Assembly: GCF_007858475.1 (NCBI RefSeq)
Contig: NZ_VIGX01000009.1
Coordinates: 1-64,000 of the forward strand
DNA length: 64,000 nucleotides
Source: Tsukamurella conjunctivitidis
GTDB taxonomy: Bacteria > Actinomycetota > Actinomycetes > Mycobacteriales > Mycobacteriaceae
Direction: 5' to 3'
Below the pieces are notes generated by a model. That model ran no database searches, was not told where the DNA came from, and saw nothing but the letters and a program-made list of their open reading frames with translations. Within the stretch, counting starts at the first letter, position 1; every line of letters begins with the position of its first letter. Position numbers and translations under genes: made by a program. Of this stretch, positions 1 through 64,000 are shown one piece after another.

Positions 1-130
1 CCCCGTGTGTGGTTGTGCACCCGCTGCTGGGCACCGTCCCACCGCCAAACTACGACCTCGTGACGGACATGTCCACCACAGCATCCCTGCTGGTCAACCC
101 CTTACCAAGCCTGTCAGCTGGAGATAAACC

Positions 131-188
131 TCGAACTCCTGACATCCGCCTTGCAAAGGCGGCGCTCTACCAACTGAGCTAAGGCCCC
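131..188 (-). tRNA. tRNA-Ala(TGC), 5' portion only; 3' end not recognisable
   Basis: Read on the minus strand, the acceptor 5' strand GGGGCCT, the D arm, the anticodon arm with loop TTTGCAA (anticodon TGC) and the start of the T arm (AGGAG then TTCGA) are all normal for alanine tRNA. After TTCGA the sequence departs: there is no closing CTCCT followed by AGGCCCC in the remaining 130 bases to the window edge. Neighbouring tRNA-Ile sits 14 bases upstream, the usual gyrA-ileT-alaT arrangement. It may be a tRNA interrupted in the T loop by an intron or an inserted element, or a broken copy. Confidence 0.7.
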
Positions 189-202
189 GGGACGGGGTGT
201 GG

Positions 203-276
203 TGGGCCTAGGAGGACTTGAACCTCCGACCTCTTCGTTATCAGCGAAGCGCTCTAACCGCCTGAGCTATAGGCCC
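203..276 (-). tRNA. tRNA-Ile(GAT)
   Basis: A complete cloverleaf is visible: acceptor strands GGGCCTA and TAGGCCC, an A discriminator, D arm AGCTCAGGCGGTTAGAGC, anticodon loop CTGATAA with anticodon GAT, and T arm GGAGG-TTCAAGT-CCTCC. CCA is encoded at 202-200. It lies downstream of gyrA and its DUF3566 partner, as in mycobacteria. Confidence 0.95.
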
Positions 277-329
277 GTGAACCGAGGTGGAACATTACCA
301 GCGCACCTCGGGTTCTACAAAATCGCTGG

Positions 330-1049
330 TCAATCCCTATCGGAGAGGGTCACCTCGATGCCGCCCACGAGGTCGGCGCAGAGGTTGTAGATGAACGCGC
401 CGACGGTCGCGAGCGCGGTCAGCAGGATCACGTTCGCGAGACCGGCGAGGCCCGCGTAGGTGAAGACGTTGCCGGCCGTCAGGAGGCTGACGCCCGCCTG
501 CTCGTTGGTGAGCGTCTGGAAGCTGTCGTTGATCTTGCTCCACACGCCCATGCCGCTGAGCACGATGTACAGCACGCCGACGGCGATCATCCACACGAAG
601 AAGAGCACCACCGAGACCACACCGGTGAGCTTGAACGTGGTCCACGGGTCGATGCTGCGCAGCTGCATGCCCGCCCGCACCGGGCCGCTCGCGGCCTGCG
701 TCTTCACGCCCGCCGCGCGGGCGGGAGCGCCGCCCACGGTGTGCAGGTTCGACGGTGCCGCCTCGCCCGCAGCAGCGGCCGCGGGAGCCGCCGCGACCGG
801 CTCGGTCGCCGCGGTGTCCGCCGCCGGCTGCGCAGGCGCAGCCGGAGCGGCGGGGGCCGCGGGCGCGACCTGATGGATCTTGTCCAGGTCGGGCAGGTTC
901 TTCGGCAGCTCGTCGCGTTCCACACCCTCGGTGGGCGCGTCGATCACGCGGCCGACATCGGTATCGCGTCGCGGGATCCGGACGGGCTGCCGGCCCGCCT
1001 CCGGTCCGGACTCCGGCGGCTGGCCGGATCCGGTTCCAGGGGTACTCAC
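330..1049 (-). CDS. DUF3566 transmembrane protein downstream of gyrA
   Basis: 239 residues. The first 130 are rich in Ala, Pro and charged residues and look disordered. The C-terminal 110 hold two hydrophobic segments ([20 protein letters not shown] and one around [17 protein letters not shown]) and end in VTLSDRD, the layout of the DUF3566 family found next to gyrA in mycobacteria (Rv0007 position). The GTG start has GGAG six bases upstream. The gene follows gyrA by 27 bases and is probably cotranscribed with it. Its function is not known; the membrane location is inferred from hydrophobicity. Confidence 0.85.
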
Positions 1050-1076
1050 ATGCGCTCCTTCGTGCTCCGCGGCGGC

Positions 1077-3578
<2,502 letters not shown>

Positions 3579-3615
3579 TTCGAGTCCTTCAGTTCATCGG
3601 TTCGACGGTGCGCGG

Positions 3616-3635
3616 CCCCGCCCCGAGGGGCGGGG
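3616..3635. terminator. GC-rich hairpin between gyrB and gyrA
   Basis: CCCCGCCCC at 3616-3624 faces GGGGCGGGG at 3627-3635, a perfect inverted repeat with a two-base centre, so in practice a stem of about eight pairs. There is no U tract. It sits 8 bases downstream of the gyrB stop and 38 bases upstream of the gyrA start, so it could attenuate readthrough or set the gyrB:gyrA ratio. Seen in sequence; the function is inferred. Confidence 0.4.
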
Positions 3636-3643
3636 TGTCCCGG

Positions 3644-5839
<2,196 letters not shown>

Positions 5840-5984
5840 TCACGACGATGAATGCGTTTGCCACGCCCTCATCGCGTCCCAGACGCGATCAACCTCGTTT
5901 CGGTCGGCTCAGTCCGAATCGCAAGCCGACGCGCACACGGCGATGCTGGGGCATGAACCGGCAATCGATCGTAGAGTCGGAGGC

Positions 5985-6446
5985 ATGGATCACGCCGAGA
6001 TCGACGACTACCTCACCCGGTACGCGGAGAGCCTCGCGCGGTTCGACGCGACCGCCGGCGCCGACCTCTGGGCCGAGCCGGGCATGATCGTCGACGACCG
6101 CTTCTCCGGCGTGCTCGACGACCGCGCGACGATGGCCCGCGGCCTGCGGCAGTCCTATCCGCTGTACCGCGCACTCGGGCTGTGCTCGGTCGGCCACGAG
6201 CTCCTCGACGCCGTGCCGCTCACCGGCGCGATCACGCTGCTCCACGTCCGCTGGCTGTTCCGCGACGACGAGGGCCTGCTGCTCACCGACAGCACCGGGT
6301 ACTACGTCGTGCGCCGCGACCACGACGGACTGCACGCCTGCGTCTGCATCCAGGTCGACGACGCCGCGAAGCTGCAGTCCCTGGCCACCGAGCGCGGCAT
6401 CGACCTCGCCGACTTCCTCCCGGCCGCGCCGCCGGCTCAGCCGTAG
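5985..6446 (+). CDS. NTF2/SnoaL-like small protein
   Basis: 153 residues. The pattern of an N-terminal helix ([21 protein letters not shown]), a middle segment with [16 protein letters not shown], and alternating strands ([31 protein letters not shown]) suggests the NTF2-like cone fold shared by SnoaL-type polyketide cyclases and ketosteroid isomerases. No catalytic residue can be assigned. The ATG has TCGGAGG just upstream. It runs opposite to its neighbours, and its last 10 bases overlap the end of convergent dciA. The fold is inferred from pattern only; substrate unknown. Confidence 0.65.
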
Positions 6447-6979
6447 GTATCGCGCGGGCCCCGGCCGGGCACGTGCAGCGGGCCCTTGCGCCAGCTGGGC
6501 GCGCTGGGCCCGGTGATGTGCAGCGAGGTGACCACGCCCTGCCCGACCGCGGCGTTGATCTTCGCCAACAACTGGGACTGCATCAGGCGCAGCTGCGTGG
6601 CCCACGCGGTCGACTCCGCGCTGACGTAGAGGACCTTGTCGCGCAGGTTGACGGCGCGGGCGTGCGCAGCGACGTCCGCGCCGACGACGGTGTCCCAGCA
6701 GCCGAGGACCGTGCCCTCGTTGACCTTCGTGTCCCAGCCGCGGGCTTTGGCGATGCCGCCGATGAGGGAGCCGAAGGGCTGGGGATCGCGGTTGTCGGGC
6801 GACGGCCCGCTCCACCGCTTCGAGCCGCGGCGCAGCCGGCGCACCCCGCCCGTCATGGGCTCGGAGCGGCCCTGCCCGACCGATTTGCCCGCCGCCTTCG
6901 CCGCCGCGCGGGCCTCCTCGAGCGCGCGCCGCGCGATGTCGGAGCCGTGCAGCTGCCCCTCGTCGTTCTGCCCGGTCAT
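6437..6979 (-). CDS. dciA: DUF721 / DciA-like helicase-loading factor
   Basis: 180 residues. The core matches DUF721: [21 protein letters not shown], then [21 protein letters not shown], then [22 protein letters not shown]. DciA proteins interact with the replicative helicase DnaB in bacteria that lack DnaC; the mycobacterial homologue lies between recF and gyrB, and this gene is in the equivalent interval though separated from recF by about 4.5 kb of other genes. The N-terminal 70 residues are basic and probably flexible. The ATG start at 6979 is preceded by a GGGAGGTG ribosome site. Confidence 0.85.
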
Positions 6980-7015
6980 GACACCTCCCTGCGCCCGGAA
7001 ACCTCGCCTGCGAGG

Positions 7016-7861
7016 CTACTCGCCGACACCGACATCGGCCGTGCCGGCGGGCGCGGGGGCGAAGACGTCCGGCGCGGCAAGCTCGGCGAGCAGGCGCTGC
7101 GCGCGCGCCTCGTCCCACTCCCCCGACTCCGCCGGTGCCGCGGCCCCGTCGGCGAGGAGGGCGTATCCCGGCCCGGGACGCGCCGCCCCCGCACCCGTGT
7201 GGCCGCCCACGACGTACCCCCGCATCAGGGCGAGGCCCACGCCCGCGAGCTCCCGATAGCCGATGGTGCTGGTGAACCCGAAGAGCTCGAAGAGGCGGCG
7301 GTAGTTCGCCTCCAGCCGGGTCAGTACGGCGTCCTCCGCGCGGCCGACGGCGGCCACGACGCGCTCGCGCGGGGCCCCTGCGGGCAGCGAGGGCACCGCC
7401 ATCGCGAGGGTCAGGTACAGCCTCCACCGCCGATCCTCCTCGCGGTCGGCGAGCAGGTCGTCGTCGGCCGAGGCGGCCACCGCCCGCAGCAGGGCGGAAC
7501 GCCGGCCGGCCACCGTGCGCAGGCTCGACGGATCGTCGCCGACGGCGCGGCGCAGCACATCCGTCGCCCGAGCCCCGCGCGTGGAGGCGATCGGCAGCGC
7601 CCGATCGGCGAGCGCGGCGAGGACGTCGGCGAGGAAGTCGTCGCGCTGCGGCCAACAGCGGTACGCCGCGGTCCGGGAGACGTCCGCGTCGCGGACGGCG
7701 TCCTCGAGCCGGACGTGTTCCAGTCCGGTTCCCAGCCCCTCCGCGAGCACACGGTCCGCCGCGGCGTCCAGGACCCGTCGCCGGGTCTCGTCGAGTGCCA
7801 GGCGCCGACGCCTCGGGGTTGTCCCCGAATTTGGTACTCGGGGTTCCAAAGTCTCGCTCAC
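7016..7861 (-). CDS. TetR-family transcriptional regulator
   Basis: 281 residues from GTG at 7861. The N-terminal helix-turn-helix follows the TetR pattern (ETRRRVLDAAADRVLAEGLG, then VRLEDAVRDADVSRTAAYRCWPQRDDFLADVL); the C-terminal ligand domain is unrecognised. It is divergent from the small membrane protein at 7919. Three related palindromes (7831-7850, 7867-7887, 7888-7907) lie in and beside the 57-base gap, the first falling inside the beginning of this gene, so autoregulation and control of the divergent gene are likely. The open frame continues upstream to 8428, but that extension has the composition of the opposite-strand gene and is rejected. Confidence 0.85.
   Translation of the reverse strand: MSETLEPRVPNSGTTPRRRRLALDETRRRVLDAAADRVLAEGLGTGLEHVRLEDAVRDADVSRTAAYRCWPQRDDFLADVLAALADRALPIASTRGARATDVLRRAVGDDPSSLRTVAGRRSALLRAVAASADDDLLADREEDRRWRLYLTLAMAVPSLPAGAPRERVVAAVGRAEDAVLTRLEANYRRLFELFGFTSTIGYRELAGVGLALMRGYVVGGHTGAGAARPGPGYALLADGAAAPAESGEWDEARAQRLLAELAAPDVFAPAPAGTADVGVGE
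7831..7850. promoter_or_regulatory. operator-like palindrome 1 (TetR)
   Basis: TTGGTACTCGGGGTTCCAAA, an imperfect palindrome with half-sites TTGGTAC and GTTCCAA. It lies within the first codons of the TetR gene and is almost identical to the copy at 7888-7907 (one mismatch). Confidence 0.6.
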
Positions 7862-7866
7862 GGGCC

Positions 7867-7887
7867 TATGGTACTCCGTGTACCAAG
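7867..7887. promoter_or_regulatory. operator-like palindrome 2 (TetR)
   Basis: Centre GGTACTCCGTGTACC, flanked by TAT and AAG, is a palindromic relative of the sites on either side. It occupies the middle of the divergent intergenic region and abuts the third site, giving near-continuous operator sequence across the promoter. Confidence 0.6.
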
Positions 7888-7907
7888 TTGGTACTCGGAG
7901 TTCCAAA
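7888..7907. promoter_or_regulatory. operator-like palindrome 3 (TetR)
   Basis: TTGGTACTCGGAGTTCCAAA. It ends at the AAAGGAGA ribosome binding site of the gene starting at 7919, so a bound repressor would cover the translation start region of that transcript. Confidence 0.6.
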
Positions 7908-7918
7908 GGAGACACATC

Positions 7919-8395
7919 ATGTCGACACGGACGATCACCCCTCCTACGACTGCACCGTCGGACGGAGCGCGGCGCACCCTCCTCGCCTACGGGCTCGGCG
8001 CCCTCGCCACCGCCGCCGGCCTCGGCTACGCGCTCGCCGATCAGTTCGCGCTGGGCGGGCTCGACCGGCACCTGCACGCGCTGTACGACCCGGTCGGCAA
8101 GTACGGCGAACCCGGCCCGCTGTACGCCTACCTCTACGCCGTCGGCCTGCTCGGGCTGCTCTGCTGGTGGGGCGCAGCGCGACTGGTCCGCAGCGGCGCG
8201 ACGTCGGCCCGGCGCTGGGGATGGATCGCGTTCGGTGCGGCGGCGCTGCCGGTGCTCGCACCGCTGGTGATGCAGGAGTACGGGCGGCCCGTCGTTCCGC
8301 TCGCGCTCGCGGCGGGCTACCTCGTCGCGTGGGCCTGCGGCCTGGCGGGAATCGTCCTCCTGCGCAGGACGGGAGCCGGGTCGAGCGCCGGATAG
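7919..8395 (+). CDS. small integral membrane protein, probable TetR target
   Basis: 158 residues with four predicted membrane segments (around LLAYGLGALATAAGLGYALA, YAYLYAVGLLGLLCWWGAA, WGWIAFGAAALPVLAPLV and VPLALAAGYLVAWACGLAGI). No family is recognised. The ATG has a strong AAAGGAGA ribosome site 6 bases upstream. Its divergent position behind three operator-like palindromes makes it the likely target of the TetR regulator. A transport or stress role is possible but not shown by the sequence. Confidence 0.75.
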   Translation: MSTRTITPPTTAPSDGARRTLLAYGLGALATAAGLGYALADQFALGGLDRHLHALYDPVGKYGEPGPLYAYLYAVGLLGLLCWWGAARLVRSGATSARRWGWIAFGAAALPVLAPLVMQEYGRPVVPLALAAGYLVAWACGLAGIVLLRRTGAGSSAG

Positions 8396-8404
8396 ACTCG
8401 CCCC

Positions 8405-8504
8405 GGCCGGCAAGGCCGACCGAGCCACGCTCTCGGCCGAGGACCACGACCACGTCCTCGAGGGCGTCTTCGAGATTCCCGGCCTGCCGGAACTCGCGCG
8501 CTGA
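8405..8504 (+). pseudogene. possible C-terminal gene remnant
   Basis: In one frame this stretch reads as a protein-like tail (GKADRATLSAEDHDHV, then LEGVFEIPGLPELAR, then TGA at 8502-8504) of about 32 residues without its own start or ribosome site. It lies between the membrane protein stop and the convergent exporter gene. It may be what is left of a gene lost at this insertion site. The family was not identified. Confidence 0.3.
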
Positions 8505-8513
8505 CAACGCCGG

Positions 8514-10142
8514 TCAGCGCAGCGAGGGCACCCTGATCGGCTCGGTCACGGCCTCCGACTCCCGGGCCAGGAGCTCGCTCACGCTGACGTGCCCGCTCGA
8601 TGACGTTCGGCGGTGGCGCGCCGGCGGCCGGGTCCGCAGGAAGGTGGCGACGACGAGGCACGCGACCGCGCCCACCCCCGCGGCGACGAGGTTCGCCGAC
8701 TGCATCGCGGAGACGAAGCCCTGTTGCACGGTGTGCCCGAGGGCGGCCTGCAGCTCGGGCGGCGCCGCCGCGACCGCGCGGATGCCGCCGATGACCGACG
8801 ACTCGGCCTCGGCCCGGGCACCCGGCGCCAGGGGCAGCCGCGCGACGTCCTCGGCGACCTTCGCGGAGTACAGGTGCGCCACGACCGAACCGAGAATGGC
8901 GACACCCAGCGCTCCGCCCACCTCGCGAGTGGTGTCGTTGACCGCGGAGCCCGCGCCGGCCTCACCCGACGGCACGGACGTCATCACCGACGTCGTGGCG
9001 GGACCCTGCAGCAGGCCGAGGCCGACCGCGATCACCGACATCGCCGGCAGGACCTGGGTCAGGTAGTCGGCGGATTCGGTCAGGCGCGCCGTCAGCACGA
9101 AGCCGGCCGCCATGATCGCGAGCCCGAGGGCGATCGTGAACCGCATTCGCCGCTCCGTGTTCGCGAGCGCCGCCAGCGGCGTGACCGCCACGGCCGCGAG
9201 CGCGAACGGGATCACTCGCACCGCCGTCTCCAGCGGGCCGTAACCGAGCACCGCCTGGAAGTACATGATCGTGATGAAGACGAAGCCGAGCAGGCAGAAG
9301 AAGCCGGCACAGATCGCGAAGGAACCCATCGCGAAGCCGCGGGTGCGGAACAGTGTCACGTCGAGCACGGGATTGCGGTGCCGCCGTTCGTACATCACGA
9401 AGCCGACGACGAGGACCGCGGCGCCGGCCAGGGCACCCACCACCGGGCCACTGCCCCACCCGAAGTTCGGTGCCTCGATCAGTGCCCACACCAGCAGCGT
9501 GATCCCGGAGATCGACAGGAGCACGCCGAGCAGGTCGAAGGAGGGTCGCTCGGAGCCGTAGGACTCGGGGACCAGCGCGAGGCAGCCGACGATCGCGACG
9601 ACCGAGATGGGCACGTTGATCCAGAACACCGACGACCACGCGAAGTGCTCCACGAGGTAGCCGCCGACGACGGGGCCGATCGCGATCGACGCACCGGCGG
9701 CCGCGGACCACACGGCGATGGCCTTGGTCCGATCCTCCTTCTCCGGGAACAGGTCCGAGATGATCGCGAGCGTGGCGGGGAAGATGAGCGCCGCCGCGGC
9801 GCCGAGCGCGGCCCGCGCCGTGATGAGCTGGGCCAGCGAGGTCGACCGGGTCGCGAGGACGGAGATCGCGACGAAACACAGCAGGCCGGCGACGAGCACC
9901 TTCCTCCTGCCGAGGCGGTCGCCGAGATAGCCCGTCGCGAGCAACAGCCCGGCGAAGACCAGTGTGTACGAATCGACGATCCACTGCAGCGCGCTCATGC
10001 CGCCGCCGAACTCCTCGCTCAACGTGGGGAGCGCGATGGTGACGATGCTGTTGTCCATGCCGGTCATCAGCACGGCGATGCACAGCGTCCCGAGCGAGAT
10101 CCAGCGCGCCGGGCCGGACCGCCCGCCGGCGGTGGCGATCAT
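8514..10142 (-). CDS. DHA2-family (EmrB/QacA-type) MFS drug or lipid exporter
   Basis: 542 residues from ATG at 10142. The protein has about 14 hydrophobic segments, an N-terminal LMTGMDNSIVTIALPTL motif typical of the DHA2 subfamily, motif A (GYLGDRLGRRKVLV), and motif C-like AAGASIAIGPVVGGYL. DHA2 proteins are proton-driven exporters of drugs or lipids. The start lies one base after the stop of the upstream glycosyltransferase gene, so the two are almost certainly cotranscribed and perhaps translationally coupled. This suggests export of a glycosylated product, which is inference. The longer open frame to 10265 overlaps the glycosyltransferase and is rejected. Confidence 0.9.
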   Translation of the reverse strand: MIATAGGRSGPARWISLGTLCIAVLMTGMDNSIVTIALPTLSEEFGGGMSALQWIVDSYTLVFAGLLLATGYLGDRLGRRKVLVAGLLCFVAISVLATRSTSLAQLITARAALGAAAALIFPATLAIISDLFPEKEDRTKAIAVWSAAAGASIAIGPVVGGYLVEHFAWSSVFWINVPISVVAIVGCLALVPESYGSERPSFDLLGVLLSISGITLLVWALIEAPNFGWGSGPVVGALAGAAVLVVGFVMYERRHRNPVLDVTLFRTRGFAMGSFAICAGFFCLLGFVFITIMYFQAVLGYGPLETAVRVIPFALAAVAVTPLAALANTERRMRFTIALGLAIMAAGFVLTARLTESADYLTQVLPAMSVIAVGLGLLQGPATTSVMTSVPSGEAGAGSAVNDTTREVGGALGVAILGSVVAHLYSAKVAEDVARLPLAPGARAEAESSVIGGIRAVAAAPPELQAALGHTVQQGFVSAMQSANLVAAGVGAVACLVVATFLRTRPPARHRRTSSSGHVSVSELLARESEAVTEPIRVPSLR

Positions 10143-10143
10143 G

Positions 10144-11463
10144 TCAACGGCCGGCGGCCGCGGTGCGGGCACCGTCGACCTCGGCGAGGAAGGCGTCGAA
10201 GGCCGCCAGGAACTCGTCCCGGCCGCCCAGGTCCGCGGCGGCAACGGCACCGGTGCGGCGCGCACCGTCGACCACGCGCTCGTCCCGCACCAGCCGCAGG
10301 ACGCCGTCGGCGATCGTCCGCGCGGTCATCCGGCGGCGCGGCAGGATCGCGCCGGCCTCCACCGCCTCGATGCGGCGGCCCCAGAAGTGCTGATCGAACG
10401 CCTGACTGCACACCAGCGACGGGCGGCCGGAGGCCGCGGCGATGGCCGTCGTGCCCGCTCCGCCGTGGTGCACGAGCGCGGCGCAGCGGGGAAACACCGA
10501 GTCGTGGTCGACATCGGGGACGATGAGCAGGTCGGGCGTGTGCACGTCCTCGTCGCGCGTGCGCGCCGACCAGCCCGGCACAGCGAGCACCCGCATCCCC
10601 TCCGCCGCGAGCAGCTCGGCGAGACCGGCGACGACACCGTCGAAGTCGACGACCGGCATGCTCCCGAATCCCACGTAGACGATGGGCCGGTCGTCCTGCG
10701 CGATCCACTCCTCGACCATGGCGTCCCGCTCGGCGCGGTCCGCGGGCCGGCCCTCGATGCGGATGAAACCGATCCGCGGATGCCGTGCATCCTCGCGCGA
10801 ACGCGGCGGCACCAGCGCCCGGCCGAAGGCCTCCACGCGCAGGACGTCGCGGCCCGCGAGCACCGACCGGGGATTGACGACCCGCCGCGGATAGTCGACC
10901 CGCTTCGCCAGCTCGACGGTCTTGCCGAGGATGCTGAGCGCCCACCCGATGTCGAAGATCCGGTAGGTCCACGGGAGGAGTACCGGGATCCGCGCCGCGA
11001 CGTCCTGCAGCCGCGGTCCGAGCAGCGGGTTCGGAACCGTGCTGTGCACATCGCCCGGGAAGTACTCGACCATGACGAGAGGGACGCCCTCGCGATGGGT
11101 GACCAGGGCCGCCCGCTCCTCGATGATGCGGGTGCTGATCACGCAGTCGACGTCCCGGCACAGCGCGGCCAGGCGGGTGTCGAATTCGTCGGCATGCGAG
11201 TCCGCCAACTTGCCCACCTCGCGCAGCTGCGTCGTGGTGCCGGCGCCGAAGAACTTCTCCTGGCCGACCGGCGACTGCAGGAACTCCTTGAGGTTTAAGG
11301 TCGTCAGGATGTGCGGCTCGAAGCCGTACGAGGCCACGTAGCCCTGCGATTCGACCGTGCAGCCGACCGCCACGTCGTCGCCGCGGTCCGCGAAGACCCG
11401 AGCCACCGCCAGGAGCGGGCTGATGTCGCCGCGCGAGCCCATGCATGCGATCGCGATGCGCAC
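10144..11463 (-). CDS. GT1-family glycosyltransferase (Gtf / UGT type)
   Basis: 439 residues. The N-terminus MRIAIACMGSRGDISPLLA is typical of GT-B family 1 enzymes such as those that glycosylate glycopeptidolipids, sterols or macrolides, and the donor-site motif ALVHHGGAGTTAIAAASGRP with nearby FDQHFWGRR is intact. It probably transfers a sugar from a nucleotide donor to a hydrophobic acceptor, but the acceptor cannot be read. The GTG start has AAAGG upstream. It is first in a two-gene unit with the DHA2 exporter. In mycobacteria this interval (recF to dciA) carries no such gene, so the pair looks like an insertion. Confidence 0.88.
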   Translation of the reverse strand: MRIAIACMGSRGDISPLLAVARVFADRGDDVAVGCTVESQGYVASYGFEPHILTTLNLKEFLQSPVGQEKFFGAGTTTQLREVGKLADSHADEFDTRLAALCRDVDCVISTRIIEERAALVTHREGVPLVMVEYFPGDVHSTVPNPLLGPRLQDVAARIPVLLPWTYRIFDIGWALSILGKTVELAKRVDYPRRVVNPRSVLAGRDVLRVEAFGRALVPPRSREDARHPRIGFIRIEGRPADRAERDAMVEEWIAQDDRPIVYVGFGSMPVVDFDGVVAGLAELLAAEGMRVLAVPGWSARTRDEDVHTPDLLIVPDVDHDSVFPRCAALVHHGGAGTTAIAAASGRPSLVCSQAFDQHFWGRRIEAVEAGAILPRRRMTARTIADGVLRLVRDERVVDGARRTGAVAAADLGGRDEFLAAFDAFLAEVDGARTAAAGR

Positions 11464-11548
11464 CCGATCCGCCTTTCTTTACCATGTACCGAATGTTGTT
11501 GGCGCCTTATATTTTCGGCGCAACACTGGCACTCTACGCGGCGGCGGG

Positions 11549-12751
11549 TTACGGAGCGGCAGTCGCCCCCGGCCCGCCCGGTTCGGTATCGGTGAGCCGG
11601 GAGACGCGCGCATCCGCGGGTCCCTCGACGGTGACCTGGAAGGTCGCGGCGCGCAACGCGGACGGCAGGTCCTCCGGCACGGCGGCCGTCACGATGACCT
11701 GCTCCGTCCCCGCCGCCACGTCGGCGAGAGCGGTGCGGCGCTTGGCGTCGAGCTCGGCGAAGACGTCGTCGAGCAGCAGCACGGGCTCGGAGCCGCCGGC
11801 GCGCAGCAGTTCCAGCGAGGCGAGGCGCAATGCCAGTGCGTACGACCAGGATTCACCATGGGAGGCGAAGCCCTTGGCCGGCTCGTTCCCGAGCCGCAGG
11901 TCGAGGTCGTCGCGGTGCGGGCCCACCAGGCACACACCGCGCTCGATCTCCCGCTGCCGCGCTGCGGCGAGGCCGTCGAGCATCGCATGCTCCAGTTCGG
12001 CGACGGACGCGGCGGCGGGGTCACCGTCGAAACCCTCGAACAGCGAGCTCGTGTACGCCACGGTCGCGGCGCGCGAGTGCGGAGCCAGCGCGGCGTACGC
12101 GACGGTGAGGTGCGGCGCGAGCGAGGCCACCACCTCGAGCCGCGCCGCGAGCACCTCGGCGCCGAACCGTGCCAGCTGCGCGTCCCAGACGTCCAGCGTC
12201 GAGAGCATCGACTCCGCGTCGGCACCGCCGCGCCGCGCGGCCGCGTACGCGGTCTTGAGCAGGGCGGTGCGCTGTTTGAGCACGCGCTCGTAATCAGCCT
12301 TCTCCGCGGCGATGCGCGGCGTGCGCAGGATCGCGAGGTCGTCGAGGAAGCGGCGACGGCCGCCCGGCTCGCCGCGCACCAGCGCGAGGTCCTCGGGCGC
12401 GAACAGGACGGATTGCAGAATGCCCAGCAGCTCGCGCGGCCGTCGGCAGGGCGCGGTGTTGATCCGCGCCTTGTTCGCCCGTCCCGCGATGATGTCGACC
12501 TCCGCGGTGAGCTCACGGCCCCCGTTGTGCACGGTGGCCGCGACCGAGGCGCTCTCGGCGCCCACGCGGATCAGCGGCTGGTCCGTGGCTACGCGGTGCG
12601 AGCCCAGAGTGGCGAGGTAGTTCAGCGCCTCGACGAGATTGGTCTTACCGAATCCGTTGCGGCCCACGAAGACGCTGACCCCCGGCTCCAGGTCGACGGT
12701 GACGTCGTCCCAGGACCGGAAGTCGTGCAGGGTGAGCCGGCGGACGTACAA
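11549..12751 (-). CDS. recF: DNA replication and repair ATPase RecF
   Basis: 400 residues. Walker A is GRNGFGKTN (30-38) and Walker B is [12 protein letters not shown] (324-335), with an SMC-like coiled region between them. RecF works with RecO and RecR to load RecA at single-strand gaps and stalled forks. The order dnaN-gnd-recF matches the mycobacterial origin region. There are 18 bases between the gnd stop and the recF start. An AT-rich stretch with an imperfect hairpin (about 11497-11524) follows the recF stop, before the glycosyltransferase gene. Confidence 0.97.
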
Positions 12752-12769
12752 AGGTGCGTCTCGGCCCTG

Positions 12770-13654
12770 CTAGTCGGCGCGGCGCACGGCGTGCCCGCCG
12801 AACTGGTTGCGCAGCGCCGACACCGCCTTCATCGTGTCCGAGTCGTCCTGGCGGGACTGGAACCGTGCGAACAGCGCGGCGGCGATCACGGGCGCCGGCA
12901 CGGAGTGTCGAATCGCCTCCTCGACGGTCCACCGGCCCTCGCCGGAATCCTCGGTGTACCCGGTGATCTCCTGCAGCCCCGGATCCTCCTCGAGCGCCTT
13001 GACCAGCAGGTCCAGCAGCCACGACCGCACGACGGTGCCCTTGCTCCAGGCCCGCAGCGTGCCGGCGACGTTCTCGATGAGGGGCTCGGCCTCCAGCAGG
13101 TCGTACCCCTCGCCGTAGGCCTGCATCAGGCCGTACTCGATGCCGTTGTGGATCATCTTGGCGTAGTGGCCGGCGCCGACGGGGCCGCTGTGTGCGAAGC
13201 CGTCCTCGCGCTCGCCCTCGGGGCGCAGCGCGTCGAAGATCGGCATGGCGCGCTCCACGTCGGTGTCCGAACCGCCGACCATGAGGCCGTAGCCGTTCTC
13301 CAGGCCCCAGACTCCGCCGGAGACGCCGCAATCGAGGTAGCCGATCTCCTTGGCGGAGAGCAGTTCCGCGTTGACCTGGTCGTCGGTGTAGCGCGAGTTT
13401 CCGCCGTCGATCACCAGGTCGCCGGGCTCGAGGATCTCGGCCAGCTTGCGCACCGTCTCACGAGTGATGTCGCCGGCGGGCACCATCACCCAGACCGTGC
13501 GCGGCGCGGTGAGCGCCTGCGCGAGCGCCTCGAGCGAGGGCACGTCGGTGACCTCGGGGCGGGGGTCGTAGCCGATCACCTCGTGGCCGGCGTTCCGGAT
13601 GCGCTGGCGCATGTTCGCGCCCATCTTGCCCAGACCGATCAGACCCAACTGCAT
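12770..13654 (-). CDS. gnd: 6-phosphogluconate dehydrogenase (decarboxylating), short GndA-type
   Basis: 294 residues from ATG at 13654, the size of the short 6PGDH class rather than the 470-residue class. The NAD(P) site GLIGLGKMGANM is at the N-terminus, followed by DGGNSRYTDD, the CGVSGGVWGLENGYGLMVGG signature and the catalytic lysine region GAGHYAKMIHNGIEYGLMQA. It oxidises 6-phosphogluconate to ribulose 5-phosphate and CO2 in the pentose phosphate pathway. Its place between dnaN and recF is conserved in mycobacteria. An in-frame upstream extension overlaps dnaN and is rejected. Confidence 0.95.
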   Translation of the reverse strand: MQLGLIGLGKMGANMRQRIRNAGHEVIGYDPRPEVTDVPSLEALAQALTAPRTVWVMVPAGDITRETVRKLAEILEPGDLVIDGGNSRYTDDQVNAELLSAKEIGYLDCGVSGGVWGLENGYGLMVGGSDTDVERAMPIFDALRPEGEREDGFAHSGPVGAGHYAKMIHNGIEYGLMQAYGEGYDLLEAEPLIENVAGTLRAWSKGTVVRSWLLDLLVKALEEDPGLQEITGYTEDSGEGRWTVEEAIRHSVPAPVIAAALFARFQSRQDDSDTMKAVSALRNQFGGHAVRRAD

Positions 13655-13691
13655 GTTCGCGGAATCCTTCCGTGCGGAGACGACGGTTCGA

Positions 13692-14855
13692 TCAGCCCGG
13701 CAGCCGCACCGGCATGAGCAGGTACGTGTACGGGCTCTGCGGCGCGGGGAACGCCCCGGAGTCGTCGGGCTGGTAGCCATTCTCCTCCGCGGGGCGCAGC
13801 ACCGCAGGGCGACTCGGGGTGGTGAAGCCGAAGGTCACCGACTCGGTGTGGATCGCGGCCAGGCCGTCCTGCAGGTAGCCCGGGTTGAAGGCGATGGTGA
13901 GGGCCTCGCCCTGGAAGTCGGCGGGCAGCTCCTCCTCGGCCCGGCCGGCGTCGTCGCCGCCGGCGGAGAGCCGCAGCGAGCCGTCGGCGAACTCCATCCG
14001 GACCTGGGCGCCGCGGTCGGCGACGAGGGCCACGCGCTTGATCGCCTCGAGCAGCGGCGCGATCTCCATCGTGGCGATCGCGGTGTGCGAGGCGGGCAGC
14101 AGCTGCCGGAACTTCGGGAAGTCCGCGTCGAGCAGGCGAGTGGTGGTGCGACGGTCCGCGCCGACCACGCCGAGCAGGCCGTCGGCGCCCACGGCGGACC
14201 CGGCACCGAGCGCGATGCCCACCTCGGGGTCCACGGCGAAGGTCTTCGCCGCCTCGGAGAGGGTCTTCGCCGGCACCAGGACCGCGGCCTTGACGTCGGC
14301 GGACGCGGGCTGCCAGTCGAACTCGCGGACGGCCAACCGGAACCGGTCGGTCGCGGCGAGCACGACCTTCTCGCCCTCGATCTCCACGCGGATGCCGGTG
14401 AGCATCGGCAGCGTGTCGTCCTTGCCCGCGGCGATTGCGACCTGGGCGATGGCCTCGGCGAAGGTGCCGCGCTCGATGGCGCCGGTCTGCTGCGGCAGCT
14501 CGGGCAGCTGCGGGTAGTCCTCGACGGGCATCGTCGGCAGCGAGAACTTCGCACTACCGCAGGTGATCGCGACGCGAGTGGTGTCGAGCTGCACGTCGAC
14601 GGGCTTGTTCGGGAGCGCCTTCGTGATGTCGGCGAGCAGCCGGCCCGAGACCAGCGCCTGCCCCTCGTCGGCGACCTCGGCTCCGACGCGCACCCGCGCC
14701 GAGACCTCGTAGTCGAATCCCGAGACGGTCAGGCCGTCATCGCCCGCGGTGAGGAGGACGCCGCCGAGTACCGGCACCGGGGGGCGCGACGGCAGGCTGC
14801 GCGCCACCCACGCGACGGATTCGGCGAACTCCTCGTGCGGGACGCGAAACTTCAT
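13692..14855 (-). CDS. dnaN: DNA polymerase III sliding clamp beta subunit
   Basis: 387 residues, the usual clamp length, with three DNA-clamp repeats. The start [21 protein letters not shown] and the end [14 protein letters not shown] are typical of actinobacterial beta clamps. The clamp tethers polymerase to DNA and docks RecF, DnaE and ligase partners. It is transcribed away from the origin, whose repeats start about 165 bases upstream of its start codon. In many relatives dnaA is directly upstream; here the origin and a separate plus-strand gene stand between them. Confidence 0.98.
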
Positions 14856-15020
14856 GCCGACGGGGCCTTTCGGTGGGGGTCGTTCGGGGACGGCGTGGCG
14901 GGCACGACCGTGAGGTCTTCGATGCTATAGGAGCCCGACCGATCCGGTGGCGTTCAGGTCGCCGCCGAGGGGAACCACGGGTCCGGGCCGGCGGAGCACG
15001 CCGGACCTTCACGTCGCCTC

Positions 15021-15250
15021 TTTTCAGAAGAAGTATCTAGTGAAGAAATATGTCATCGTCATAAGGCCTGTGGAGGATGTGGAAACTCGTCATCCCCGCA
15101 GCGCGGGTGGCGTGTCGGGGTGTTGACGACGCGCCGCAGCGATTGTGGAACTACATCGGTGTGATTGGTGATGAACCCCGCCTGTGGAAACCTGTGGATG
15201 AACTCTCCCCAGGTCACTCCTGGGTTTTCGGCCGTCTATCCACAGGCTGT
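15021..15250. other. oriC: candidate oriC: AT-rich element plus DnaA-box cluster
   Basis: Bases 15021-15065 are clearly AT-rich against the high-GC background and would serve as an unwinding element. DnaA-box-like 9-mers follow: TGTGGAGGA (15069), TGTGGAAAC (15078), TGTGGAACT (15144), TGTGGAAAC (15183), TGTGGATGA (15193) and, in the other orientation, CTATCCACA (15236). All fit the relaxed TTNTCCACA pattern with one or two changes. The position upstream of dnaN agrees with known actinobacterial origins. The whole gene-free interval is 14856-15311; outside the cluster I see nothing else in it. Confidence 0.8.
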
Positions 15251-15311
15251 GTGCAGTACTGGTGAGTAACTCACAGTTCTCGGGCGAGCGCTCGGCGCGT
15301 ACGGTGTGACC

Positions 15312-16181
15312 ATGGGATATCCGGATCCGCAGCACCCGGGAGAGCACCCCGGCGGACAGAACTACCCCGTCGGCCCCGGGACGCCGAACGCGCCGAAACC
15401 GACCCGCGAATACGAGCGTCCCGTGGACGGAACGGGCGATCCGGGCGCACCGCAGGGCCCGCCGGCGCCCGCGGAGGGCGCTCCAGGACCCGTCGGTCCG
15501 GCCCCGCAGGGCCCGCCCACGCAGCGGTACGACGGCGGCTATCAGCTCGGGTACGCGCCGGGCGCGTACGGCGATCAGTACGCCCAGTACGGCGCACAGC
15601 CGCCGCAGGGGCCGCCCCCCGGTCCCGGAGGCCCGGGAGGCGGCGCGGGCGGCGACGGTGGCGGCTCGGGAGGGAATCGGAAGCTGCTGTGGATCGCTGC
15701 GGCGGCGGTGGTCTTCGCACTCGTCCTCGCGGTCATCGTGGCGCTCGTGGCGACCAGCGGCTCCCCGGAGAACACCGCCTCGTCGCAGCCGACCACGACG
15801 GCCCCGCCGTCGACCACGACCACGAGCAGCAGGCCGGGCGGGATCACGCTGCCGAGCGGCGTCCCGTCGGGCATCTCGATCCCGCCCATCTTCGGCGGGG
15901 GCTCGAGCACCGGACCGGACGCACGGAAGTGGCGCGTGGAGGTCACGGGCGGTGGTTCCGCGCAGCTGGTGACGGTCGGCGTTCCCGACACGGGCCTCTT
16001 CGGCACCCAACCGCTCCCGTGGTCGAAGGAGTTCACCTCGGACGCGCCGTTGGTCACCGTGACGGTGCTCGGGTACACGGGTGATGTGGGGTGCTCGATC
16101 ACGCGCAACGGGAAGGTCGTCTCCGAGGAGAGCAGTAGCCGGGGCGGCGGCGGACCGTTGATCTGTTCGGCCGGCCGCTGA
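15312..16181 (+). CDS. proline/glycine-rich membrane protein with MmpS-like C-terminal domain
   Basis: 289 residues. Residues 1-120 are rich in Pro, Gly and Gln and look disordered; a single membrane helix follows (LLWIAAAAVVFALVLAVIVA, about 124-147), then a Thr/Ser-rich linker, then a domain of about 80 residues with strand pattern WRVEVTGGGSAQLVTVGVPD, LPWSKEF, VTVTVLGYTGDVGCSI and NGKVVSE. That pattern, with LPWSK and two cysteines, resembles the periplasmic domain of MmpS accessory proteins, which assist MmpL lipid exporters. No mmpL gene is nearby. A GTG at 15306 would add two residues. It converges with dnaA and lies between dnaA and the origin. Confidence 0.75.
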   Translation: MGYPDPQHPGEHPGGQNYPVGPGTPNAPKPTREYERPVDGTGDPGAPQGPPAPAEGAPGPVGPAPQGPPTQRYDGGYQLGYAPGAYGDQYAQYGAQPPQGPPPGPGGPGGGAGGDGGGSGGNRKLLWIAAAAVVFALVLAVIVALVATSGSPENTASSQPTTTAPPSTTTTSSRPGGITLPSGVPSGISIPPIFGGGSSTGPDARKWRVEVTGGGSAQLVTVGVPDTGLFGTQPLPWSKEFTSDAPLVTVTVLGYTGDVGCSITRNGKVVSEESSSRGGGGPLICSAGR

Positions 16182-16199
16182 CGGGCGCGGCCCGGCGCG

Positions 16200-17693
16200 C
16201 TACTGGCTGCGGCGCTTGATGCGAGTGGTGAGCTCCTGCACCTGGTCGTAGACCCGGCGCCGCTCGGGCATCTCCTTGCGGATCTTCCGCTCGGCGTACA
16301 TCACCGTGGTGTGGTCGCGGTCGAAGATCTGCCCGATCTTCGGTAGTGACAGCTCCGTCAGCTCGCGGCACAGGTACATGGCGATCTGCCGCGCGTGCGT
16401 CACCGCGCGGGCACGCTCGGTGCCCTTGAGGTCGGCGACCGAGATCTCGAAGTACTCCGCCACCACGGAAAGGATGGTGCTGGAGGAGATCTCGATCGTC
16501 GTGGTGTCCGGCACCAGGTCGCGCAGCACCATCTCCGCGAGCTCGTAGGTCACATCGGTCTGCGTGAGCGAGGCGAAGGCGGTGACCCGGATCAGCGCGC
16601 CCTCGAGCTCACGGATGTTCCGGTCGATGCGGGTCGCGATGAGCTCCAGCACGTCCGGCGGCACGTGGATCCGTTCCATCTGCGCCTTCTTGAGCAGGAT
16701 CGCCATGCGGATCTCCAGCTCGGGCGGCTGCACGTCGGTGATCAGGCCCCACTCGAACCGGGTCCGCAGCCGATCCTCCAGCGTCGCCAGCTGTTTCGGC
16801 GGGCGGTCGGAGGAGACGACGATCTGCTTGTTCGCATTGTGCAGCGTGTTGAACGTGTGGAAGAACTCCTCCTGGATGCCCAGCTTCCCCTCGAGGAACT
16901 GGATGTCGTCCACCAGCAGGATGTCCACGTCGCGGTAGCGCTGCTTGAACTGGACCTGGCGGTCGTCCTTCAGGGAGTTGATGAAGTCGTTCGTGAACTC
17001 CTCCGTGGACACGTACTTCACCCGCATCCCGGGGAACAGACGGCGTGCGTAGTGGCCCGCCGCGTGCAGCAGGTGGGTCTTGCCCAGGCCGGATTCTCCC
17101 CAGATGAACAGCGGGTTGTACGCCCGGGCCGGCGCCTCCGCCACGGCGAAGGCCGCAGCGTGCGCGAACCGGTTCGAAGCGCCGATGACGAAGGTCTCGA
17201 AGGTGTACTTCTGGTTCAGGCTCGAGCCGGACGATCCGGTCATCGCCGTGCCGTTGGTCGCCGGGCCCGTCATGGGCGGAGGCAGTTGGACGGACGGTGA
17301 CGGTGCGCCGGGCATCCCCGCAGCGATCTCGCTCACGGGCACGGTGAGATCCGCGGTGCTCGGTCCGGAGGGGCTCTCCGCGGGCGCGGGGGCGGCGGCC
17401 GCGACGGGCGCGGCCGGCGGTGTGGCGTCGGGGGAGATGCGCACGCCGAGCTCCACGTCCTGCCCCAGGCGGGTGGTGAGCGCGGCGACGAGCGGCTCGC
17501 GGAGGCTCCGCTCGATGGCGTCCTTCATGAGCTGCGAGGGCACGGCCACGAGCGCGAAGCCCTCGGTCAGGGTCAGCGGCTGGACCAGCTTGAGCCAGGC
17601 CTTCTCCTGCTTGGTGAGGGTGCGATCGGTGTTGTCTCCGCAGAGTTCGTCGACCACGGCGGTCCACGTCTCGATCAGCGGATCAACGGTCAT
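16200..17693 (-). CDS. dnaA: chromosomal replication initiator DnaA
   Basis: 497 residues from ATG at 17693, chosen because GGAGG lies directly upstream; an in-frame GTG at 17705 overlaps that ribosome site. Domain I (1-85) binds partner proteins, domain II (about 86-160) is a Pro/Ala-rich linker, the AAA+ domain III has Walker [10 protein letters not shown] (199-207) and Walker [10 protein letters not shown], and domain IV has the DnaA signature [11 protein letters not shown] (458-468) that contacts DnaA boxes. Its upstream region also carries box-like repeats, consistent with autoregulation. Confidence 0.98.
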
Positions 17694-17809
17694 CAGGTCC
17701 TCCACACCGGGTTTGAAAGCCTTCGGTCTCCGGCTTCCGACCGGCGTACTCGTTCACACGTCCAACGTCGGGCTGTGCATGACTGCACCCCACCCGACCT
17801 GCGCATGAA

Positions 17810-17856
17810 CTGTACTCCACAGGTTCATCCACAGGTGTGGAAGACCAGGAGTACAG
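17810..17856. repeat. inverted repeat enclosing DnaA-box-like sequences upstream of dnaA
   Basis: CTGTACTCC (17810-17818) and GGAGTACAG (17848-17856) are perfect 9-base inverted copies 29 bases apart. Between and partly within them are three box-like sequences (17813, 17825, 17836). The arrangement could be an operator for dnaA autoregulation or a second DnaA binding cluster. Confidence 0.5.
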
Positions 17857-18171
17857 GTGTTGTCAGCCGGTGTCTTCGGCTGGGAACGACGAGGTCGCAG
17901 GACTGCGGAAGCAGCGTGTCGGAGGAGCCGGGCTACGGCGCGGCGCCCAGCCCGCTACACGCCCGGCGCCGGTCGGCCCGAAGCTGCCGTGCTCGGGGTC
18001 CACGGGGTGCCGCGGCCGTGCTCAGCAATCGCATTCGGCAAAGTTAACAGAGTGGAGCGCGGTCCTCAACACAACGCACATTCCCGCAGGAAGCGGTGGG
18101 ATGTCGCCGTCGTTCGGCGTGTCGCGAACCACCGATTGTGAGGCTCGTCACGTGGCCCCGCGGGCGCCGGT

Positions 18172-18200
18172 TTGACCTTGTCAGTGGGGATAAGTAGTCT
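18172..18200 (+). promoter_or_regulatory. predicted rpmH promoter
   Basis: TTGACC (18172-18177) and TAGTCT (18195-18200) are spaced by 17 bases, close to a housekeeping sigma consensus. The start of transcription would be near 18207, giving a leader of about 120 bases before rpmH. Confidence 0.5.
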
Positions 18201-18330
18201 TGACCGGTCTGTGCGCACACCGATCCGTCGGGCGAGTTCGACCTCAAGTCGAGCTTCATGTGCCGCCGAAGAGTTTCCGTCCATCGAACGGCGGCGCACG
18301 AGCGTCGTCCACTGAACAAGGAGTGTCACC

Positions 18331-18474
18331 GTGGCCAAGGGCAAGCGGACGTTCCAGCCGAACAACCGTCGCCGCGCGCGGGTGCACGGCTTCCGTCTCC
18401 GTATGCGTACCCGTGCCGGGCGCGCCATCGTCTCTGCGCGTCGGACCAAGGGCCGCGCGAAGCTGACGGCCTGA
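18331..18474 (+). CDS. rpmH: 50S ribosomal protein L34
   Basis: 47 residues. The translation begins [20 protein letters not shown] and continues with [18 protein letters not shown], the strongly basic sequence of L34. The GTG start is preceded by AAGGAG (18319-18324). L34 binds 23S rRNA in the large subunit. It heads the conserved rpmH-rnpA-yidD-yidC-jag-rsmG cluster. Confidence 0.97.
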
Positions 18475-18489
18475 TTTCCCCTCTCGCGT

Positions 18490-18528
18490 AGCGCCACCGC
18501 GTACCGGACCCCCGGTCGCGGTGGCGCT
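18490..18528. terminator. strong hairpin between rpmH and rnpA
   Basis: AGCGCCACCGCG (18490-18501) and CGCGGTGGCGCT (18517-18528) form a perfect 12-pair stem with a 15-base loop, followed by TGTTGC. It lies 16 bases after the rpmH stop. It may be a partial terminator or a processing site that lets L34, needed in large amounts, be made in excess of RnpA. Confidence 0.55.
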
Positions 18529-18563
18529 GTTGCAAAAGGCGATGGAGAAGGCAGAACACTGAC

Positions 18564-18965
18564 GTGCTACCCGCCCGCTACCGCATGAGCTCGTCGCGCG
18601 ATTTCGCCGCGGCGGTCAAAGGCGGTAGACGCGTGGGCCGCCGCTCCATCGTGGTGCACGTGGCGACAGCGACGAATACGAGCCCGGTCCCCGCTCCCGA
18701 GGGGGGACCGGGCCTCGTCGTGTCCGCGATCGATCCCGTGACCCCGGCGCCCCGCGTGGGCCTGGTCGTCTCGAAAGCCGTGGGTAACGCGGTGATTCGG
18801 CATACCGTTGCGCGCCGGTTGCGCGCCGCCGTCGCTTCCGTGGCCGGCGAGCTGGACGATGGCGCCCTCGTCGTGGTCCGCGCGCTCCGTACTGCGGCGG
18901 ACGAGGACGCGAACGAGCTGGCAGCACAACTGCGTTCGGGTCTGACGAAACTGGGTGCGCTGTGA
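18564..18965 (+). CDS. rnpA: ribonuclease P protein component
   Basis: 133 residues. The start LPARYRMSSSRDFAAAVKGGRRVGR and the later RVGLVVSKAVGNAVIRHTVARRLR contain the RnpA RNA-binding signature (RNR-like AVIRHTVARRLR). It supports the RNase P RNA in removing tRNA 5' leaders. The GTG start is 36 bases beyond the preceding hairpin. Its stop overlaps the next start by four bases (GTGA), indicating coupling with yidD. Confidence 0.95.
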   Translation: MLPARYRMSSSRDFAAAVKGGRRVGRRSIVVHVATATNTSPVPAPEGGPGLVVSAIDPVTPAPRVGLVVSKAVGNAVIRHTVARRLRAAVASVAGELDDGALVVVRALRTAADEDANELAAQLRSGLTKLGAL

Positions 18966-19222
18966 GCGAGGAGACGACGGTGACGGCCGGGAGGACGCTG
19001 CGCGCGGTTCCCCGGCGGGCATTGATCTCTCTGGTGCAGCTGTACCGGACGTGGATCTCCCCGGTGCGCCCGCCCACCTGCCGATTCACCCCCACCTGCA
19101 GCGAGTATGCGGTGGAGGCGCTTTCGGCGCACGGCGCGGTCAAGGGCGTGTACCTCAGTACCATTCGCCTGCTCAAGTGCGGGCCGTGGCACCGCGGCGG
19201 TTGGGACCCCGTCCCCGAATAG
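18962..19222 (+). CDS. yidD: membrane protein insertion efficiency factor YidD
   Basis: 86 residues. The YidD signature is intact: LYRTWISPVRPPTCRFTPTC, SEYAVEALSAHGAVKG and the end CGPWHRGGWDPVPE. Three of the conserved cysteines are visible. YidD helps YidC insert membrane proteins. It overlaps rnpA by four bases and precedes yidC by 89 bases. Confidence 0.95.
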   Translation: MSEETTVTAGRTLRAVPRRALISLVQLYRTWISPVRPPTCRFTPTCSEYAVEALSAHGAVKGVYLSTIRLLKCGPWHRGGWDPVPE

Positions 19223-19311
19223 CCGCCGCCGCCAGCGGCTTCCACTTTCCGATGCGCGAATGACCGCGCCCCAGAACCTCTTCGAAATAGATCGGCAAGG
19301 AGCACCGCCCC

Positions 19312-20469
19312 GTGTCAAGTTTCAATCCGATGTCCTTGGACTACGTGTACTACCCGGTGTCGGGCATCATGTGGGTCTGGCACAAGGTCTTCTCCTTCGT
19401 GCCCGGCCTCGGCCCCGACAGCGGCATCACCTGGGCCCTCTCGGTGATCTTCCTGGTGCTCACGCTGCGCGCCATCCTGTACAAGCCCTTCGTCCGCCAG
19501 ATCAGGACGACCAGGCAGATGCAGGAGTTCCAGCCGCAGATGCAGGCCCTGCGGAAGAAGTACGGCAAGGACCGCCAGAAGCTGGCGCTCGAGATGCAGA
19601 AGCTGCAGAAGGAGCACGGCTTCAACCCGCTCCTCGGCTGCCTGCCCGCGCTGCTGCAGGTGCCGGTGTTCATCGGCCTGTTCCACGTGCTCCGCTCGTT
19701 CAACCGGATGAACGGCGGCGCGACGAGCATGTTCGGCTCGCCCGATATGACGGCCTACGAGACGCGGCACACACCTAACTACTTCTTCTCTGCGACGGAT
19801 GTCGGGAGCTTCCTCGATGCGCGCCTCTTCGACGTGCCGCTGTCGTCGATGGTGCAGATGCCGGAGAAGAACTACCAGGCGTTCATGCCGGTCAACATCA
19901 ATAACGATTTCATCCAGCCGAACTTCGAGCAGTGGCAGATTCTCGCGCTGTCGCTACCGCTGATGATCATCGCAGCGCTGGCCACGCACTTCAACTCGCG
20001 CGCATCCATCGCGCGCCAGCCCGTCGCCTCGCTGGACAACCCGCAGACGGCCATCATGAACCGCCTGATGCTGTGGGTCTTCCCCATCGGCGTCCTGGTC
20101 GGTGGCTTCTTCCTGCCCGTCGCCATCCTGATCTACTGGGTCACCCAGAACATCTGGACGTACTGCCAGCAGCACATCGTCTTCGGCAAGCTCGACAAGG
20201 AGGACGAGGAGAAGAAGCGCCTGGCGCAGGAGAAGCGTGCGGAGAACGCGCCGAAGCCGGGCGTGAAGCCCAAGAAGGGCGGCGCGGCCGTCTCCGTCAC
20301 CAAGGCCGCCGAGACCGCGACCGATGCGACCGACGAGCCCGCGGAGGAGTCGGCACCGTCGAAGCCGACGCCCGGCGCCAAGCCGAAGCCCCAGCACCCC
20401 TCCGCGAATGCCCGGCAGCAGCAGCGCAATCAGCAGCAGCGCAACCGGAACAAGAAGCGCAAGCGCTGA
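19312..20469 (+). CDS. yidC: membrane protein insertase YidC
   Basis: 385 residues, within the range for the Gram-positive Oxa1/YidC type. Membrane segments include the one near [72 protein letters not shown] and the pair at [20 protein letters not shown]. The conserved arginine of the hydrophilic groove is in [14 protein letters not shown]. The C-terminal 85 residues are Lys/Pro/Ala-rich and end in a basic NKKRKR tail suited to ribosome contact. GTG start with AAGGAG upstream. Confidence 0.96.
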
Positions 20470-20516
20470 GCGCGGCGCCCACGAACCCCTGATGATCGAA
20501 TTCCCAAGGAGTACCC

Positions 20517-21065
20517 ATGCCTGACGACGTGACCGTCGAGGAGGAGCAGACCGTGACCGAGGCGCCTGCCGAGGCTTCGGCGGAGAGCCCCGAGAGCGAG
20601 GACGACGAGCTGGTCGAGGAGGGCGAGATCGCCGCCGACTACCTCGAGCAGCTGCTCGACATCCTCGACTTCGACGGCGATATCGACCTCGACGTGGAGG
20701 GTGGCCGCGCCATCGTCGCGATCGACGGTGGCGAGGATCTGGCGAAACTGGTGGGCCAGCGCGGCGAGGTGCTGGACGCCCTGCAGGAGCTGACCCGGCT
20801 CGCGGTGCAGCAGTCCACCGGCGACCGCAGCCGCCTGATGCTCGACGTCGCGGGCTGGCGCGCGAGCCGGCGTACCCGCCTCTCCGGCCTCGGCACCGAG
20901 ATCGCGCAGCGGGTGGCGGAGTCCGGTGAGAAGGAGTCGCTCAAGCCGATGACGCCGTTCGAGCGCAAGATCGTCCACGACGCCGTCGCCAAGGTCGATG
21001 GCGTGCGTTCGGAGAGTGAGGGCGCGGAGCCGAACCGTCGCGTCGTGGTACTCCCCAACGCCTAG
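20517..21065 (+). CDS. jag: KhpB/Jag-type RNA-binding protein (KH and R3H domains)
   Basis: 182 residues. An acidic N-terminus (about 1-40) precedes a KH-like domain (YLEQLLDILDFDGDIDLDVE, then LVGQRGEVLDALQELTRLAV) and a C-terminal R3H domain whose motif is PFERKIVHDAVAKVDGVRSE. KhpB proteins bind RNA and are linked to cell division and envelope regulation. The ATG has CAAGGAG upstream. Its position between yidC and rsmG is conserved across Gram-positive bacteria. Confidence 0.93.
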   Translation: MPDDVTVEEEQTVTEAPAEASAESPESEDDELVEEGEIAADYLEQLLDILDFDGDIDLDVEGGRAIVAIDGGEDLAKLVGQRGEVLDALQELTRLAVQQSTGDRSRLMLDVAGWRASRRTRLSGLGTEIAQRVAESGEKESLKPMTPFERKIVHDAVAKVDGVRSESEGAEPNRRVVVLPNA

Positions 21066-21163
21066 ACTGGACGTAGGTGAACGATGGGTCCCGGGCCGTG
21101 CGCCTGGGGCCCGTCGTCGTTTCCGGGCGGATGTGCCCGAGAAGTGTGTTTGTGACAGGAGAG

Positions 21164-21177
21164 GTTTCACGTGGAAC
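21164..21177 (+). promoter_or_regulatory. parS: parS site 1 (contains the rsmG start codon)
   Basis: GTTTCACGTGGAAC differs at one position from the perfect palindrome GTTTCACGTGAAAC. The GTG inside it (21171) is the rsmG start codon, so ParB bound here would cover the rsmG translation start. Confidence 0.9.
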
Positions 21178-21893
21178 GGCGCGACGAGGTGGCGGAGAAC
21201 CCCGCCGACGGCGAGACGACTGCGGACGCGCTGCCCCCCACTCCCCCGATCGCGCGGGAGGTCTTCGCCGACCGACTCGATCTCGCCGAGGAGTATGCGC
21301 GGGTGCTGGCGACCGATGGCGTGGTTCGGGGTCTGATCGGACCGCGTGAAGTGCCGCGGCTCTGGGAGCGCCACGTCTTGAACTGCGCTGTTCTCGGCGA
21401 ATTGCTGGAGACCGGCGAGACGCTCGTCGACATCGGCAGCGGTGCGGGCCTGCCCGGGGTGCCCGTCGCGATCGCGCGGCCGGACGTCGAGGTCGTCCTC
21501 GTCGAACCGCTGCTGCGCCGTGCCGTCTTCCTCGAGGAGTTCTGCGGTCCGCGTCTTCCCAACGTTCGTGTGGTCCGCGGCCGGGCCGAGGAGCGATCCG
21601 TCGTCGACGCGGTCGGTGGTGCCGACGCTGTGACGTCGCGGGCGGTGTCCGGGTTCCCCAAGCTCGCCCCGTGGTCCGCTCCCCTACTGCGGGACGGCGG
21701 TCGGCTGCTTGCGCTCAAGGGCTCGCGGGCGGCCGAGGAGATCGAGGAGCACGGAGCGATCCTCACGAAGGCCGGACTCCGTGATCCGGAGGTCGTCCTC
21801 TGCGGTGTCGGCATCGTCGATCCGGCCACGACCGTGGTACGTGCGGTGCGCCGCGCCCCGGCGACGAAGAAGCGATCCAAGGGCCGGCGCTGA
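21171..21893 (+). CDS. rsmG: 16S rRNA (guanine-527-N7) methyltransferase RsmG
   Basis: 240 residues. The Rossmann motif I is LVDIGSGAGLPGVPVAIARP (85-104), followed by VVLVEPLLRRAVFLEEF and VRGRAEE, as in GidB/RsmG. It uses S-adenosylmethionine to methylate G527 of 16S rRNA. The GTG start has AGGAGAGG upstream and lies within a parS sequence. Residues 1-30 are extra compared with short homologues and poor in structure. A small hairpin (CCGGAAA at 21894, TTTCCGG at 21907) follows the stop. Confidence 0.95.
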   Translation: MERRDEVAENPADGETTADALPPTPPIAREVFADRLDLAEEYARVLATDGVVRGLIGPREVPRLWERHVLNCAVLGELLETGETLVDIGSGAGLPGVPVAIARPDVEVVLVEPLLRRAVFLEEFCGPRLPNVRVVRGRAEERSVVDAVGGADAVTSRAVSGFPKLAPWSAPLLRDGGRLLALKGSRAAEEIEEHGAILTKAGLRDPEVVLCGVGIVDPATTVVRAVRRAPATKKRSKGRR

Positions 21894-21913
21894 CCGGAAA
21901 CGGGCATTTCCGG
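21894..21913. terminator. hairpin after rsmG
   Basis: CCGGAAA and TTTCCGG form a 7-pair stem with a 6-base loop immediately after the rsmG stop codon. No U tract follows. It is a plausible end for the rpmH-rsmG transcript. Confidence 0.45.
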
Positions 21914-22715
21914 CGCCGATTCCGCCCTCGCGACTACCCATGGGTAGTTTCGACACGTGACATAGTGTGAGATTTCGATAGCCGGGGAATGGCATCTTCC
22001 GGCTGACGAATGGTACGTCCGTACGAAAAATCGATGCTGCTCCGATGAGGTGGCGCTGCGGGTGGCAGCGATGTCCGGAGCACCAGTCGGCCACAAGCTC
22101 CGGAGCGGGCCGACCGTCTCCGCGAACCGGTGGGGAAGTATGCCGATTCCGGCAGCACCTCCTCAGGCCGGCCCGCAATCAAGCGGCGCTCGGTCTGGCG
22201 GCGCGGGATGAGGGCTGAGTTCGTCTCGTCTCTTGTTCTCGCTGTCCGCGGACCCGGTCACCGGACCCGGTCGGTGTGCGGCGCCGCCGAGGTTCGGGGG
22301 CCGGAGGGGTGCCCCCGCGCAGGGAGCCGATCATCCCGCTCGGCCGTCTGGGTCCGGCATTGCGGTTCGGCGAGAGGGCGGCCATGACCGCCGCGGCTTG
22401 CTCTGCGCCGGCCCGGTGTCGCCGGACCGTCCCTGCGGGTGGGTCGCCTCCCCGTGCGCTTGCCGTGGCGATCGGGCGATCGGACTCGGTCTCCTGCGGT
22501 CACGCGCGAGTGCCCCTCGCACTCTTCGTGGGGGACGCGCGCCGTCGGGTGGTCGCCTGCGGGGACGAGCGGGATCGCGGGCGAGGTGACGAGCAAGCCG
22601 GGCGGCTGTGAACGGGTGGCGCGTCGAGGTGTGTCGCTGTCGGGCGATCGGGCGGTTGCGGACCCAGTCGGTCGGACGGGCGGGGTTCGCGCCGGACGGT
22701 GCCGGCGAGGGAGCT

Positions 22716-22729
22716 GTTTCACGTGGAAC
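22716..22729 (+). promoter_or_regulatory. parS: parS site 2
   Basis: GTTTCACGTGGAAC, identical to site 1, in non-coding sequence 1.55 kb downstream of it. Confidence 0.9.
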
Positions 22730-23325
22730 GAGACGACGGCGCTCCCCCGCTCCCCGTTCGGCGAGGCGTCGAGATGCTCCCGCGCGACCGGTGCGCGGGA
22801 CCGGGGCGCCACGTGGGCTCACCGCGAATCGGCGGCGGGAGACGGTGAGGAAAGCCGGTGCGACGGCCGTACGGCGATCCCGGAGGCGGGCCCACGGCGC
22901 GGACGGTCCCAGACACAGTGCGCCGCGGTCCTGTGGCGGGGCGGGCCGCTGCTCGGACGGGCGCGCCTGGCGGGAGGGACGGCGAGCGCGCCGCCACTGG
23001 CATCGGTGGTCGGCCGCGCAGGAGCATCCCCGTGCCACCGGTGGTGGGGTTCCGCGCGGTCGCCCGCTGCGGGAGGCGGGTACCGAGGACCGCACGGAGC
23101 CGTCCGTCGGGCGGCGCGAGGTGTCCGTCGGGTCATCTGATGCCGAGGGCATCTGCCGGCGCGGACGTACGTGGCCGGAGCGCGTCGCTGCGTCGGTACC
23201 GCGGTGTTGTGATGATCCGCGCTTCGCGACGGTCCGGCACCGGTGCAAGGGGCGTGTGCGTCCACTCCCCTCTTTGCCGCGGACGGTCTGGTGGTGTCAC
23301 CCGGGGACCGGGCGACGGCGGGACG

Positions 23326-23339
23326 GTTTCACGTGGAAC
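23326..23339 (+). promoter_or_regulatory. parS: parS site 3
   Basis: GTTTCACGTGGAAC, identical to sites 1 and 2, 610 bases beyond site 2. Confidence 0.9.
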
Positions 23340-23483
23340 CAGCGGGCCGCTCGCGGCCACGCCGGGCCGACCGCGCACGCACCGCAGCGGACGTGGACAT
23401 GCTCGCCGGCGTCGCCGCAGTGTCGGGGCCGCCGACGCAGCGACCGAGGAGGGTGCGACGACGACGCTCGCGGATCCGCGGCC

Positions 23484-23497
23484 GTTTCACGGGAAAC
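23484..23497 (+). promoter_or_regulatory. parS: parS-like site 4 (variant centre)
   Basis: GTTTCACGGGAAAC. The right half-site is the perfect one but the central CACGTG is CACGGG, so binding may be weaker. It is 158 bases from site 3. Confidence 0.65.
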
Positions 23498-24068
23498 ACG
23501 ATCGGAGGGGTCGGGCCGATGTCATCCGTGCTCCGGACAACCGGTGGTGCGTCAGCCGGCGCGGTGCGCGTGGCACCCGTCCGCGACGCCGCGGGGCCCG
23601 CGTTCGTCCGGCCCTCAGGGCGGGCCGAGTCGCCGGTCTTCGGAAGCGCGGAGGCTTCGGCGTGACTCGACGGCCGCGGTCCCCGCGCGGGAGGTCGGCC
23701 GACGGCGTCGTGACGGGATCTGTGAGACGATTCGCCACGGTTCGCGGGCGACAGCGTGCGGGTGCTCCCGGGGCCGGGTGGCACCGCCGTCGTACCGACT
23801 GCGGCCTATGAGCGCACTCCGACGTCGCTCCTCATCGCGTGATCGAGGGGGCGCTCGAGCCCGGCGGCCGCGCCGACCGGATTCCGCACGGTGCGCGACG
23901 GCCGCAGAGCCCCGTCGCGTCTGCGCCGCCGACGGATCTGCGGAAGCGCCTCACTGCGTGATCCGCGAGCTCGCCCGTGGTGCATCGCGCTGAGGCGTGG
24001 GTGGTGCTCGCCGCCACGCATGCGGTGTCGGCGCTCACGGATGTCGGCTCTGCCGACCGATGCGAACG

Positions 24069-24082
24069 GTTCCACGTGAAAC
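24069..24082 (-). promoter_or_regulatory. parS: parS site 5 (opposite orientation)
   Basis: GTTCCACGTGAAAC is the exact reverse complement of GTTTCACGTGGAAC, so the imperfect half lies on the other side. Confidence 0.9.
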
Positions 24083-24592
24083 CGCGCCGGGAACCCCGAC
24101 GGTTCCCGGCCGACGGCACCGACGGTGACGGAGCGCCGAACGATCGCGACGGTCGGGCACGACGATGGGCGCTCCAGGCACCGGAAGCATCGTCGGCGCG
24201 GTCGCTAGTGGGCGGTGGCCGGTAGGAGGAGGCGGAGCGCGGCCGAGCATCGCCGAGATCGCGACCGGGCCGCAGGCATGGAACCGTCAGCCGGCAGGCG
24301 ACCGCCTGTTCCGAGAATGCGCGACGGAGTTTGCGGTCCGTGTCTGCGGTGCCCGCGTCGCGTGCGTGGGATTCCGGGTCGGCCGGTGGCGTGGCGACGG
24401 GCCGGACGCCGCGGCCCGCGGCAGGGACGCATCCGTGCCGCGCGCCGTCGCGCCGCCACGGCGAGCGGCCGTGCCGGAACGGCCGCGACCGACCTCGTGC
24501 GGTCGCGGAGCCGGCGGCATCCGCCCGCGGCCGACCCGCCGGGGAGGGGGCGGCCGCGTCGGCGGTGGGACGTGCGCGGACGGAACGACCGC

Positions 24593-24606
24593 GTTTCACG
24601 TGGAAC
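24593..24606 (+). promoter_or_regulatory. parS: parS site 6
   Basis: GTTTCACGTGGAAC, 54 bases upstream of the predicted parA promoter. ParB bound here could influence parAB transcription. Confidence 0.9.
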
Positions 24607-24659
24607 CGGCGTGGCGAGGGAGGAGCGTGCCGATCGGATCGTCCGCCGCCGAGGCGGGG

Positions 24660-24688
24660 CTGACGCACTCCTGCGGAGAAACTAGGAT
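24660..24688 (+). promoter_or_regulatory. predicted parA promoter
   Basis: CTGACG (24660-24665) and TAGGAT (24683-24688) are separated by 17 bases. Transcription would begin near 24695, only about 20 bases before the parA start, and the promoter lies between parS sites 6 and 7. Confidence 0.5.
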
Positions 24689-24713
24689 GAGGGGCAACAG
24701 CTGAGGAGAGCGC

Positions 24714-25628
24714 GTGACTGATCACGAATCCGGCTTCGACGTTTCACGTGGAACCACTGAAGACGACACCCCCATCGCCGCGGCCGCCCGCCGTGCCAGC
24801 CAGGTCCTGACCCCCGGGGCGGCGGGCACCCTGCCCAAGCCCCTGGAGCGCCGGGTGCTGACGATCGCCAACCAGAAGGGCGGCGTCGGCAAGACCACCA
24901 CCGCCGTGAACCTGGCGGCGGCCCTCGCGCTCCAGGGCCTGCGGGTGCTCGTCGTCGACCTCGACCCGCAGGGCAACGCGAGCACCGCGCTCGGCGTCGA
25001 CCACCGCTCGGGCGTTCCGTCGACGTACGAACTCCTCCTCGGCGAGGCGACGCTGGAGGACGCGATGGCGCAGAGCCCGCACTCCCCCAACCTCTTCTGC
25101 GTACCCGCGACGATCGACCTCGCCGGCGCGGAGATCGAGCTCGTGAGCATGGTGGCGCGCGAGACGCGTCTGAAGAACGCGCTCGGCAGCGCCGCGGCGG
25201 AGGATCTCGACTACATCTTCATCGACTGCCCGCCGTCGCTGGGACTGCTCACGGTGAACGCGCTCGTCGCCGCGAAGGAAGTCCTCATCCCGATCCAGTG
25301 CGAGTACTACGCACTCGAGGGCGTCGGCCAGCTGCTCCGCAACATCGAGCTCGTGCAGTCACACCTCAACAAGGATCTCCACGTCTCGACCGTGCTCCTC
25401 ACGATGTACGACGCGCGGACCAAGCTCGCCGATCAGGTGGCCGCCGAGGTGCGCAACCACTTCGGCGATCGCGTCCTCGGCGCGACCATCCCCCGTAGCG
25501 TCAAGGTCTCGGAGGCGCCCGGCTACGGCACGACGGTCCTCGACTACGACCCGGGTTCGCGCGGCGCGATGAGTTATCTCGACGCGGGCCGCGAGCTCGC
25601 CTTCCGCGGCGCCGGGCAGGCGGTGTAG
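24714..25628 (+). CDS. parA: chromosome partitioning ATPase ParA (Soj)
   Basis: 304 residues. The deviant Walker A motif is [20 protein letters not shown] (53-72), with [13 protein letters not shown] and the [10 protein letters not shown] switch following, as in ParA/Soj. ParA dimers bind DNA non-specifically and, stimulated by ParB, drive origin segregation; in mycobacteria the protein also interacts with the polar protein Wag31/DivIVA. The GTG start has GAGGAGAG upstream. The N-terminal 45 residues precede the ATPase and part of them is encoded by a parS repeat (SRGTT). parB follows after two bases. Confidence 0.97.
24741..24754 (+). promoter_or_regulatory. parS: parS site 7, inside parA
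   Basis: GTTTCACGTGGAAC lies within codons 10-14 of parA. A coding-region parS at the start of parA gives ParB a direct means of repressing its own operon. Confidence 0.9.
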
Positions 25629-25630
25629 GG

Positions 25631-26668
25631 ATGGCCGGTCAGAAGAAGGGCGGTCTCGGCCGCGGTCTCGCCGCACTCATCCCCACCGGACCCGACGAGG
25701 GTCCGCGGCTCGGCAGCGACGCCGCGGACCTCATCATCGGCGCGCGCCCCGGGACGCCGCCGAAGCCGGCCTCCGACGGTCCGCGGGAGCGCCCGGCCCG
25801 GAAGCCCTCCGCCTCGGCGACGGACCGGACGGCACCGTCGGACCTCGCGGAGTCCGGCGCGGTGTACCGGGAGATCGCCCCGGCTGCGATCCAGCCGAAC
25901 CCGCAGCAGCCCCGCACCGTCTTCGACGAGGAGGGTCTCGCCGAACTGGTCCACTCGATCCGTGAGTTCGGGCTCATGCAGCCGATCGTGGTGCGGCCGC
26001 TCCCCCAGCCGCAGGGCGAGCTCCGGTACCAGCTCGTCATGGGCGAGCGGCGCTGGCGCGCCAGCCAGGAGGCCGGCCTCGCCGCGATCCCCGCGATCGT
26101 GCGGGAGACCGCCGACGGCGACATGTTGCGGGACGCGCTCCTCGAGAACATCCACCGGGTGCAGCTGAACCCGCTGGAGGAGGCGGCCGCCTACGCCCAG
26201 CTGCTCGAGGAGTTCGGCGTCACGCACGACGAGCTCGCCGCCCGGCTCGGTCGCTCCCGGCCCGTCGTCACCAACACGATCCGCCTGCTGCGGCTGCCCG
26301 TCGCCGTGCAGCGCCGGGTCGCGGCGGGAGTCCTCTCCGCCGGGCACGCTCGCGCGCTCCTCGCGCTGGAGGCCGGCGCGGAGGCGCAGGACGCGCTCGC
26401 CGCCCGGATCGTCGCGGAGGGACTCTCGGTGCGCGCCACCGAGGAGGCCGTGACGCTGGCGAACCGCGGCGACGGCACCGTCGTGCCCGCGGCGCCCAAG
26501 CGCCGCCAGCCGGCGGACCCGGGCCTGCGCGAGGTGGCCGACCGGATCGCCGACCGCCTCGACACCAAGGTCACCGTCTCGATGGGCAAGCGCAAGGGAA
26601 AGATCGTCGTGGAGGTCGGGTCCGCCGACGATCTCGAACGCATCGTCGCGCTCCTCGCCGAGAAGTGA
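25631..26668 (+). CDS. parB: chromosome partitioning protein ParB (Spo0J)
   Basis: 345 residues. A flexible basic N-terminus (1-75) is followed by the CTP-binding N-domain with the arginine motif [12 protein letters not shown] (138-149), a central helix-turn-helix ([29 protein letters not shown]) that reads parS, and a C-terminal dimerisation domain. ParB binds parS, spreads as a CTP-dependent clamp and recruits SMC. It is translated from ATG two bases after the parA stop. Confidence 0.97.
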
Positions 26669-26674
26669 TCCGCC

Positions 26675-27397
26675 ATGGCGCTGACGATCGTCCCGCTCAC
26701 CCTGGGTGGCTTCGACGACCTCCCGCGGCACATCCGCCGCTGCGTCTACTGGGAGGTCGCGCCCGACGGTGAGACCCTGACGGACACCGAGTTCGACAAG
26801 GAGGCCTGGCTGTCGATGCTCATGCTGGAGTGGGGCTCCTGCGGGCAGGTCGCGATCGACCACGCCGTCGACGGCACCGCCCGGGTCGTCGGCGTGGCCT
26901 TCTACGCGCCGCCCCGCAGCGTCCCGCGGGCCGGCCACTTCCCCACCGCGCCCATCAGTCCCGACGCCGTGCTGCTCACCTGGGTCGGCTCCGAGCCGGG
27001 CATGGACCCGCGGGTCAAGGAGGAGCTGGTGAGCGCCGTGTGCACGGACCTGGTGCGCCGCGGCGTCCGTGCCGTGGAAGCCTTCGCGTTGCTCACCCCC
27101 GTCGGTATGGTAACGGAAGATGTTGTGGCACAACTTGATTGCGGTCCGTGCGGTTGCAAGACCCCGCCGCTCACCGATGCGGACTTCTTGGAGCAGATGG
27201 GCTTCGAGACCGTCGCGCCGCACCACCGGTTCCCGCGGTTGCGCCTCGAGCTCTCCGAGGGACTGGGCTGGAAGGCGGGGGTCGAGCACGCCCTGGAGCA
27301 GTTGCTCGCGGCCGGTGCCGCCGAAGCGGCGCTCAGGAACGCGCTGGAGGACACGGGGGACGCGGCCGCACCCGTGGGGAGGGCCGGCGAGCACTGA
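26675..27397 (+). CDS. GNAT-like protein downstream of parB (Rv3916c-type)
   Basis: 240 residues. The segment from 50 to 150 has a GNAT-like layout (WGSCGQVAIDHAVDG, ARVVGVAFYAPP, PDAVLLTWVGSEPGMDP, RGVRAVEAFALL), then a cysteine-containing insert CGPCGC and TDADFLEQMGFETVAPHHRFPRLRLEL, which is typical of the acetyl-CoA fold end. It starts 6 bases after parB and is probably cotranscribed. The mycobacterial homologue has the same place between parB and cwlM. Substrate unknown. Confidence 0.7.
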   Translation: MALTIVPLTLGGFDDLPRHIRRCVYWEVAPDGETLTDTEFDKEAWLSMLMLEWGSCGQVAIDHAVDGTARVVGVAFYAPPRSVPRAGHFPTAPISPDAVLLTWVGSEPGMDPRVKEELVSAVCTDLVRRGVRAVEAFALLTPVGMVTEDVVAQLDCGPCGCKTPPLTDADFLEQMGFETVAPHHRFPRLRLELSEGLGWKAGVEHALEQLLAAGAAEAALRNALEDTGDAAAPVGRAGEH

Positions 27398-27444
27398 CGC
27401 CGCACGAGGCCGCTCAGGGCCTCGCAACGGGGGTGCTCAGCTCG

Positions 27445-27473
27445 GCCGGGCCGTGGGCCGCCGATGGCCCGGC
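27445..27473. terminator. bidirectional hairpin between the parB operon and cwlM
   Basis: GCCGGGCC (27445-27452) and GGCCCGGC (27466-27473) make a perfect 8-pair stem with a 13-base loop. It lies between two convergent genes, the normal place for a shared terminator. Confidence 0.5.
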
Positions 27474-27537
27474 GGCGCCCGCCAATGACCTCTTCGCGGC
27501 CTTCCGCTCGATACGGTGCGCTCCGCCCCGACGGTGC

Positions 27538-27562
27538 GCTCCCCCGGCCGCGAGCCGGGAGC
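27538..27562. terminator. second hairpin upstream of the cwlM stop
   Basis: GCTCCCCCGGC and GCCGGGAGC pair over nine positions with a two-base bulge and a CGCGA loop. It lies 18 bases from the cwlM stop and would end the cwlM transcript. Confidence 0.4.
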
Positions 27563-27579
27563 GTGGGGTCCGCGGACCG

Positions 27580-28773
27580 TCAGGCCCGGTTCTCGGCGTT
27601 CTCCTCGAGTTCGAGCAGCTCGGCGAAAGTGTATGTGCCGGTGGGGCGGTCGTTCTCTCCCAGCAGGTAGAGACGCTTGACCGCGACCAGGATCGCCTCG
27701 GCGATGGTGTCGCGCATCTGCGGAGAGGCGAGCACCGCCGCGTCGTGCGGGTTGCTGATGTAGCCGATGTCGATCTGCACCGTGGGCATCCGGGTGAGAC
27801 GCACGATGTCCCAGGTGCGGCCGTGGTAGTGGCAGTCCGTGAGCGGCGTCCGCGCGACGATCTCGCGCTGGATGAAGCCCGCGAGATTGCGGCCGATGTT
27901 CGAGCTCGCGCCGTGCGTGTTCCCGAAGTGGAACGAGGCCACGCCGTGGGCGCGGTCGTTGCGGTAGTGCGCGGTGCGCAGCGCGATCATCATGTCGGCG
28001 TCGAAGGTGTTCGCGGTGTACGCGCGGGTGCTGTCGTCGGCGTCCATGCCGCGCGGGCGCGACAGGTACGTCTCCATGCCGGCGGCTGCCATTCGGCCCT
28101 CGAGTCGCGAGCCCAGGTCCCAGAGGATCTCCTCCTCGGTGATGGGCCGCCCGTCGGGCCCGCGCACGGCGAGGCCCCGGTCCGGCCCGCCCAGGCCCGG
28201 GTCGATGACGATGCGCTTTCCCGAGAGCCGCGGGCCGGAGCTGCGGACGTGCTCCTCCTCGCGGATGGCATGGGGCGAGCCGCCCGTGACGCGGGAGCCG
28301 AGGAAGGTGAGCGAGCGGAGCGTCGCGGGACCGCAGATGCCGTCCGCGACGAGGCCGAACTCGCGCTGGTAGGCGGAGAGGCCGAGGTGGGTCTGCGGGC
28401 CGAAGAGGCCGTCGATCATGCCGGCGTAGAAGCCCAGGTTCTGCAGGCGCGCCTGCAGGGCCGCCACGTCGTCGCCCGACGGGGGCGCGGAGGCGATGTA
28501 GCTCAGCGTGCGTGCGCCCAGCTGATAGGTGGACTCGCGCAGCGCCCGGTAGGTGGCGGGGCCGACGACACCGTCGACGAGGAGCCCGCGCTGCTGCTGG
28601 AAGGCGCGCGTGGCGCGGTCCAGCCGCCGGTCGAAGACGGCCTCGGGGACGGTCCACCCGCCGACGACCAGATCGGTGGGCGGCACGTAATCGCGGAGGA
28701 AACCCTGGTCGGCGAGAATGCCGCGAATCTCCGCCACGGCGCCACCGTGATCACCGAGGCTGATGCGTGGCAT
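27580..28773 (-). CDS. cwlM: CwlM-like peptidoglycan synthesis regulator (amidase_3 fold)
   Basis: 397 residues without signal peptide. Two peptidoglycan-binding repeats (about 5-80 and 100-160: VFDRRLDRATRAFQQQRGLL and LQARLQNLGFYAGMIDG) precede an amidase_3 domain (186-370). The first zinc ligand is lost: DPGLGG replaces DPGHGG (191-196), and the late catalytic Glu region reads QIDIGYISNP. In M. tuberculosis the cytoplasmic homologue, phosphorylated by PknB, activates MurA rather than cutting peptidoglycan; a TGTYTFAELL tail near the C-terminus could hold the phosphosite, which is inference. Located after trxA as in mycobacteria. Confidence 0.88.
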   Translation of the reverse strand: MPRISLGDHGGAVAEIRGILADQGFLRDYVPPTDLVVGGWTVPEAVFDRRLDRATRAFQQQRGLLVDGVVGPATYRALRESTYQLGARTLSYIASAPPSGDDVAALQARLQNLGFYAGMIDGLFGPQTHLGLSAYQREFGLVADGICGPATLRSLTFLGSRVTGGSPHAIREEEHVRSSGPRLSGKRIVIDPGLGGPDRGLAVRGPDGRPITEEEILWDLGSRLEGRMAAAGMETYLSRPRGMDADDSTRAYTANTFDADMMIALRTAHYRNDRAHGVASFHFGNTHGASSNIGRNLAGFIQREIVARTPLTDCHYHGRTWDIVRLTRMPTVQIDIGYISNPHDAAVLASPQMRDTIAEAILVAVKRLYLLGENDRPTGTYTFAELLELEENAENRA

Positions 28774-28873
28774 GGAGCACCCTTCGCTAGCTTCCTATGG
28801 GCGGGCCGCCCCGAGGACGGGAAATCGAGTACACGATACGGCCTCGGGGCCCCCCGGCCAACGCGACGGCGAA

Positions 28874-29197
28874 TCACACCAGGCCGTCGAGCTCCTTAAG
28901 GATAGCGGACTTGCTCTTCGCTCCGATCAACTTGGTGGTCGGCTTACCGTTCTGGAACAGGATCAGCGTCGGGATGCTGAGCACCTGGTAGTCGCGGGGC
29001 GCGCCCGGGTTCTGGTCGACCTCGATCTTCGCGAAGGTCACCTTGTCGCCGTGCTCGGCGGCCAGCTGTTCCAGGACGGGCGCGACCACCTTGCAGGGCC
29101 CGCACCAGGTGGCCCAGAAGTCGACGAGCACGGGCTTGTCGGACTGCAGGACCTGCTCGACGAAGGTGTCGTCGGTGAGGGTGACGATCTCGGCCAT
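28874..29197 (-). CDS. trxA: thioredoxin
   Basis: 107 residues from ATG at 29197, which has GAGGAG upstream. The active site WCGPC is at 31-35 and the cis-proline region is VLSIPTLILF. It reduces protein disulfides, accepting electrons from the thioredoxin reductase encoded 37 bases upstream. This corresponds to mycobacterial TrxC by position. A longer frame to 29257 starts without a ribosome site and is rejected. Confidence 0.96.
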   Translation of the reverse strand: MAEIVTLTDDTFVEQVLQSDKPVLVDFWATWCGPCKVVAPVLEQLAAEHGDKVTFAKIEVDQNPGAPRDYQVLSIPTLILFQNGKPTTKLIGAKSKSAILKELDGLV

Positions 29198-29234
29198 GGC
29201 GGTGCTCCTCGGTGCGGGGTTCTCGGGAATGGGA

Positions 29235-30191
29235 CTACTGGGCGACGGCGGCTTCACGGTGGTGCGCGAGCCAGCGCTCGGCGTCGATCGCCGCGGAACA
29301 GCCGCTGCCGGCCGCCGTGATCGCCTGGCGGTAGGTGTGGTCGACGAGGTCGCCCGCGGCGAAGACGCCGGGCACGCCGGTGGCCGTGCTGCGGCCCTCG
29401 ACCTGCACGTAACCGTCGTCGTCGACGGTGATCTGTCCCGCGACCAGGCCGGACCGGGGATCGTGGCCGATCGCCACGAACAGGCCGGTCACCTCGAGGG
29501 TCTCCACGGCGCCGGTCACGGTGTTCTCGACGAGCAGCGACTCGACCGACTTCTCGCCCTGCACCGCGGTGACCTTGGCGTCGGTGAGGAAGCGGATCTT
29601 CTCGTTGGCGCGGGCGCGGTCGAGCATGATCTTGGAGGCGCGGAAGTTCTCGCTGCGGTGGATCAGGGTCACGGACTTGGCGAACTTGGTGAGGAAGATC
29701 GCCTCCTCCATCGCCGAATCGCCGCCGCCGACCACGGCGATGTCCTGGTCCCGGAAGAAGAAGCCGTCACACGTGGCGCAGGCGCTGACGCCGCGGCCCA
29801 GCAGGGCCTCCTCGCCGGGGATGCCCAGGTAGCGCGCAGCGGCGCCCATCGCCAGGATCACCGCGCGAGCGCGGTAGGTGCCCTCGGAGGTGACGACCTC
29901 CTTGATCTCGCCGTCGAGCTGCACCGATTCGACGTCCTCCATGCGCAGGTCGGCGCCGAAACGGATGGCCTGCTCGCGCATCTCGTCCATGAGCTGCGGG
30001 CCCATGATGCCCTCGCGGAAGCCGGGGTAGTTCTCGACCTCGGTGGTGGTCATCAGGGCGCCGCCGAAGTTGGTGCCCTCGAACAGGATGGTCGTCAGCT
30101 CGGCACGGCCGGCGTAGACGCCCGCCGTGTATCCGGCCGGACCCGATCCGATGATGATCACGTCCGCGATATCGGTGCCCGCTGCAGTCAT
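29235..30191 (-). CDS. trxB: thioredoxin reductase (NADPH)
   Basis: 318 residues from ATG at 30191. FAD motif [19 protein letters not shown] (12-30), redox pair CATC (138-141), NADPH motif [12 protein letters not shown] and the closing [14 protein letters not shown] are all present. It passes electrons from NADPH to TrxA. The trxB-trxA pair follows sigM and rsmA, and in mycobacteria sigma-M responds to oxidative stress late in growth. The frame remains open to 30266, but the upstream part lacks a family match. Confidence 0.96.
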
Positions 30192-30291
30192 TACCCACCC
30201 AACCTGTTGAAGAACCGCCCGGTGCTCCCGGGCCGACATGTGTGCCAACGGCGCCGAGCCCGACAATGTTCCCGCGCCGCCTGCTCCCAGG

Positions 30292-30906
30292 TTACGGCGT
30301 GGCCGCGCGTGCGCCCGCGCTACCGGGCAGCAGACGGTTCACCAGGACCGACGAGGTCTCCCCGCGTGCGCACGACGGGGTCACGGCGAGCAGTCGGACG
30401 TCCCCGAGCCGACCGCCCGGCAGGAGGAGCACGGTCGCGTGGTCGCCGCGCACCTGCATCGGCCCCGCGCCGAGCAGCGTGCGCTGCTGTGCGGGCACCG
30501 AGGCCGTGTCGAGGCAGCGGGCGAGCGCCGTGACGTCGGTGAAGGGCCCTCGGTCGCCGCCGGGCGTCGCCGCCGCGAGCATGACTCCGGTCTCCGGCTC
30601 GGGCGGTGCCTCCCGCAGGGTGCTGAGCGCGACGGTGACCGCCAGGACTCCGACGGCGGCCGCGGCGGCCCCGAGCCGGTACCGCAGCCGGCGTCGCGGC
30701 AGGACGGGAGGCGGTGCGGCGCGGATCGCCGCCGCGATGCGGCGATCGCCGAGCGGGGACTCGGCCGTGAAGCCCTCCGGTGCGGACCAGGTCTCGAAGG
30801 TGCGATCGCGGTACTGCGCCAGCGCCGCGTCGAGTCGGGCGTCCTGTTCGCGGCTCAGCGGCCGATCGTCGTCCTCGCCGCCCGCCGGCGGTGCTGCCTT
30901 CCCCAT
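30292..30906 (-). CDS. anti-sigma-M-like membrane protein
   Basis: 204 residues from ATG at 30906, with a strong GAGAGGAGG ribosome site. The N-terminal 85 residues ([20 protein letters not shown] and following) are cytoplasmic and have no HxxxCxxC zinc motif; a membrane helix [20 protein letters not shown] (about 85-104) and an extracytoplasmic domain with two cysteines follow. By position, between sigM and trxB, it is the counterpart of mycobacterial RsmA (Rv3912), which holds SigM inactive at the membrane. The match is by layout and context. Confidence 0.75.
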
Positions 30907-31016
30907 CGGAATCCTCCTCTCTTGAATTGGACGCACCAGCCCGCCGATCGGTTCCCCTCGATTTCAATATTCGTTGTGCGGGTCGCGAATGACCCGGACG
31001 GGCGCCGGCGTGCGGG

Positions 31017-31655
31017 TCAGCGCAGTAGGCGCTCGAGCCGGACGCGGGCGCGCGCCCGGCGGCTCTTGACGGTGCCCGGCGCGACGCCGAGGTGTTCGGC
31101 CGCCTGCGTCACCGACATCCCGTACATGTCGACGGCGACCACCGCCGCCCGCTGATCCTCGGGCAGCATCCGCAGCGCGGCCTCCACGGACAGGCGCCGG
31201 TCCAGCTCCTCCGCGGTGCGGCCCTCGTCCGAGGCGATGCCGCTCAGGTCGTCGGGCATCGGCAACGACGTGCGCACCTGATTGCGGCGCGCCCGGTCCA
31301 GGCAGGCGTTGACCACGATCCGGTGCAGCCAGCTCCCCACCTTGCAGTCCCCGCGGAAGGTCGGCGACAGCTGGAAGGCCCGCAGCATCGCGTCCTGCAG
31401 GCAGTCCTCGGCGTCGGTGTAGTCGCGGATCGTGCGCAGTGCCGTCGCGCGCAGCTGCCGTGCGTGCCGGTGGAAGAGCTCGGCGAAGGCGTCGCCGTCG
31501 CCGGCCGCGGCATCCGCGAGGAGCCGCTCGTCGGAGGCCCCGTCGCGGGTCCCGTCGTGCCCGCGGCCCGACGGTGCGGCGGCCGGGCCCTGCGCATCCG
31601 TCACCGGATCCCCCGATTCGGCCGCCCGCGAGATGGTGTTCCCCCACTCGGTCAT
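31017..31655 (-). CDS. sigM: ECF RNA polymerase sigma factor SigM-like
   Basis: 212 residues. Region 2 is FAELFHRHARQLRATALRTI and TDAEDCLQDAMLRAFQ; region 4 is LPEDQRAAVVAVDMYGMSVTQAAEHLGVAPGTVKSRRARARVRLERLL with a clear helix-turn-helix. The N-terminal 45 residues are an extra Gly/Asp-rich extension. Position upstream of an anti-sigma-like gene, trxB, trxA and cwlM matches sigM of mycobacteria. The next gene starts 110 bases downstream. An unexplained AT-rich stretch (31685-31745) lies in the divergent gap towards putA. Confidence 0.88.
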   Translation of the reverse strand: MTEWGNTISRAAESGDPVTDAQGPAAAPSGRGHDGTRDGASDERLLADAAAGDGDAFAELFHRHARQLRATALRTIRDYTDAEDCLQDAMLRAFQLSPTFRGDCKVGSWLHRIVVNACLDRARRNQVRTSLPMPDDLSGIASDEGRTAEELDRRLSVEAALRMLPEDQRAAVVAVDMYGMSVTQAAEHLGVAPGTVKSRRARARVRLERLLR

Positions 31656-31859
31656 GCACGGGATCGTAGAGCCGCCCGATACCGTTTCGAGACCAGTTCT
31701 TTGCTATTCAATCTACGAAACGTAATCACCCTCCGGATTTGCGATCACGCATGGACTCGCCGAGCCGGTGTGATGGGCACTACACTGAGTACAGGCCAGG
31801 TGGCGCACCCGTCGCTGTGGATTCTCCATTTCACTGCGCGAGCTATCAGGAGGCCTTTC

Positions 31860-34800
31860 ATGGTCGAACCGTCCCGTCCGTCCGCTCCCCTGCCGTCCGC
31901 CGCCCCCGGCGACGCCGATGTCGTCGATGCGGCCGTTGCCCGCGCGCAGCGCTGGCTGCGCACCAGCCGTGGCGCACGCCCCGCCGAGGTCGGCCGCCGG
32001 GAAGCGGCCGCCACCTCCAGTCTCGCGGCGCTCCTGCACGATCCGAGCGGTGTCGCCTTCACCATGGGCTTCGTCGACGAGGTCGCGCGTCCCGAGGACG
32101 ACCGGGTCGCCGCGAAGGCGCTGCGCCGGCTCGTCTCCCCCGCCGCCGGCGGCGCGCCGGGCCGGGCGTTCATGAGCCCCGTCGACGCCGCCCTGCTCCG
32201 CGCGGGCACGGTCGCCGCCGGGATCGCACCGTCGATCGCCATGCCCGTCGCGCGGCTGCGACTGCGGCAGCTGGTGGGACACTTGGTCTTCGACGCCGAC
32301 GGGGATCATCTGCAGCGCCGCCTGCGGCGAGCCCGCGAGGTGGGCGTGCGGCTCAACCTCAATCTGCTCGGCGAGGCCGTACTCGGACAGGGCGAGGCCG
32401 ACAACCGGCTGGCCCGGACCCACGAGCTGCTGGCGAACCCCTCGGTGGACTACGTCTCGATCAAGGTCTCCTCCGTGGTGGCCCAGCTCGTCCCCTGGGA
32501 CCTCGAGGGCAACCGCGACCGCATCGTCGAGCGGCTGCGCCCCCTCTACCGGACGGCGCGTGACGGCGGGAAGTTCGTCAACCTCGACATGGAGGAGTAC
32601 AAGGATCTCCACCTGACCATCGAGGTCTTCACCGCGCTCCTCGACGAGCCCGAGTTCCGTTCGCTCACAGCGGGAATCGTGCTACAGGCCTACCTTCCCG
32701 ATGCGATGGGTGCTCTCGCCCGGCTCACCGGTTTCGCGCGTCGCCGCGTCGCCGCCGGCGGAGCGCCGGTCAAGGTGCGCCTCGTCAAGGGCGCCAACCT
32801 CGCGATGGAGCGGGTGGACGCCGAGGTCCACGACTGGCCGCTCGCCACCTACGGCAGCAAGGCCGATGTGGACGCGAACTACCTGCGCATGGTGGACACC
32901 GCGCTGCAGCCGGAGAACGCCGACGCCCTGCGCATCGGCGTGGCCTCCCAGAATCTCTTCTCCGTGGCCTACGCGGTGGAACTCGCGGCGCAGCGGGACG
33001 TGCAGCGCCAGCTGGACATCGAGATGCTGCAGGGCATGGCGCCGATGGAGGCCGCGGCCGTCCGCGCCGACGTGGGATCCCTGATCCTCTACACCCCGGT
33101 CGTGCACTCCGGCGACTTCGACGTCGCCGTGAGTTACCTGGTGCGCCGCCTCGAGGAGAACGCGTCGAGCGACAACTTCCTGTATTCGATGTTCAGTCCC
33201 GACCCCGACGCGATCGCGGTGGAGGAGGAGCGCTTCCGCACCGCCTTCGCCCGCCGCACCGCTGTGCAGGACGGCCCGAACCGGGTGCAGGACCGCACCG
33301 CGTCGGACGCCGCACCGCACGACGGCCCCTTCACCGGCGAGCCGGACACCGACCCTTCGACGCCCGCGAACCGCGCATGGGCCCGCGCCGCCCTCGCGGC
33401 CCCCGACACCGTCGAACCGCCTGTGCGGGTGAGTGATCCGGAGAAGGTCGATGCCGCCGTCGCCACCGCGCTCGCGGCCCAGCGGGAATGGGGCTCCTCG
33501 CCCGCCGCCGAGCGCGCCGCGGTGTTGCACCGCGTGGCCGACGAGCTGGCGCGCCGGCGCGGCGCCCTGCTCACCGTCATGTCGTACGAGGCCGGAAAGA
33601 CCGTCGCCGAGGCGGATCCCGAGATCTCCGAGGCCGTCGACTTCGCCCGCTACTACGCGCAGAGCGCCCTCGCCCTGCACGACGACGAGGCCGTCTTCAC
33701 CCCGCATCGTCTCGTCGTCGTCACCCCGCCGTGGAACTTCCCCGTCGCCATCCCGCTCGGCGGGGTGCTCGCCGCCCTCGCCGCCGGTGCCGCCGTGATC
33801 ATCAAGCCCGCACCGCAGGTGCTGCGCTGCGGCACCGCGGCGATCGACGCGCTGCACGCCGCCGGCGTCCCCGCGGGGCTGGTCCAGCTCGTCAACGCCG
33901 ACGAGGCGGACGCCGGGCGCCGGCTGGTGACGCATCCGGACGCCGACGCGGTGGTCCTCACCGGTGCCAGCGAGACCGCCGCGCTGTTCCGCGGCTGGCG
34001 GCCCGAGCTCGACCTGCTCGCCGAGACCTCCGGCAAGAACGCGATGGTCGTGACCCCCGCCGCCGACCCCGATCTCGCGGTGAACGACCTGGTGCGCAGC
34101 GCCTTCGGCCACGCCGGCCAGAAGTGCTCCGCGGCCTCGCTGGCGATCCTCGTGGGCAGCGTCGGCTCGTCGCAGCGGTTCCTCGGCCAGTTGCAGGACG
34201 CGGTGCGCACGCTCGTCGTGGGCGAGGGACACGATCTCGGCACCACCGTCGGACCGCTCATCGAACCCGCGTCCGGCAAACTGCTGCGGGGCCTGACCGA
34301 GCCCGGGCCAGGCGAGCGCTGGCTGGTCGAGCCCCGACGGCTGGACGAGGCCGGCCGCTTCTGGTCCCCCGGCGTGCTCGACGGGGTCGCCGAGGGCAGC
34401 TGGTTCCACACGACCGAGCTCTTCGGCCCCGTGCTCGGCATCATGCGCGCCGCCTCGCTCGACGAGGCGCTGCGACTGCAGAACTCCACCGGCTACGGCC
34501 TCACGGCGGGCCTGCACAGCCTGGACCCCGACGAGATCGCCCACTGGCGGGAGAAGGTGGAGGCGGGCAACCTCTACATCAACCGGCACATGACCGGCGC
34601 CATCGTGCAGCGACAGTCCTTCGGCGGGTGGAAGCGCTCGTCGATCGGGCCCGGCGCCAAGGCCGGCGGCCCGAACTACGTCGCGCAGTTCGGCCGCTGG
34701 GCCGACGGCACGGTGCCCACCGCACCCGAGGTCGCGCCGACCGTCTTCAGCGAGCGGATCATCAGCGCCGCACGGAATGTGAGCGAGGACGACGTGCGCT

Positions 34801-35312
34801 GGCTGCACGCCGCGGCCGCCTCCGACGAGCGCGCCTGGGCGACGGAGTTCGGCGTCGAGCACGATCCGACGGGACTGGCGAGCGAGACCAACGTCTTCCG
34901 CTACCGTCCGCTCCCCCACCTCGAGGTGCGCGTCGGTGCGGGGGCCCGGCCGCGCGACCTCGTGCGGCTTCAGCTGGCCGCGGCGCGGACCGGCACCCGG
35001 CTCGACGTCACGCTGAGCCCCGCGGCGCCGCCGATGCCCTTCGAGGCCCCGGTGCACACCGCGCGGGACTACGCCGACGGCCTCGCCGGCCGCGCCGAGC
35101 CCGTGCGCATCCGGCTGCTGGGCGATCCGGAGCCCGAGGTGGCGGCCGCCGCCGCCCGCCACGGCCACAGCGCGCTCCGTGGCCCGGTGCTGCTCTCCGG
35201 CCGCCGGGAGTTGCTCAGTGTGCTGCGCGAACAGGCGGTGAGCACCACCCGGCACCGGTACGGCCACCTCGCCGGCGGAACCGGCACCACGGCGGGCACG
35301 CACACCGCGTAG
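31860..35312 (+). CDS. putA: bifunctional proline dehydrogenase / pyrroline-5-carboxylate dehydrogenase
   Basis: 1150 residues, the size of fused actinobacterial PutA without the N-terminal DNA-binding domain. The first half is the FAD-dependent proline dehydrogenase barrel (KVRLVKGANLAMERVDAEVH, DVQRQLDIEMLQGMAP). The second half is an aldehyde dehydrogenase with VTPPWNFPVAIPLGGVLAAL, catalytic Glu722 in LLAETSGKN and nucleophile Cys756 in GQKCSAAS. It converts proline to glutamate in two steps with channelling. The ATG has AGGAGG upstream. It is divergent from sigM; in M. tuberculosis murJ follows sigM directly. Confidence 0.95.
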   Translation: MVEPSRPSAPLPSAAPGDADVVDAAVARAQRWLRTSRGARPAEVGRREAAATSSLAALLHDPSGVAFTMGFVDEVARPEDDRVAAKALRRLVSPAAGGAPGRAFMSPVDAALLRAGTVAAGIAPSIAMPVARLRLRQLVGHLVFDADGDHLQRRLRRAREVGVRLNLNLLGEAVLGQGEADNRLARTHELLANPSVDYVSIKVSSVVAQLVPWDLEGNRDRIVERLRPLYRTARDGGKFVNLDMEEYKDLHLTIEVFTALLDEPEFRSLTAGIVLQAYLPDAMGALARLTGFARRRVAAGGAPVKVRLVKGANLAMERVDAEVHDWPLATYGSKADVDANYLRMVDTALQPENADALRIGVASQNLFSVAYAVELAAQRDVQRQLDIEMLQGMAPMEAAAVRADVGSLILYTPVVHSGDFDVAVSYLVRRLEENASSDNFLYSMFSPDPDAIAVEEERFRTAFARRTAVQDGPNRVQDRTASDAAPHDGPFTGEPDTDPSTPANRAWARAALAAPDTVEPPVRVSDPEKVDAAVATALAAQREWGSSPAAERAAVLHRVADELARRRGALLTVMSYEAGKTVAEADPEISEAVDFARYYAQSALALHDDEAVFTPHRLVVVTPPWNFPVAIPLGGVLAALAAGAAVIIKPAPQVLRCGTAAIDALHAAGVPAGLVQLVNADEADAGRRLVTHPDADAVVLTGASETAALFRGWRPELDLLAETSGKNAMVVTPAADPDLAVNDLVRSAFGHAGQKCSAASLAILVGSVGSSQRFLGQLQDAVRTLVVGEGHDLGTTVGPLIEPASGKLLRGLTEPGPGERWLVEPRRLDEAGRFWSPGVLDGVAEGSWFHTTELFGPVLGIMRAASLDEALRLQNSTGYGLTAGLHSLDPDEIAHWREKVEAGNLYINRHMTGAIVQRQSFGGWKRSSIGPGAKAGGPNYVAQFGRWADGTVPTAPEVAPTVFSERIISAARNVSEDDVRWLHAAAASDERAWATEFGVEHDPTGLASETNVFRYRPLPHLEVRVGAGARPRDLVRLQLAAARTGTRLDVTLSPAAPPMPFEAPVHTARDYADGLAGRAEPVRIRLLGDPEPEVAAAAARHGHSALRGPVLLSGRRELLSVLREQAVSTTRHRYGHLAGGTGTTAGTHTA

Positions 35313-35321
35313 GTGCCGAGC

Positions 35322-35364
35322 GGCGCCGGTGGTCGGCGCCCCGGATGACCGGCGGTCTCGGGGC
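35322..35364. terminator. paired hairpins between putA and the tag-like gene
   Basis: GGCGCC repeats at 35322 and 35335 and a GCCCCG/CGGGGC pair at 35338 and 35359 overlap in the short gap between two convergent genes. Stems are only six pairs and lack a U tract. Confidence 0.3.
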
Positions 35365-35378
35365 GGGACCGGGCGCGC

Positions 35379-35990
35379 TCAGTCGGCGTCCGGCGCCCAC
35401 ACGCCCGAGCTGCCGCGCCGGTGGCTGCCCACGAGGTGATCGTCGACGATGCCGACCGCCTGCATCAACGCGTACATGGTGGTGGGTCCCACGAATCGGA
35501 AGCCCCGGCGGCGCAGTTCCTTCGACAGCGCCACCGACTCCGGCGACGTGGCGGCCACCTCCGCCATCGTGCGCGGCGCCGGTGTGCGCTCGGGCCGGAA
35601 GGACCACACCAGATCGACCAGGCCGCCGTCCTCCCGCAGGGCCACGACGGCACCGGCGTTCCCGATCGTGGCCTCGATCTTCTGCCGGTTCCGGATGATC
35701 CCCGCGTCGTCCATCAGGCGTTCGACGTCCGCCTCGCCGAACGCGGCCACCGTATCGGGATCGAAGTCCGCGAAGCCGGCCCGGAAGGCCGGGCGCTTGC
35801 GCAGCACCGTCGCCCAGGAGAGGCCCGCCTGGAAGCCCTCCAAGGCGATCCGCTCGAATAGGCCCCGCTCGTCGCGGATCGGCATGCCCCACTCGGTGTC
35901 GTAGTACTCGCGCAGCAGCCCCTCGGCCGCCCAGGCCGGACGGGCGAGCCCGTCCTCGCCGATCACGACGCCGTCGTCCGGTTCGGTCAT
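35379..35990 (-). CDS. DNA-3-methyladenine glycosylase I-like protein
   Basis: 203 residues from ATG at 35990. It follows Tag closely: YYDTEWGMPIRDERGLFERI, FQAGLSWATVLRKRPAFRAGF, DAGIIRNRQKIEATIGNA, RRRGFRFVGPTTMYALMQAVG. Tag excises N3-methyladenine from DNA. However three of the four zinc ligands of E. coli Tag appear changed: the N-terminal Cys (here ARPAW), the His of YHDxEWG (here Tyr), and the C-terminal Cys after DDHLVG (here Ser). It may be a zinc-free variant. Divergent from the next gene. Confidence 0.85.
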   Translation of the reverse strand: MTEPDDGVVIGEDGLARPAWAAEGLLREYYDTEWGMPIRDERGLFERIALEGFQAGLSWATVLRKRPAFRAGFADFDPDTVAAFGEADVERLMDDAGIIRNRQKIEATIGNAGAVVALREDGGLVDLVWSFRPERTPAPRTMAEVAATSPESVALSKELRRRGFRFVGPTTMYALMQAVGIVDDHLVGSHRRGSSGVWAPDAD

Positions 35991-36103
35991 CTCGTTCCCC
36001 CTCGATCGAGCGCGCCCGGCGGGCGCCTTTCCCGCACCGTAGAGCACGGCACCGACAAGTCGGGGGCAAGCGGACCTTCAGCGGGTGCGCGGAGGATGCG
36101 GTC

Positions 36104-36988
36104 ATGTCCGACCGTGCCGATCCGCTCCGGGTGATCCGCGCCCGCTGGTGCCTGCTCGCGGCGGCGCAACCCGTGCTCGCCGCGGCGGGCGCGCCGCTGC
36201 CCTTCCGCGTCACCGTGGACGGGCGCGAGCAGGGGGTGGCGCGGTACGACGCCTCGTCGACGGCGGGCGCCACCCTGGCCTGGTTCGGGCCCGAGCGCGC
36301 GGTGCTCTCCTGCGGCGACCTCGGGTGGCGCGTCCCGGGCGCGCCGGGACCGGCCGAGCGCGTCGAGCGGGGCCCGTCGTGGCTCGAGCACGTCACCGCG
36401 CTCGATCACCGGGTCAGCGCCGGCCGCTACGCGTGGACGGGATTCTGGGACGACGGTGCCTTCGCCGCCGACGAGGAACTGCTGCCCGGTGCGCCGCTCC
36501 CGCCGGTCGGTGGCTCCGCGGAGGTCGCGGCCGCCCTCGGTGGCCGTCTCGAGCACGGAGACGGTCTGCATCATCTGGTACGGATGTGCGAGTACGAGTG
36601 GCTCGACGCGGCCACCTGGTGGGCGGCTTTCGGCCACCTCGCGCCCGAACGGACACTGGAGCGATCCTGGCTCCGGCTACAGGATCACGGCCTGACGCAG
36701 TGGTCGGGCGGAGGACCCGAGTACAACGGGGTGCCCGGTCGCACGCCCGAGGAGGCCCGAGCCGTCGCGGCGGAATACGCGCGCTCGCGCGGACTGCAGA
36801 TCCCCGAGGACGTGCGGGTCGAGTCGGCCCTCCGGACCCGGGACGGGTGGCAGGTGCGGTTCCTCGACTACCGGGACGCGGGAACCTCTCGCCCGCTGCT
36901 GATCTCGGTTCCGGACGAGGGTGCGGTGCGGATCGAGGGGGCAGCGGAAGCGGAGTGGCTCAGGAGCCCTGGAACGACACCTGGTTGA
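36104..36988 (+). CDS. hypothetical soluble protein
   Basis: 294 residues with normal codon use and no signal peptide, membrane helix or recognised domain. It is rich in Trp and acidic residues (CEYEWLDAATWWAAFGHLAP, YAWTGFWDDGAFAADEELL). The middle part has an RTPEEARAVAAEYARSRGLQ helix. It is divergent from the tag-like gene and its last 29 bases overlap the convergent end of murJ. Nothing indicates a function. Confidence 0.7.
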   Translation: MSDRADPLRVIRARWCLLAAAQPVLAAAGAPLPFRVTVDGREQGVARYDASSTAGATLAWFGPERAVLSCGDLGWRVPGAPGPAERVERGPSWLEHVTALDHRVSAGRYAWTGFWDDGAFAADEELLPGAPLPPVGGSAEVAAALGGRLEHGDGLHHLVRMCEYEWLDAATWWAAFGHLAPERTLERSWLRLQDHGLTQWSGGGPEYNGVPGRTPEEARAVAAEYARSRGLQIPEDVRVESALRTRDGWQVRFLDYRDAGTSRPLLISVPDEGAVRIEGAAEAEWLRSPGTTPG

Positions 36989-39900
36989 TCGTGGTGTACC
37001 AGTCGTTGCCCGACTGCTTGGTCAGGCCCGTGATCCAGACCAGCACGTAACGGGCGCGCGGCGCCACCGTGCTCACGTGGAAGTCGTTGGCGCCCTGGCG
37101 CAGCGAGCCGGACCAGACCAGCGAGGTCTCGTCCAGCGACTTGACCGTGTCCTTGGTCGCGGTGCGCACCTCGACGGTGCTACCCGCGCTCGGTGAGGTG
37201 ATGGTGCCGCGGGTCAGCGAGACGGCCTTCTCCAGCGTCACGAGGAAGCCGACGCCCTTCTTGAGATTGCCGAAGGCGGGGCCGGCCTTGTAGGTGTCGG
37301 TCTTCCACGACGGGGTCTTGCCGGTGAGGACGTTCGCCAGGTTGGTGGCGGAGTCCTTGGAGGAGGCGAAGTCGACGAGTGCGACATCGGTCGCCGTGAC
37401 CGGCGCACCGACCCCAGGGGCCGGTGCGGGCGCCGCGCTCTGGTCCGCCGTGGAGCTGGAGGTGTACAGCGAGCCGACACCCGACTGGGTGTCCTTACCG
37501 CCGGTGAGGCTGCTGATCAGCAGCGTCAGCCCGATGATGACGAGCAGCGCCACCGCGCACGCCGCGATCACGAGCAGCGGCACGTTCTTCTTGCCGCCCG
37601 AGACGCGCTGCAGCAGCGTCTGCTTCGACTGGATCCGCTTGGCCGGTGTGGGCTGCTGGTCCAGCGGCACCGGGTTCTGCGCGGGGCGCGCGGCCGCGGC
37701 CGGCGACTGACGCGGGGCCTCCCGGGGAGCCTCCTCGCGGACCACGGCGAGCAGGTCCGTCTTCACGTCCACCACCGAGGCCTGGTCCAGCAACTGCTGC
37801 ACCGTGGCCGCGGTGCGGATGCCCTGGCCGCCCTCGAGCGTGCGGGTGGCGACGGCGGAGATCTCGAACGGGATGTCGCGCTTGGCGTCCCGCGGCTCGA
37901 CGGGGTTGCCGTTCGCATCGGCGTCCGCCTGCCGGATCCCGGCGACGGTGCCCGTCCCCGTGGTCACGGTGCGCCCCGTCGCGTCGTCGAGCGGCCACCG
38001 CTCGAGCAGGAGTGCGTAGAGCACGGCGCCGAGCCCGCGGACATCCGACTCCTTGGAGGCGTCGGCCAGCGTGCCCGGGAAGGCGAGGAAGGCGTGGCCG
38101 TCCTGCGAGATGCGCACCCGGTCGGGGTGGTCGATCGAGAGAGCGGCGCCGGCGCGGTGCGCGCCCTCCGCGGCGCTCGCCAGCGCGCGCACGGCCTTCG
38201 CCGCGCCGATCGCGGACGGATGCGTGCCCGCCACGTCGGCCAGCGAGCTGCTGGGGATCCACTCCGCGACCACGATGCCGCCCGAGCTGCCGCGCACCAC
38301 GTCGAGGACGCGGGCCAGGCCGTTCGAGTGCACGCGGCCCAGGCGCAGGGTGCGGGAGAGGATCGACTGGGGGCCCTCGCCGCGCAGGCTGATCTGCGCG
38401 CCGCGTTCCGGGACGGGCGCCGTCTGCTCGGAGTCGACGAAGGTGAGCGCGACGTCGCGGTCGAGGTTGATGTCGCGGGCCTGCCAGAACTGGAGCCCGC
38501 GGATACCGCCGTAGTGCTCGATGAGCCGGTACCGGCCGCCCGCGACGACCGCGCCGGGGATGAGCTCGGGCCCGCGCGGGGCGTCGTCGTCCCAGGCGGC
38601 GTCGCCCTGGTCGGACCCGGCCGGGAGACCCGCCTGCGCCGGCGGCTGGGACGGCAGTCGCATCTGACCGGTGCTGGGTGCCTCGTGGCCGGACATGCGT
38701 GCGGAGTCGTCCTCGGTCACTGCGAATGCTCCTCTTCTGCGGTATCGAAGGCCCGTGGTCGGTTGTTCTGCGCTCGCCCGCGGACGCCGGGGAACATGGC
38801 TTTGACCAGCATACGGGAGGCCGATGTCGTCGGCGATCCGCGGCAGCTGGGCGGTGATCTCCTCGCGGCGGAGGCTCGCGTAGGCCTCCAGCTCGTCGAG
38901 TCGCAGCTCCCGGGTGTCCGGGGCGCGGGAGGCCTCGCGCGCCGGTTCCGACGGTGCGCTCGGCCGCAGGGCCGGGACGAACCGGGCCGCGATGCGCCGT
39001 AGGGGTGCCAGGATCGCCAGCACGTCCGGTACCCGCCAGAGGGCGAGCAGCGCGTAGATCAACGTCATGCACAGTACGCCTGCGATTGCAAGGAACACCA
39101 GCGCGCCCAGGGAACCGCTCTTGTCCATCCGCTGCAGCCCGTCGATCTGCATGATCAGGTAGACGGTCACCGTCACCAGTACCGAGACGGTCGTGGTGCG
39201 GATCAGCGTGCCGGTGACGTTGGTCAGGTGCAGTGGCCCGAGGGTCCGGCGCAGGAGGTACCACCCCATGATCGCGCCCGCCGTGTAGGCCAGGCCGCGC
39301 GCGGTGCCGACGAACTCGACGATCCGGTGGTCGTCGTCCACGAAGACCGGCACCAGGTAGGACAGCGCGATCTGCACGGCGACGATCGCGATGACGATGC
39401 CGGTCGGGATCCAGGCCCGTTCCTGGGCGTAGAAGACCCGCAGATGGATGAGCACCATGGCGTACGGGATCAGGACGAACGCCGAGAACGAGATCGCGGT
39501 GCCGAGGAAGTTGGCGTCGTCCTGGGAGAATTGGCCGAAGTTGAACAACGCGCGGCCGATGGACGGTCCGAAGACCGTCATGAAGGCCACGATCGGCACC
39601 AGGGCCACCATGGTGAGTCGGGTGGCGACCGACAGGTCGTCGAGCACCGCGTTCCGGTTGCCTTCGGCGGCGTTGCGCGACAGGCGGGGCATCACGGCGG
39701 TCAACAGCGCGACGCCGATGACGCCGTAGGGCAGCTGGAGGACCATCCACGCGTACTGGTGGATCGCGGGACCGCCGTCGGAGGCGTGGGACAGGATCGG
39801 CGTGACCGCGTACCAGCCCGCCTGCGAGATGAAGACGTACGTGACGATCGCGATGCCCATGCTGCCGAAGTGCTTGAGCCGGTCGTCGACACCCCACCGA

Positions 39901-40643
39901 AGGCGCAGCTTGATCCCGGAGCGGCGCATCGCGGGGATCTGGATCAGCGCCTGCAGCACGACGCCCAGCGTGCTGCCGATGCCGAGCACGAGCAGCTTCG
40001 GCTGGCCCATTGCGGTCGGGTTCAGGGTCAGCTCGCCGGGCATGAGGTAGAAGGTCACCAGGGTGGCGATCTGCACGGTGTTGCACGCGACCGGCGCCCA
40101 CGCGCCGGGTTTGAACTCGTCGCGGGTGTTGAGCATCGCCGTGAACAGCGCCGAGAGCCCGTAGAACATCAGCTGCGGCAGGAACATGATCACGAGCGCC
40201 TGCGTCAGGCCCTCGTCGACCTTGGAGCCCCCCACGAGCAGTCCCACCAGCACCGGGGACAGCGCCAGCGAGACGACCAGGGCGACGCCCAGGATGGTCA
40301 AGGAGAGCGTGAAGAGGCGCTCGAAGAAGGCCTGGCCGCGGTCCTTGTCCTCCATCTCCGCGCGGACGAGCACGGGGATGACCAGAGCGGTGAGGACCTG
40401 GCCGAGCACGAGCTCGGACACCTGCTGCGGCATCTGGTTGGCGATGCTGAACGCCGAGGCGATGGCGGGGCCGAGGATGGCCGCGAGGAGCACGGTGCGC
40501 AGGAAGCCGGTGACGCGGGAGGTGAGCGTGGCGACCGCGACGGAGCCGGTGGAGCGCAGGAGGGAGGCGGTGCCGCCGCTGTCCTTCCCACCGGCGGCGG
40601 GAGTGCTGCTCGGCGGGATGTGCCGGGGCTCGGCGCGGCTCAT
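36960..40643 (-). CDS. murJ: lipid II flippase MurJ (MviN) fused to a pseudokinase domain
   Basis: 1227 residues. Residues about 30-540 carry some 14 membrane helices of the MOP superfamily and match MurJ/MviN (STGSVAVATLTSRVTGFLRT, GVIGVALLTAVMPRLSRNAA); MurJ flips lipid II across the membrane. About 700-980 is a protein-kinase-like domain (GGRYRLIEHYGGIRGLQFWQ) that lacks the usual Lys (VALTFV), HRD and DFG. A helix at about 1020-1047 leads to an outer beta domain. The mycobacterial homologue has the same fusion, and its phosphorylated pseudokinase binds FhaA. Start ATG overlaps the preceding stop (ATGA). Confidence 0.93.
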   Translation of the reverse strand: MSRAEPRHIPPSSTPAAGGKDSGGTASLLRSTGSVAVATLTSRVTGFLRTVLLAAILGPAIASAFSIANQMPQQVSELVLGQVLTALVIPVLVRAEMEDKDRGQAFFERLFTLSLTILGVALVVSLALSPVLVGLLVGGSKVDEGLTQALVIMFLPQLMFYGLSALFTAMLNTRDEFKPGAWAPVACNTVQIATLVTFYLMPGELTLNPTAMGQPKLLVLGIGSTLGVVLQALIQIPAMRRSGIKLRLRWGVDDRLKHFGSMGIAIVTYVFISQAGWYAVTPILSHASDGGPAIHQYAWMVLQLPYGVIGVALLTAVMPRLSRNAAEGNRNAVLDDLSVATRLTMVALVPIVAFMTVFGPSIGRALFNFGQFSQDDANFLGTAISFSAFVLIPYAMVLIHLRVFYAQERAWIPTGIVIAIVAVQIALSYLVPVFVDDDHRIVEFVGTARGLAYTAGAIMGWYLLRRTLGPLHLTNVTGTLIRTTTVSVLVTVTVYLIMQIDGLQRMDKSGSLGALVFLAIAGVLCMTLIYALLALWRVPDVLAILAPLRRIAARFVPALRPSAPSEPAREASRAPDTRELRLDELEAYASLRREEITAQLPRIADDIGLPYAGQSHVPRRPRASAEQPTTGLRYRRRGAFAVTEDDSARMSGHEAPSTGQMRLPSQPPAQAGLPAGSDQGDAAWDDDAPRGPELIPGAVVAGGRYRLIEHYGGIRGLQFWQARDINLDRDVALTFVDSEQTAPVPERGAQISLRGEGPQSILSRTLRLGRVHSNGLARVLDVVRGSSGGIVVAEWIPSSSLADVAGTHPSAIGAAKAVRALASAAEGAHRAGAALSIDHPDRVRISQDGHAFLAFPGTLADASKESDVRGLGAVLYALLLERWPLDDATGRTVTTGTGTVAGIRQADADANGNPVEPRDAKRDIPFEISAVATRTLEGGQGIRTAATVQQLLDQASVVDVKTDLLAVVREEAPREAPRQSPAAAARPAQNPVPLDQQPTPAKRIQSKQTLLQRVSGGKKNVPLLVIAACAVALLVIIGLTLLISSLTGGKDTQSGVGSLYTSSSTADQSAAPAPAPGVGAPVTATDVALVDFASSKDSATNLANVLTGKTPSWKTDTYKAGPAFGNLKKGVGFLVTLEKAVSLTRGTITSPSAGSTVEVRTATKDTVKSLDETSLVWSGSLRQGANDFHVSTVAPRARYVLVWITGLTKQSGNDWYTTINQVSFQGS

Positions 40644-43111
40644 GTGTCCTTCGGTTCCGGGTTCTCGTGCGGGGCGGGCGGTCGATGTGCAGCGTAACTG
40701 TTCGCGATCCGCTTCTCGTGCTCGTCCGCGGGGGGACGGTCCGCGTCGGCGGGGTCGGGACGGCCGCGGAACCGGCGCCACAGGCGTCGGCCCGCGAGCA
40801 GGACCAGCAGGATCCCGGCGCCGCAGGTGATCCAGAACAGCGATTTGCCGTACGCATTGGAATGCACGGAGACGGAGATCGGATCGCCCAGCGGCATGTT
40901 GCTGCTCGAGCGCAGCGTCAGCTGCACGGAGATCTGCCGCGAGTAATCGACCGTGGTGGGCAGCTCGATCTGCCGGGTGCCGCGCGCGGGCAGCTCCTGC
41001 ACCTCCGAGGCGTCGATCGTGACCCCCTCGGGGGCCGTCCAGTCGATGACGGTGCGGATCGGCAGCGGCAAGTCGTTACGCGCCACGATGAGCAGCGGCG
41101 ACTTGTCCGAGGCGAGCGTGTACGCGCCGCCGGGGCTGACGAAGCGTACGGAGGACAACTGCGCCGACATCGATGCCCGCGCGGCCGTCAGGCGGATCGA
41201 GGCGTCACCGTCGACCGCGGACCGCGCCGGCGCCCAGCGGAGCGCGCGCACCGCGTCCTCGCGCAGCGGCGAGGTGTAGACGCGGGGCGTGAGCGGGGTC
41301 TTCGGCAGCGGGAGCAAGGAGGCACCGAGCTGGTCGACCTGCCGCACGTGCGCGGCCGCCGTGGTGACGATCCGGTCCGGGACCCGCGAGGCCGTGGTCT
41401 CCTCGGGCTGGCGGAGTGTCCAGGGCGCGGCGTTCCGCGCGGGATCGCGACCCGTCGACTGCGCCGATGCCACGACGTCGCGGAACGTGCGCGGGCCGGA
41501 GATGCCCGCCCCGAACTGGGCGGACACGGCGTCGAGCACCGCGCGGGCGTCCTCCGGGCCCGCCGCCCACACCTGCGGCGGCACGATCAGCGTGGATCGG
41601 CCGGTGACCCGCGCGACGGGATCGGTCGCGGTGCTCGCCGCCCACCCGCCGGGCGGCGCGTAGCGCTGGGTCGGGTCGAGCGCGGCCGCGGTGACCGCAC
41701 CGACGGCCGCCTGCCGCCGCATGGCCGCCGACTCCTCGGACATCGTGAAGGTCGACGAGGAGGGGACGGTGCCGGTCGCACCGGGCGTCACGCCGCGCTC
41801 GGCCGCGTCGGAGACCCCGCCCATCGCCGCGAGCGCCGCGGAGACGCTGGGGTCGAAGACTGCCGCGCCGATCCCCTGGCCCACCGGCACGATGCCCGAC
41901 GGGGTGCCGGGGCCGCGCTCCGGCGGCTTCACCGCGGTGGCGGCCACGACCGTCGCCGAGACGTCGGAGGCGCGGAGCTGCCGCGCACCGTCGGACAGGA
42001 GCACGCCCGACGCGGGGATCGCGACGCCGCGCACCGACTGCACGCCGAGGATGGAGTCGATGACGTCGGACGGCGTGTCCAGCGCGGCGCGCTGCAGCGA
42101 GGGCTCCGCGGAGCGGCCGAGGGCCTCGAGGTCGACCTGGCCGAAGGGCAGCGCGACCACGCACGACTCGGCGGCGACGCGCTTGAGCTTGTCCAGCCAG
42201 GCGCTCGCCTCGTCGCTGCCGGTGCCGGCGGTGCTGGGGCCGCGTGGGTCGGCGGGATTACGGGCGACCCGGTACGGGGAGGTCATGGCCTGGACCGTGA
42301 CCAGCAGGTCGGGATCGACGGCGAGGCATGCGGCGGTGCGCAGCGCGGTGCGCCGCGGGTCCGGGCCGCGGGTGGCCTCCTCGTAGGCCGTGAGCAGTCC
42401 GTCGAGCCGGCCGCCCTCGGCCAGCGACCCGGCGAGCGCGTCGTCGACGAGGCGGACGGGGGTGTCGCCGCCGCCGGGCACGCCGCCCGCGAGCTTCGGA
42501 TGGTCCGCCAGCGGCCACAGCAGCGTGACCTGCGCGGGCGACGAGGTCACCGCCCTGTCGACCGCGTCCGGCGCGTCGGCGGTCCCGTCGGGCAGGCCGA
42601 GGACCGGCAGCAGTGTCCGGGAGTCGTCGAGCCGGGCCGCGCCGCCGTACGCGGGCTTGCCGTTCAGGTTGAGCAGGAGCGGGTAGACGCCGGGCCGGTC
42701 GATCCCGAGGGTGGCGCCGCGCGTCGCGGGCGAGGGCCGCACGGGGATGGAGACGCTGAAGGAGGTCCGTTGCCCCGGCTTGAGGACCTTGGAGACGGGC
42801 TCGAACCGGCCCAGGGTGTCGTAGACGTTGTTGTCGGCGACGAGATCGGAGCGCAACTGCGCGGACGTCGAGACCGCCGGCGCGCGCTGGATACGCAGGT
42901 CCAGGTCGCTGACGTCGCGGTCGCCGAAGTTCTCGACGGTGCCGCGCACCACCACTTCGTTCGGGGAGGTCTCGGTGATCCGCGAGGTGACCTCGTCGAC
43001 GTTGATCCGCACGAACTGCGCGTCCGGAAGACCGGCCCCGCTCGGCGCGGGCAGGCCGGTGATCGCGATCAGGAGCGTCAGCACGCACAGCAGGCGGGCC
43101 GACCGGGTCAC
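40640..43111 (-). CDS. DUF6049-like secreted/anchored protein (Rv3909-type)
   Basis: 823 residues. A signal peptide ([20 protein letters not shown]) is followed by beta-rich segments ([20 protein letters not shown]) and a long alternating region, and a C-terminal membrane helix (about [21 protein letters not shown]) with a short basic tail. It lies between the Nudix and murJ genes with four-base overlaps on both sides, so the three are one operon, as in mycobacteria. A role in cell-envelope assembly beside MurJ is inferred from that conserved context only. Confidence 0.82.
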
Positions 43112-44040
43112 GTCTGACCGCTCCCGCCGCTCCCGCCGCTCCCGCTGCCGCCGCCCCCGCCGCCGCGCCGACCGCGCGTGCGGCGCCCGCCGCGCCGCCG
43201 GCGGGGCTTCGGCGGGTCGTTGCGGACGGCGTTGCGCTCGGCCGCGGCGCGCTCGTAGGCGGAGGGCTCGCTGCGCGGTGCCGCCGCCACCCGGGCCGCG
43301 AGCTCGTCCGGATCGGCCGCCAGGTCCTCGATCACGGTGCGCGCGGTGGCGACGAGTTTGCGCTCGTCGGAGTAGGTGAGGCGGGTCGCGAGCTCGCCCA
43401 GCGGCACCCAGGCCACCTCGGACACCTCGTAGTCCTCGGTCGAGAGGTCACCGCTCTGCCAGGACAGGAGGAAGTGGTGCACGGTCTTGTGCACGCGGCG
43501 GCCCTCCACCGCGAACCAGTAGTCGATCTTGCCGATCGGCGCGAGGACCGAGCCGGTGAGGCCCGTCTCCTCGGCGACCTCCCGGATCGCGGTCAGCTCG
43601 GCCGTCTCCCCGGTCTCGATGTGGCCCTTGGGCAGCGACCACAGGGTGCGACCGCGGCGGTCGACGCGCCCGATGAGCGCGGCCCGCAGCTCCTCGTCCC
43701 CGTCGAGCCCCGCCACCACGAGGCCGCCGGCGGAGGTCTCGCGGACCGTCCGGATGCGCGGGTCGGGCCGCGCGCGTCCGGGTACGGGCCGCTTCGCCTT
43801 GGAGGTGGGGGTCCCCTGCTTCCGCGTGGGCTTCGCCGCAGGGGCGGGCTCCGACGGTGCGCTGTCGACCTCGGGTTTCGCCTGCTGTTCGGTGACGGCG
43901 GAGAGCTGGCCCCGACCGCGTCCACGGCCCCCGCGGCGCCGCCTGCGCCGGGGCCGGGAGGGCGTCCCGCCCGCGGAGTCGCCGACGGAACCCGGGCGCT
44001 GCGGGCGTCCCGGGGAGTCGGCGGATTCGGCGGAGGTCAC
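43108..44040 (-). CDS. Nudix hydrolase (MutT4-like by position)
   Basis: 310 residues. The Nudix box [23 protein letters not shown] (about 141-163) fits GX5EX7REUXEEXGU and should bind the metal. The first 100 residues and the last 40 are Arg/Gly/Pro-rich and probably disordered; both ends contain runs of arginine that could bind nucleic acid. Substrate is unknown; homologues hydrolyse oxidised or other nucleoside diphosphate derivatives. It heads the operon with DUF6049 and murJ and is divergent from the CCA-adding enzyme gene, the order found in mycobacteria. Confidence 0.88.
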
Positions 44041-44115
44041 CCCCCGATGCTACTGGCCGGTTGCGCTCCCATACGCCACCGTCGTGTTTTCCCCCCGGCA
44101 GTAGACTGGTCGGTC

Positions 44116-45585
44116 GTGACCGAAAGCTCTCCCGCCGGCCCGGCGGATGCGCGCGCCGAACGCCGGACCCGCCTGCTGGCGGCGGCGCACATCTCGCTGC
44201 GCGGATTGTCCGACGTGCTGGCACCGCTGGGCGCCCGGTTCGCCGATGCGGGGCATGAGCTGTTCCTCGTCGGCGGCTCCGTACGCGACGCGCTGCTCGG
44301 CCGCCTGACGAGCGATCTGGACTTCACCACCGACGCCCGGCCGGAGCAGGTGCAGGCGCTGCTGCGGGGCTGGGCCGACGCGATGTGGGACACCGGCATC
44401 GAGTTCGGCACCGTCAGCGCGTCCTTCGCGGACCAGCAGATCGAGATCACTACCTACCGCGCCGAGGCCTACGACCGGGTGACCCGCAACCCCGTCGTGC
44501 GGTTCGGCGAGAGCCTGCACGACGACCTGGTGCGCCGCGACTTCACGATCAACGCGATGGCGGTGCGGATCGGCCGCGACGGCGCCGAGGACTTCGAGGA
44601 CCCGCTGGGCGGCCTCGACGCGCTGCTCGCCGGTGAGATCGACACGCCGGCCACGCCGGAGGAGTCCTTCTCCGACGATCCGCTGCGGATGCTCCGCGCC
44701 GCCCGGTTCGTGTCCCAGCTGGGCTTCTCGGTGGCGCCGCGCGTGTCGGCGGCGATGACCGACATGGCGGCCGAGATCGACCGGATCACCGCCGAGCGGG
44801 TCCGGGCGGAGCTGGACAAGCTCATCCTCGGCGAGCATCCCGTCGACGGGATCGTGCTGCTCGTCGACACCGGGCTGGCGGACCGGGTGATCCCCGAGAT
44901 CCCCGGCATGAAGCTGGCGATCGACGAGCACCATCAGCACAAGGACGTCTTCTGGCACTCGATGACGGTGCTGCAGCAGGCCATCGACCTCGAGGAGTCC
45001 GATCCGGACCTCGTGCTGCGTTGGGCCGCGCTGCTGCACGACATCGGCAAGCCGGCCACCCGCCGGCACGAGCCGAACGGCGGCGTCTCGTTCCACCACC
45101 ACGAGGTGGTCGGCGCCAAGATGGTGCGCAAGCGGATGCGGGCGCTGGCCCAGCCGAAGGCCGTGACCGAGGACGTGGCCCAGCTCGTCTTCCTGCACCT
45201 GCGCTTCCACGGCTACGGCGACGGGCAGTGGACCGATTCCGCGGTCCGCCGCTACGTCACCGACGCCGGGCCCCTGCTCCCCCGGCTGCACAAGTTGGTC
45301 CGCGCCGACTGCACGACCCGCAACAAGCGGCGTGCCGCGAAGCTGCAGGCCACCTACGACGGGCTCGAGAAGCGCATCGAGGACATCGCCGCCAAGGAGG
45401 ACCTCGCGCGCGTGCGGCCCGACCTCGACGGCAACGCGATCATGGAACTGCTCGGGCTGCAGCCGGGCCCCGAGGTCGGCGCGGCGTGGAAGTTCCTCAA
45501 GGAGCTGCGGCTCGACCGCGGCCCCCTCGACCGCGACGAGGCCGAGGCCGAGCTGAAGCGCTGGTGGGCCGAGCGGCAGGGCTGA
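44116..45585 (+). CDS. pcnA: CCA tRNA nucleotidyltransferase (PcnA type) with HD domain
   Basis: 489 residues from GTG at 44116. The nucleotidyltransferase motif is LVGGSVRDALLGRLTSDLDFTTDA, with RRDFTINAMA following. A C-terminal HD domain reads LLHDIGKPATRRHE. The enzyme adds or repairs the 3' CCA of tRNAs, and mycobacterial annotation names this gene pcnA. It starts about 75 bases from the divergent Nudix gene and converges with a small secreted-protein gene that begins one base after its stop. Confidence 0.93.
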   Translation: MTESSPAGPADARAERRTRLLAAAHISLRGLSDVLAPLGARFADAGHELFLVGGSVRDALLGRLTSDLDFTTDARPEQVQALLRGWADAMWDTGIEFGTVSASFADQQIEITTYRAEAYDRVTRNPVVRFGESLHDDLVRRDFTINAMAVRIGRDGAEDFEDPLGGLDALLAGEIDTPATPEESFSDDPLRMLRAARFVSQLGFSVAPRVSAAMTDMAAEIDRITAERVRAELDKLILGEHPVDGIVLLVDTGLADRVIPEIPGMKLAIDEHHQHKDVFWHSMTVLQQAIDLEESDPDLVLRWAALLHDIGKPATRRHEPNGGVSFHHHEVVGAKMVRKRMRALAQPKAVTEDVAQLVFLHLRFHGYGDGQWTDSAVRRYVTDAGPLLPRLHKLVRADCTTRNKRRAAKLQATYDGLEKRIEDIAAKEDLARVRPDLDGNAIMELLGLQPGPEVGAAWKFLKELRLDRGPLDRDEAEAELKRWWAERQG

Positions 45586-46074
45586 TCAGCGCGGCTCGGT
45601 GTACGGCGTCCGCGGCCCCGGGATCGCGGCGATCCGCTTGTCGAGTTCGCTCGGGAGTTTCGACAGCGCCGCCCAGCCGCGCGGCTCGGGATTGTCGACG
45701 GTGGCCTTGAGCACGTTGCCATCGGTGGTGCGCACCGTGGCGGAGACGATCCAGCCGTCGAAGATCTGCGCTTTCCGGTCGTACCGCGGGACGTTACGCA
45801 GCACCTTCTCGGTGATCGCCCGCAGGTCCGCGACGTCCGCCGGTCGGCCCTTCAGCTCGACGGGGCCGCCCCGGGAGCCGACGGCCTTGGTGATGATCCG
45901 CCCGTCGGGGTAGACGGTGGTCCGGGGCGGAGTCTCGCGCGTCAGGAAGACCGTGGTGCGGACGTCGACCACCGGGGTGGTCGACGGCGCCGGTGTCGGC
46001 GTCGCGGTGGCGGCGGGGGCCGTCCCGATCAGGAGGGCGACGACTGCCGTGGTGATGCCGAGGGTCTTCCGCAT
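45586..46074 (-). CDS. small secreted hypothetical protein
   Basis: 162 residues. A signal peptide (MRKTLGITTAVVALLIGTAPAATA) is followed by a Pro/Thr stretch and one compact domain (TTVFLTRETPPRTTVYPDGR to WAALSKLPSELDKRIAAIPG). No family is recognised. It abuts pcnA in convergent orientation. Confidence 0.7.
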   Translation of the reverse strand: MRKTLGITTAVVALLIGTAPAATATPTPAPSTTPVVDVRTTVFLTRETPPRTTVYPDGRIITKAVGSRGGPVELKGRPADVADLRAITEKVLRNVPRYDRKAQIFDGWIVSATVRTTDGNVLKATVDNPEPRGWAALSKLPSELDKRIAAIPGPRTPYTEPR

Positions 46075-46118
46075 GTCGCGAGCCTAGTCCGTCGTGCGCG
46101 AACCGAAACACCGAATCG

Positions 46119-46652
46119 TCATTGATGCAGGGGAACCGCGCCGTCCGCCGTCCCGTCGCCGTCCGTGTCGAAGACCAGCACGTCCGGCGCACCGTCGGCG
46201 TCCGTGTCGGCGACGGCCTGCCGGGCGGGCTGCCCGGGTTCCGCCGGCACACCGGTGATCGCGGGCGAGGCAGCCGCTTCGGGCACCCGCGCGACGCCGG
46301 GGATCGGGCAGGCCGACGGTGCCGTCCCCGCCGGTCCGGCGACGTTCTCGCCGGCCGCGCGCCCGGTCGTCGAACCCGGTCCGGCCGCGGGAGGGGATCC
46401 GGGTGCCGGTGTGGGCTCGGCCCAGCATCCCGTGCCGTCGTCCCGGAAGGCGGCCTCGCGGATCCCGTCGTCGTCGAGGTCGAGCGCGGCGACGTCGGCC
46501 CGGCCGTCGCCGTCGAGGTCGACCATCGCGTCGTCGACGCGGCCGTCGCCGTCGAAGTCGAGCAGGACGGCGCCGCGCACCGCGGGTGAGGTCCAGCGGT
46601 CGACGTGGCCCTGCCCGTCGCCGAACCAGTACTCGATCAGCTCGTCCCCCAT
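46119..46652 (-). CDS. protein with calcium-binding-type DxDGDG repeats
   Basis: 177 residues from ATG at 46652. Two blocks of Asp-rich repeats are seen: DFDGDGRVDDAMVDLDGDGR with ADVAALDLDDDG near residues 30-65, and DTDADGAPDVLVFDTDGDGT near the C-terminus. Such repeats resemble FG-GAP, dockerin or thrombospondin-3 calcium loops. No signal peptide is evident. A Pro/Ala-rich linker separates the blocks. The start is one base after the stop of the MFS gene, so both are in one unit. Function unknown. Confidence 0.72.
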   Translation of the reverse strand: MGDELIEYWFGDGQGHVDRWTSPAVRGAVLLDFDGDGRVDDAMVDLDGDGRADVAALDLDDDGIREAAFRDDGTGCWAEPTPAPGSPPAAGPGSTTGRAAGENVAGPAGTAPSACPIPGVARVPEAAASPAITGVPAEPGQPARQAVADTDADGAPDVLVFDTDGDGTADGAVPLHQ

Positions 46653-46653
46653 A

Positions 46654-47982
46654 TCAATTGGACGCGCCAGCGGCCTCGGGGGTTCCCGTGCGGCGGTACA
46701 GCACGACGACGAGCCCGACGGCCACGGCGTACAGGAGCGCGCCGAAGGCGGCGAGGGGGCGGCAGACACCGTCGAACGGCACCACCGCGGCGGCGAACGC
46801 CACGGCGCCCACGAACGTGACGTTGAACAGCGCGTCCTGGAAGGCGAAGACCTGGCCGCGCCGCTCGTCGGGGACGTCCAACTGCATGGCCGCGTCGCCC
46901 GAGAGCTTCACCACCTGGCCGGCGAGGCCGAGCACCGCGGCGGCGATCACGAGCACCGCGAAATTCAGGGTGAGCACGGACAGTTGCGTCAGGCACGCCG
47001 CGACGAGCGCGCCGACCACGGTGTTCCGGCGCCCCCACCGCGCGACGGCGATGGGCGTGAGCACGGCGGCGACGAACATGCCCACCGCGGTCGCACCGGC
47101 CACCGACCCGAAGCCGGCGAGCCCCAGCGTCCCGTCGGTGAAGTGGTGCCGGGTCAGGAGGAGCAGCATCAGCGTGTTGAACCCGAAGACGGTGCGGTGC
47201 GCCCCCATGCCGGTCAGGGCGGCGGTCACCGACGGTGCGCGCCAGGCCGCGAGCGCCCCGTGCGCCAGGCCCGCGGCGACGTCGCTGAGCGCGGTCGCGG
47301 GCTTCTCGTGCCTGCCGGAGACGTCGTGGTCCGGGCCGAGCACGCCCGCGGGGAAGCGGGTGGAGAGGAGCGCCCCGAGCACCGCGACCAGCACCGCCAC
47401 GGCGAGCACGCCCGCGCCGCCCGCGTCGTCGGAGCCGAAGACGGCCCGGAGCCCCACGGCCGTGCTGGCGCCGACGGCGGTCGCACCCGCGCCCATCGTG
47501 GTGGTCAGGGAGTTGATCGCGACGAGTTGCGGCCGGTCCACGACGTGCGGCAGCGCGGCGGAGAGCCCGGAGGCCACGAAGCGCCCGGCGCCGCCGACGG
47601 CCAGCGCCACGATGAAGATCGCCGTCTCCCCCGCGCCCGACGCGAGCACCCCGGCGCACGCCGCGATGAGCAGCGCCCGGACGAGGTTCGCGACGATGAA
47701 GACGCGGCGGCGGTCCCAGCGGTCCAGCAGGGCGCCGGCGAAGGGCCCGATCACCGAGTACGGCAGCAGTAGCACCGCGAGCCCTGTGGCGATGGCGGCC
47801 GGCGTGGCGTTGCGTTCGGGGTTGAACACGATGGCAGTGCCGAGCCCGGCCTGGAACAGGCCTTCCGCGTACTGGCTCAGGAGTCGGACGCCGAGCAGAC
47901 GTAGCAGGTCGGGCAGGTCGCGGAAGGTCCGCCACGCGGGTTTCGCGGCGGCCGCTGGGGCATCCGCTCCGCTGGTCGTCAC
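46654..47982 (-). CDS. MFS transporter
   Basis: 442 residues with about 12 hydrophobic segments. The N-terminal half has LLRLLGVRLLSQYAEGLFQAG and the loop LLDRWDRRRVFIVANLVRAL, as in MFS_3-type exporters of the enterobactin-exporter/MacAB-like macrolide group. Substrate unknown. ATG start at 47982. It is divergent from the yqgE-type gene and is followed after one base by the repeat protein gene. Confidence 0.85.
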   Translation of the reverse strand: MTTSGADAPAAAAKPAWRTFRDLPDLLRLLGVRLLSQYAEGLFQAGLGTAIVFNPERNATPAAIATGLAVLLLPYSVIGPFAGALLDRWDRRRVFIVANLVRALLIAACAGVLASGAGETAIFIVALAVGGAGRFVASGLSAALPHVVDRPQLVAINSLTTTMGAGATAVGASTAVGLRAVFGSDDAGGAGVLAVAVLVAVLGALLSTRFPAGVLGPDHDVSGRHEKPATALSDVAAGLAHGALAAWRAPSVTAALTGMGAHRTVFGFNTLMLLLLTRHHFTDGTLGLAGFGSVAGATAVGMFVAAVLTPIAVARWGRRNTVVGALVAACLTQLSVLTLNFAVLVIAAAVLGLAGQVVKLSGDAAMQLDVPDERRGQVFAFQDALFNVTFVGAVAFAAAVVPFDGVCRPLAAFGALLYAVAVGLVVVLYRRTGTPEAAGASN

Positions 47983-48056
47983 GCGCTACAGCGTATCGGC
48001 GCGACGCCTTCCGCGTCGGCGGACCCCGAGGGTGGTACGCGTGCGATGATGGGGGT

Positions 48057-48686
48057 GTGGGTCCCGATCGTTCGAATGAGCCGGCACCGGGCGGCGCATC
48101 CTCCGGCGAGTCCGCGGGTGCGGGCATCGAGGTGTCCTCGGGCACGTTGCTGGTCGCCTCGCCGGAGTTGATCGAGCCGACCTTCTCGCGCACCGTCGTC
48201 TATCTCATCGAGCACAACGAGTCGGGCAGCCTCGGCGTGGTGCTCAACCGGCCCAGCGAGTCCGCGGTGCACGGGGTGCTCCCCCGGTGGCACGACCTCG
48301 CGGCCAAGCCGAAGGCGGTCTTCGTGGGCGGGCCGGTGAACCAGTCGGCGGCGCTGTGCCTGGGTGTGGCCAAGGCGGGGGTGGACGTCAGCGGCATCCG
48401 TGGCCTGCAGCCCGTCGCCGGCCGCGTGGTGCTGGTGGACCTCGACTCGGACGTCGAGATGATGGACGAGCTGCTCGACGGCGTGCGCGTCTTCGCCGGG
48501 TACAGCGGCTGGGGCATGGGCCAGCTCGACGACGAGCTCGAGCGCGACGACTGGATCCCCTGCGGTTCGCTGCACACCGACGTCCTGGTGCCCGCGCGGG
48601 TGGACCTGTGGGGCAAGGTGCTGCGCCGTCAGGGATTGCCCACTGCGCTGCTCGCGACGCACCCGGTGGACGTCTCCGTCAACTGA
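48057..48686 (+). CDS. YqgE/AlgH family protein (DUF179)
   Basis: 209 residues. After a Ser/Gly-rich N-terminus of about 25 residues, the sequence GTLLVASPELIEPTFSRTVV and YLIEHNESGSLGVVLNRPSE is diagnostic for YqgE/AlgH, as is VFAGYSGWGMGQLDDELERDDW. The fold is known; the biochemical role is not established. GTG start with weak GGGGG upstream. It ends four bases from a convergent MarR gene. Confidence 0.92.
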   Translation: MGPDRSNEPAPGGASSGESAGAGIEVSSGTLLVASPELIEPTFSRTVVYLIEHNESGSLGVVLNRPSESAVHGVLPRWHDLAAKPKAVFVGGPVNQSAALCLGVAKAGVDVSGIRGLQPVAGRVVLVDLDSDVEMMDELLDGVRVFAGYSGWGMGQLDDELERDDWIPCGSLHTDVLVPARVDLWGKVLRRQGLPTALLATHPVDVSVN

Positions 48687-48689
48687 CCG

Positions 48690-49172
48690 TCAGTCGCGCG
48701 GGGCCCGCTGCGACTCGATCATCTGCCACAGCGCCGACCTGCACTCCTCCGCCCGTTCGGGCCCGAGAGTCGCACGCCACGCCGCTTCGAAGTCATTGGC
48801 GGCCTCGACTGCCGTTCTGCTCAGCGACCGTCCGTCAGCGGTGAGGCCGACGAGCTTGGCGCGACCGTCCTTCGGATCGCTCGTTCGGGTGAGGTAGCCC
48901 CAACCCACGAGCTCCTCCACCGTCGGCGACACCGTCTGCTTGGTCGTTCCGAGACGTGCTGCGATGTCGACCGTCCGTGCTGGTCCGTCGAGGATGGTCG
49001 TGCAGACGCGTAGGTGCGCGCGCTTGATCCGCGGGTCCCTGGTCTGAACGGCGGCGAGGACTCCTTCGGTGACGATGGCGGCCAGCCGTCGGGCGAGGGC
49101 CCCGATCCTGGAGTCCGGGGTGAGTTCGACGAGCGCCAGGGAGTCGATGGCGGACGACCTACCTCGGGACAT
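48690..49172 (-). CDS. MarR-family transcriptional regulator
   Basis: 160 residues. The winged helix is clear: VDIAARLGTTKQTVSPTVEELVGWGYLTRTSDPKDGRAKLVGLT, with the helical dimerisation ends. It is divergent from a small membrane protein gene, and a perfect palindrome lies just upstream of that gene at 49287-49312, a likely binding site. Confidence 0.9.
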   Translation of the reverse strand: MSRGRSSAIDSLALVELTPDSRIGALARRLAAIVTEGVLAAVQTRDPRIKRAHLRVCTTILDGPARTVDIAARLGTTKQTVSPTVEELVGWGYLTRTSDPKDGRAKLVGLTADGRSLSRTAVEAANDFEAAWRATLGPERAEECRSALWQMIESQRAPRD

Positions 49173-49286
49173 GATGGTCAGGCTACTCGTACCGTCACCT
49201 GCCCGAGGGGGGCCACCGAGCCCGGCGAGCGCGCCCGTCCCGATGACTGTTCAGAATTCGATGCGCGGCGGCGTGCCCCCACGTAG

Positions 49287-49312
49287 ATTTAGTCAGGGAG
49301 ACCTGACTAAAT
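49287..49312. promoter_or_regulatory. perfect palindromic operator for the MarR regulator
   Basis: ATTTAGTCAGG (49287-49297) and CCTGACTAAAT (49302-49312) are exact 11-base inverted copies around GAGA. The site ends one base before the AGGAG ribosome site of the gene at 49324. It is AT-rich against the background. Confidence 0.75.
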
Positions 49313-49323
49313 AGGAGTGCCGT

Positions 49324-49710
49324 ATGACCGCGATCAAGAGCGTGCTCGGGAAGAGCGTGTTCGGAAGGTGCCCGTGGTGCAGGGTGATTCTCGGCCTCCT
49401 CCTGGCGATGGTGTCGTCCGTGCACGCCTACCGGAGTACCACGCTGTCGGTGGATGCCGACGCGGCCGCATACGCCGGGTTGGGCGTGGTCTACGGCATC
49501 CTCACGGTGATGGTGGCCCTCGGAGAACGGTGGGCCTACTCCGCCGCGCTGGTGTTCCCGTTCATCGCCCTGGCGTTGGGCGACATCCGCTCCTTCGCGC
49601 ACTATGGCACTCCGATGGACGCCGTCGACCCGTTCGTCGACCTCCTCGTCGTGCCGGTCGCCGCCTACGTCCTGCGGTCGACCGCACGAGGCGGATCTCG
49701 CGAGAATTAG
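49324..49710 (+). CDS. small membrane protein, probable MarR target
   Basis: 128 residues with four hydrophobic segments (WCRVILGLLLAMVSSVHAY, AAYAGLGVVYGILTVMVAL, YSAALVFPFIALALGDI, VDLLVVPVAAYVL). No family recognised. It has an AGGAG ribosome site and an 11-base palindrome directly upstream. An iron-box-like sequence overlaps its stop codon and belongs to the next gene. Confidence 0.72.
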   Translation: MTAIKSVLGKSVFGRCPWCRVILGLLLAMVSSVHAYRSTTLSVDADAAAYAGLGVVYGILTVMVALGERWAYSAALVFPFIALALGDIRSFAHYGTPMDAVDPFVDLLVVPVAAYVLRSTARGGSREN

Positions 49711-49725
49711 GCTAGTCTTACCTTC
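49707..49725 (+). promoter_or_regulatory. IdeR/DtxR iron-box-like sequence
   Basis: TTAGGCTAGTCTTACCTTC resembles the DtxR/IdeR consensus TTAGGTTAGGCTAACCTAA at about 14 of 19 positions. It overlaps a -10-like TAGTCT and lies 20 bases before the siderophore-binding lipoprotein gene, so iron would repress that gene. Confidence 0.6.
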
Positions 49726-49744
49726 CTAGCGATCGGGAGGGTTC

Positions 49745-50746
49745 ATGAGGCGGATCAACGCGCTGCTCGTCGCGGCGGTATCGGTGGTCGGGCTGGTCAC
49801 GACGGCGTGCGGAGGGTCGGGCGTCGACGGTGCCGCCCCTGCAGCGAGCACGGTCACGATCACGCAGGTCAACGGCGTCACGGAGTTCCCCGTCGGGCCG
49901 ACGCGCATCGTCGCGACCGGCTACTCCATCGACAACCTCCTCGCGCTGGGCATCAAGCCCGTCGCGGTGGTCGAGGGCGGACTGCCCCTCCCGGCGCCGT
50001 GGCACGGAACGCAGCTCGACGGGATCCCGATCATCACGTCGCCGGACAAGAAGTCGATGCCGGTCGAGGAGATCGCGAAGTACCGGCCGGAGCTCTTCGC
50101 CGGCGACGACTACGTCGTGGATCAGCCGACCTTCCGGACGCTGTCCGCCATCACCCCGGTGCTCGGGGGCATCGCCGCGAACGGTTCCAGCGCCGCGTGG
50201 GACGTCCAGCTCACCGCGCTCGGGCAGATCCTCGGGAAGCAGGATGCCGCCGCGAAGGTACTGGCGGACGACAAGGCGAGGTTCGCGACGGTCCGCGGAC
50301 GGCACCCGGGCCTGCAGGGCAAATCGGCGGTACTGGCGCAGTACATCGCCGCGTCCAGCACGTTCAACTTCGTCTCCTCCGCCGCCGACCCGACGAACAC
50401 CCTGTTCGCCGAGCTGGGCATGACCCTCCCGAAGGCGATCAAGGACAACCCGCGGTTCGCCACCGGAGCAGGACAGCAGGGCGGTCGCACCCCGGTCTCG
50501 CTCGAGTTGCTTCCGCAGATCGCCGCGAACCTGATGGTGATCTACCCGAACGGCGCGACCGCTGCCGACCTCGACCGACTTCCCGGGTACGCCGGCCTGC
50601 CTCAGGTCACGTCGGGCAGCACCGACGTGGTCGACCTGCAGACAGTGATCGCGCTGAACCAGCCCACCTCGCTGAGCCGGGAATGGATCCTGCCTCGGCT
50701 CGAGCCGCTGTTCGCCGCGGCCGCTGCGCAGCCGGCGGTCGCCTGA
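49745..50746 (+). CDS. iron-siderophore ABC transporter substrate-binding lipoprotein (FecB/FepB type)
   Basis: 333 residues. The lipobox LVTTAC gives an anchored lipoprotein with Cys23 as lipid site. The mature part has the cluster A-type two-lobed binding-protein layout (RIVATGYSIDNLLALGIKPV, IAKYRPELFAGDDY, and VTSGSTDVVDLQTVIALNQP). It would capture ferric siderophore outside the membrane for a FecCD-type importer. No permease or ATPase gene is next to it, so the partners must be elsewhere. An iron-box-like operator precedes it. Confidence 0.85.
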   Translation: MRRINALLVAAVSVVGLVTTACGGSGVDGAAPAASTVTITQVNGVTEFPVGPTRIVATGYSIDNLLALGIKPVAVVEGGLPLPAPWHGTQLDGIPIITSPDKKSMPVEEIAKYRPELFAGDDYVVDQPTFRTLSAITPVLGGIAANGSSAAWDVQLTALGQILGKQDAAAKVLADDKARFATVRGRHPGLQGKSAVLAQYIAASSTFNFVSSAADPTNTLFAELGMTLPKAIKDNPRFATGAGQQGGRTPVSLELLPQIAANLMVIYPNGATAADLDRLPGYAGLPQVTSGSTDVVDLQTVIALNQPTSLSREWILPRLEPLFAAAAAQPAVA

Positions 50747-50765
50747 TGCACGCGGACGGTCCGTG

Positions 50766-50790
50766 GCGGGCTCGTCGGGGGTGAGCCCGC
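50766..50790. terminator. hairpin between two convergent genes
   Basis: GCGGGCTC (50766-50773) and GAGCCCGC (50783-50790) form a perfect 8-pair stem with a 9-base loop, 20 bases after the lipoprotein stop and 3 bases from the stop of the opposite transporter gene. Confidence 0.6.
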
Positions 50791-50793
50791 GGA

Positions 50794-51783
50794 TCAGACC
50801 GGCGCGGTCTCGGGCTCGAGTGCACGCCCGTACCGCGCGGCCAGCCACGCGCACATCATGAGCTGGATCTGGTGGAAGATCATCAGCGGCAGCACCAGCA
50901 GGCCGACGGGCTGCCCGGCGAACAGCACGGCGGCCATGGGCAGCCCCGTCGCCATGGACTTCTTCGTTCCGCAGAACTGGATGGCGATCATGTCGGCCCG
51001 GTCGAAGCCGAGCTTCTCCGCGGTGGCGCGGGTGAGCCACAGCATGACCAGCACGAGCACGACGGACAGCACGATGAGCTGCACGACGCCCACCCAGGAC
51101 ACCATGCTCCAGATGTGCTCGCGCATCCCGGCCGAGAAGGCGGCGTAGACCACGAGGACGATCGAGCCGCGGTCCACGTACTTCAGGGCCGCGGCGTGCT
51201 TCGCCACGAATCCGCCCACCCACGGCCGCAGGAGCTGGCCGAGCAGGAAGGGCAGGAGCAGCTGCAGGCACAGGTCGATGATCGAGCTGCTGTGGAACGT
51301 CACCTCGCCGGTGGTCGCCATCAGGGCCAGGACCAGCAGCGGCGTGACGAAGACGCCGAGCAGGTTGGACACCGAAGCGCTCACGATCGCGCCGGGCACG
51401 TTGCCGCCCGCGATCGAGGTGAACGCGATCGACGACTGCACCGTCGACGGCAGCAGCGTCAGGAACAGCACGCCGGCGTACAGCTCGGGCCGCAGGAGCA
51501 CGTCGGGTGCGAAGCGCAGCAGCACTCCGATGATCGGGAAGACCACGAAGGTGAAGCCCAGGATCACCACGTGCAGGCGCCAGTGCTTGAGTCCGGCGAG
51601 CGCCTCCATCGGGTGGATCCGCGCCCCGTAGAGGAAGAACAGGATCGCGATCGCGACGGTGACGGCACCGTCGACCACCGGGACCGCGCGGCCCTCCGCG
51701 GGGAAGAGCGCCGCAACGCCCACGGCCGCGAAGATCGCCAGGATGAAGCCGTCGATGGAGAGCTTGCTGAGAAGTTTCCTCAT
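50794..51783 (-). CDS. bile acid:sodium symporter-like (SBF-like) transporter
   Basis: 329 residues with about 10 hydrophobic segments. Features of the SBF-like family (SLC10A7/YfeH group) include FFLYGARIHPMEALAGLKHW, the crossover-type LLPSTVQSSIAFTSIAGGNV, and CGTKKSMATGLPMAAVLFAG. Substrate not known. It is followed, and probably cotranscribed, after an SdpI-type gene whose stop is three bases upstream. Confidence 0.88.
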   Translation of the reverse strand: MRKLLSKLSIDGFILAIFAAVGVAALFPAEGRAVPVVDGAVTVAIAILFFLYGARIHPMEALAGLKHWRLHVVILGFTFVVFPIIGVLLRFAPDVLLRPELYAGVLFLTLLPSTVQSSIAFTSIAGGNVPGAIVSASVSNLLGVFVTPLLVLALMATTGEVTFHSSSIIDLCLQLLLPFLLGQLLRPWVGGFVAKHAAALKYVDRGSIVLVVYAAFSAGMREHIWSMVSWVGVVQLIVLSVVLVLVMLWLTRATAEKLGFDRADMIAIQFCGTKKSMATGLPMAAVLFAGQPVGLLVLPLMIFHQIQLMMCAWLAARYGRALEPETAPV

Positions 51784-51786
51784 CGG

Positions 51787-52275
51787 CTACGCGGTGCGCG
51801 CTTCGTGGTCGCACATGCCCTTGAGGGCGCACGCTCCACAGCCGCCGGTCACGCCACAATCCGCCGCCGGGTCGTCCGACGGTGCGCCGTCCCCGCACTG
51901 CGCGCCCGGCTCGTCCGCGCTGCAGCAGGTGGCGTCGGGCATCTGCAGCCGCGCCTGGATCGACGCCGCCCGGGCACCCTGCAACGCGCCGAAGCCGGCG
52001 AGCAGGACGCCCGCGATCACGGCGACGCCGGCGGCCACGAAGGACCAGGGTGCGTCCATCGCGAGACCGACCAGCGCGCCGGCGCCGAAGATCACGCCCG
52101 CGGCCACCAGGCTCGGCCCGGCCACGCGGTTCGCGGTGCGCCAGAGCAGCGGGTCGGAGAGGGTCTGTTCGGTGCGGACGCCCACGAACCCGTTCTCCGG
52201 GAGGCGGCCGGCGAGCCCGGCGGCGCCCACGATGACGGCCGCCACCGCGGCGAGGGCGAGGATCACAACCAGCAC
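51787..52275 (-). CDS. SdpI-family membrane protein with cysteine-rich tail
   Basis: 162 residues from GTG at 52275, chosen because GGAGG lies seven bases upstream; a GTG at 52281 lies too close to it. The SdpI motif GRLPENGFVGVRTEQTLSDP and LLWRTANRVAG follows the first helix, and two more helices follow. The last 45 residues carry seven cysteines (ATCCSADEPGAQC, CGVTGGCGACALKGMC) plus His, a possible metal site. SdpI proteins are linked to toxin immunity and signalling in Bacillus; the role here is unknown. Confidence 0.78.
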   Translation of the reverse strand: MLVVILALAAVAAVIVGAAGLAGRLPENGFVGVRTEQTLSDPLLWRTANRVAGPSLVAAGVIFGAGALVGLAMDAPWSFVAAGVAVIAGVLLAGFGALQGARAASIQARLQMPDATCCSADEPGAQCGDGAPSDDPAADCGVTGGCGACALKGMCDHEARTA

Positions 52276-52342
52276 GAACACCCCTCCAGTGTAGGTTCGG
52301 CGCGAATTTCGTCCGATCAGGGGCACGATTTAGGCTGGTGGG

Positions 52343-55195
52343 GTGACGCAGAACGTTGAACAGACCCCCTCGACCGGCCCCGCCCACCGGTACACGGCCG
52401 AGCTCGCGGGCGCCATCGAGCAGCGGTGGCGCGATCAGTGGCGCGACGGGGGCGTCTTCAACGCCCCGAACCCCGTCGGGCCGCTCGCCGCGACCGAGGG
52501 CGAGCTCCCGGCGGAGAAGCTGTTCATCCTCGACATGTTCCCGTACCCGTCGGGCGCGGGTCTGCACGTCGGCCACCCGCTGGGCTTCATCGCGACGGAC
52601 GTCTTCGGCCGCTATCACCGGATGAACGGCGCCAACGTCCTGCACACGATGGGCTTCGACGCCTTCGGCCTGCCCGCCGAGCAGTACGCGGTGCAGACGG
52701 GCACGCACCCGCGCGTGACCACGGAGAAGAACATCCAGCGGTACCTGGAGCAGATCGGCTCGCTGGGCCTGGCGCACGACGAGCGGCGCCGCGTCTCCAC
52801 CACGGATCCGGAGTTCTACCACTGGACGCAGTGGATCTTCCTGCAGATCTACAACTCCTGGTACGACGCGGCCCAGGACCGTGCGCGTCCCATCGCCGAG
52901 CTGGAGGCCGAGTTCGCCTCCGGTGCGCGTGCCACCGACGACGGCCGCGACTGGGCGGGCATGACGGTGGCCGAGCGCGCCGCCGTGCTCGACGAGTACC
53001 GCCTGGTCTACGAGAGCAATTCGCTCGTGAACTGGTGCCCGGGCCTGGGCACCGTCCTCGCCAACGAGGAGGTCACCGCGGACGGCCGCAGCGAGCGCGG
53101 CAACTTCCCCGTCTACCGCAAGCAGCTGCGGCAGTGGATGATGCGGATCACCGCGTACTCGGACCGACTGATCGACGACCTCGACGTCCTGGACTGGCCC
53201 GAGAAGGTCAAGTCCATGCAGCGCAACTGGATCGGCCGTAGCCGAGGCGCCCGGGTCGCCTTCACCGCCGCGGGCGAGCGGATCGAGGTCTTCACGACCC
53301 GTCCGGACACCCTGTTCGGTGCCACGTACATGGTCCTCTCCCCCGAGCATCCGCTGGTCGACGAGCTGACCGCCGCCGCGTGGCCCGCGGGCGTCGACGA
53401 GCGCTGGACCGGTGGCGCGGCCTCCCCCGCCGAGGCCGTCGCCGCGTACCGCGCGTCGATCGCCGCCAAGTCGGATCTGGAGCGCCAGGAGGGCAAGGAG
53501 AAGACGGGCGTCTTCCTCGGCACCGTCGCGGTGAACCCGCTCAGCGGCACCGAGATCCCCGTCTTCATCGGCGATTACGTGCTCATGGGTTACGGCACCG
53601 GCGCGATCATGGCGGTCCCGGGGCACGACGTCCGCGACCACGAGTTCGCCACGAAGTTCGGCCTGCCGATCGTCGAGGTGGTGGGCAGTGAGGCCGGCGT
53701 CGCCGACGAGGCGTACACCGGCGAGGGGCCCGCGGTGAACTCCGCGAACGCCGACCTGGACATCAACGGCATGGGCGTCGCGGAGGCCAAGGCCGCCGTG
53801 ATCGCCTACCTGGAGAAGACCGGTGCCGGACGCGGCACCGTCCAGTACAAGCTGCGCGACTGGCTGTTCGCGCGCCAGCGGTACTGGGGCGAGCCCTTCC
53901 CCATCGTCTTCGACGCCGACGGTGCGCCGCACGCCCTGCCGGAATCCGAACTGGCCGTGCTGCTTCCGGAGGTCAAGGACTACGCGCCCGTGGCCTTCGA
54001 TCCCGAGGACTCGGATTCGCAGCCCTCTCCCCCGCTGGCGAAGGCCACCGACTGGCTGCACGTGGAACTGGACCTGGGCGACGGGCTCAAGGACTACACG
54101 CGCGACGCGAACGTGATGCCGCAGTGGGCGGGCAGCTCCTGGTACCAGTTGCGCTACGTGGATCCGACGAACGCGGAGACCTTCTGCGCCAAGGAGAACG
54201 AGGCCTACTGGATGGGCCCGCGGCCCGAGGTCAACGGCGCGGGCGATCCCGGTGGCGTGGACCTGTACGTGGGCGGCGTGGAGCACGCGGTGCTGCACCT
54301 GCTGTACGCGCGCTTCTGGCACAAGGTGCTCTTCGACCTGGGCTACGTCACCTCGCGTGAGCCCTACCGGAAGCTGTTCAACCAGGGCATGATCCAGGCG
54401 TACGCCTACACCGACTCCCGCGGCGTGTACGTGCCCGCGGAGGACGTGGTGGAGCGCGACGGGAAGTACTTCCTCGGCGAACAGGAGGTGAACCGCGAGT
54501 ACGGCAAGATGGGCAAGTCCCTGAAGAACTCGGTCGCACCCGACGACATCGCCCGCGACTACGGCGCGGACACCCTGCGCGTCTACGAGATGTCCATGGG
54601 CCCACTGGATCAGGATCGCGCGTGGGCCACCAAGGACGTGGTGGGTGCGCAGCGCTTCCTGCAGCGCGCATGGCGCGCCGTGGTCGACGAGGAGACCGGC
54701 GCCGTCCGCGTCACCGACGAGACCCCGTCGGACGACTCGATGCGCGTGCTGCACAAGACGATCGCGGGTGTGCGCGAGGACTACGCGGAGATGCGCGACA
54801 ACACCGCCATCGCGAAGCTGATCGAGCTGACGAACCACCTCACCAAGGAGTACCCCGGCGGCGCGCCGCGGGCGCTCGCGGAGCCGCTGGCCCTGATGCT
54901 GGCACCCGTCGCTCCGCACATCGCCGAGGAGCTGTGGAACCGGCTGGGCCACACCGAGTCACTCGCGCACGGGCCCTTCCCCGTGGCCGAGGGGCAGTGG
55001 CTGGTGCAGGACACGATCGAGATCCCCGTGCAGGTGAAGGGCAAGGTCCGCGCCCGCATCACCGTGGGCGCCGACGCCTCCGACGAGGCCCTCGAGGCCG
55101 CGGCGCTCGCCGAGCCCAAGGTCGCCGAGCTGCTGGACGGTGCCCCGCGCAAGGTGATCGTCGTCTCCGGCAAGCTGGTCAACATCGTTCCGTAG
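52343..55195 (+). CDS. leuS: leucyl-tRNA synthetase
   Basis: 950 residues, as in actinobacteria. The class I motif HIGH appears as HVGH in [15 protein letters not shown] (about 69-83), the editing domain inserts in the middle ([20 protein letters not shown]), and KMSKS appears as KMGKS near 722 ([12 protein letters not shown]). It charges tRNA-Leu with leucine and edits mischarged tRNA. GTG start; only 67 bases separate it from the divergent SdpI-type gene. Confidence 0.97.
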
Positions 55196-55285
55196 CAGGG
55201 GCCGGGACTTGGTCGAAGTCGCCTCCGTGGGCCGGGTCTTCGTAGAGGATCAGGACGACGACCTGTGGCACCCGACGGAGGAGAC

Positions 55286-55921
55286 GTGATCGGTTCGGTC
55301 CGAGAGCTGGCGACCGCGGAGCGTGCGAGCCTGCTCGAGCTCCTCGAAACGCTGACCCCCGAGCAGTGGGCCGCAGCCAGCCTGTGCGCGGGCTGGACGG
55401 TGCGCGACGTGGTGGCGCACCACTTCAGCTACGACATGCTCACGCCCGCACAGACGGCCCGACGGGTGATCGCGGGACTCCGCTACCCGGGCGGCCCGAA
55501 CGCGCTGGGCATCGAGTACCTCGCGGAGCAGAGCACTGACGAGCTGATCGAGACGGTCCGCCGGCACCTCGACCCGCGCGGGCTCGTGACGGCCTTCGGA
55601 TGCCGTGTCGCACTGACCGACAGCATGCACCACCAGCAGGACATCCGCCGCCCCCTCGGGCTGCCGCGGACCATTCCCGCTGAGCGGATCGTGCCCGCAC
55701 TGAACTTCTCCCTCTGGGCACCGCCGATCCGCGGCGTGGTGCACGGCAGGGGCGTGCGGCTGATCGCCGACGATCTCGACTGGGCCTTCGGCCGCGGGCC
55801 CGAGGTCCGCGGAACAAGCGAAGCGGTGCTCATGGCACTCGGTGGCCGTGGCGACGCGCTCCGCGACCTGACCGGGCCGGGACGCGACCGTCTGGCGCGC
55901 AATCTCGACGTGCGTCTCTGA
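55286..55921 (+). CDS. mycothiol-dependent maleylpyruvate isomerase/DinB-like protein
   Basis: 211 residues from GTG at 55286, which has GGAGGAG upstream; a GTG at 55265 would make 218 but overlaps that site. The N-terminal helical bundle has LLETLTPEQWAAASLCAGWTVRDVVAHH, and the metal-type motif HHQQDIRRPLG follows. This is the pattern of the TIGR03083 family, whose members use mycothiol or bind metal through three histidines. The substrate is not indicated. Confidence 0.85.
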   Translation: MIGSVRELATAERASLLELLETLTPEQWAAASLCAGWTVRDVVAHHFSYDMLTPAQTARRVIAGLRYPGGPNALGIEYLAEQSTDELIETVRRHLDPRGLVTAFGCRVALTDSMHHQQDIRRPLGLPRTIPAERIVPALNFSLWAPPIRGVVHGRGVRLIADDLDWAFGRGPEVRGTSEAVLMALGGRGDALRDLTGPGRDRLARNLDVRL

Positions 55922-55983
55922 CCCGTCGGCCAGGGTGGTCGCCGTGCCCGCCTCGCGCCGCAGCCGTGCCCGACCTACCCTCG

Positions 55984-57600
55984 TCACGCCGCAGTGGCGA
56001 GGGGCCACGGCGGATCGACGCGCCAGTGGTTGTCGGCGTCGTTTTCGGCGAGCAGGCTCTCGAGCATCGGCGGGCCGTGCGGGCCGTCGAGGATCGTGGC
56101 GACATCGTCGTGGATGGCGCCGACGAAGTCCCGGTACAGGGCGCGTTCGTCCTCCGTACGCCAGGCATCGGCGTACTGCTGGTGGCGTTGCCGATGATGG
56201 TCGAGTGCAACGCGGTAGAGCTCGGCCGGATGGTGATGGTGATTCACCCGGAACTCCCCGGTGGGATCCGCTGTGCGCCGCCAACCGACCCGGCCCGAGT
56301 AGTCGCCGTCCTCGAACACGACGGTCTCGAAGCCACGCCGAACGTCGTCGCGGCTGGGCACGACCTTGCCGTGGTGCGCGTCGCAGGCGAGCGTCAGGAC
56401 GTCGATGTCGGTGCATCCGCCGTCCGCCCATTCGGTGACGTGATGGACCTGGCACCGCGTGGCCGGAGCGTCGCAACGCGGTGCACTGCAGCCCTTCTCC
56501 GACCCGTACAGCGCGATGCGCTGGTCCGCGGAGGCGAGCCGCTTCTCCCGCCCGAGGTACAGCGGGCGCCCGGCCACATCGAGCAGGAGGACGTAGCGGG
56601 GGTTGGCGCCCATCATCCGCAGCGCGTCCTCGACGGGGAGTCGCCCGCCGGTGGCGGTGGTCGCGATGCCGGTCTCGGACTCGAGCTGGTCGATGCCGAG
56701 CGTGATGATCGGGACGCAGGGGAGACCGCGGTGCCGGCCCAGCAGGCCGGAGCCGATCGCCGCGCGCAGGGCCGCGACGAACGCGTCGTGGTTGCGCTGC
56801 GCCGCGGTCCGCTTGTCCCGCTTCGCCGCCGCGGCAACAGCATCGGCATCGTCCATATCGACGGGGTCGTCCGCGTCATCCGGGTTGTTCACGCCCGGAC
56901 GCGCCAGCTTCTCCATGACTACGTCCACCAGTGCTCGCGCCTCCGGTGACAGCACACCCTCGAGGCCGGACATGAGATCGTCACCCTGCTTCCCGATGCT
57001 CAGCTCGCGGGCACGGGCGATGTTCTCGGCGGACGGCTCGGCACCGTCGGGATCGATGTGCTCGTAGGCGCGGCGCCCGAGCACGGCGATGTCGTCCGGG
57101 GTGCACCCGCCGACCGCGGTGGTGACCAGCATGTCCTCCAGGTCGTGAAGTTCGGGCAGGGAGAGCTTGCGCGAGCACTTGTCGAGCGCCTTCTCGATGG
57201 AGACCGCATGCCGCTCGGAGATCGGTCCCTCCCGTTGGGCGGCGGCGAGAACCGCGCGGACGGGCCCGGGCGCGTGGCCGTGCTCCTGCCGCGGTGCGCG
57301 CGAGCGGGCGCCCCGGATGCGTTCCTGCGCTTCGGATCCTGCCAGGTGCAGCTGGTCGACCAGCATCTCCCTCGCGCTCGTGTAACCGAGCTGCGCGGAC
57401 AGGCCCTGCTCGATACCCACTTCGGTGAGCCAGTGCTGGCTGCTGGGCACCTTCCGGGATGCGCACTCGAGCCGGCGCAGTGCATCGAGCACCTCGGCGG
57501 AGGACAGCATCACCGGGTTCGCCGCAGCCAGCACATCCGCTGCCTGTTCGAAGGCGGCGAGTGCATCGAGATACTCGGCAGCGCTGTTGTTCTCGACCAT
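55984..57600 (-). CDS. DUF222 / 13E12-repeat family HNH endonuclease-like protein
   Basis: 538 residues. The N-terminal DUF222 helical domain (AAEYLDALAAFEQAADVLAA to ALDKCSRKLSLPELHDLEDM) precedes a C-terminal HNH domain (about 368-410) with zinc-type pairs CSAPRCDAP and CDAHH and the core CQVHHVTEWADGG. These proteins are abundant in actinobacteria (REP13E12 in M. tuberculosis) and are often linked to mobile DNA. Its own nuclease activity is unproved. ATG start with GGGAGG upstream. Confidence 0.9.
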   Translation of the reverse strand: MVENNSAAEYLDALAAFEQAADVLAAANPVMLSSAEVLDALRRLECASRKVPSSQHWLTEVGIEQGLSAQLGYTSAREMLVDQLHLAGSEAQERIRGARSRAPRQEHGHAPGPVRAVLAAAQREGPISERHAVSIEKALDKCSRKLSLPELHDLEDMLVTTAVGGCTPDDIAVLGRRAYEHIDPDGAEPSAENIARARELSIGKQGDDLMSGLEGVLSPEARALVDVVMEKLARPGVNNPDDADDPVDMDDADAVAAAAKRDKRTAAQRNHDAFVAALRAAIGSGLLGRHRGLPCVPIITLGIDQLESETGIATTATGGRLPVEDALRMMGANPRYVLLLDVAGRPLYLGREKRLASADQRIALYGSEKGCSAPRCDAPATRCQVHHVTEWADGGCTDIDVLTLACDAHHGKVVPSRDDVRRGFETVVFEDGDYSGRVGWRRTADPTGEFRVNHHHHPAELYRVALDHHRQRHQQYADAWRTEDERALYRDFVGAIHDDVATILDGPHGPPMLESLLAENDADNHWRVDPPWPLATAA

Positions 57601-57720
57601 CGCCGACCTCCCTTCACTACTGCAAGTCTACTCCGATGTTCGTCACTGTGCCAGTGGATCGAACGTACTACCGATATCGATCGGAATGCTCTAGCCTGGT
57701 GAACGACGAGGGGGAACCGC

Positions 57721-58902
57721 ATGCGCCTGATCGACGATGCCGAACGCCGCGCCCGCATGGGGCGTCGCCACGCACTCGCGCCGCAGCACCGGGTCGGCAC
57801 GGTCCTCGACGCCGTCCGAGCCGTCGGGGTCCTGCATGCGACGGAGGCCGCCACCCCCTACCTCTCCCTGCACGCGCGGATGCACGACTTCACGCGCGAG
57901 GCCTACGAACGGGAACTGTGGGAGGAGCGCTCCCTCGTCAAACAGCTCGCCATGCGGCGCACGATGTTCGTCTTCCCGCGTGGGCTGCATCCTGCGGCTC
58001 TCGGTGCCCCGGCGAAGCGGGTCGCGGCGCAGGAGCACGCGAAGATCGCCAAGGACGCGCAGCGGGGCGGCGTCGCGCAGGACGGCGAGGCCTGGTTGGC
58101 CGAGGCGCGGGACGCGGTACTCGGCGCACTCGCCGGGTGCGAGCGCAGCGCGGTGCAGCTCCGCGAGCAGCTGCCGGCGTTGAGCGGGCGCGTGATGATG
58201 GCCGAGGGCAAGGCCTACGGCGGGGAGATGCACCTGGCGCCCAGGGTTCTGACCTGGCTCGGTGCTGAGGGGGCACTCGTGCGCGCCCGCAACGAGAGCC
58301 ACTGGCGGGTGAACCGGAATCTGTGGGCCCGGGCGGACGATTGGCTGGGTGCACCGCCGGAGCGCACCGGGGCGGCGGAGGGCTACGCGATTCTGGTGCG
58401 CGAGTACCTGCGCGCCTTCGGGCCGGTCACGGAGACCGACGTCGTGTGGTGGTTCGGCGCCACCAAGGCGGCGATCCGCGCGGCTCTCGCCGAGATCGGT
58501 GCCGTGCAGGTCCGGTTGGACCGCGACGGGATCGGATGGGTGCTGCCGGAGGACGAGGAGCCGGTCGACCCGGTGGAGCCCTGGGCGGCGCTGCTCCCCG
58601 CGCTCGACCCCACGCCGATGGGGTGGAAGGAGCGCGACTTCTACCTCGGCCCCGACTTCGCGCGCGCCGTCTACGACACGGCGGGCAACGTGGGCACCAC
58701 CGCGTGGTGGGACGGCCGCATCGTGGGGGCCTACACCCAGGGGGAGGACGGCACCGTCGGGCTGGTCCTGGCGCCGGGGACGCCCCGGGCCGCGCGCACT
58801 GCGCTCGACGCGGAGGCTGCCCGGCTGCAGGAATGGCTGGCCGGCGAGCGGGTGAACTCGCTGTACAAGTCCCCGATCACGTTGCCGGCGTACGACGGCT
58901 GA
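57721..58902 (+). CDS. winged-helix DNA-binding protein (HTH_42/YcaQ family)
   Basis: 393 residues. The motif set RAVGVLHATEAATPYLSLHAR, LAMRRTMFVFPR and the later YLRAFGPVTETDVVWWFGATK matches the winged-helix family PF06224, which includes AlkZ/YcaQ DNA glycosylases. The conserved catalytic QxQ of AlkZ is not visible (region reads HATEAATPY), so glycosylase activity is uncertain. ATG start with GGGGGAA upstream. Confidence 0.85.
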   Translation: MRLIDDAERRARMGRRHALAPQHRVGTVLDAVRAVGVLHATEAATPYLSLHARMHDFTREAYERELWEERSLVKQLAMRRTMFVFPRGLHPAALGAPAKRVAAQEHAKIAKDAQRGGVAQDGEAWLAEARDAVLGALAGCERSAVQLREQLPALSGRVMMAEGKAYGGEMHLAPRVLTWLGAEGALVRARNESHWRVNRNLWARADDWLGAPPERTGAAEGYAILVREYLRAFGPVTETDVVWWFGATKAAIRAALAEIGAVQVRLDRDGIGWVLPEDEEPVDPVEPWAALLPALDPTPMGWKERDFYLGPDFARAVYDTAGNVGTTAWWDGRIVGAYTQGEDGTVGLVLAPGTPRAARTALDAEAARLQEWLAGERVNSLYKSPITLPAYDG

Positions 58903-59541
58903 TCAGCGGACGACGGCGATCGCCAGGCCGTCCCAGCCCTTGATCCCGACGGTCTGCAGCGCGGTCGCGTCGAGCCTCGGATCGGAGCCGAGGCGCTCGA
59001 GGGCGCCGCGGGTGCCGTCGGCGTCCGGGCCCTCCTCGTGGATGCGGCGCACCACGTTGTCGAGCACGATGACGGTGCCCGGAACGCTCAGGCGCAGAGC
59101 CCAATCGAGGTAGGCGCGGTTGTTGGCCTTGTCGGCGTCGATGAAGACGAGTCCGAACGGGCCGTCGACGAAGGGGAGCGTGTCGAGCGCGGCGCCGACC
59201 TCGATCGAGACGCGGTCGCCGAGCCCGGCGGCGTCGAGGCTGGCGCGGGCCACGGCTGCGTGCTCGGGGGAGAACTCCAGCGTGACGACGGAGCCCCCGG
59301 GCCCGACGGCCCGCGCGAGCCATGCGGTGCTGTACCCGCCCAGTGTGCCGATCTCCAGGATCCGGTCGGCGCGGGCGATGCTCGCGAGCAGGTAGAGGAA
59401 TTTGCCCTGGGTGGCCGAGACCGCGATGTCCGGTAGGCCGCCCTCGGCCTGCGCCGTACGGATCGGCTCGAACCCGGCGGCGTCGACGGCCACCGTCCGC
59501 TCGAGGTAGTCGTCGACATCGGCCCACAACTCGCTGCTCAC
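58903..59541 (-). CDS. O-methyltransferase, class I SAM-dependent (family 3, COMT-like)
   Basis: 212 residues. The SAM site ILEIGTLGGYSTAWLARAVG, VVTLEFSPEHAAVAR and the metal/acid motif LVFIDADKANNRAYLDWAL are typical of cation-dependent O-methyltransferases related to catechol and caffeoyl-CoA enzymes. It would move methyl from S-adenosylmethionine to a hydroxyl, substrate unknown. It starts with ATG-GAG region absent; GTG at 59541. Confidence 0.92.
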   Translation of the reverse strand: MSSELWADVDDYLERTVAVDAAGFEPIRTAQAEGGLPDIAVSATQGKFLYLLASIARADRILEIGTLGGYSTAWLARAVGPGGSVVTLEFSPEHAAVARASLDAAGLGDRVSIEVGAALDTLPFVDGPFGLVFIDADKANNRAYLDWALRLSVPGTVIVLDNVVRRIHEEGPDADGTRGALERLGSDPRLDATALQTVGIKGWDGLAIAVVR

Positions 59542-59583
59542 GAGCCCGACCCTACGCCGATCCGCGCGCGCGGGCCACGGGGC

Positions 59584-60264
59584 TCAGCGCGGACGGAGGA
59601 CGATCTCGGTGGGGTGGGCATCGCCCGGCGTCGCGATCGCCGAGGCGACGGCGCCCGCCACGGTCTCGGGGCGCAGGAGGCCCTCGGTGGAGTACTCGCG
59701 TCCCTCGGCGGCGAAGATCCCCTGCTGCATCTCGGTGTCGATGCGGCCGGGGAAGATGCTCGTCACGCGCAGCGCGGGCTCCTCGGCCCGCAGCGCCTCG
59801 GCGAAGGCGGTGAGCCCGAACTTGCTCGCGGCGTACGCCGACCAGCCGGGGTTCGCGCGTTTGCCCGCACCGGAGTTGAGCAGCACCACGTGGCCGCCCG
59901 CGGCCCGCAGCGCGGGCAGCAGGGCCCGCGTCAGCTCCACGACCGACAGCAGGTTGATCTCGAACATGTCGCGCCAGTCCGAAGCGGGGGTGTCCTCGAT
60001 GCGCCCGATCCGCCCGAGACCGGCGTTGTGGACGAGCACGTCCAGGCGGTCGATCGGCGCGGCGAGCGCCCGCACGGCGTCGTGGTCGGTCAGGTCCGCC
60101 GGAAAGGCTGCGGCATCGTCGAATTCGGCGACGAGGGTGTCCAGGGCGGGGGAGGGGCGACCGCCCAGGAGGAGGCGGTGCGAGTCCCCGAGCCGGCGCG
60201 CGATGTGTGCGCCGAGCCCGCGGGACGCGCCGGTCACCAGGGCGAGGGGGCGGGCGTCCGTCAT
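59584..60264 (-). CDS. short-chain dehydrogenase/reductase
   Basis: 226 residues from ATG at 60264. The cofactor motif LVTGASRGLGAHIARRLG, the NAG motif VHNAGLGRIG, and the catalytic set Ser-Tyr-Lys (LNSGAGKRANPGWSAYAASKFG) are intact. It is the size of classical SDRs. Substrate unknown; the fold predicts NAD(P)-linked oxidoreduction of an alcohol or ketone. The much longer open frame to 61533 is a shadow of the MFS gene. Confidence 0.92.
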   Translation of the reverse strand: MTDARPLALVTGASRGLGAHIARRLGDSHRLLLGGRPSPALDTLVAEFDDAAAFPADLTDHDAVRALAAPIDRLDVLVHNAGLGRIGRIEDTPASDWRDMFEINLLSVVELTRALLPALRAAGGHVVLLNSGAGKRANPGWSAYAASKFGLTAFAEALRAEEPALRVTSIFPGRIDTEMQQGIFAAEGREYSTEGLLRPETVAGAVASAIATPGDAHPTEIVLRPR

Positions 60265-60297
60265 GCGACCACGGTACCGAACCTGAGGCAACGGGAG

Positions 60298-60331
60298 AAC
60301 CCCGGTCGAATCCTGGGGATCCGCCGGGGTT
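60298..60331. terminator. terminator-like hairpin after the MFS gene
   Basis: AACCCCGG (60298-60305) and CCGGGGTT (60324-60331) form an 8-pair stem. It lies 14 bases from the MFS stop at 60345, in the gap before the SDR gene. Confidence 0.5.
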
Positions 60332-60344
60332 TTCGCCGTGCTGC

Positions 60345-61616
60345 TCAGAACTCGGCGTCGCCGACCAGGGCCGCCTCGGCGGGCACGTCGTGGGAGTCGG
60401 CGCCCTTGCCGCGCACCTGGGTCAGGATGAGCGCGGCGACGACGCAGGCGATCGCGCCGATGTAGAACGGAGCGGCGGGGCTGCCGAACCAGTTCGCGAA
60501 GTGCGCCACGAGGGTGGCGGCGAGAGCGCCGCCGGCCCAGCGGAGGAAGTTGTAGCCGGCGCTGGCGACGGGTCGCGGCGCGTCGGCGATCGACATCGCG
60601 GTGCCGGTGAACAGGGTGTTCAGCACGCCCGACGGGATGCCGGAGAGGATCACGACGGTGACCACCACGCCGACGGATTCGTGTCCGGCGGCGGCGATCA
60701 CCAGGAGGACGCCGTAGACCAGGACGGCCGCGATCGAACCGGTGCGCTCGCCGAGGGCGGCGGCGACCTTCGGGGCGAGCCAGACACCGCTGACGGCGAC
60801 GAGCAGGCCCCAGCCGACGAAGACGGCGCCGACGAAGTAGGCGCTGCGGTGCAGCACGAACGGCGACCAGGCGAGGATCGTGAAGAAGGCGGCCGTGTAG
60901 AAGGCGGAGCCCAGGCCGGTGAGGAACAGGCCGCGTTGACGCAGGGCCCGCAGCGGTGCCAGGGGCGAGACGGTGCCCTCGCGCTGCCGCTTCTCCTTCG
61001 CCTCTGCGGCATCGGACTTCAGCATCGTCGCGCACAGCACGGCGCCGATCAGCATGAGGATCGCGGTACCGGCGAACGGCCCGCGCCAGGACACACCGCC
61101 GAGCACGGCCCCCAGCAGCGGGCCGACGGCCAGGCCCACGCCCAGCGCGGCCTCGTAGAGCAGGATCGCGCCCTGCTGGCCGCCGGTCGCGGCCGCCACG
61201 ATCACGGCGAGCGCGGTGGCGATGAAGAGGGCGTTGCCGAGGCCCCACACGGCGCGCCACGCGACGAGCATGCCGATCGAGTTCGCGAGGGCACAGGCCC
61301 CGGCGGCGATCACGATGAGCAGCAGACCGGCGATGACGGTGCGCTTGGCGCCGAACATCGAGGTGAACCAGCCGATGAAGAGCATCGCCACGACCTGCAC
61401 GCCCAGGTACGAGGAGAAGAGCAGCGTGGTCTGGCTCGGCGTGGCGTGCAGCGACTCCGCGATCGACACCAGGATGGGGTCGACGAGGCCGATCCCCATG
61501 AACGCGATGACCGCGGCGAACGCCGTGACCCACACCGCCTTGGGCTGATGGGAGAGAGTCTCGCGCAGGCCGGGGTGCGCGTGCTCTGTCTGGTTACGTT
61601 CGGCGGTGGTCGTCAT
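60345..61616 (-). CDS. MFS transporter (EmrD/CmlA-like exporter)
   Basis: 423 residues with 12 hydrophobic segments. The N-terminal FMGIGLVDPILVSIAESLHA and motif A-like FTSMFGAKRTVIAGLLL suggest a DHA1-type drug-proton antiporter, and LAVGPLLGAVLGGVSWRGPF resembles motif C of exporters. It starts 77 bases after the MarR gene, with which it is either cotranscribed or controlled from a shared gap; an ACGAA...TTCGT repeat at about 61637-61657 could be the operator. Confidence 0.9.
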   Translation of the reverse strand: MTTTAERNQTEHAHPGLRETLSHQPKAVWVTAFAAVIAFMGIGLVDPILVSIAESLHATPSQTTLLFSSYLGVQVVAMLFIGWFTSMFGAKRTVIAGLLLIVIAAGACALANSIGMLVAWRAVWGLGNALFIATALAVIVAAATGGQQGAILLYEAALGVGLAVGPLLGAVLGGVSWRGPFAGTAILMLIGAVLCATMLKSDAAEAKEKRQREGTVSPLAPLRALRQRGLFLTGLGSAFYTAAFFTILAWSPFVLHRSAYFVGAVFVGWGLLVAVSGVWLAPKVAAALGERTGSIAAVLVYGVLLVIAAAGHESVGVVVTVVILSGIPSGVLNTLFTGTAMSIADAPRPVASAGYNFLRWAGGALAATLVAHFANWFGSPAAPFYIGAIACVVAALILTQVRGKGADSHDVPAEAALVGDAEF

Positions 61617-61636
61617 CGCAGCTCCTTTCGGTTACT

Positions 61637-61657
61637 ACGAAATCCTAACTAATTCGT
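61637..61657. promoter_or_regulatory. possible MarR operator in front of the MFS gene
   Basis: ACGAAATCCTAACTAATTCGT has ACGAA and TTCGT ends and is AT-rich in a GC-rich setting, upstream of the MFS start and downstream of the MarR gene. A weak palindrome; treat as a candidate only. Confidence 0.35.
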
Positions 61658-61693
61658 CGTGCGAAAGGCAAGCCGTGTGACCGACTCGTCGGA

Positions 61694-62179
61694 TCAGAGG
61701 TCCTCGCGGTACCGATCCATCAGCTTGTGGAGCGCGGGGAGCGCGCGGTCCAGGTTGCGCCGGTCCTCGTCGGAGAGCTCGCCGAGATGCCCCGCGAGCA
61801 CGGCGTTGCGGGCCTCGACCAGCTCGGAGGTGAGCTGCGCGCCGTGCTCGGAGAGCTGCACGACCACCGCCCGGCCGTCGTCGGGGTCGGGGCTGCGCTC
61901 GGCGAGCCCCAGGCGCTCGAGCCCGTCGACGGCGCTCGTGGCCGAAGGCAGGCGGATGCGCAGGTAGCGGGCGAGCTCGCCCATCCGCACGGGTCCGAGG
62001 AGCAGCAGGCTCTGGAGGGCGGCCTGCTGCGCTGGGGTGAGGTCGGGCCCCGGGGTGTTGCGCCGCACCAGGAAGTGCAGCTGCAGGAGCGGGGAGCGCA
62101 GGCGCGCCGCGAGATCGTCGATCGCGGCGTCGGCCACCGGGGCCGACGGTGCGCCGGGTACTTCGGACGCGGAGGTCAT
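61694..62179 (-). CDS. MarR-family transcriptional regulator
   Basis: 161 residues from ATG at 62179. The winged-helix is PVRMGELARYLRIRLPSATSAVDGLERLGLAERSPDPDDGRAVVVQLSE in outline, with helical dimer ends. It probably represses the MFS exporter encoded 77 bases downstream. Upstream frame to 62290 overlaps the PhoX end and is rejected. Confidence 0.9.
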   Translation of the reverse strand: MTSASEVPGAPSAPVADAAIDDLAARLRSPLLQLHFLVRRNTPGPDLTPAQQAALQSLLLLGPVRMGELARYLRIRLPSATSAVDGLERLGLAERSPDPDDGRAVVVQLSEHGAQLTSELVEARNAVLAGHLGELSDEDRRNLDRALPALHKLMDRYREDL

Positions 62180-62209
62180 GATCTCGATAGTAAAGGTTCC
62201 GACAACAAT

Positions 62210-62237
62210 GCCGGGCGCACCCGCAGGCGCGCCCGGC
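62210..62237. terminator. terminator hairpin after the PhoX-like gene
   Basis: GCCGGGCGC (62210-62218) and GCGCCCGGC (62229-62237) form a perfect 9-pair stem with a 10-base loop, 22 bases beyond the PhoX-like stop and upstream of the MarR start. Confidence 0.6.
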
Positions 62238-62259
62238 ACCGTCGACCGGAGGGCGGTGG

Positions 62260-64000
62260 CTACGTCCCGATGTTCCCCGACTTCTTCCACACCGCGACCA
62301 CCGACGGGCGGGGCTGCGAGGAGCCGCCGTCGGGCCAGTGCGAGGTGGGCTTGTCGGCGGTGGCGTCGTCGGTCTCGCCCGGGTGCTGTACGGCGACGAG
62401 CACGCGGTTGTCACGCACGACGGGGCCGCAGGTCTCGGCGCCGAAGGGCACGGTGAGGAACTGCTTGGTGAGGCCGCGGTCCTTGCCCTCGAGGACGACG
62501 CCGAAGAGGCCGTCGTTGCTGTCGAAGGTGGCGTTGGTGCCGTCCGTCGAGATCCACAGGTTGCCGTGCGAGTCGAAGGTGACGTTGTCGGGGCAGCTGA
62601 TCCGCGAGACCTTGGTCTTGTCGAAGCCGCCGTAGTAGGTGTCGGCGGCGGCGGGGTCGCCGCACACCAGCAGCAGGTCCCAGGAGAAGTCGGTGCCCGT
62701 GTGGTTGTCGGTGATCTCCAGCAGCTGGCCGCTCTTGTTCTTCACGCGCGGGTTCGGCGTGTCGATGCCCGCCTTGCCCTCGGTGCCGCGGTCGCTGTTG
62801 TTGGTCAGCGCGCAATAGATCTTGCCGGTCTTGGGATTCGGCTCGATGTCCTCGGGGCGGTCCATCTTGGTGGCGCCCACCTTGTCGCCCGCGACGCGGG
62901 TCCACAGCGCCACGTTCTCCGCCGGCATGCCCTCGACGTGCGACTCGGCGCTGCCGTCGGCCTTGGTGGTGAGCAGCGGGATCCACGTGCTGGTGCCCTT
63001 GTAGCCGCCCTCGGGGACCTTGCCGTTCTCCACCTTCTGGCCCTCGAACTTCGCCACGTACAGCGTGCCCTCGTCGAGGATGCGCATGTTCGCCTCCATC
63101 GCGGCGGCGCCCTTGCCGGGCTGGATCTTCCGCGAGCTGACGAACTTGTAGATGTACTCGAACTTCGAGTCGTCGCCGCAGTAGGTGACCACGTCGCCCG
63201 TGGGGGTGACGTAGATGTTGCCCCCCTCGCGCTTCATGCGGCCCAGCGCGGAGTGCTTGATCGGGGTCGACTTCGGGTCGTGCGGGTTCACCTCGACGAG
63301 GTAACCGAAGCGGTTGATCTCGTTGGGCTCCTTGGACAGATCGAACCGGTCCTCGTACTTCATCCAGTGGTGGGCGTCCTCGTCCTTGCCCACGCCGTAG
63401 CGCTTCCAGCCCTCCTTGAGGCCGTCCAGCGGCGGCGTGTCGGTGCCGGAGAAGTAGTTGGTGTAGTTCTCCTCGCCGGAGATCATGGTGCCCCACGGCG
63501 TGATCCCGCCGGAGCAGTTGGCGATCGTGCCGAGCACGCGGGTGCCGCTCGGGTCGGCGGCGGTGCGGGTGAAGAAGCCCGCTGCGGGGCCGCGCAGCTC
63601 GAAGGGCGTCGACGCGGTGATGCGCCGGTTGTACTCGCCGAGAACGGGAGTCAGCTTGCCCGAGCCGGGCTCGCCCTTGACCTCCACGACCGTGATGCCG
63701 TGCGCGGCCATCTCCACGCGCACCTGGTTCTCGGTGGGGTCGCCCTCCTTGTAGCCCTTGAACATCGCGGTGCCGGTGGTGTACTCCTGGTTGCACACCA
63801 TGAGGAAGGTGTCCGGCTTGCCCTCCACCGCAATGAGATCGGTGAAGTCGTTGTTGAAGCCGAACTGCTGCGCCTGGGCCTCGGGCGTCTGGTTGTCGAA
63901 ATCGAACTGCGGCGCGCCGGGCACCACCGGATCGCCCCAGCGGATCACGACGGCCTGCTCGTAGCCCTCGGGCACGGTCACGGCGTCGGCCTTGTTCGGG
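62260..64000 (-). CDS. PhoX-family phosphatase (DUF839), 5' end beyond window
   Basis: The frame is open to the window edge, and the last bases translate to more protein (KADAVTVPEGYEQAV), so the gene is cut; at least 580 residues are seen. The PhoX pattern includes CNQEYTT, GTIANCSGGITPWGTMISGEEN, RFGYLVEVNPHDPKSTPIKH, YCGDDSKFEYIYKFVSSRKI and DNVTFDSHGNLWISTDG. PhoX enzymes are secreted, calcium- and iron-dependent alkaline phosphatases exported by the Tat system; the signal would lie outside the window. A terminator hairpin follows the stop. Confidence 0.88.
   Translation of the reverse strand, partial: PNKADAVTVPEGYEQAVVIRWGDPVVPGAPQFDFDNQTPEAQAQQFGFNNDFTDLIAVEGKPDTFLMVCNQEYTTGTAMFKGYKEGDPTENQVRVEMAAHGITVVEVKGEPGSGKLTPVLGEYNRRITASTPFELRGPAAGFFTRTAADPSGTRVLGTIANCSGGITPWGTMISGEENYTNYFSGTDTPPLDGLKEGWKRYGVGKDEDAHHWMKYEDRFDLSKEPNEINRFGYLVEVNPHDPKSTPIKHSALGRMKREGGNIYVTPTGDVVTYCGDDSKFEYIYKFVSSRKIQPGKGAAAMEANMRILDEGTLYVAKFEGQKVENGKVPEGGYKGTSTWIPLLTTKADGSAESHVEGMPAENVALWTRVAGDKVGATKMDRPEDIEPNPKTGKIYCALTNNSDRGTEGKAGIDTPNPRVKNKSGQLLEITDNHTGTDFSWDLLLVCGDPAAADTYYGGFDKTKVSRISCPDNVTFDSHGNLWISTDGTNATFDSNDGLFGVVLEGKDRGLTKQFLTVPFGAETCGPVVRDNRVLVAVQHPGETDDATADKPTSHWPDGGSSQPRPSVVAVWKKSGNIGT

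Follow-up and report, generated by a model that had tools for sequence, protein, structure and literature searches.

A Tn554-family transposon that very probably splits the tRNA-Ala(TGC) gene of Tsukamurella hosts and supplies a spare

The tRNA-Ala(TGC) gene at the start of the 64,000-nucleotide stretch of Tsukamurella conjunctivitidis DNA analyzed here (contig NZ_VIGX01000009.1 of assembly GCF_007858475.1; hereafter "the window") breaks off inside its T arm. The best explanation of this break, to which we assign a probability of about 0.92, is a Tn554-family transposon that splits the host's single tRNA-Ala(TGC) gene, supplies a spare, and inserts by a core exchange of the Tn554/SE type. According to this model, the 17,898-bp transposon has entered the T loop of the host gene, splitting it after TTCG, and the element-borne tRNA-Ala(TGC), which begins at element base 124 and lies close behind tRNA-Ile, would replace the function of the destroyed gene. 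The donor core beside the transposase end would travel with the element to the opposite end of the new insertion and the target's own core would remain at the transposase end, with four variable bases exchanged, or at most six if the preceding CG is included. We infer a circular copy-out intermediate, and also that the spare tRNA is transcribed and required. Conjugative plasmids would carry the element between hosts, where it could jump into the empty tRNA-Ala of the new host, and from there copies could move on to further sites. Directly visible in the sequence are the split with its 3' half, the junctions on either side, the spare gene, the transposase trio and the pattern of the cores.

The broken tRNA-Ala(TGC) gene and its spare

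The features at the start of the window are listed below (C254, C198 and similar labels denote contigs of the same assembly).

200..276, minus strand: intact tRNA-Ile(GAT) gene, the upstream neighbour of the broken tRNA-Ala (ARAGORN; Rfam 74.8 bits)
132..188, minus strand: 5' part of the host tRNA-Ala(TGC), 57 nt, ending ...GGAGTTCG in the T loop
128..131, minus strand: left core AGGT, foreign to the tRNA (native core AATC)
1..127, minus strand: left end of the transposon, TTATCTCCAGCTGACAGG..., equal to the exact 127-base overlap that ends the contig
65..74, no strand assigned: GGACATGTCC, centre of a palindrome-like stretch (alignment of six left ends)
1..4, minus strand: first four bases (GGGG) of the transposon's spare tRNA-Ala(TGC), the rest of which lies at C254:17702-17775

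The minus strand from 188 to 132 is a normal alanine tRNA as far as TTCG of the T loop, which bears out the preliminary description of a tRNA-Ala(TGC) gene that loses its 3' end in the T arm. The Rfam tRNA model scores this fragment at 32.9 bits over model positions 8-63, well short of the adjoining tRNA-Ile, and tRNA-Ile is the sole tRNA that ARAGORN calls in the window. The same description extended the match to base 131; this base (A) does agree with the tRNA, yet it is part of the replaced core AGGT (131-128), and the match holds to 132. The core AGGT is probably a copy of the element's site of departure. Base 1 of the window is also the first base of contig C343, one of 343 contigs of a draft assembly, and therefore the 3' half of the tRNA cannot be contained in the window. 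C198 begins with the same 127 bases as the window, and C254 has them, reversed, at one of its ends; they look like an assembler overlap, with the sequence ending at a branch point.

The search for the 3' half suggested at that stage did succeed: TCCTAGGCTCCACA is present on contig C274 of the same genome (G000), beyond the right end of the 17.9-kb transposon. The real 3' acceptor strand is GGCTCC, and a search with GGCCCC, which assumed perfect pairing, gave nothing; GGCTCC yields the G3-U70 pair, the identity element of alanine tRNAs. A degenerate copy, the reading that an intact second gene combined with the lack of a nearby 3' half would have favoured, is contradicted by the existence of the 3' half and by the arrival of the second gene with the insert. 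The small stems noted downstream of the break do include GGACATGTCC at 65-74, which is conserved as GGNCATGTCC in all six aligned left ends (near-identical copies were left out of the alignment), and their use by an intron is unsupported; GGNCATGTCC may be an operator, a part of a promoter or a recombinase site. The Rfam Plastid-ycf2 5' UTR model matches the plus strand of the window at 202-276 with 45 bits, below its cut-off of 65.7, and probably recognizes the antisense sequence of tRNA-Ile.

We compared 16 Tsukamurella genomes, the own genome G000 included; by matching to named records, G001 is T. pseudospumae JCM 13375, G002 Tsukamurella sp. M9C, G011 T. spumae DSM 44113 and G015 T. asaccharolytica HKU71. 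Nine of the 16 possess an intact tRNA-Ala(TGC), TTCGAATCTCCTAGGCTCCAC, and seven possess a split tRNA-Ala with the identical left-end sequence behind the break. The missing 3' half was recovered in all seven split genomes, always after the right-end sequence of the element. The record of T. tyrosinosolvens NCTC13231 (NZ_LR134456) runs without a gap from gyrA through a DUF3566 gene and tRNA-Ile to the 5' portion of tRNA-Ala, and onwards through ATCA, the element and AATC to the 3' part; its element comprises 17,898 bp and is 100% identical to C254, and its left core is that of G004, for which reason it is not counted separately. In G002 both junctions lie on one contig, flanking a related element of 25.3 kb.

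G010, one of the nine genomes with an intact gene, has in addition an element right end with the tRNA-Ala 3' half on another contig (G010:C233:7482), a double state that may be due to a mixed culture, contamination or a second attachment fragment. Downstream of the intact tRNA-Ala(TGC) of G010 and G014 the opposite strand resembles, by eye, the end of an integrase gene, and other elements might use tRNA-Ala(TGC) in the ordinary, rebuilding manner.

The own genome yields 48 tRNA matches, with the broken fragment included, and the sole complete tRNA-Ala(TGC) among them is on C254; its other alanine tRNA genes have the anticodons CGC and GGC. This element-borne gene (element positions 124-197, at the left end) is intact, scores 74.2 bits and is of the same isotype as the broken gene. 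A single-copy host tRNA is broken and is rebuilt at neither junction, the sole copy having been checked in the own genome. The spare is present in all seven split genomes (that of G015 was found on the contig with its second element), and it occupies the same element end in relatives from G227, a member of another genus of the family, and from a Mycolicibacterium farcinogenes plasmid. A promoter scan found no sigma-70-like promoter upstream of it. The next most similar tRNA genes among 298 genomes of the order are 92% identical (with a query one base off the gene) and come from six genomes of another genus of the family; our guess is that the spare was captured from that genus. We suggest that it takes over from the destroyed gene, and the cell appears to be dependent on the element. 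The expectation that a break would have to be spliced or backed up elsewhere has turned out right for the backup, a complete tRNA-Ala(TGC) on the transposon, and finds no support for the splicing.

Alternatively, the spare could be a dispensable passenger, with other tRNAs reading GCA adequately. The rarity of this codon (used 77 times among the 1,708 alanine codons counted across 23 window ORFs) is compatible with such a view, which we nevertheless consider improbable: the spare is the sole complete TGC gene found, it accompanies the split in seven of seven genomes, and it holds its place at the same end of the G227 and M. farcinogenes elements. Moreover, under the usual wobble rules the anticodons GGC and CGC do not read GCA.

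The transposon and its junctions

C254 (17,898 bp) contains both ends of the element, TTATCTCC...GATATCG. Contig overlaps reveal that C343 and C198 lead into it and that C274 and C279 leave it, and two left plus two right neighbours indicate two copies of the element in the own genome. We also considered C198 as a part of the element with the junction of a circular form, and rejected this because the right-end data place C198 beside the second copy. According to the annotation of the named copy, the tRNA is followed by genes for a BtrH-like protein, a transglutaminase-like protein, an FAD-dependent oxidoreductase, a cytochrome P450 and a 2Fe-2S protein, then for an AraC regulator, a PaaI thioesterase, a TetR regulator, an RND transporter (MMPL by Pfam) and a hypothetical protein; the right part of the element encodes an XRE regulator (M78 domain), a hypothetical protein, two tyrosine recombinases and a DUF6262 protein. 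The P450 matches the solved chains of a cytochrome P450 alkane hydroxylase (8b2p) and of CYP153A7 (3rwl); a CYP153-type alkane hydroxylase, together with ferredoxin and reductase, forms part of the cargo.

Among the elements of G000, G001, G002, G004, G011, G013 and NCTC13231, this CYP153-type cargo is present in G000, G004, G011, G013 and NCTC13231. The P450 has no match in the stretches of the G001 and G002 elements that were compared; these elements share with C254 just the left end and the part from XRE to tnpC and otherwise carry different cargo. Compared with the elements of G004, G011, G013 and G015, identity is at least 99.9% in every stretch longer than 1 kb, and one 360-bp stretch of the G015 element is 99.4% identical. 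The tRNA-Ala copy of G013 (G013:C2:113250-145793) has an extra insert of ~14.6 kb at element position 13,877/13,878, in the hypothetical gene before tnpA. A plasmid of Gordonia sp. KTR9 (NC_018583.1, 91557-98497) is 94.8% identical to the P450/transglutaminase/BtrH cargo; this match corresponds to element positions 1418-9093, in two pieces and covering 39% of the query, and the tnp part has no match there.

As in the Tn554 family, one recombinase is of ordinary size, with 374 aa (351 aa as annotated in the named copy), and the other exceeds 600 aa, with 666 aa; both contain PF00589, and the third protein has 153 aa with PF19776. Their genes tnpA, tnpB and tnpC lie at the right end of the element in the same order as on pWBG4. 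TnpA is 30% identical to the corresponding pWBG4 tnp product over 336 columns (E 1e-50) and TnpB 24% over 522 columns (E 1e-33), and TnpC matches PF19776 as does its pWBG4 counterpart; the pWBG4 record bears no transposon name, and we read its tnp genes as Tn554 from the neighbouring ant(9) and erm(A). On sequence similarity, the last three genes of the element are Tn554-type TnpA/TnpB/TnpC. TnpB has a match at E 1e-30 or better in 13 of 401 genomes of the family, eight of them Tsukamurella. A scan of the whole collection for the left end returned eight stretches, five from Tsukamurella and three from unrelated bacteria; the latter were rejected as chance matches, as the remainder of the left end is absent there.

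At tRNA-Ala all left junctions read TTCG-NNNN-TTATCTC, in which NNNN is AGGT in the own genome, AATC in G001 and G002, CGGC in G015, TGTC in G013, TCGG in G011 and ATCA in G004, and all seven right junctions read GATATCG-AATC-TCCTAGG. The left core is thus foreign in five of the seven genomes, and in G001 and G002, where it is AATC, the letters of the T loop are unchanged. The four core bases are, in standard tRNA numbering, T-loop positions 58-61. The left and right cores differ and target duplication is absent. In the left flank, the base in front of CG changes from target to target (GCG in G013), so that at most six bases, CGNNNN, are exchanged. By the left-end pattern, the element lies in the tRNA-Ala behind tRNA-Ile in all seven carriers; other sites are used too, and every left flank seen has CG ahead of the core.

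Four of the split genomes contain a second copy; the left core of these copies is AATC in all four, and the right cores are GAAC (own genome), CTGC (G013), ACGA (G015) and ACTC (G004). In G004 the ACTC site is another tRNA-Ala-like gene; the native T loop of this gene, TTCGACTC, was read from the right junction, the left junction being AATC. The split Ala-like gene on contig G004:C3 (locus 295-1509), interrupted by the same element, follows a tRNA cluster for Gly, Leu, Ile and Asn, which may be a mobile region. Two relatives outside Tsukamurella also have the left core AATC at non-tRNA sites, and a decayed left end in G011 (contig C10) has GAGA, which makes six of seven left ends at other sites with AATC. 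As read from standing insertions, the cores follow the core-transfer rule of Tn554 and the SE elements, by which the donor core at the transposase end comes to the opposite end of the new copy. The presence of AATC as left core in two of seven tRNA-Ala insertions is as expected if the donor had sat in a tRNA-Ala. No right core of a second site equals any left core at tRNA-Ala, and no donor-recipient pair was caught among them. The second site of the own genome was considered as the source of the tRNA copy and rejected, since its right core is GAAC and not the expected AGGT; no empty allele of that site was found in the 16 Tsukamurella genomes.

An ordinary integrative element (a prophage, ICE or IME) with a lambda-type integrase, which rebuilds the 3' end of the tRNA from an identical core, would account for the tyrosine recombinases and for the choice of a tRNA gene, a classic attachment site; the integrase-like coding sequence seen by eye after the intact tRNA-Ala of G010 and G014 also points in this direction. 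We regard it as very improbable for the element described here, in which the 3' end is not rebuilt, the left junctions read TTCG-NNNN-TTATCTC, and the cores of element and target mismatch in five of seven cases. Its recombinases are the TnpA/TnpB/TnpC trio, with a PF19776 TnpC as on pWBG4; a lone integrase was not seen, nor do the two junctions share an identical core of at least 15 bp.

The preliminary description had proposed an intron or an inserted element. The latter was correct and is the 17,898-bp transposon on C254, whereas an intron, with the tRNA transcribed through the insert and then spliced, has next to no chance of being the answer, even though tRNA genes can hold introns and short stems were seen downstream. 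The insert measures 17.9 kb, encodes tyrosine recombinases at one of its ends, contains a second, complete tRNA-Ala and is also found at non-tRNA sites; the bases at its junctions vary among genomes, and splicing at the ends would not yield one normal tRNA. Rfam gave six matches with E up to 1 for window positions 1-10,000, none of them to an intron family. An assembly artefact or a decayed pseudogene, as the position of the feature at a contig end in a draft of 343 contigs might suggest, is just as remote, given the same structure in seven genomes and its continuity in NZ_LR134456 and on one G002 contig; the base-calling error that had been feared is unlikely as well, because the same break is found in 7 of 16 genomes and stands gapless in the T. 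tyrosinosolvens record.

Second copies, relatives and the spread of the element

Second copies of the transposon occur in various surroundings. In the own genome the second copy adjoins genes on C198 for a conjugative coupling protein and a relaxase, and its flanks resemble Pseudonocardia and Rhodococcus plasmid genes at 60-80% identity over parts. In G013 a stretch of ~100 kb between two elements holds related conjugation genes, which is the outcome to be expected if a circular plasmid that bore the element had recombined with the chromosomal copy; an empty form of such a plasmid site was not seen. In G004 and G015 the second copy is part of a large contig. Two copies in one genome, with the presumed donor still in place, would agree with a copy-out mechanism.

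G227 and the M. farcinogenes plasmid carry relatives with the left-end tRNA-Ala(TGC) and the left core AATC; as the two may belong to one genus, related tRNA-Ala elements are present in at least one other genus. Two motifs are candidates for the right end of the G227 element. Compared with Tsukamurella, the M. farcinogenes element (plasmid locus 12.3-21.0 kb) has its tnp module in the opposite orientation with respect to the element ends, and its tRNA-Ala(TGC) is a short, divergent form. The decayed related left end in G011 (G011:C10:150-340) is 86% identical over 191 bp and has distant tnp relatives 4-8 kb away; its tRNA-Ala is damaged and receives no ARAGORN call.

Left cores that are mostly foreign at tRNA-Ala and mostly AATC elsewhere fit a cycle from plasmid to tRNA-Ala and on to further sites, and such a plasmid/tRNA-Ala cycle is what we would infer from them. 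The replacement of T-loop positions 58-61 in five of seven genomes makes rebuilding of the 3' end unreliable and suggests the whole spare gene as the solution: with the donor core in the 5' part, an element end that restored the 3' end of the tRNA would give a normal T loop only by luck.

Comparison with known systems

Relatives of Tn554 were described in Actinobacteria in 2012 (PMC3414803). Like Tn554 and its relatives from Staphylococcus and Enterococcus, our element has two tyrosine recombinases, the second of them long, followed by a TnpC with PF19776 in the same order; also as in Tn554, target duplication is absent and the donor core is copied to the opposite end of a new insertion. Unlike in Tn554, the target here is the T loop of a tRNA, a full spare of the target tRNA is on board, and four core bases, at most six, are variable. 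The Tn554 tnp operon reads inwards from its end, whereas here it points towards the end of the element, and the XRE-M78 gene and two hypothetical genes adjoin tnp.

The same core-transfer rule is stated for the SE elements, together with Tn554 (PMC10214605), and for Tn552-II (PMC12486829). The SE elements resemble ours in a 6-bp fingerprint that moves from the donor flank to the other end of the new copy and in having one to two copies per replicon, and differ in that the paper describes four core genes including tfp and a survey of Gammaproteobacteria, and its main text does not contain the word tRNA (PMC10214605). Tn552-II of MRSA shares with our element the tnpABC genes, an "att brought in" to the far end and a carried target-like gene (tgl), for which the authors suggest a possible rescue of the disrupted target; there the target is a chromosomal protein gene (YolD-like) and no tRNA, and rescue is a suggestion (PMC12486829).

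A functional parallel comes from tRNA-dependent lysogeny, reported in 2024, in which actinobacteriophages break a single-copy tRNA and a phage tRNA replaces it (PMC10865867). In both systems a single-copy tRNA is broken and the incoming DNA brings another, but the phages are temperate, with a lambda-like integrase and a common core of ~10 bp (PMC10865867), whereas here a three-protein transposon is at work and the core need not match. The need for the tRNA was shown by experiment for the phages (PMC10865867) and is in our case predicted from sequence. Among the listed titles and abstract openings of the open-licence literature, we found no Tn554-type element in a tRNA gene and no transposon with a replacement tRNA.

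Taken further, these data suggest a tRNA-dependent transposition, in which a Tn554-family lineage of at least two actinobacterial genera takes over an essential single-copy tRNA, the copied core usually rewrites T-loop positions 58-61 and so blocks classical rebuilding at the junction, the cell relies on the tRNA of the transposon, and the cores record a cycle between conjugative plasmids and host tRNA genes. To this joint reading we give slightly better than even odds, and it is within it that the left cores would mark the previous address of each element.

Integration into tRNA genes is usually explained by the rebuilding of the 3' end from an identical core. The element described here points to a second way, known so far from phages, which in this case would be taken by a transposon with a core rule that hinders rebuilding. 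A split tRNA that annotation would label a pseudogene is explained as well. A near-identical element is present in the genomes of several species, its core bases may offer a natural record of the routes of transfer, and the exchange of a host tRNA for its spare provides a plausible mechanism by which cells could become dependent on a mobile element.
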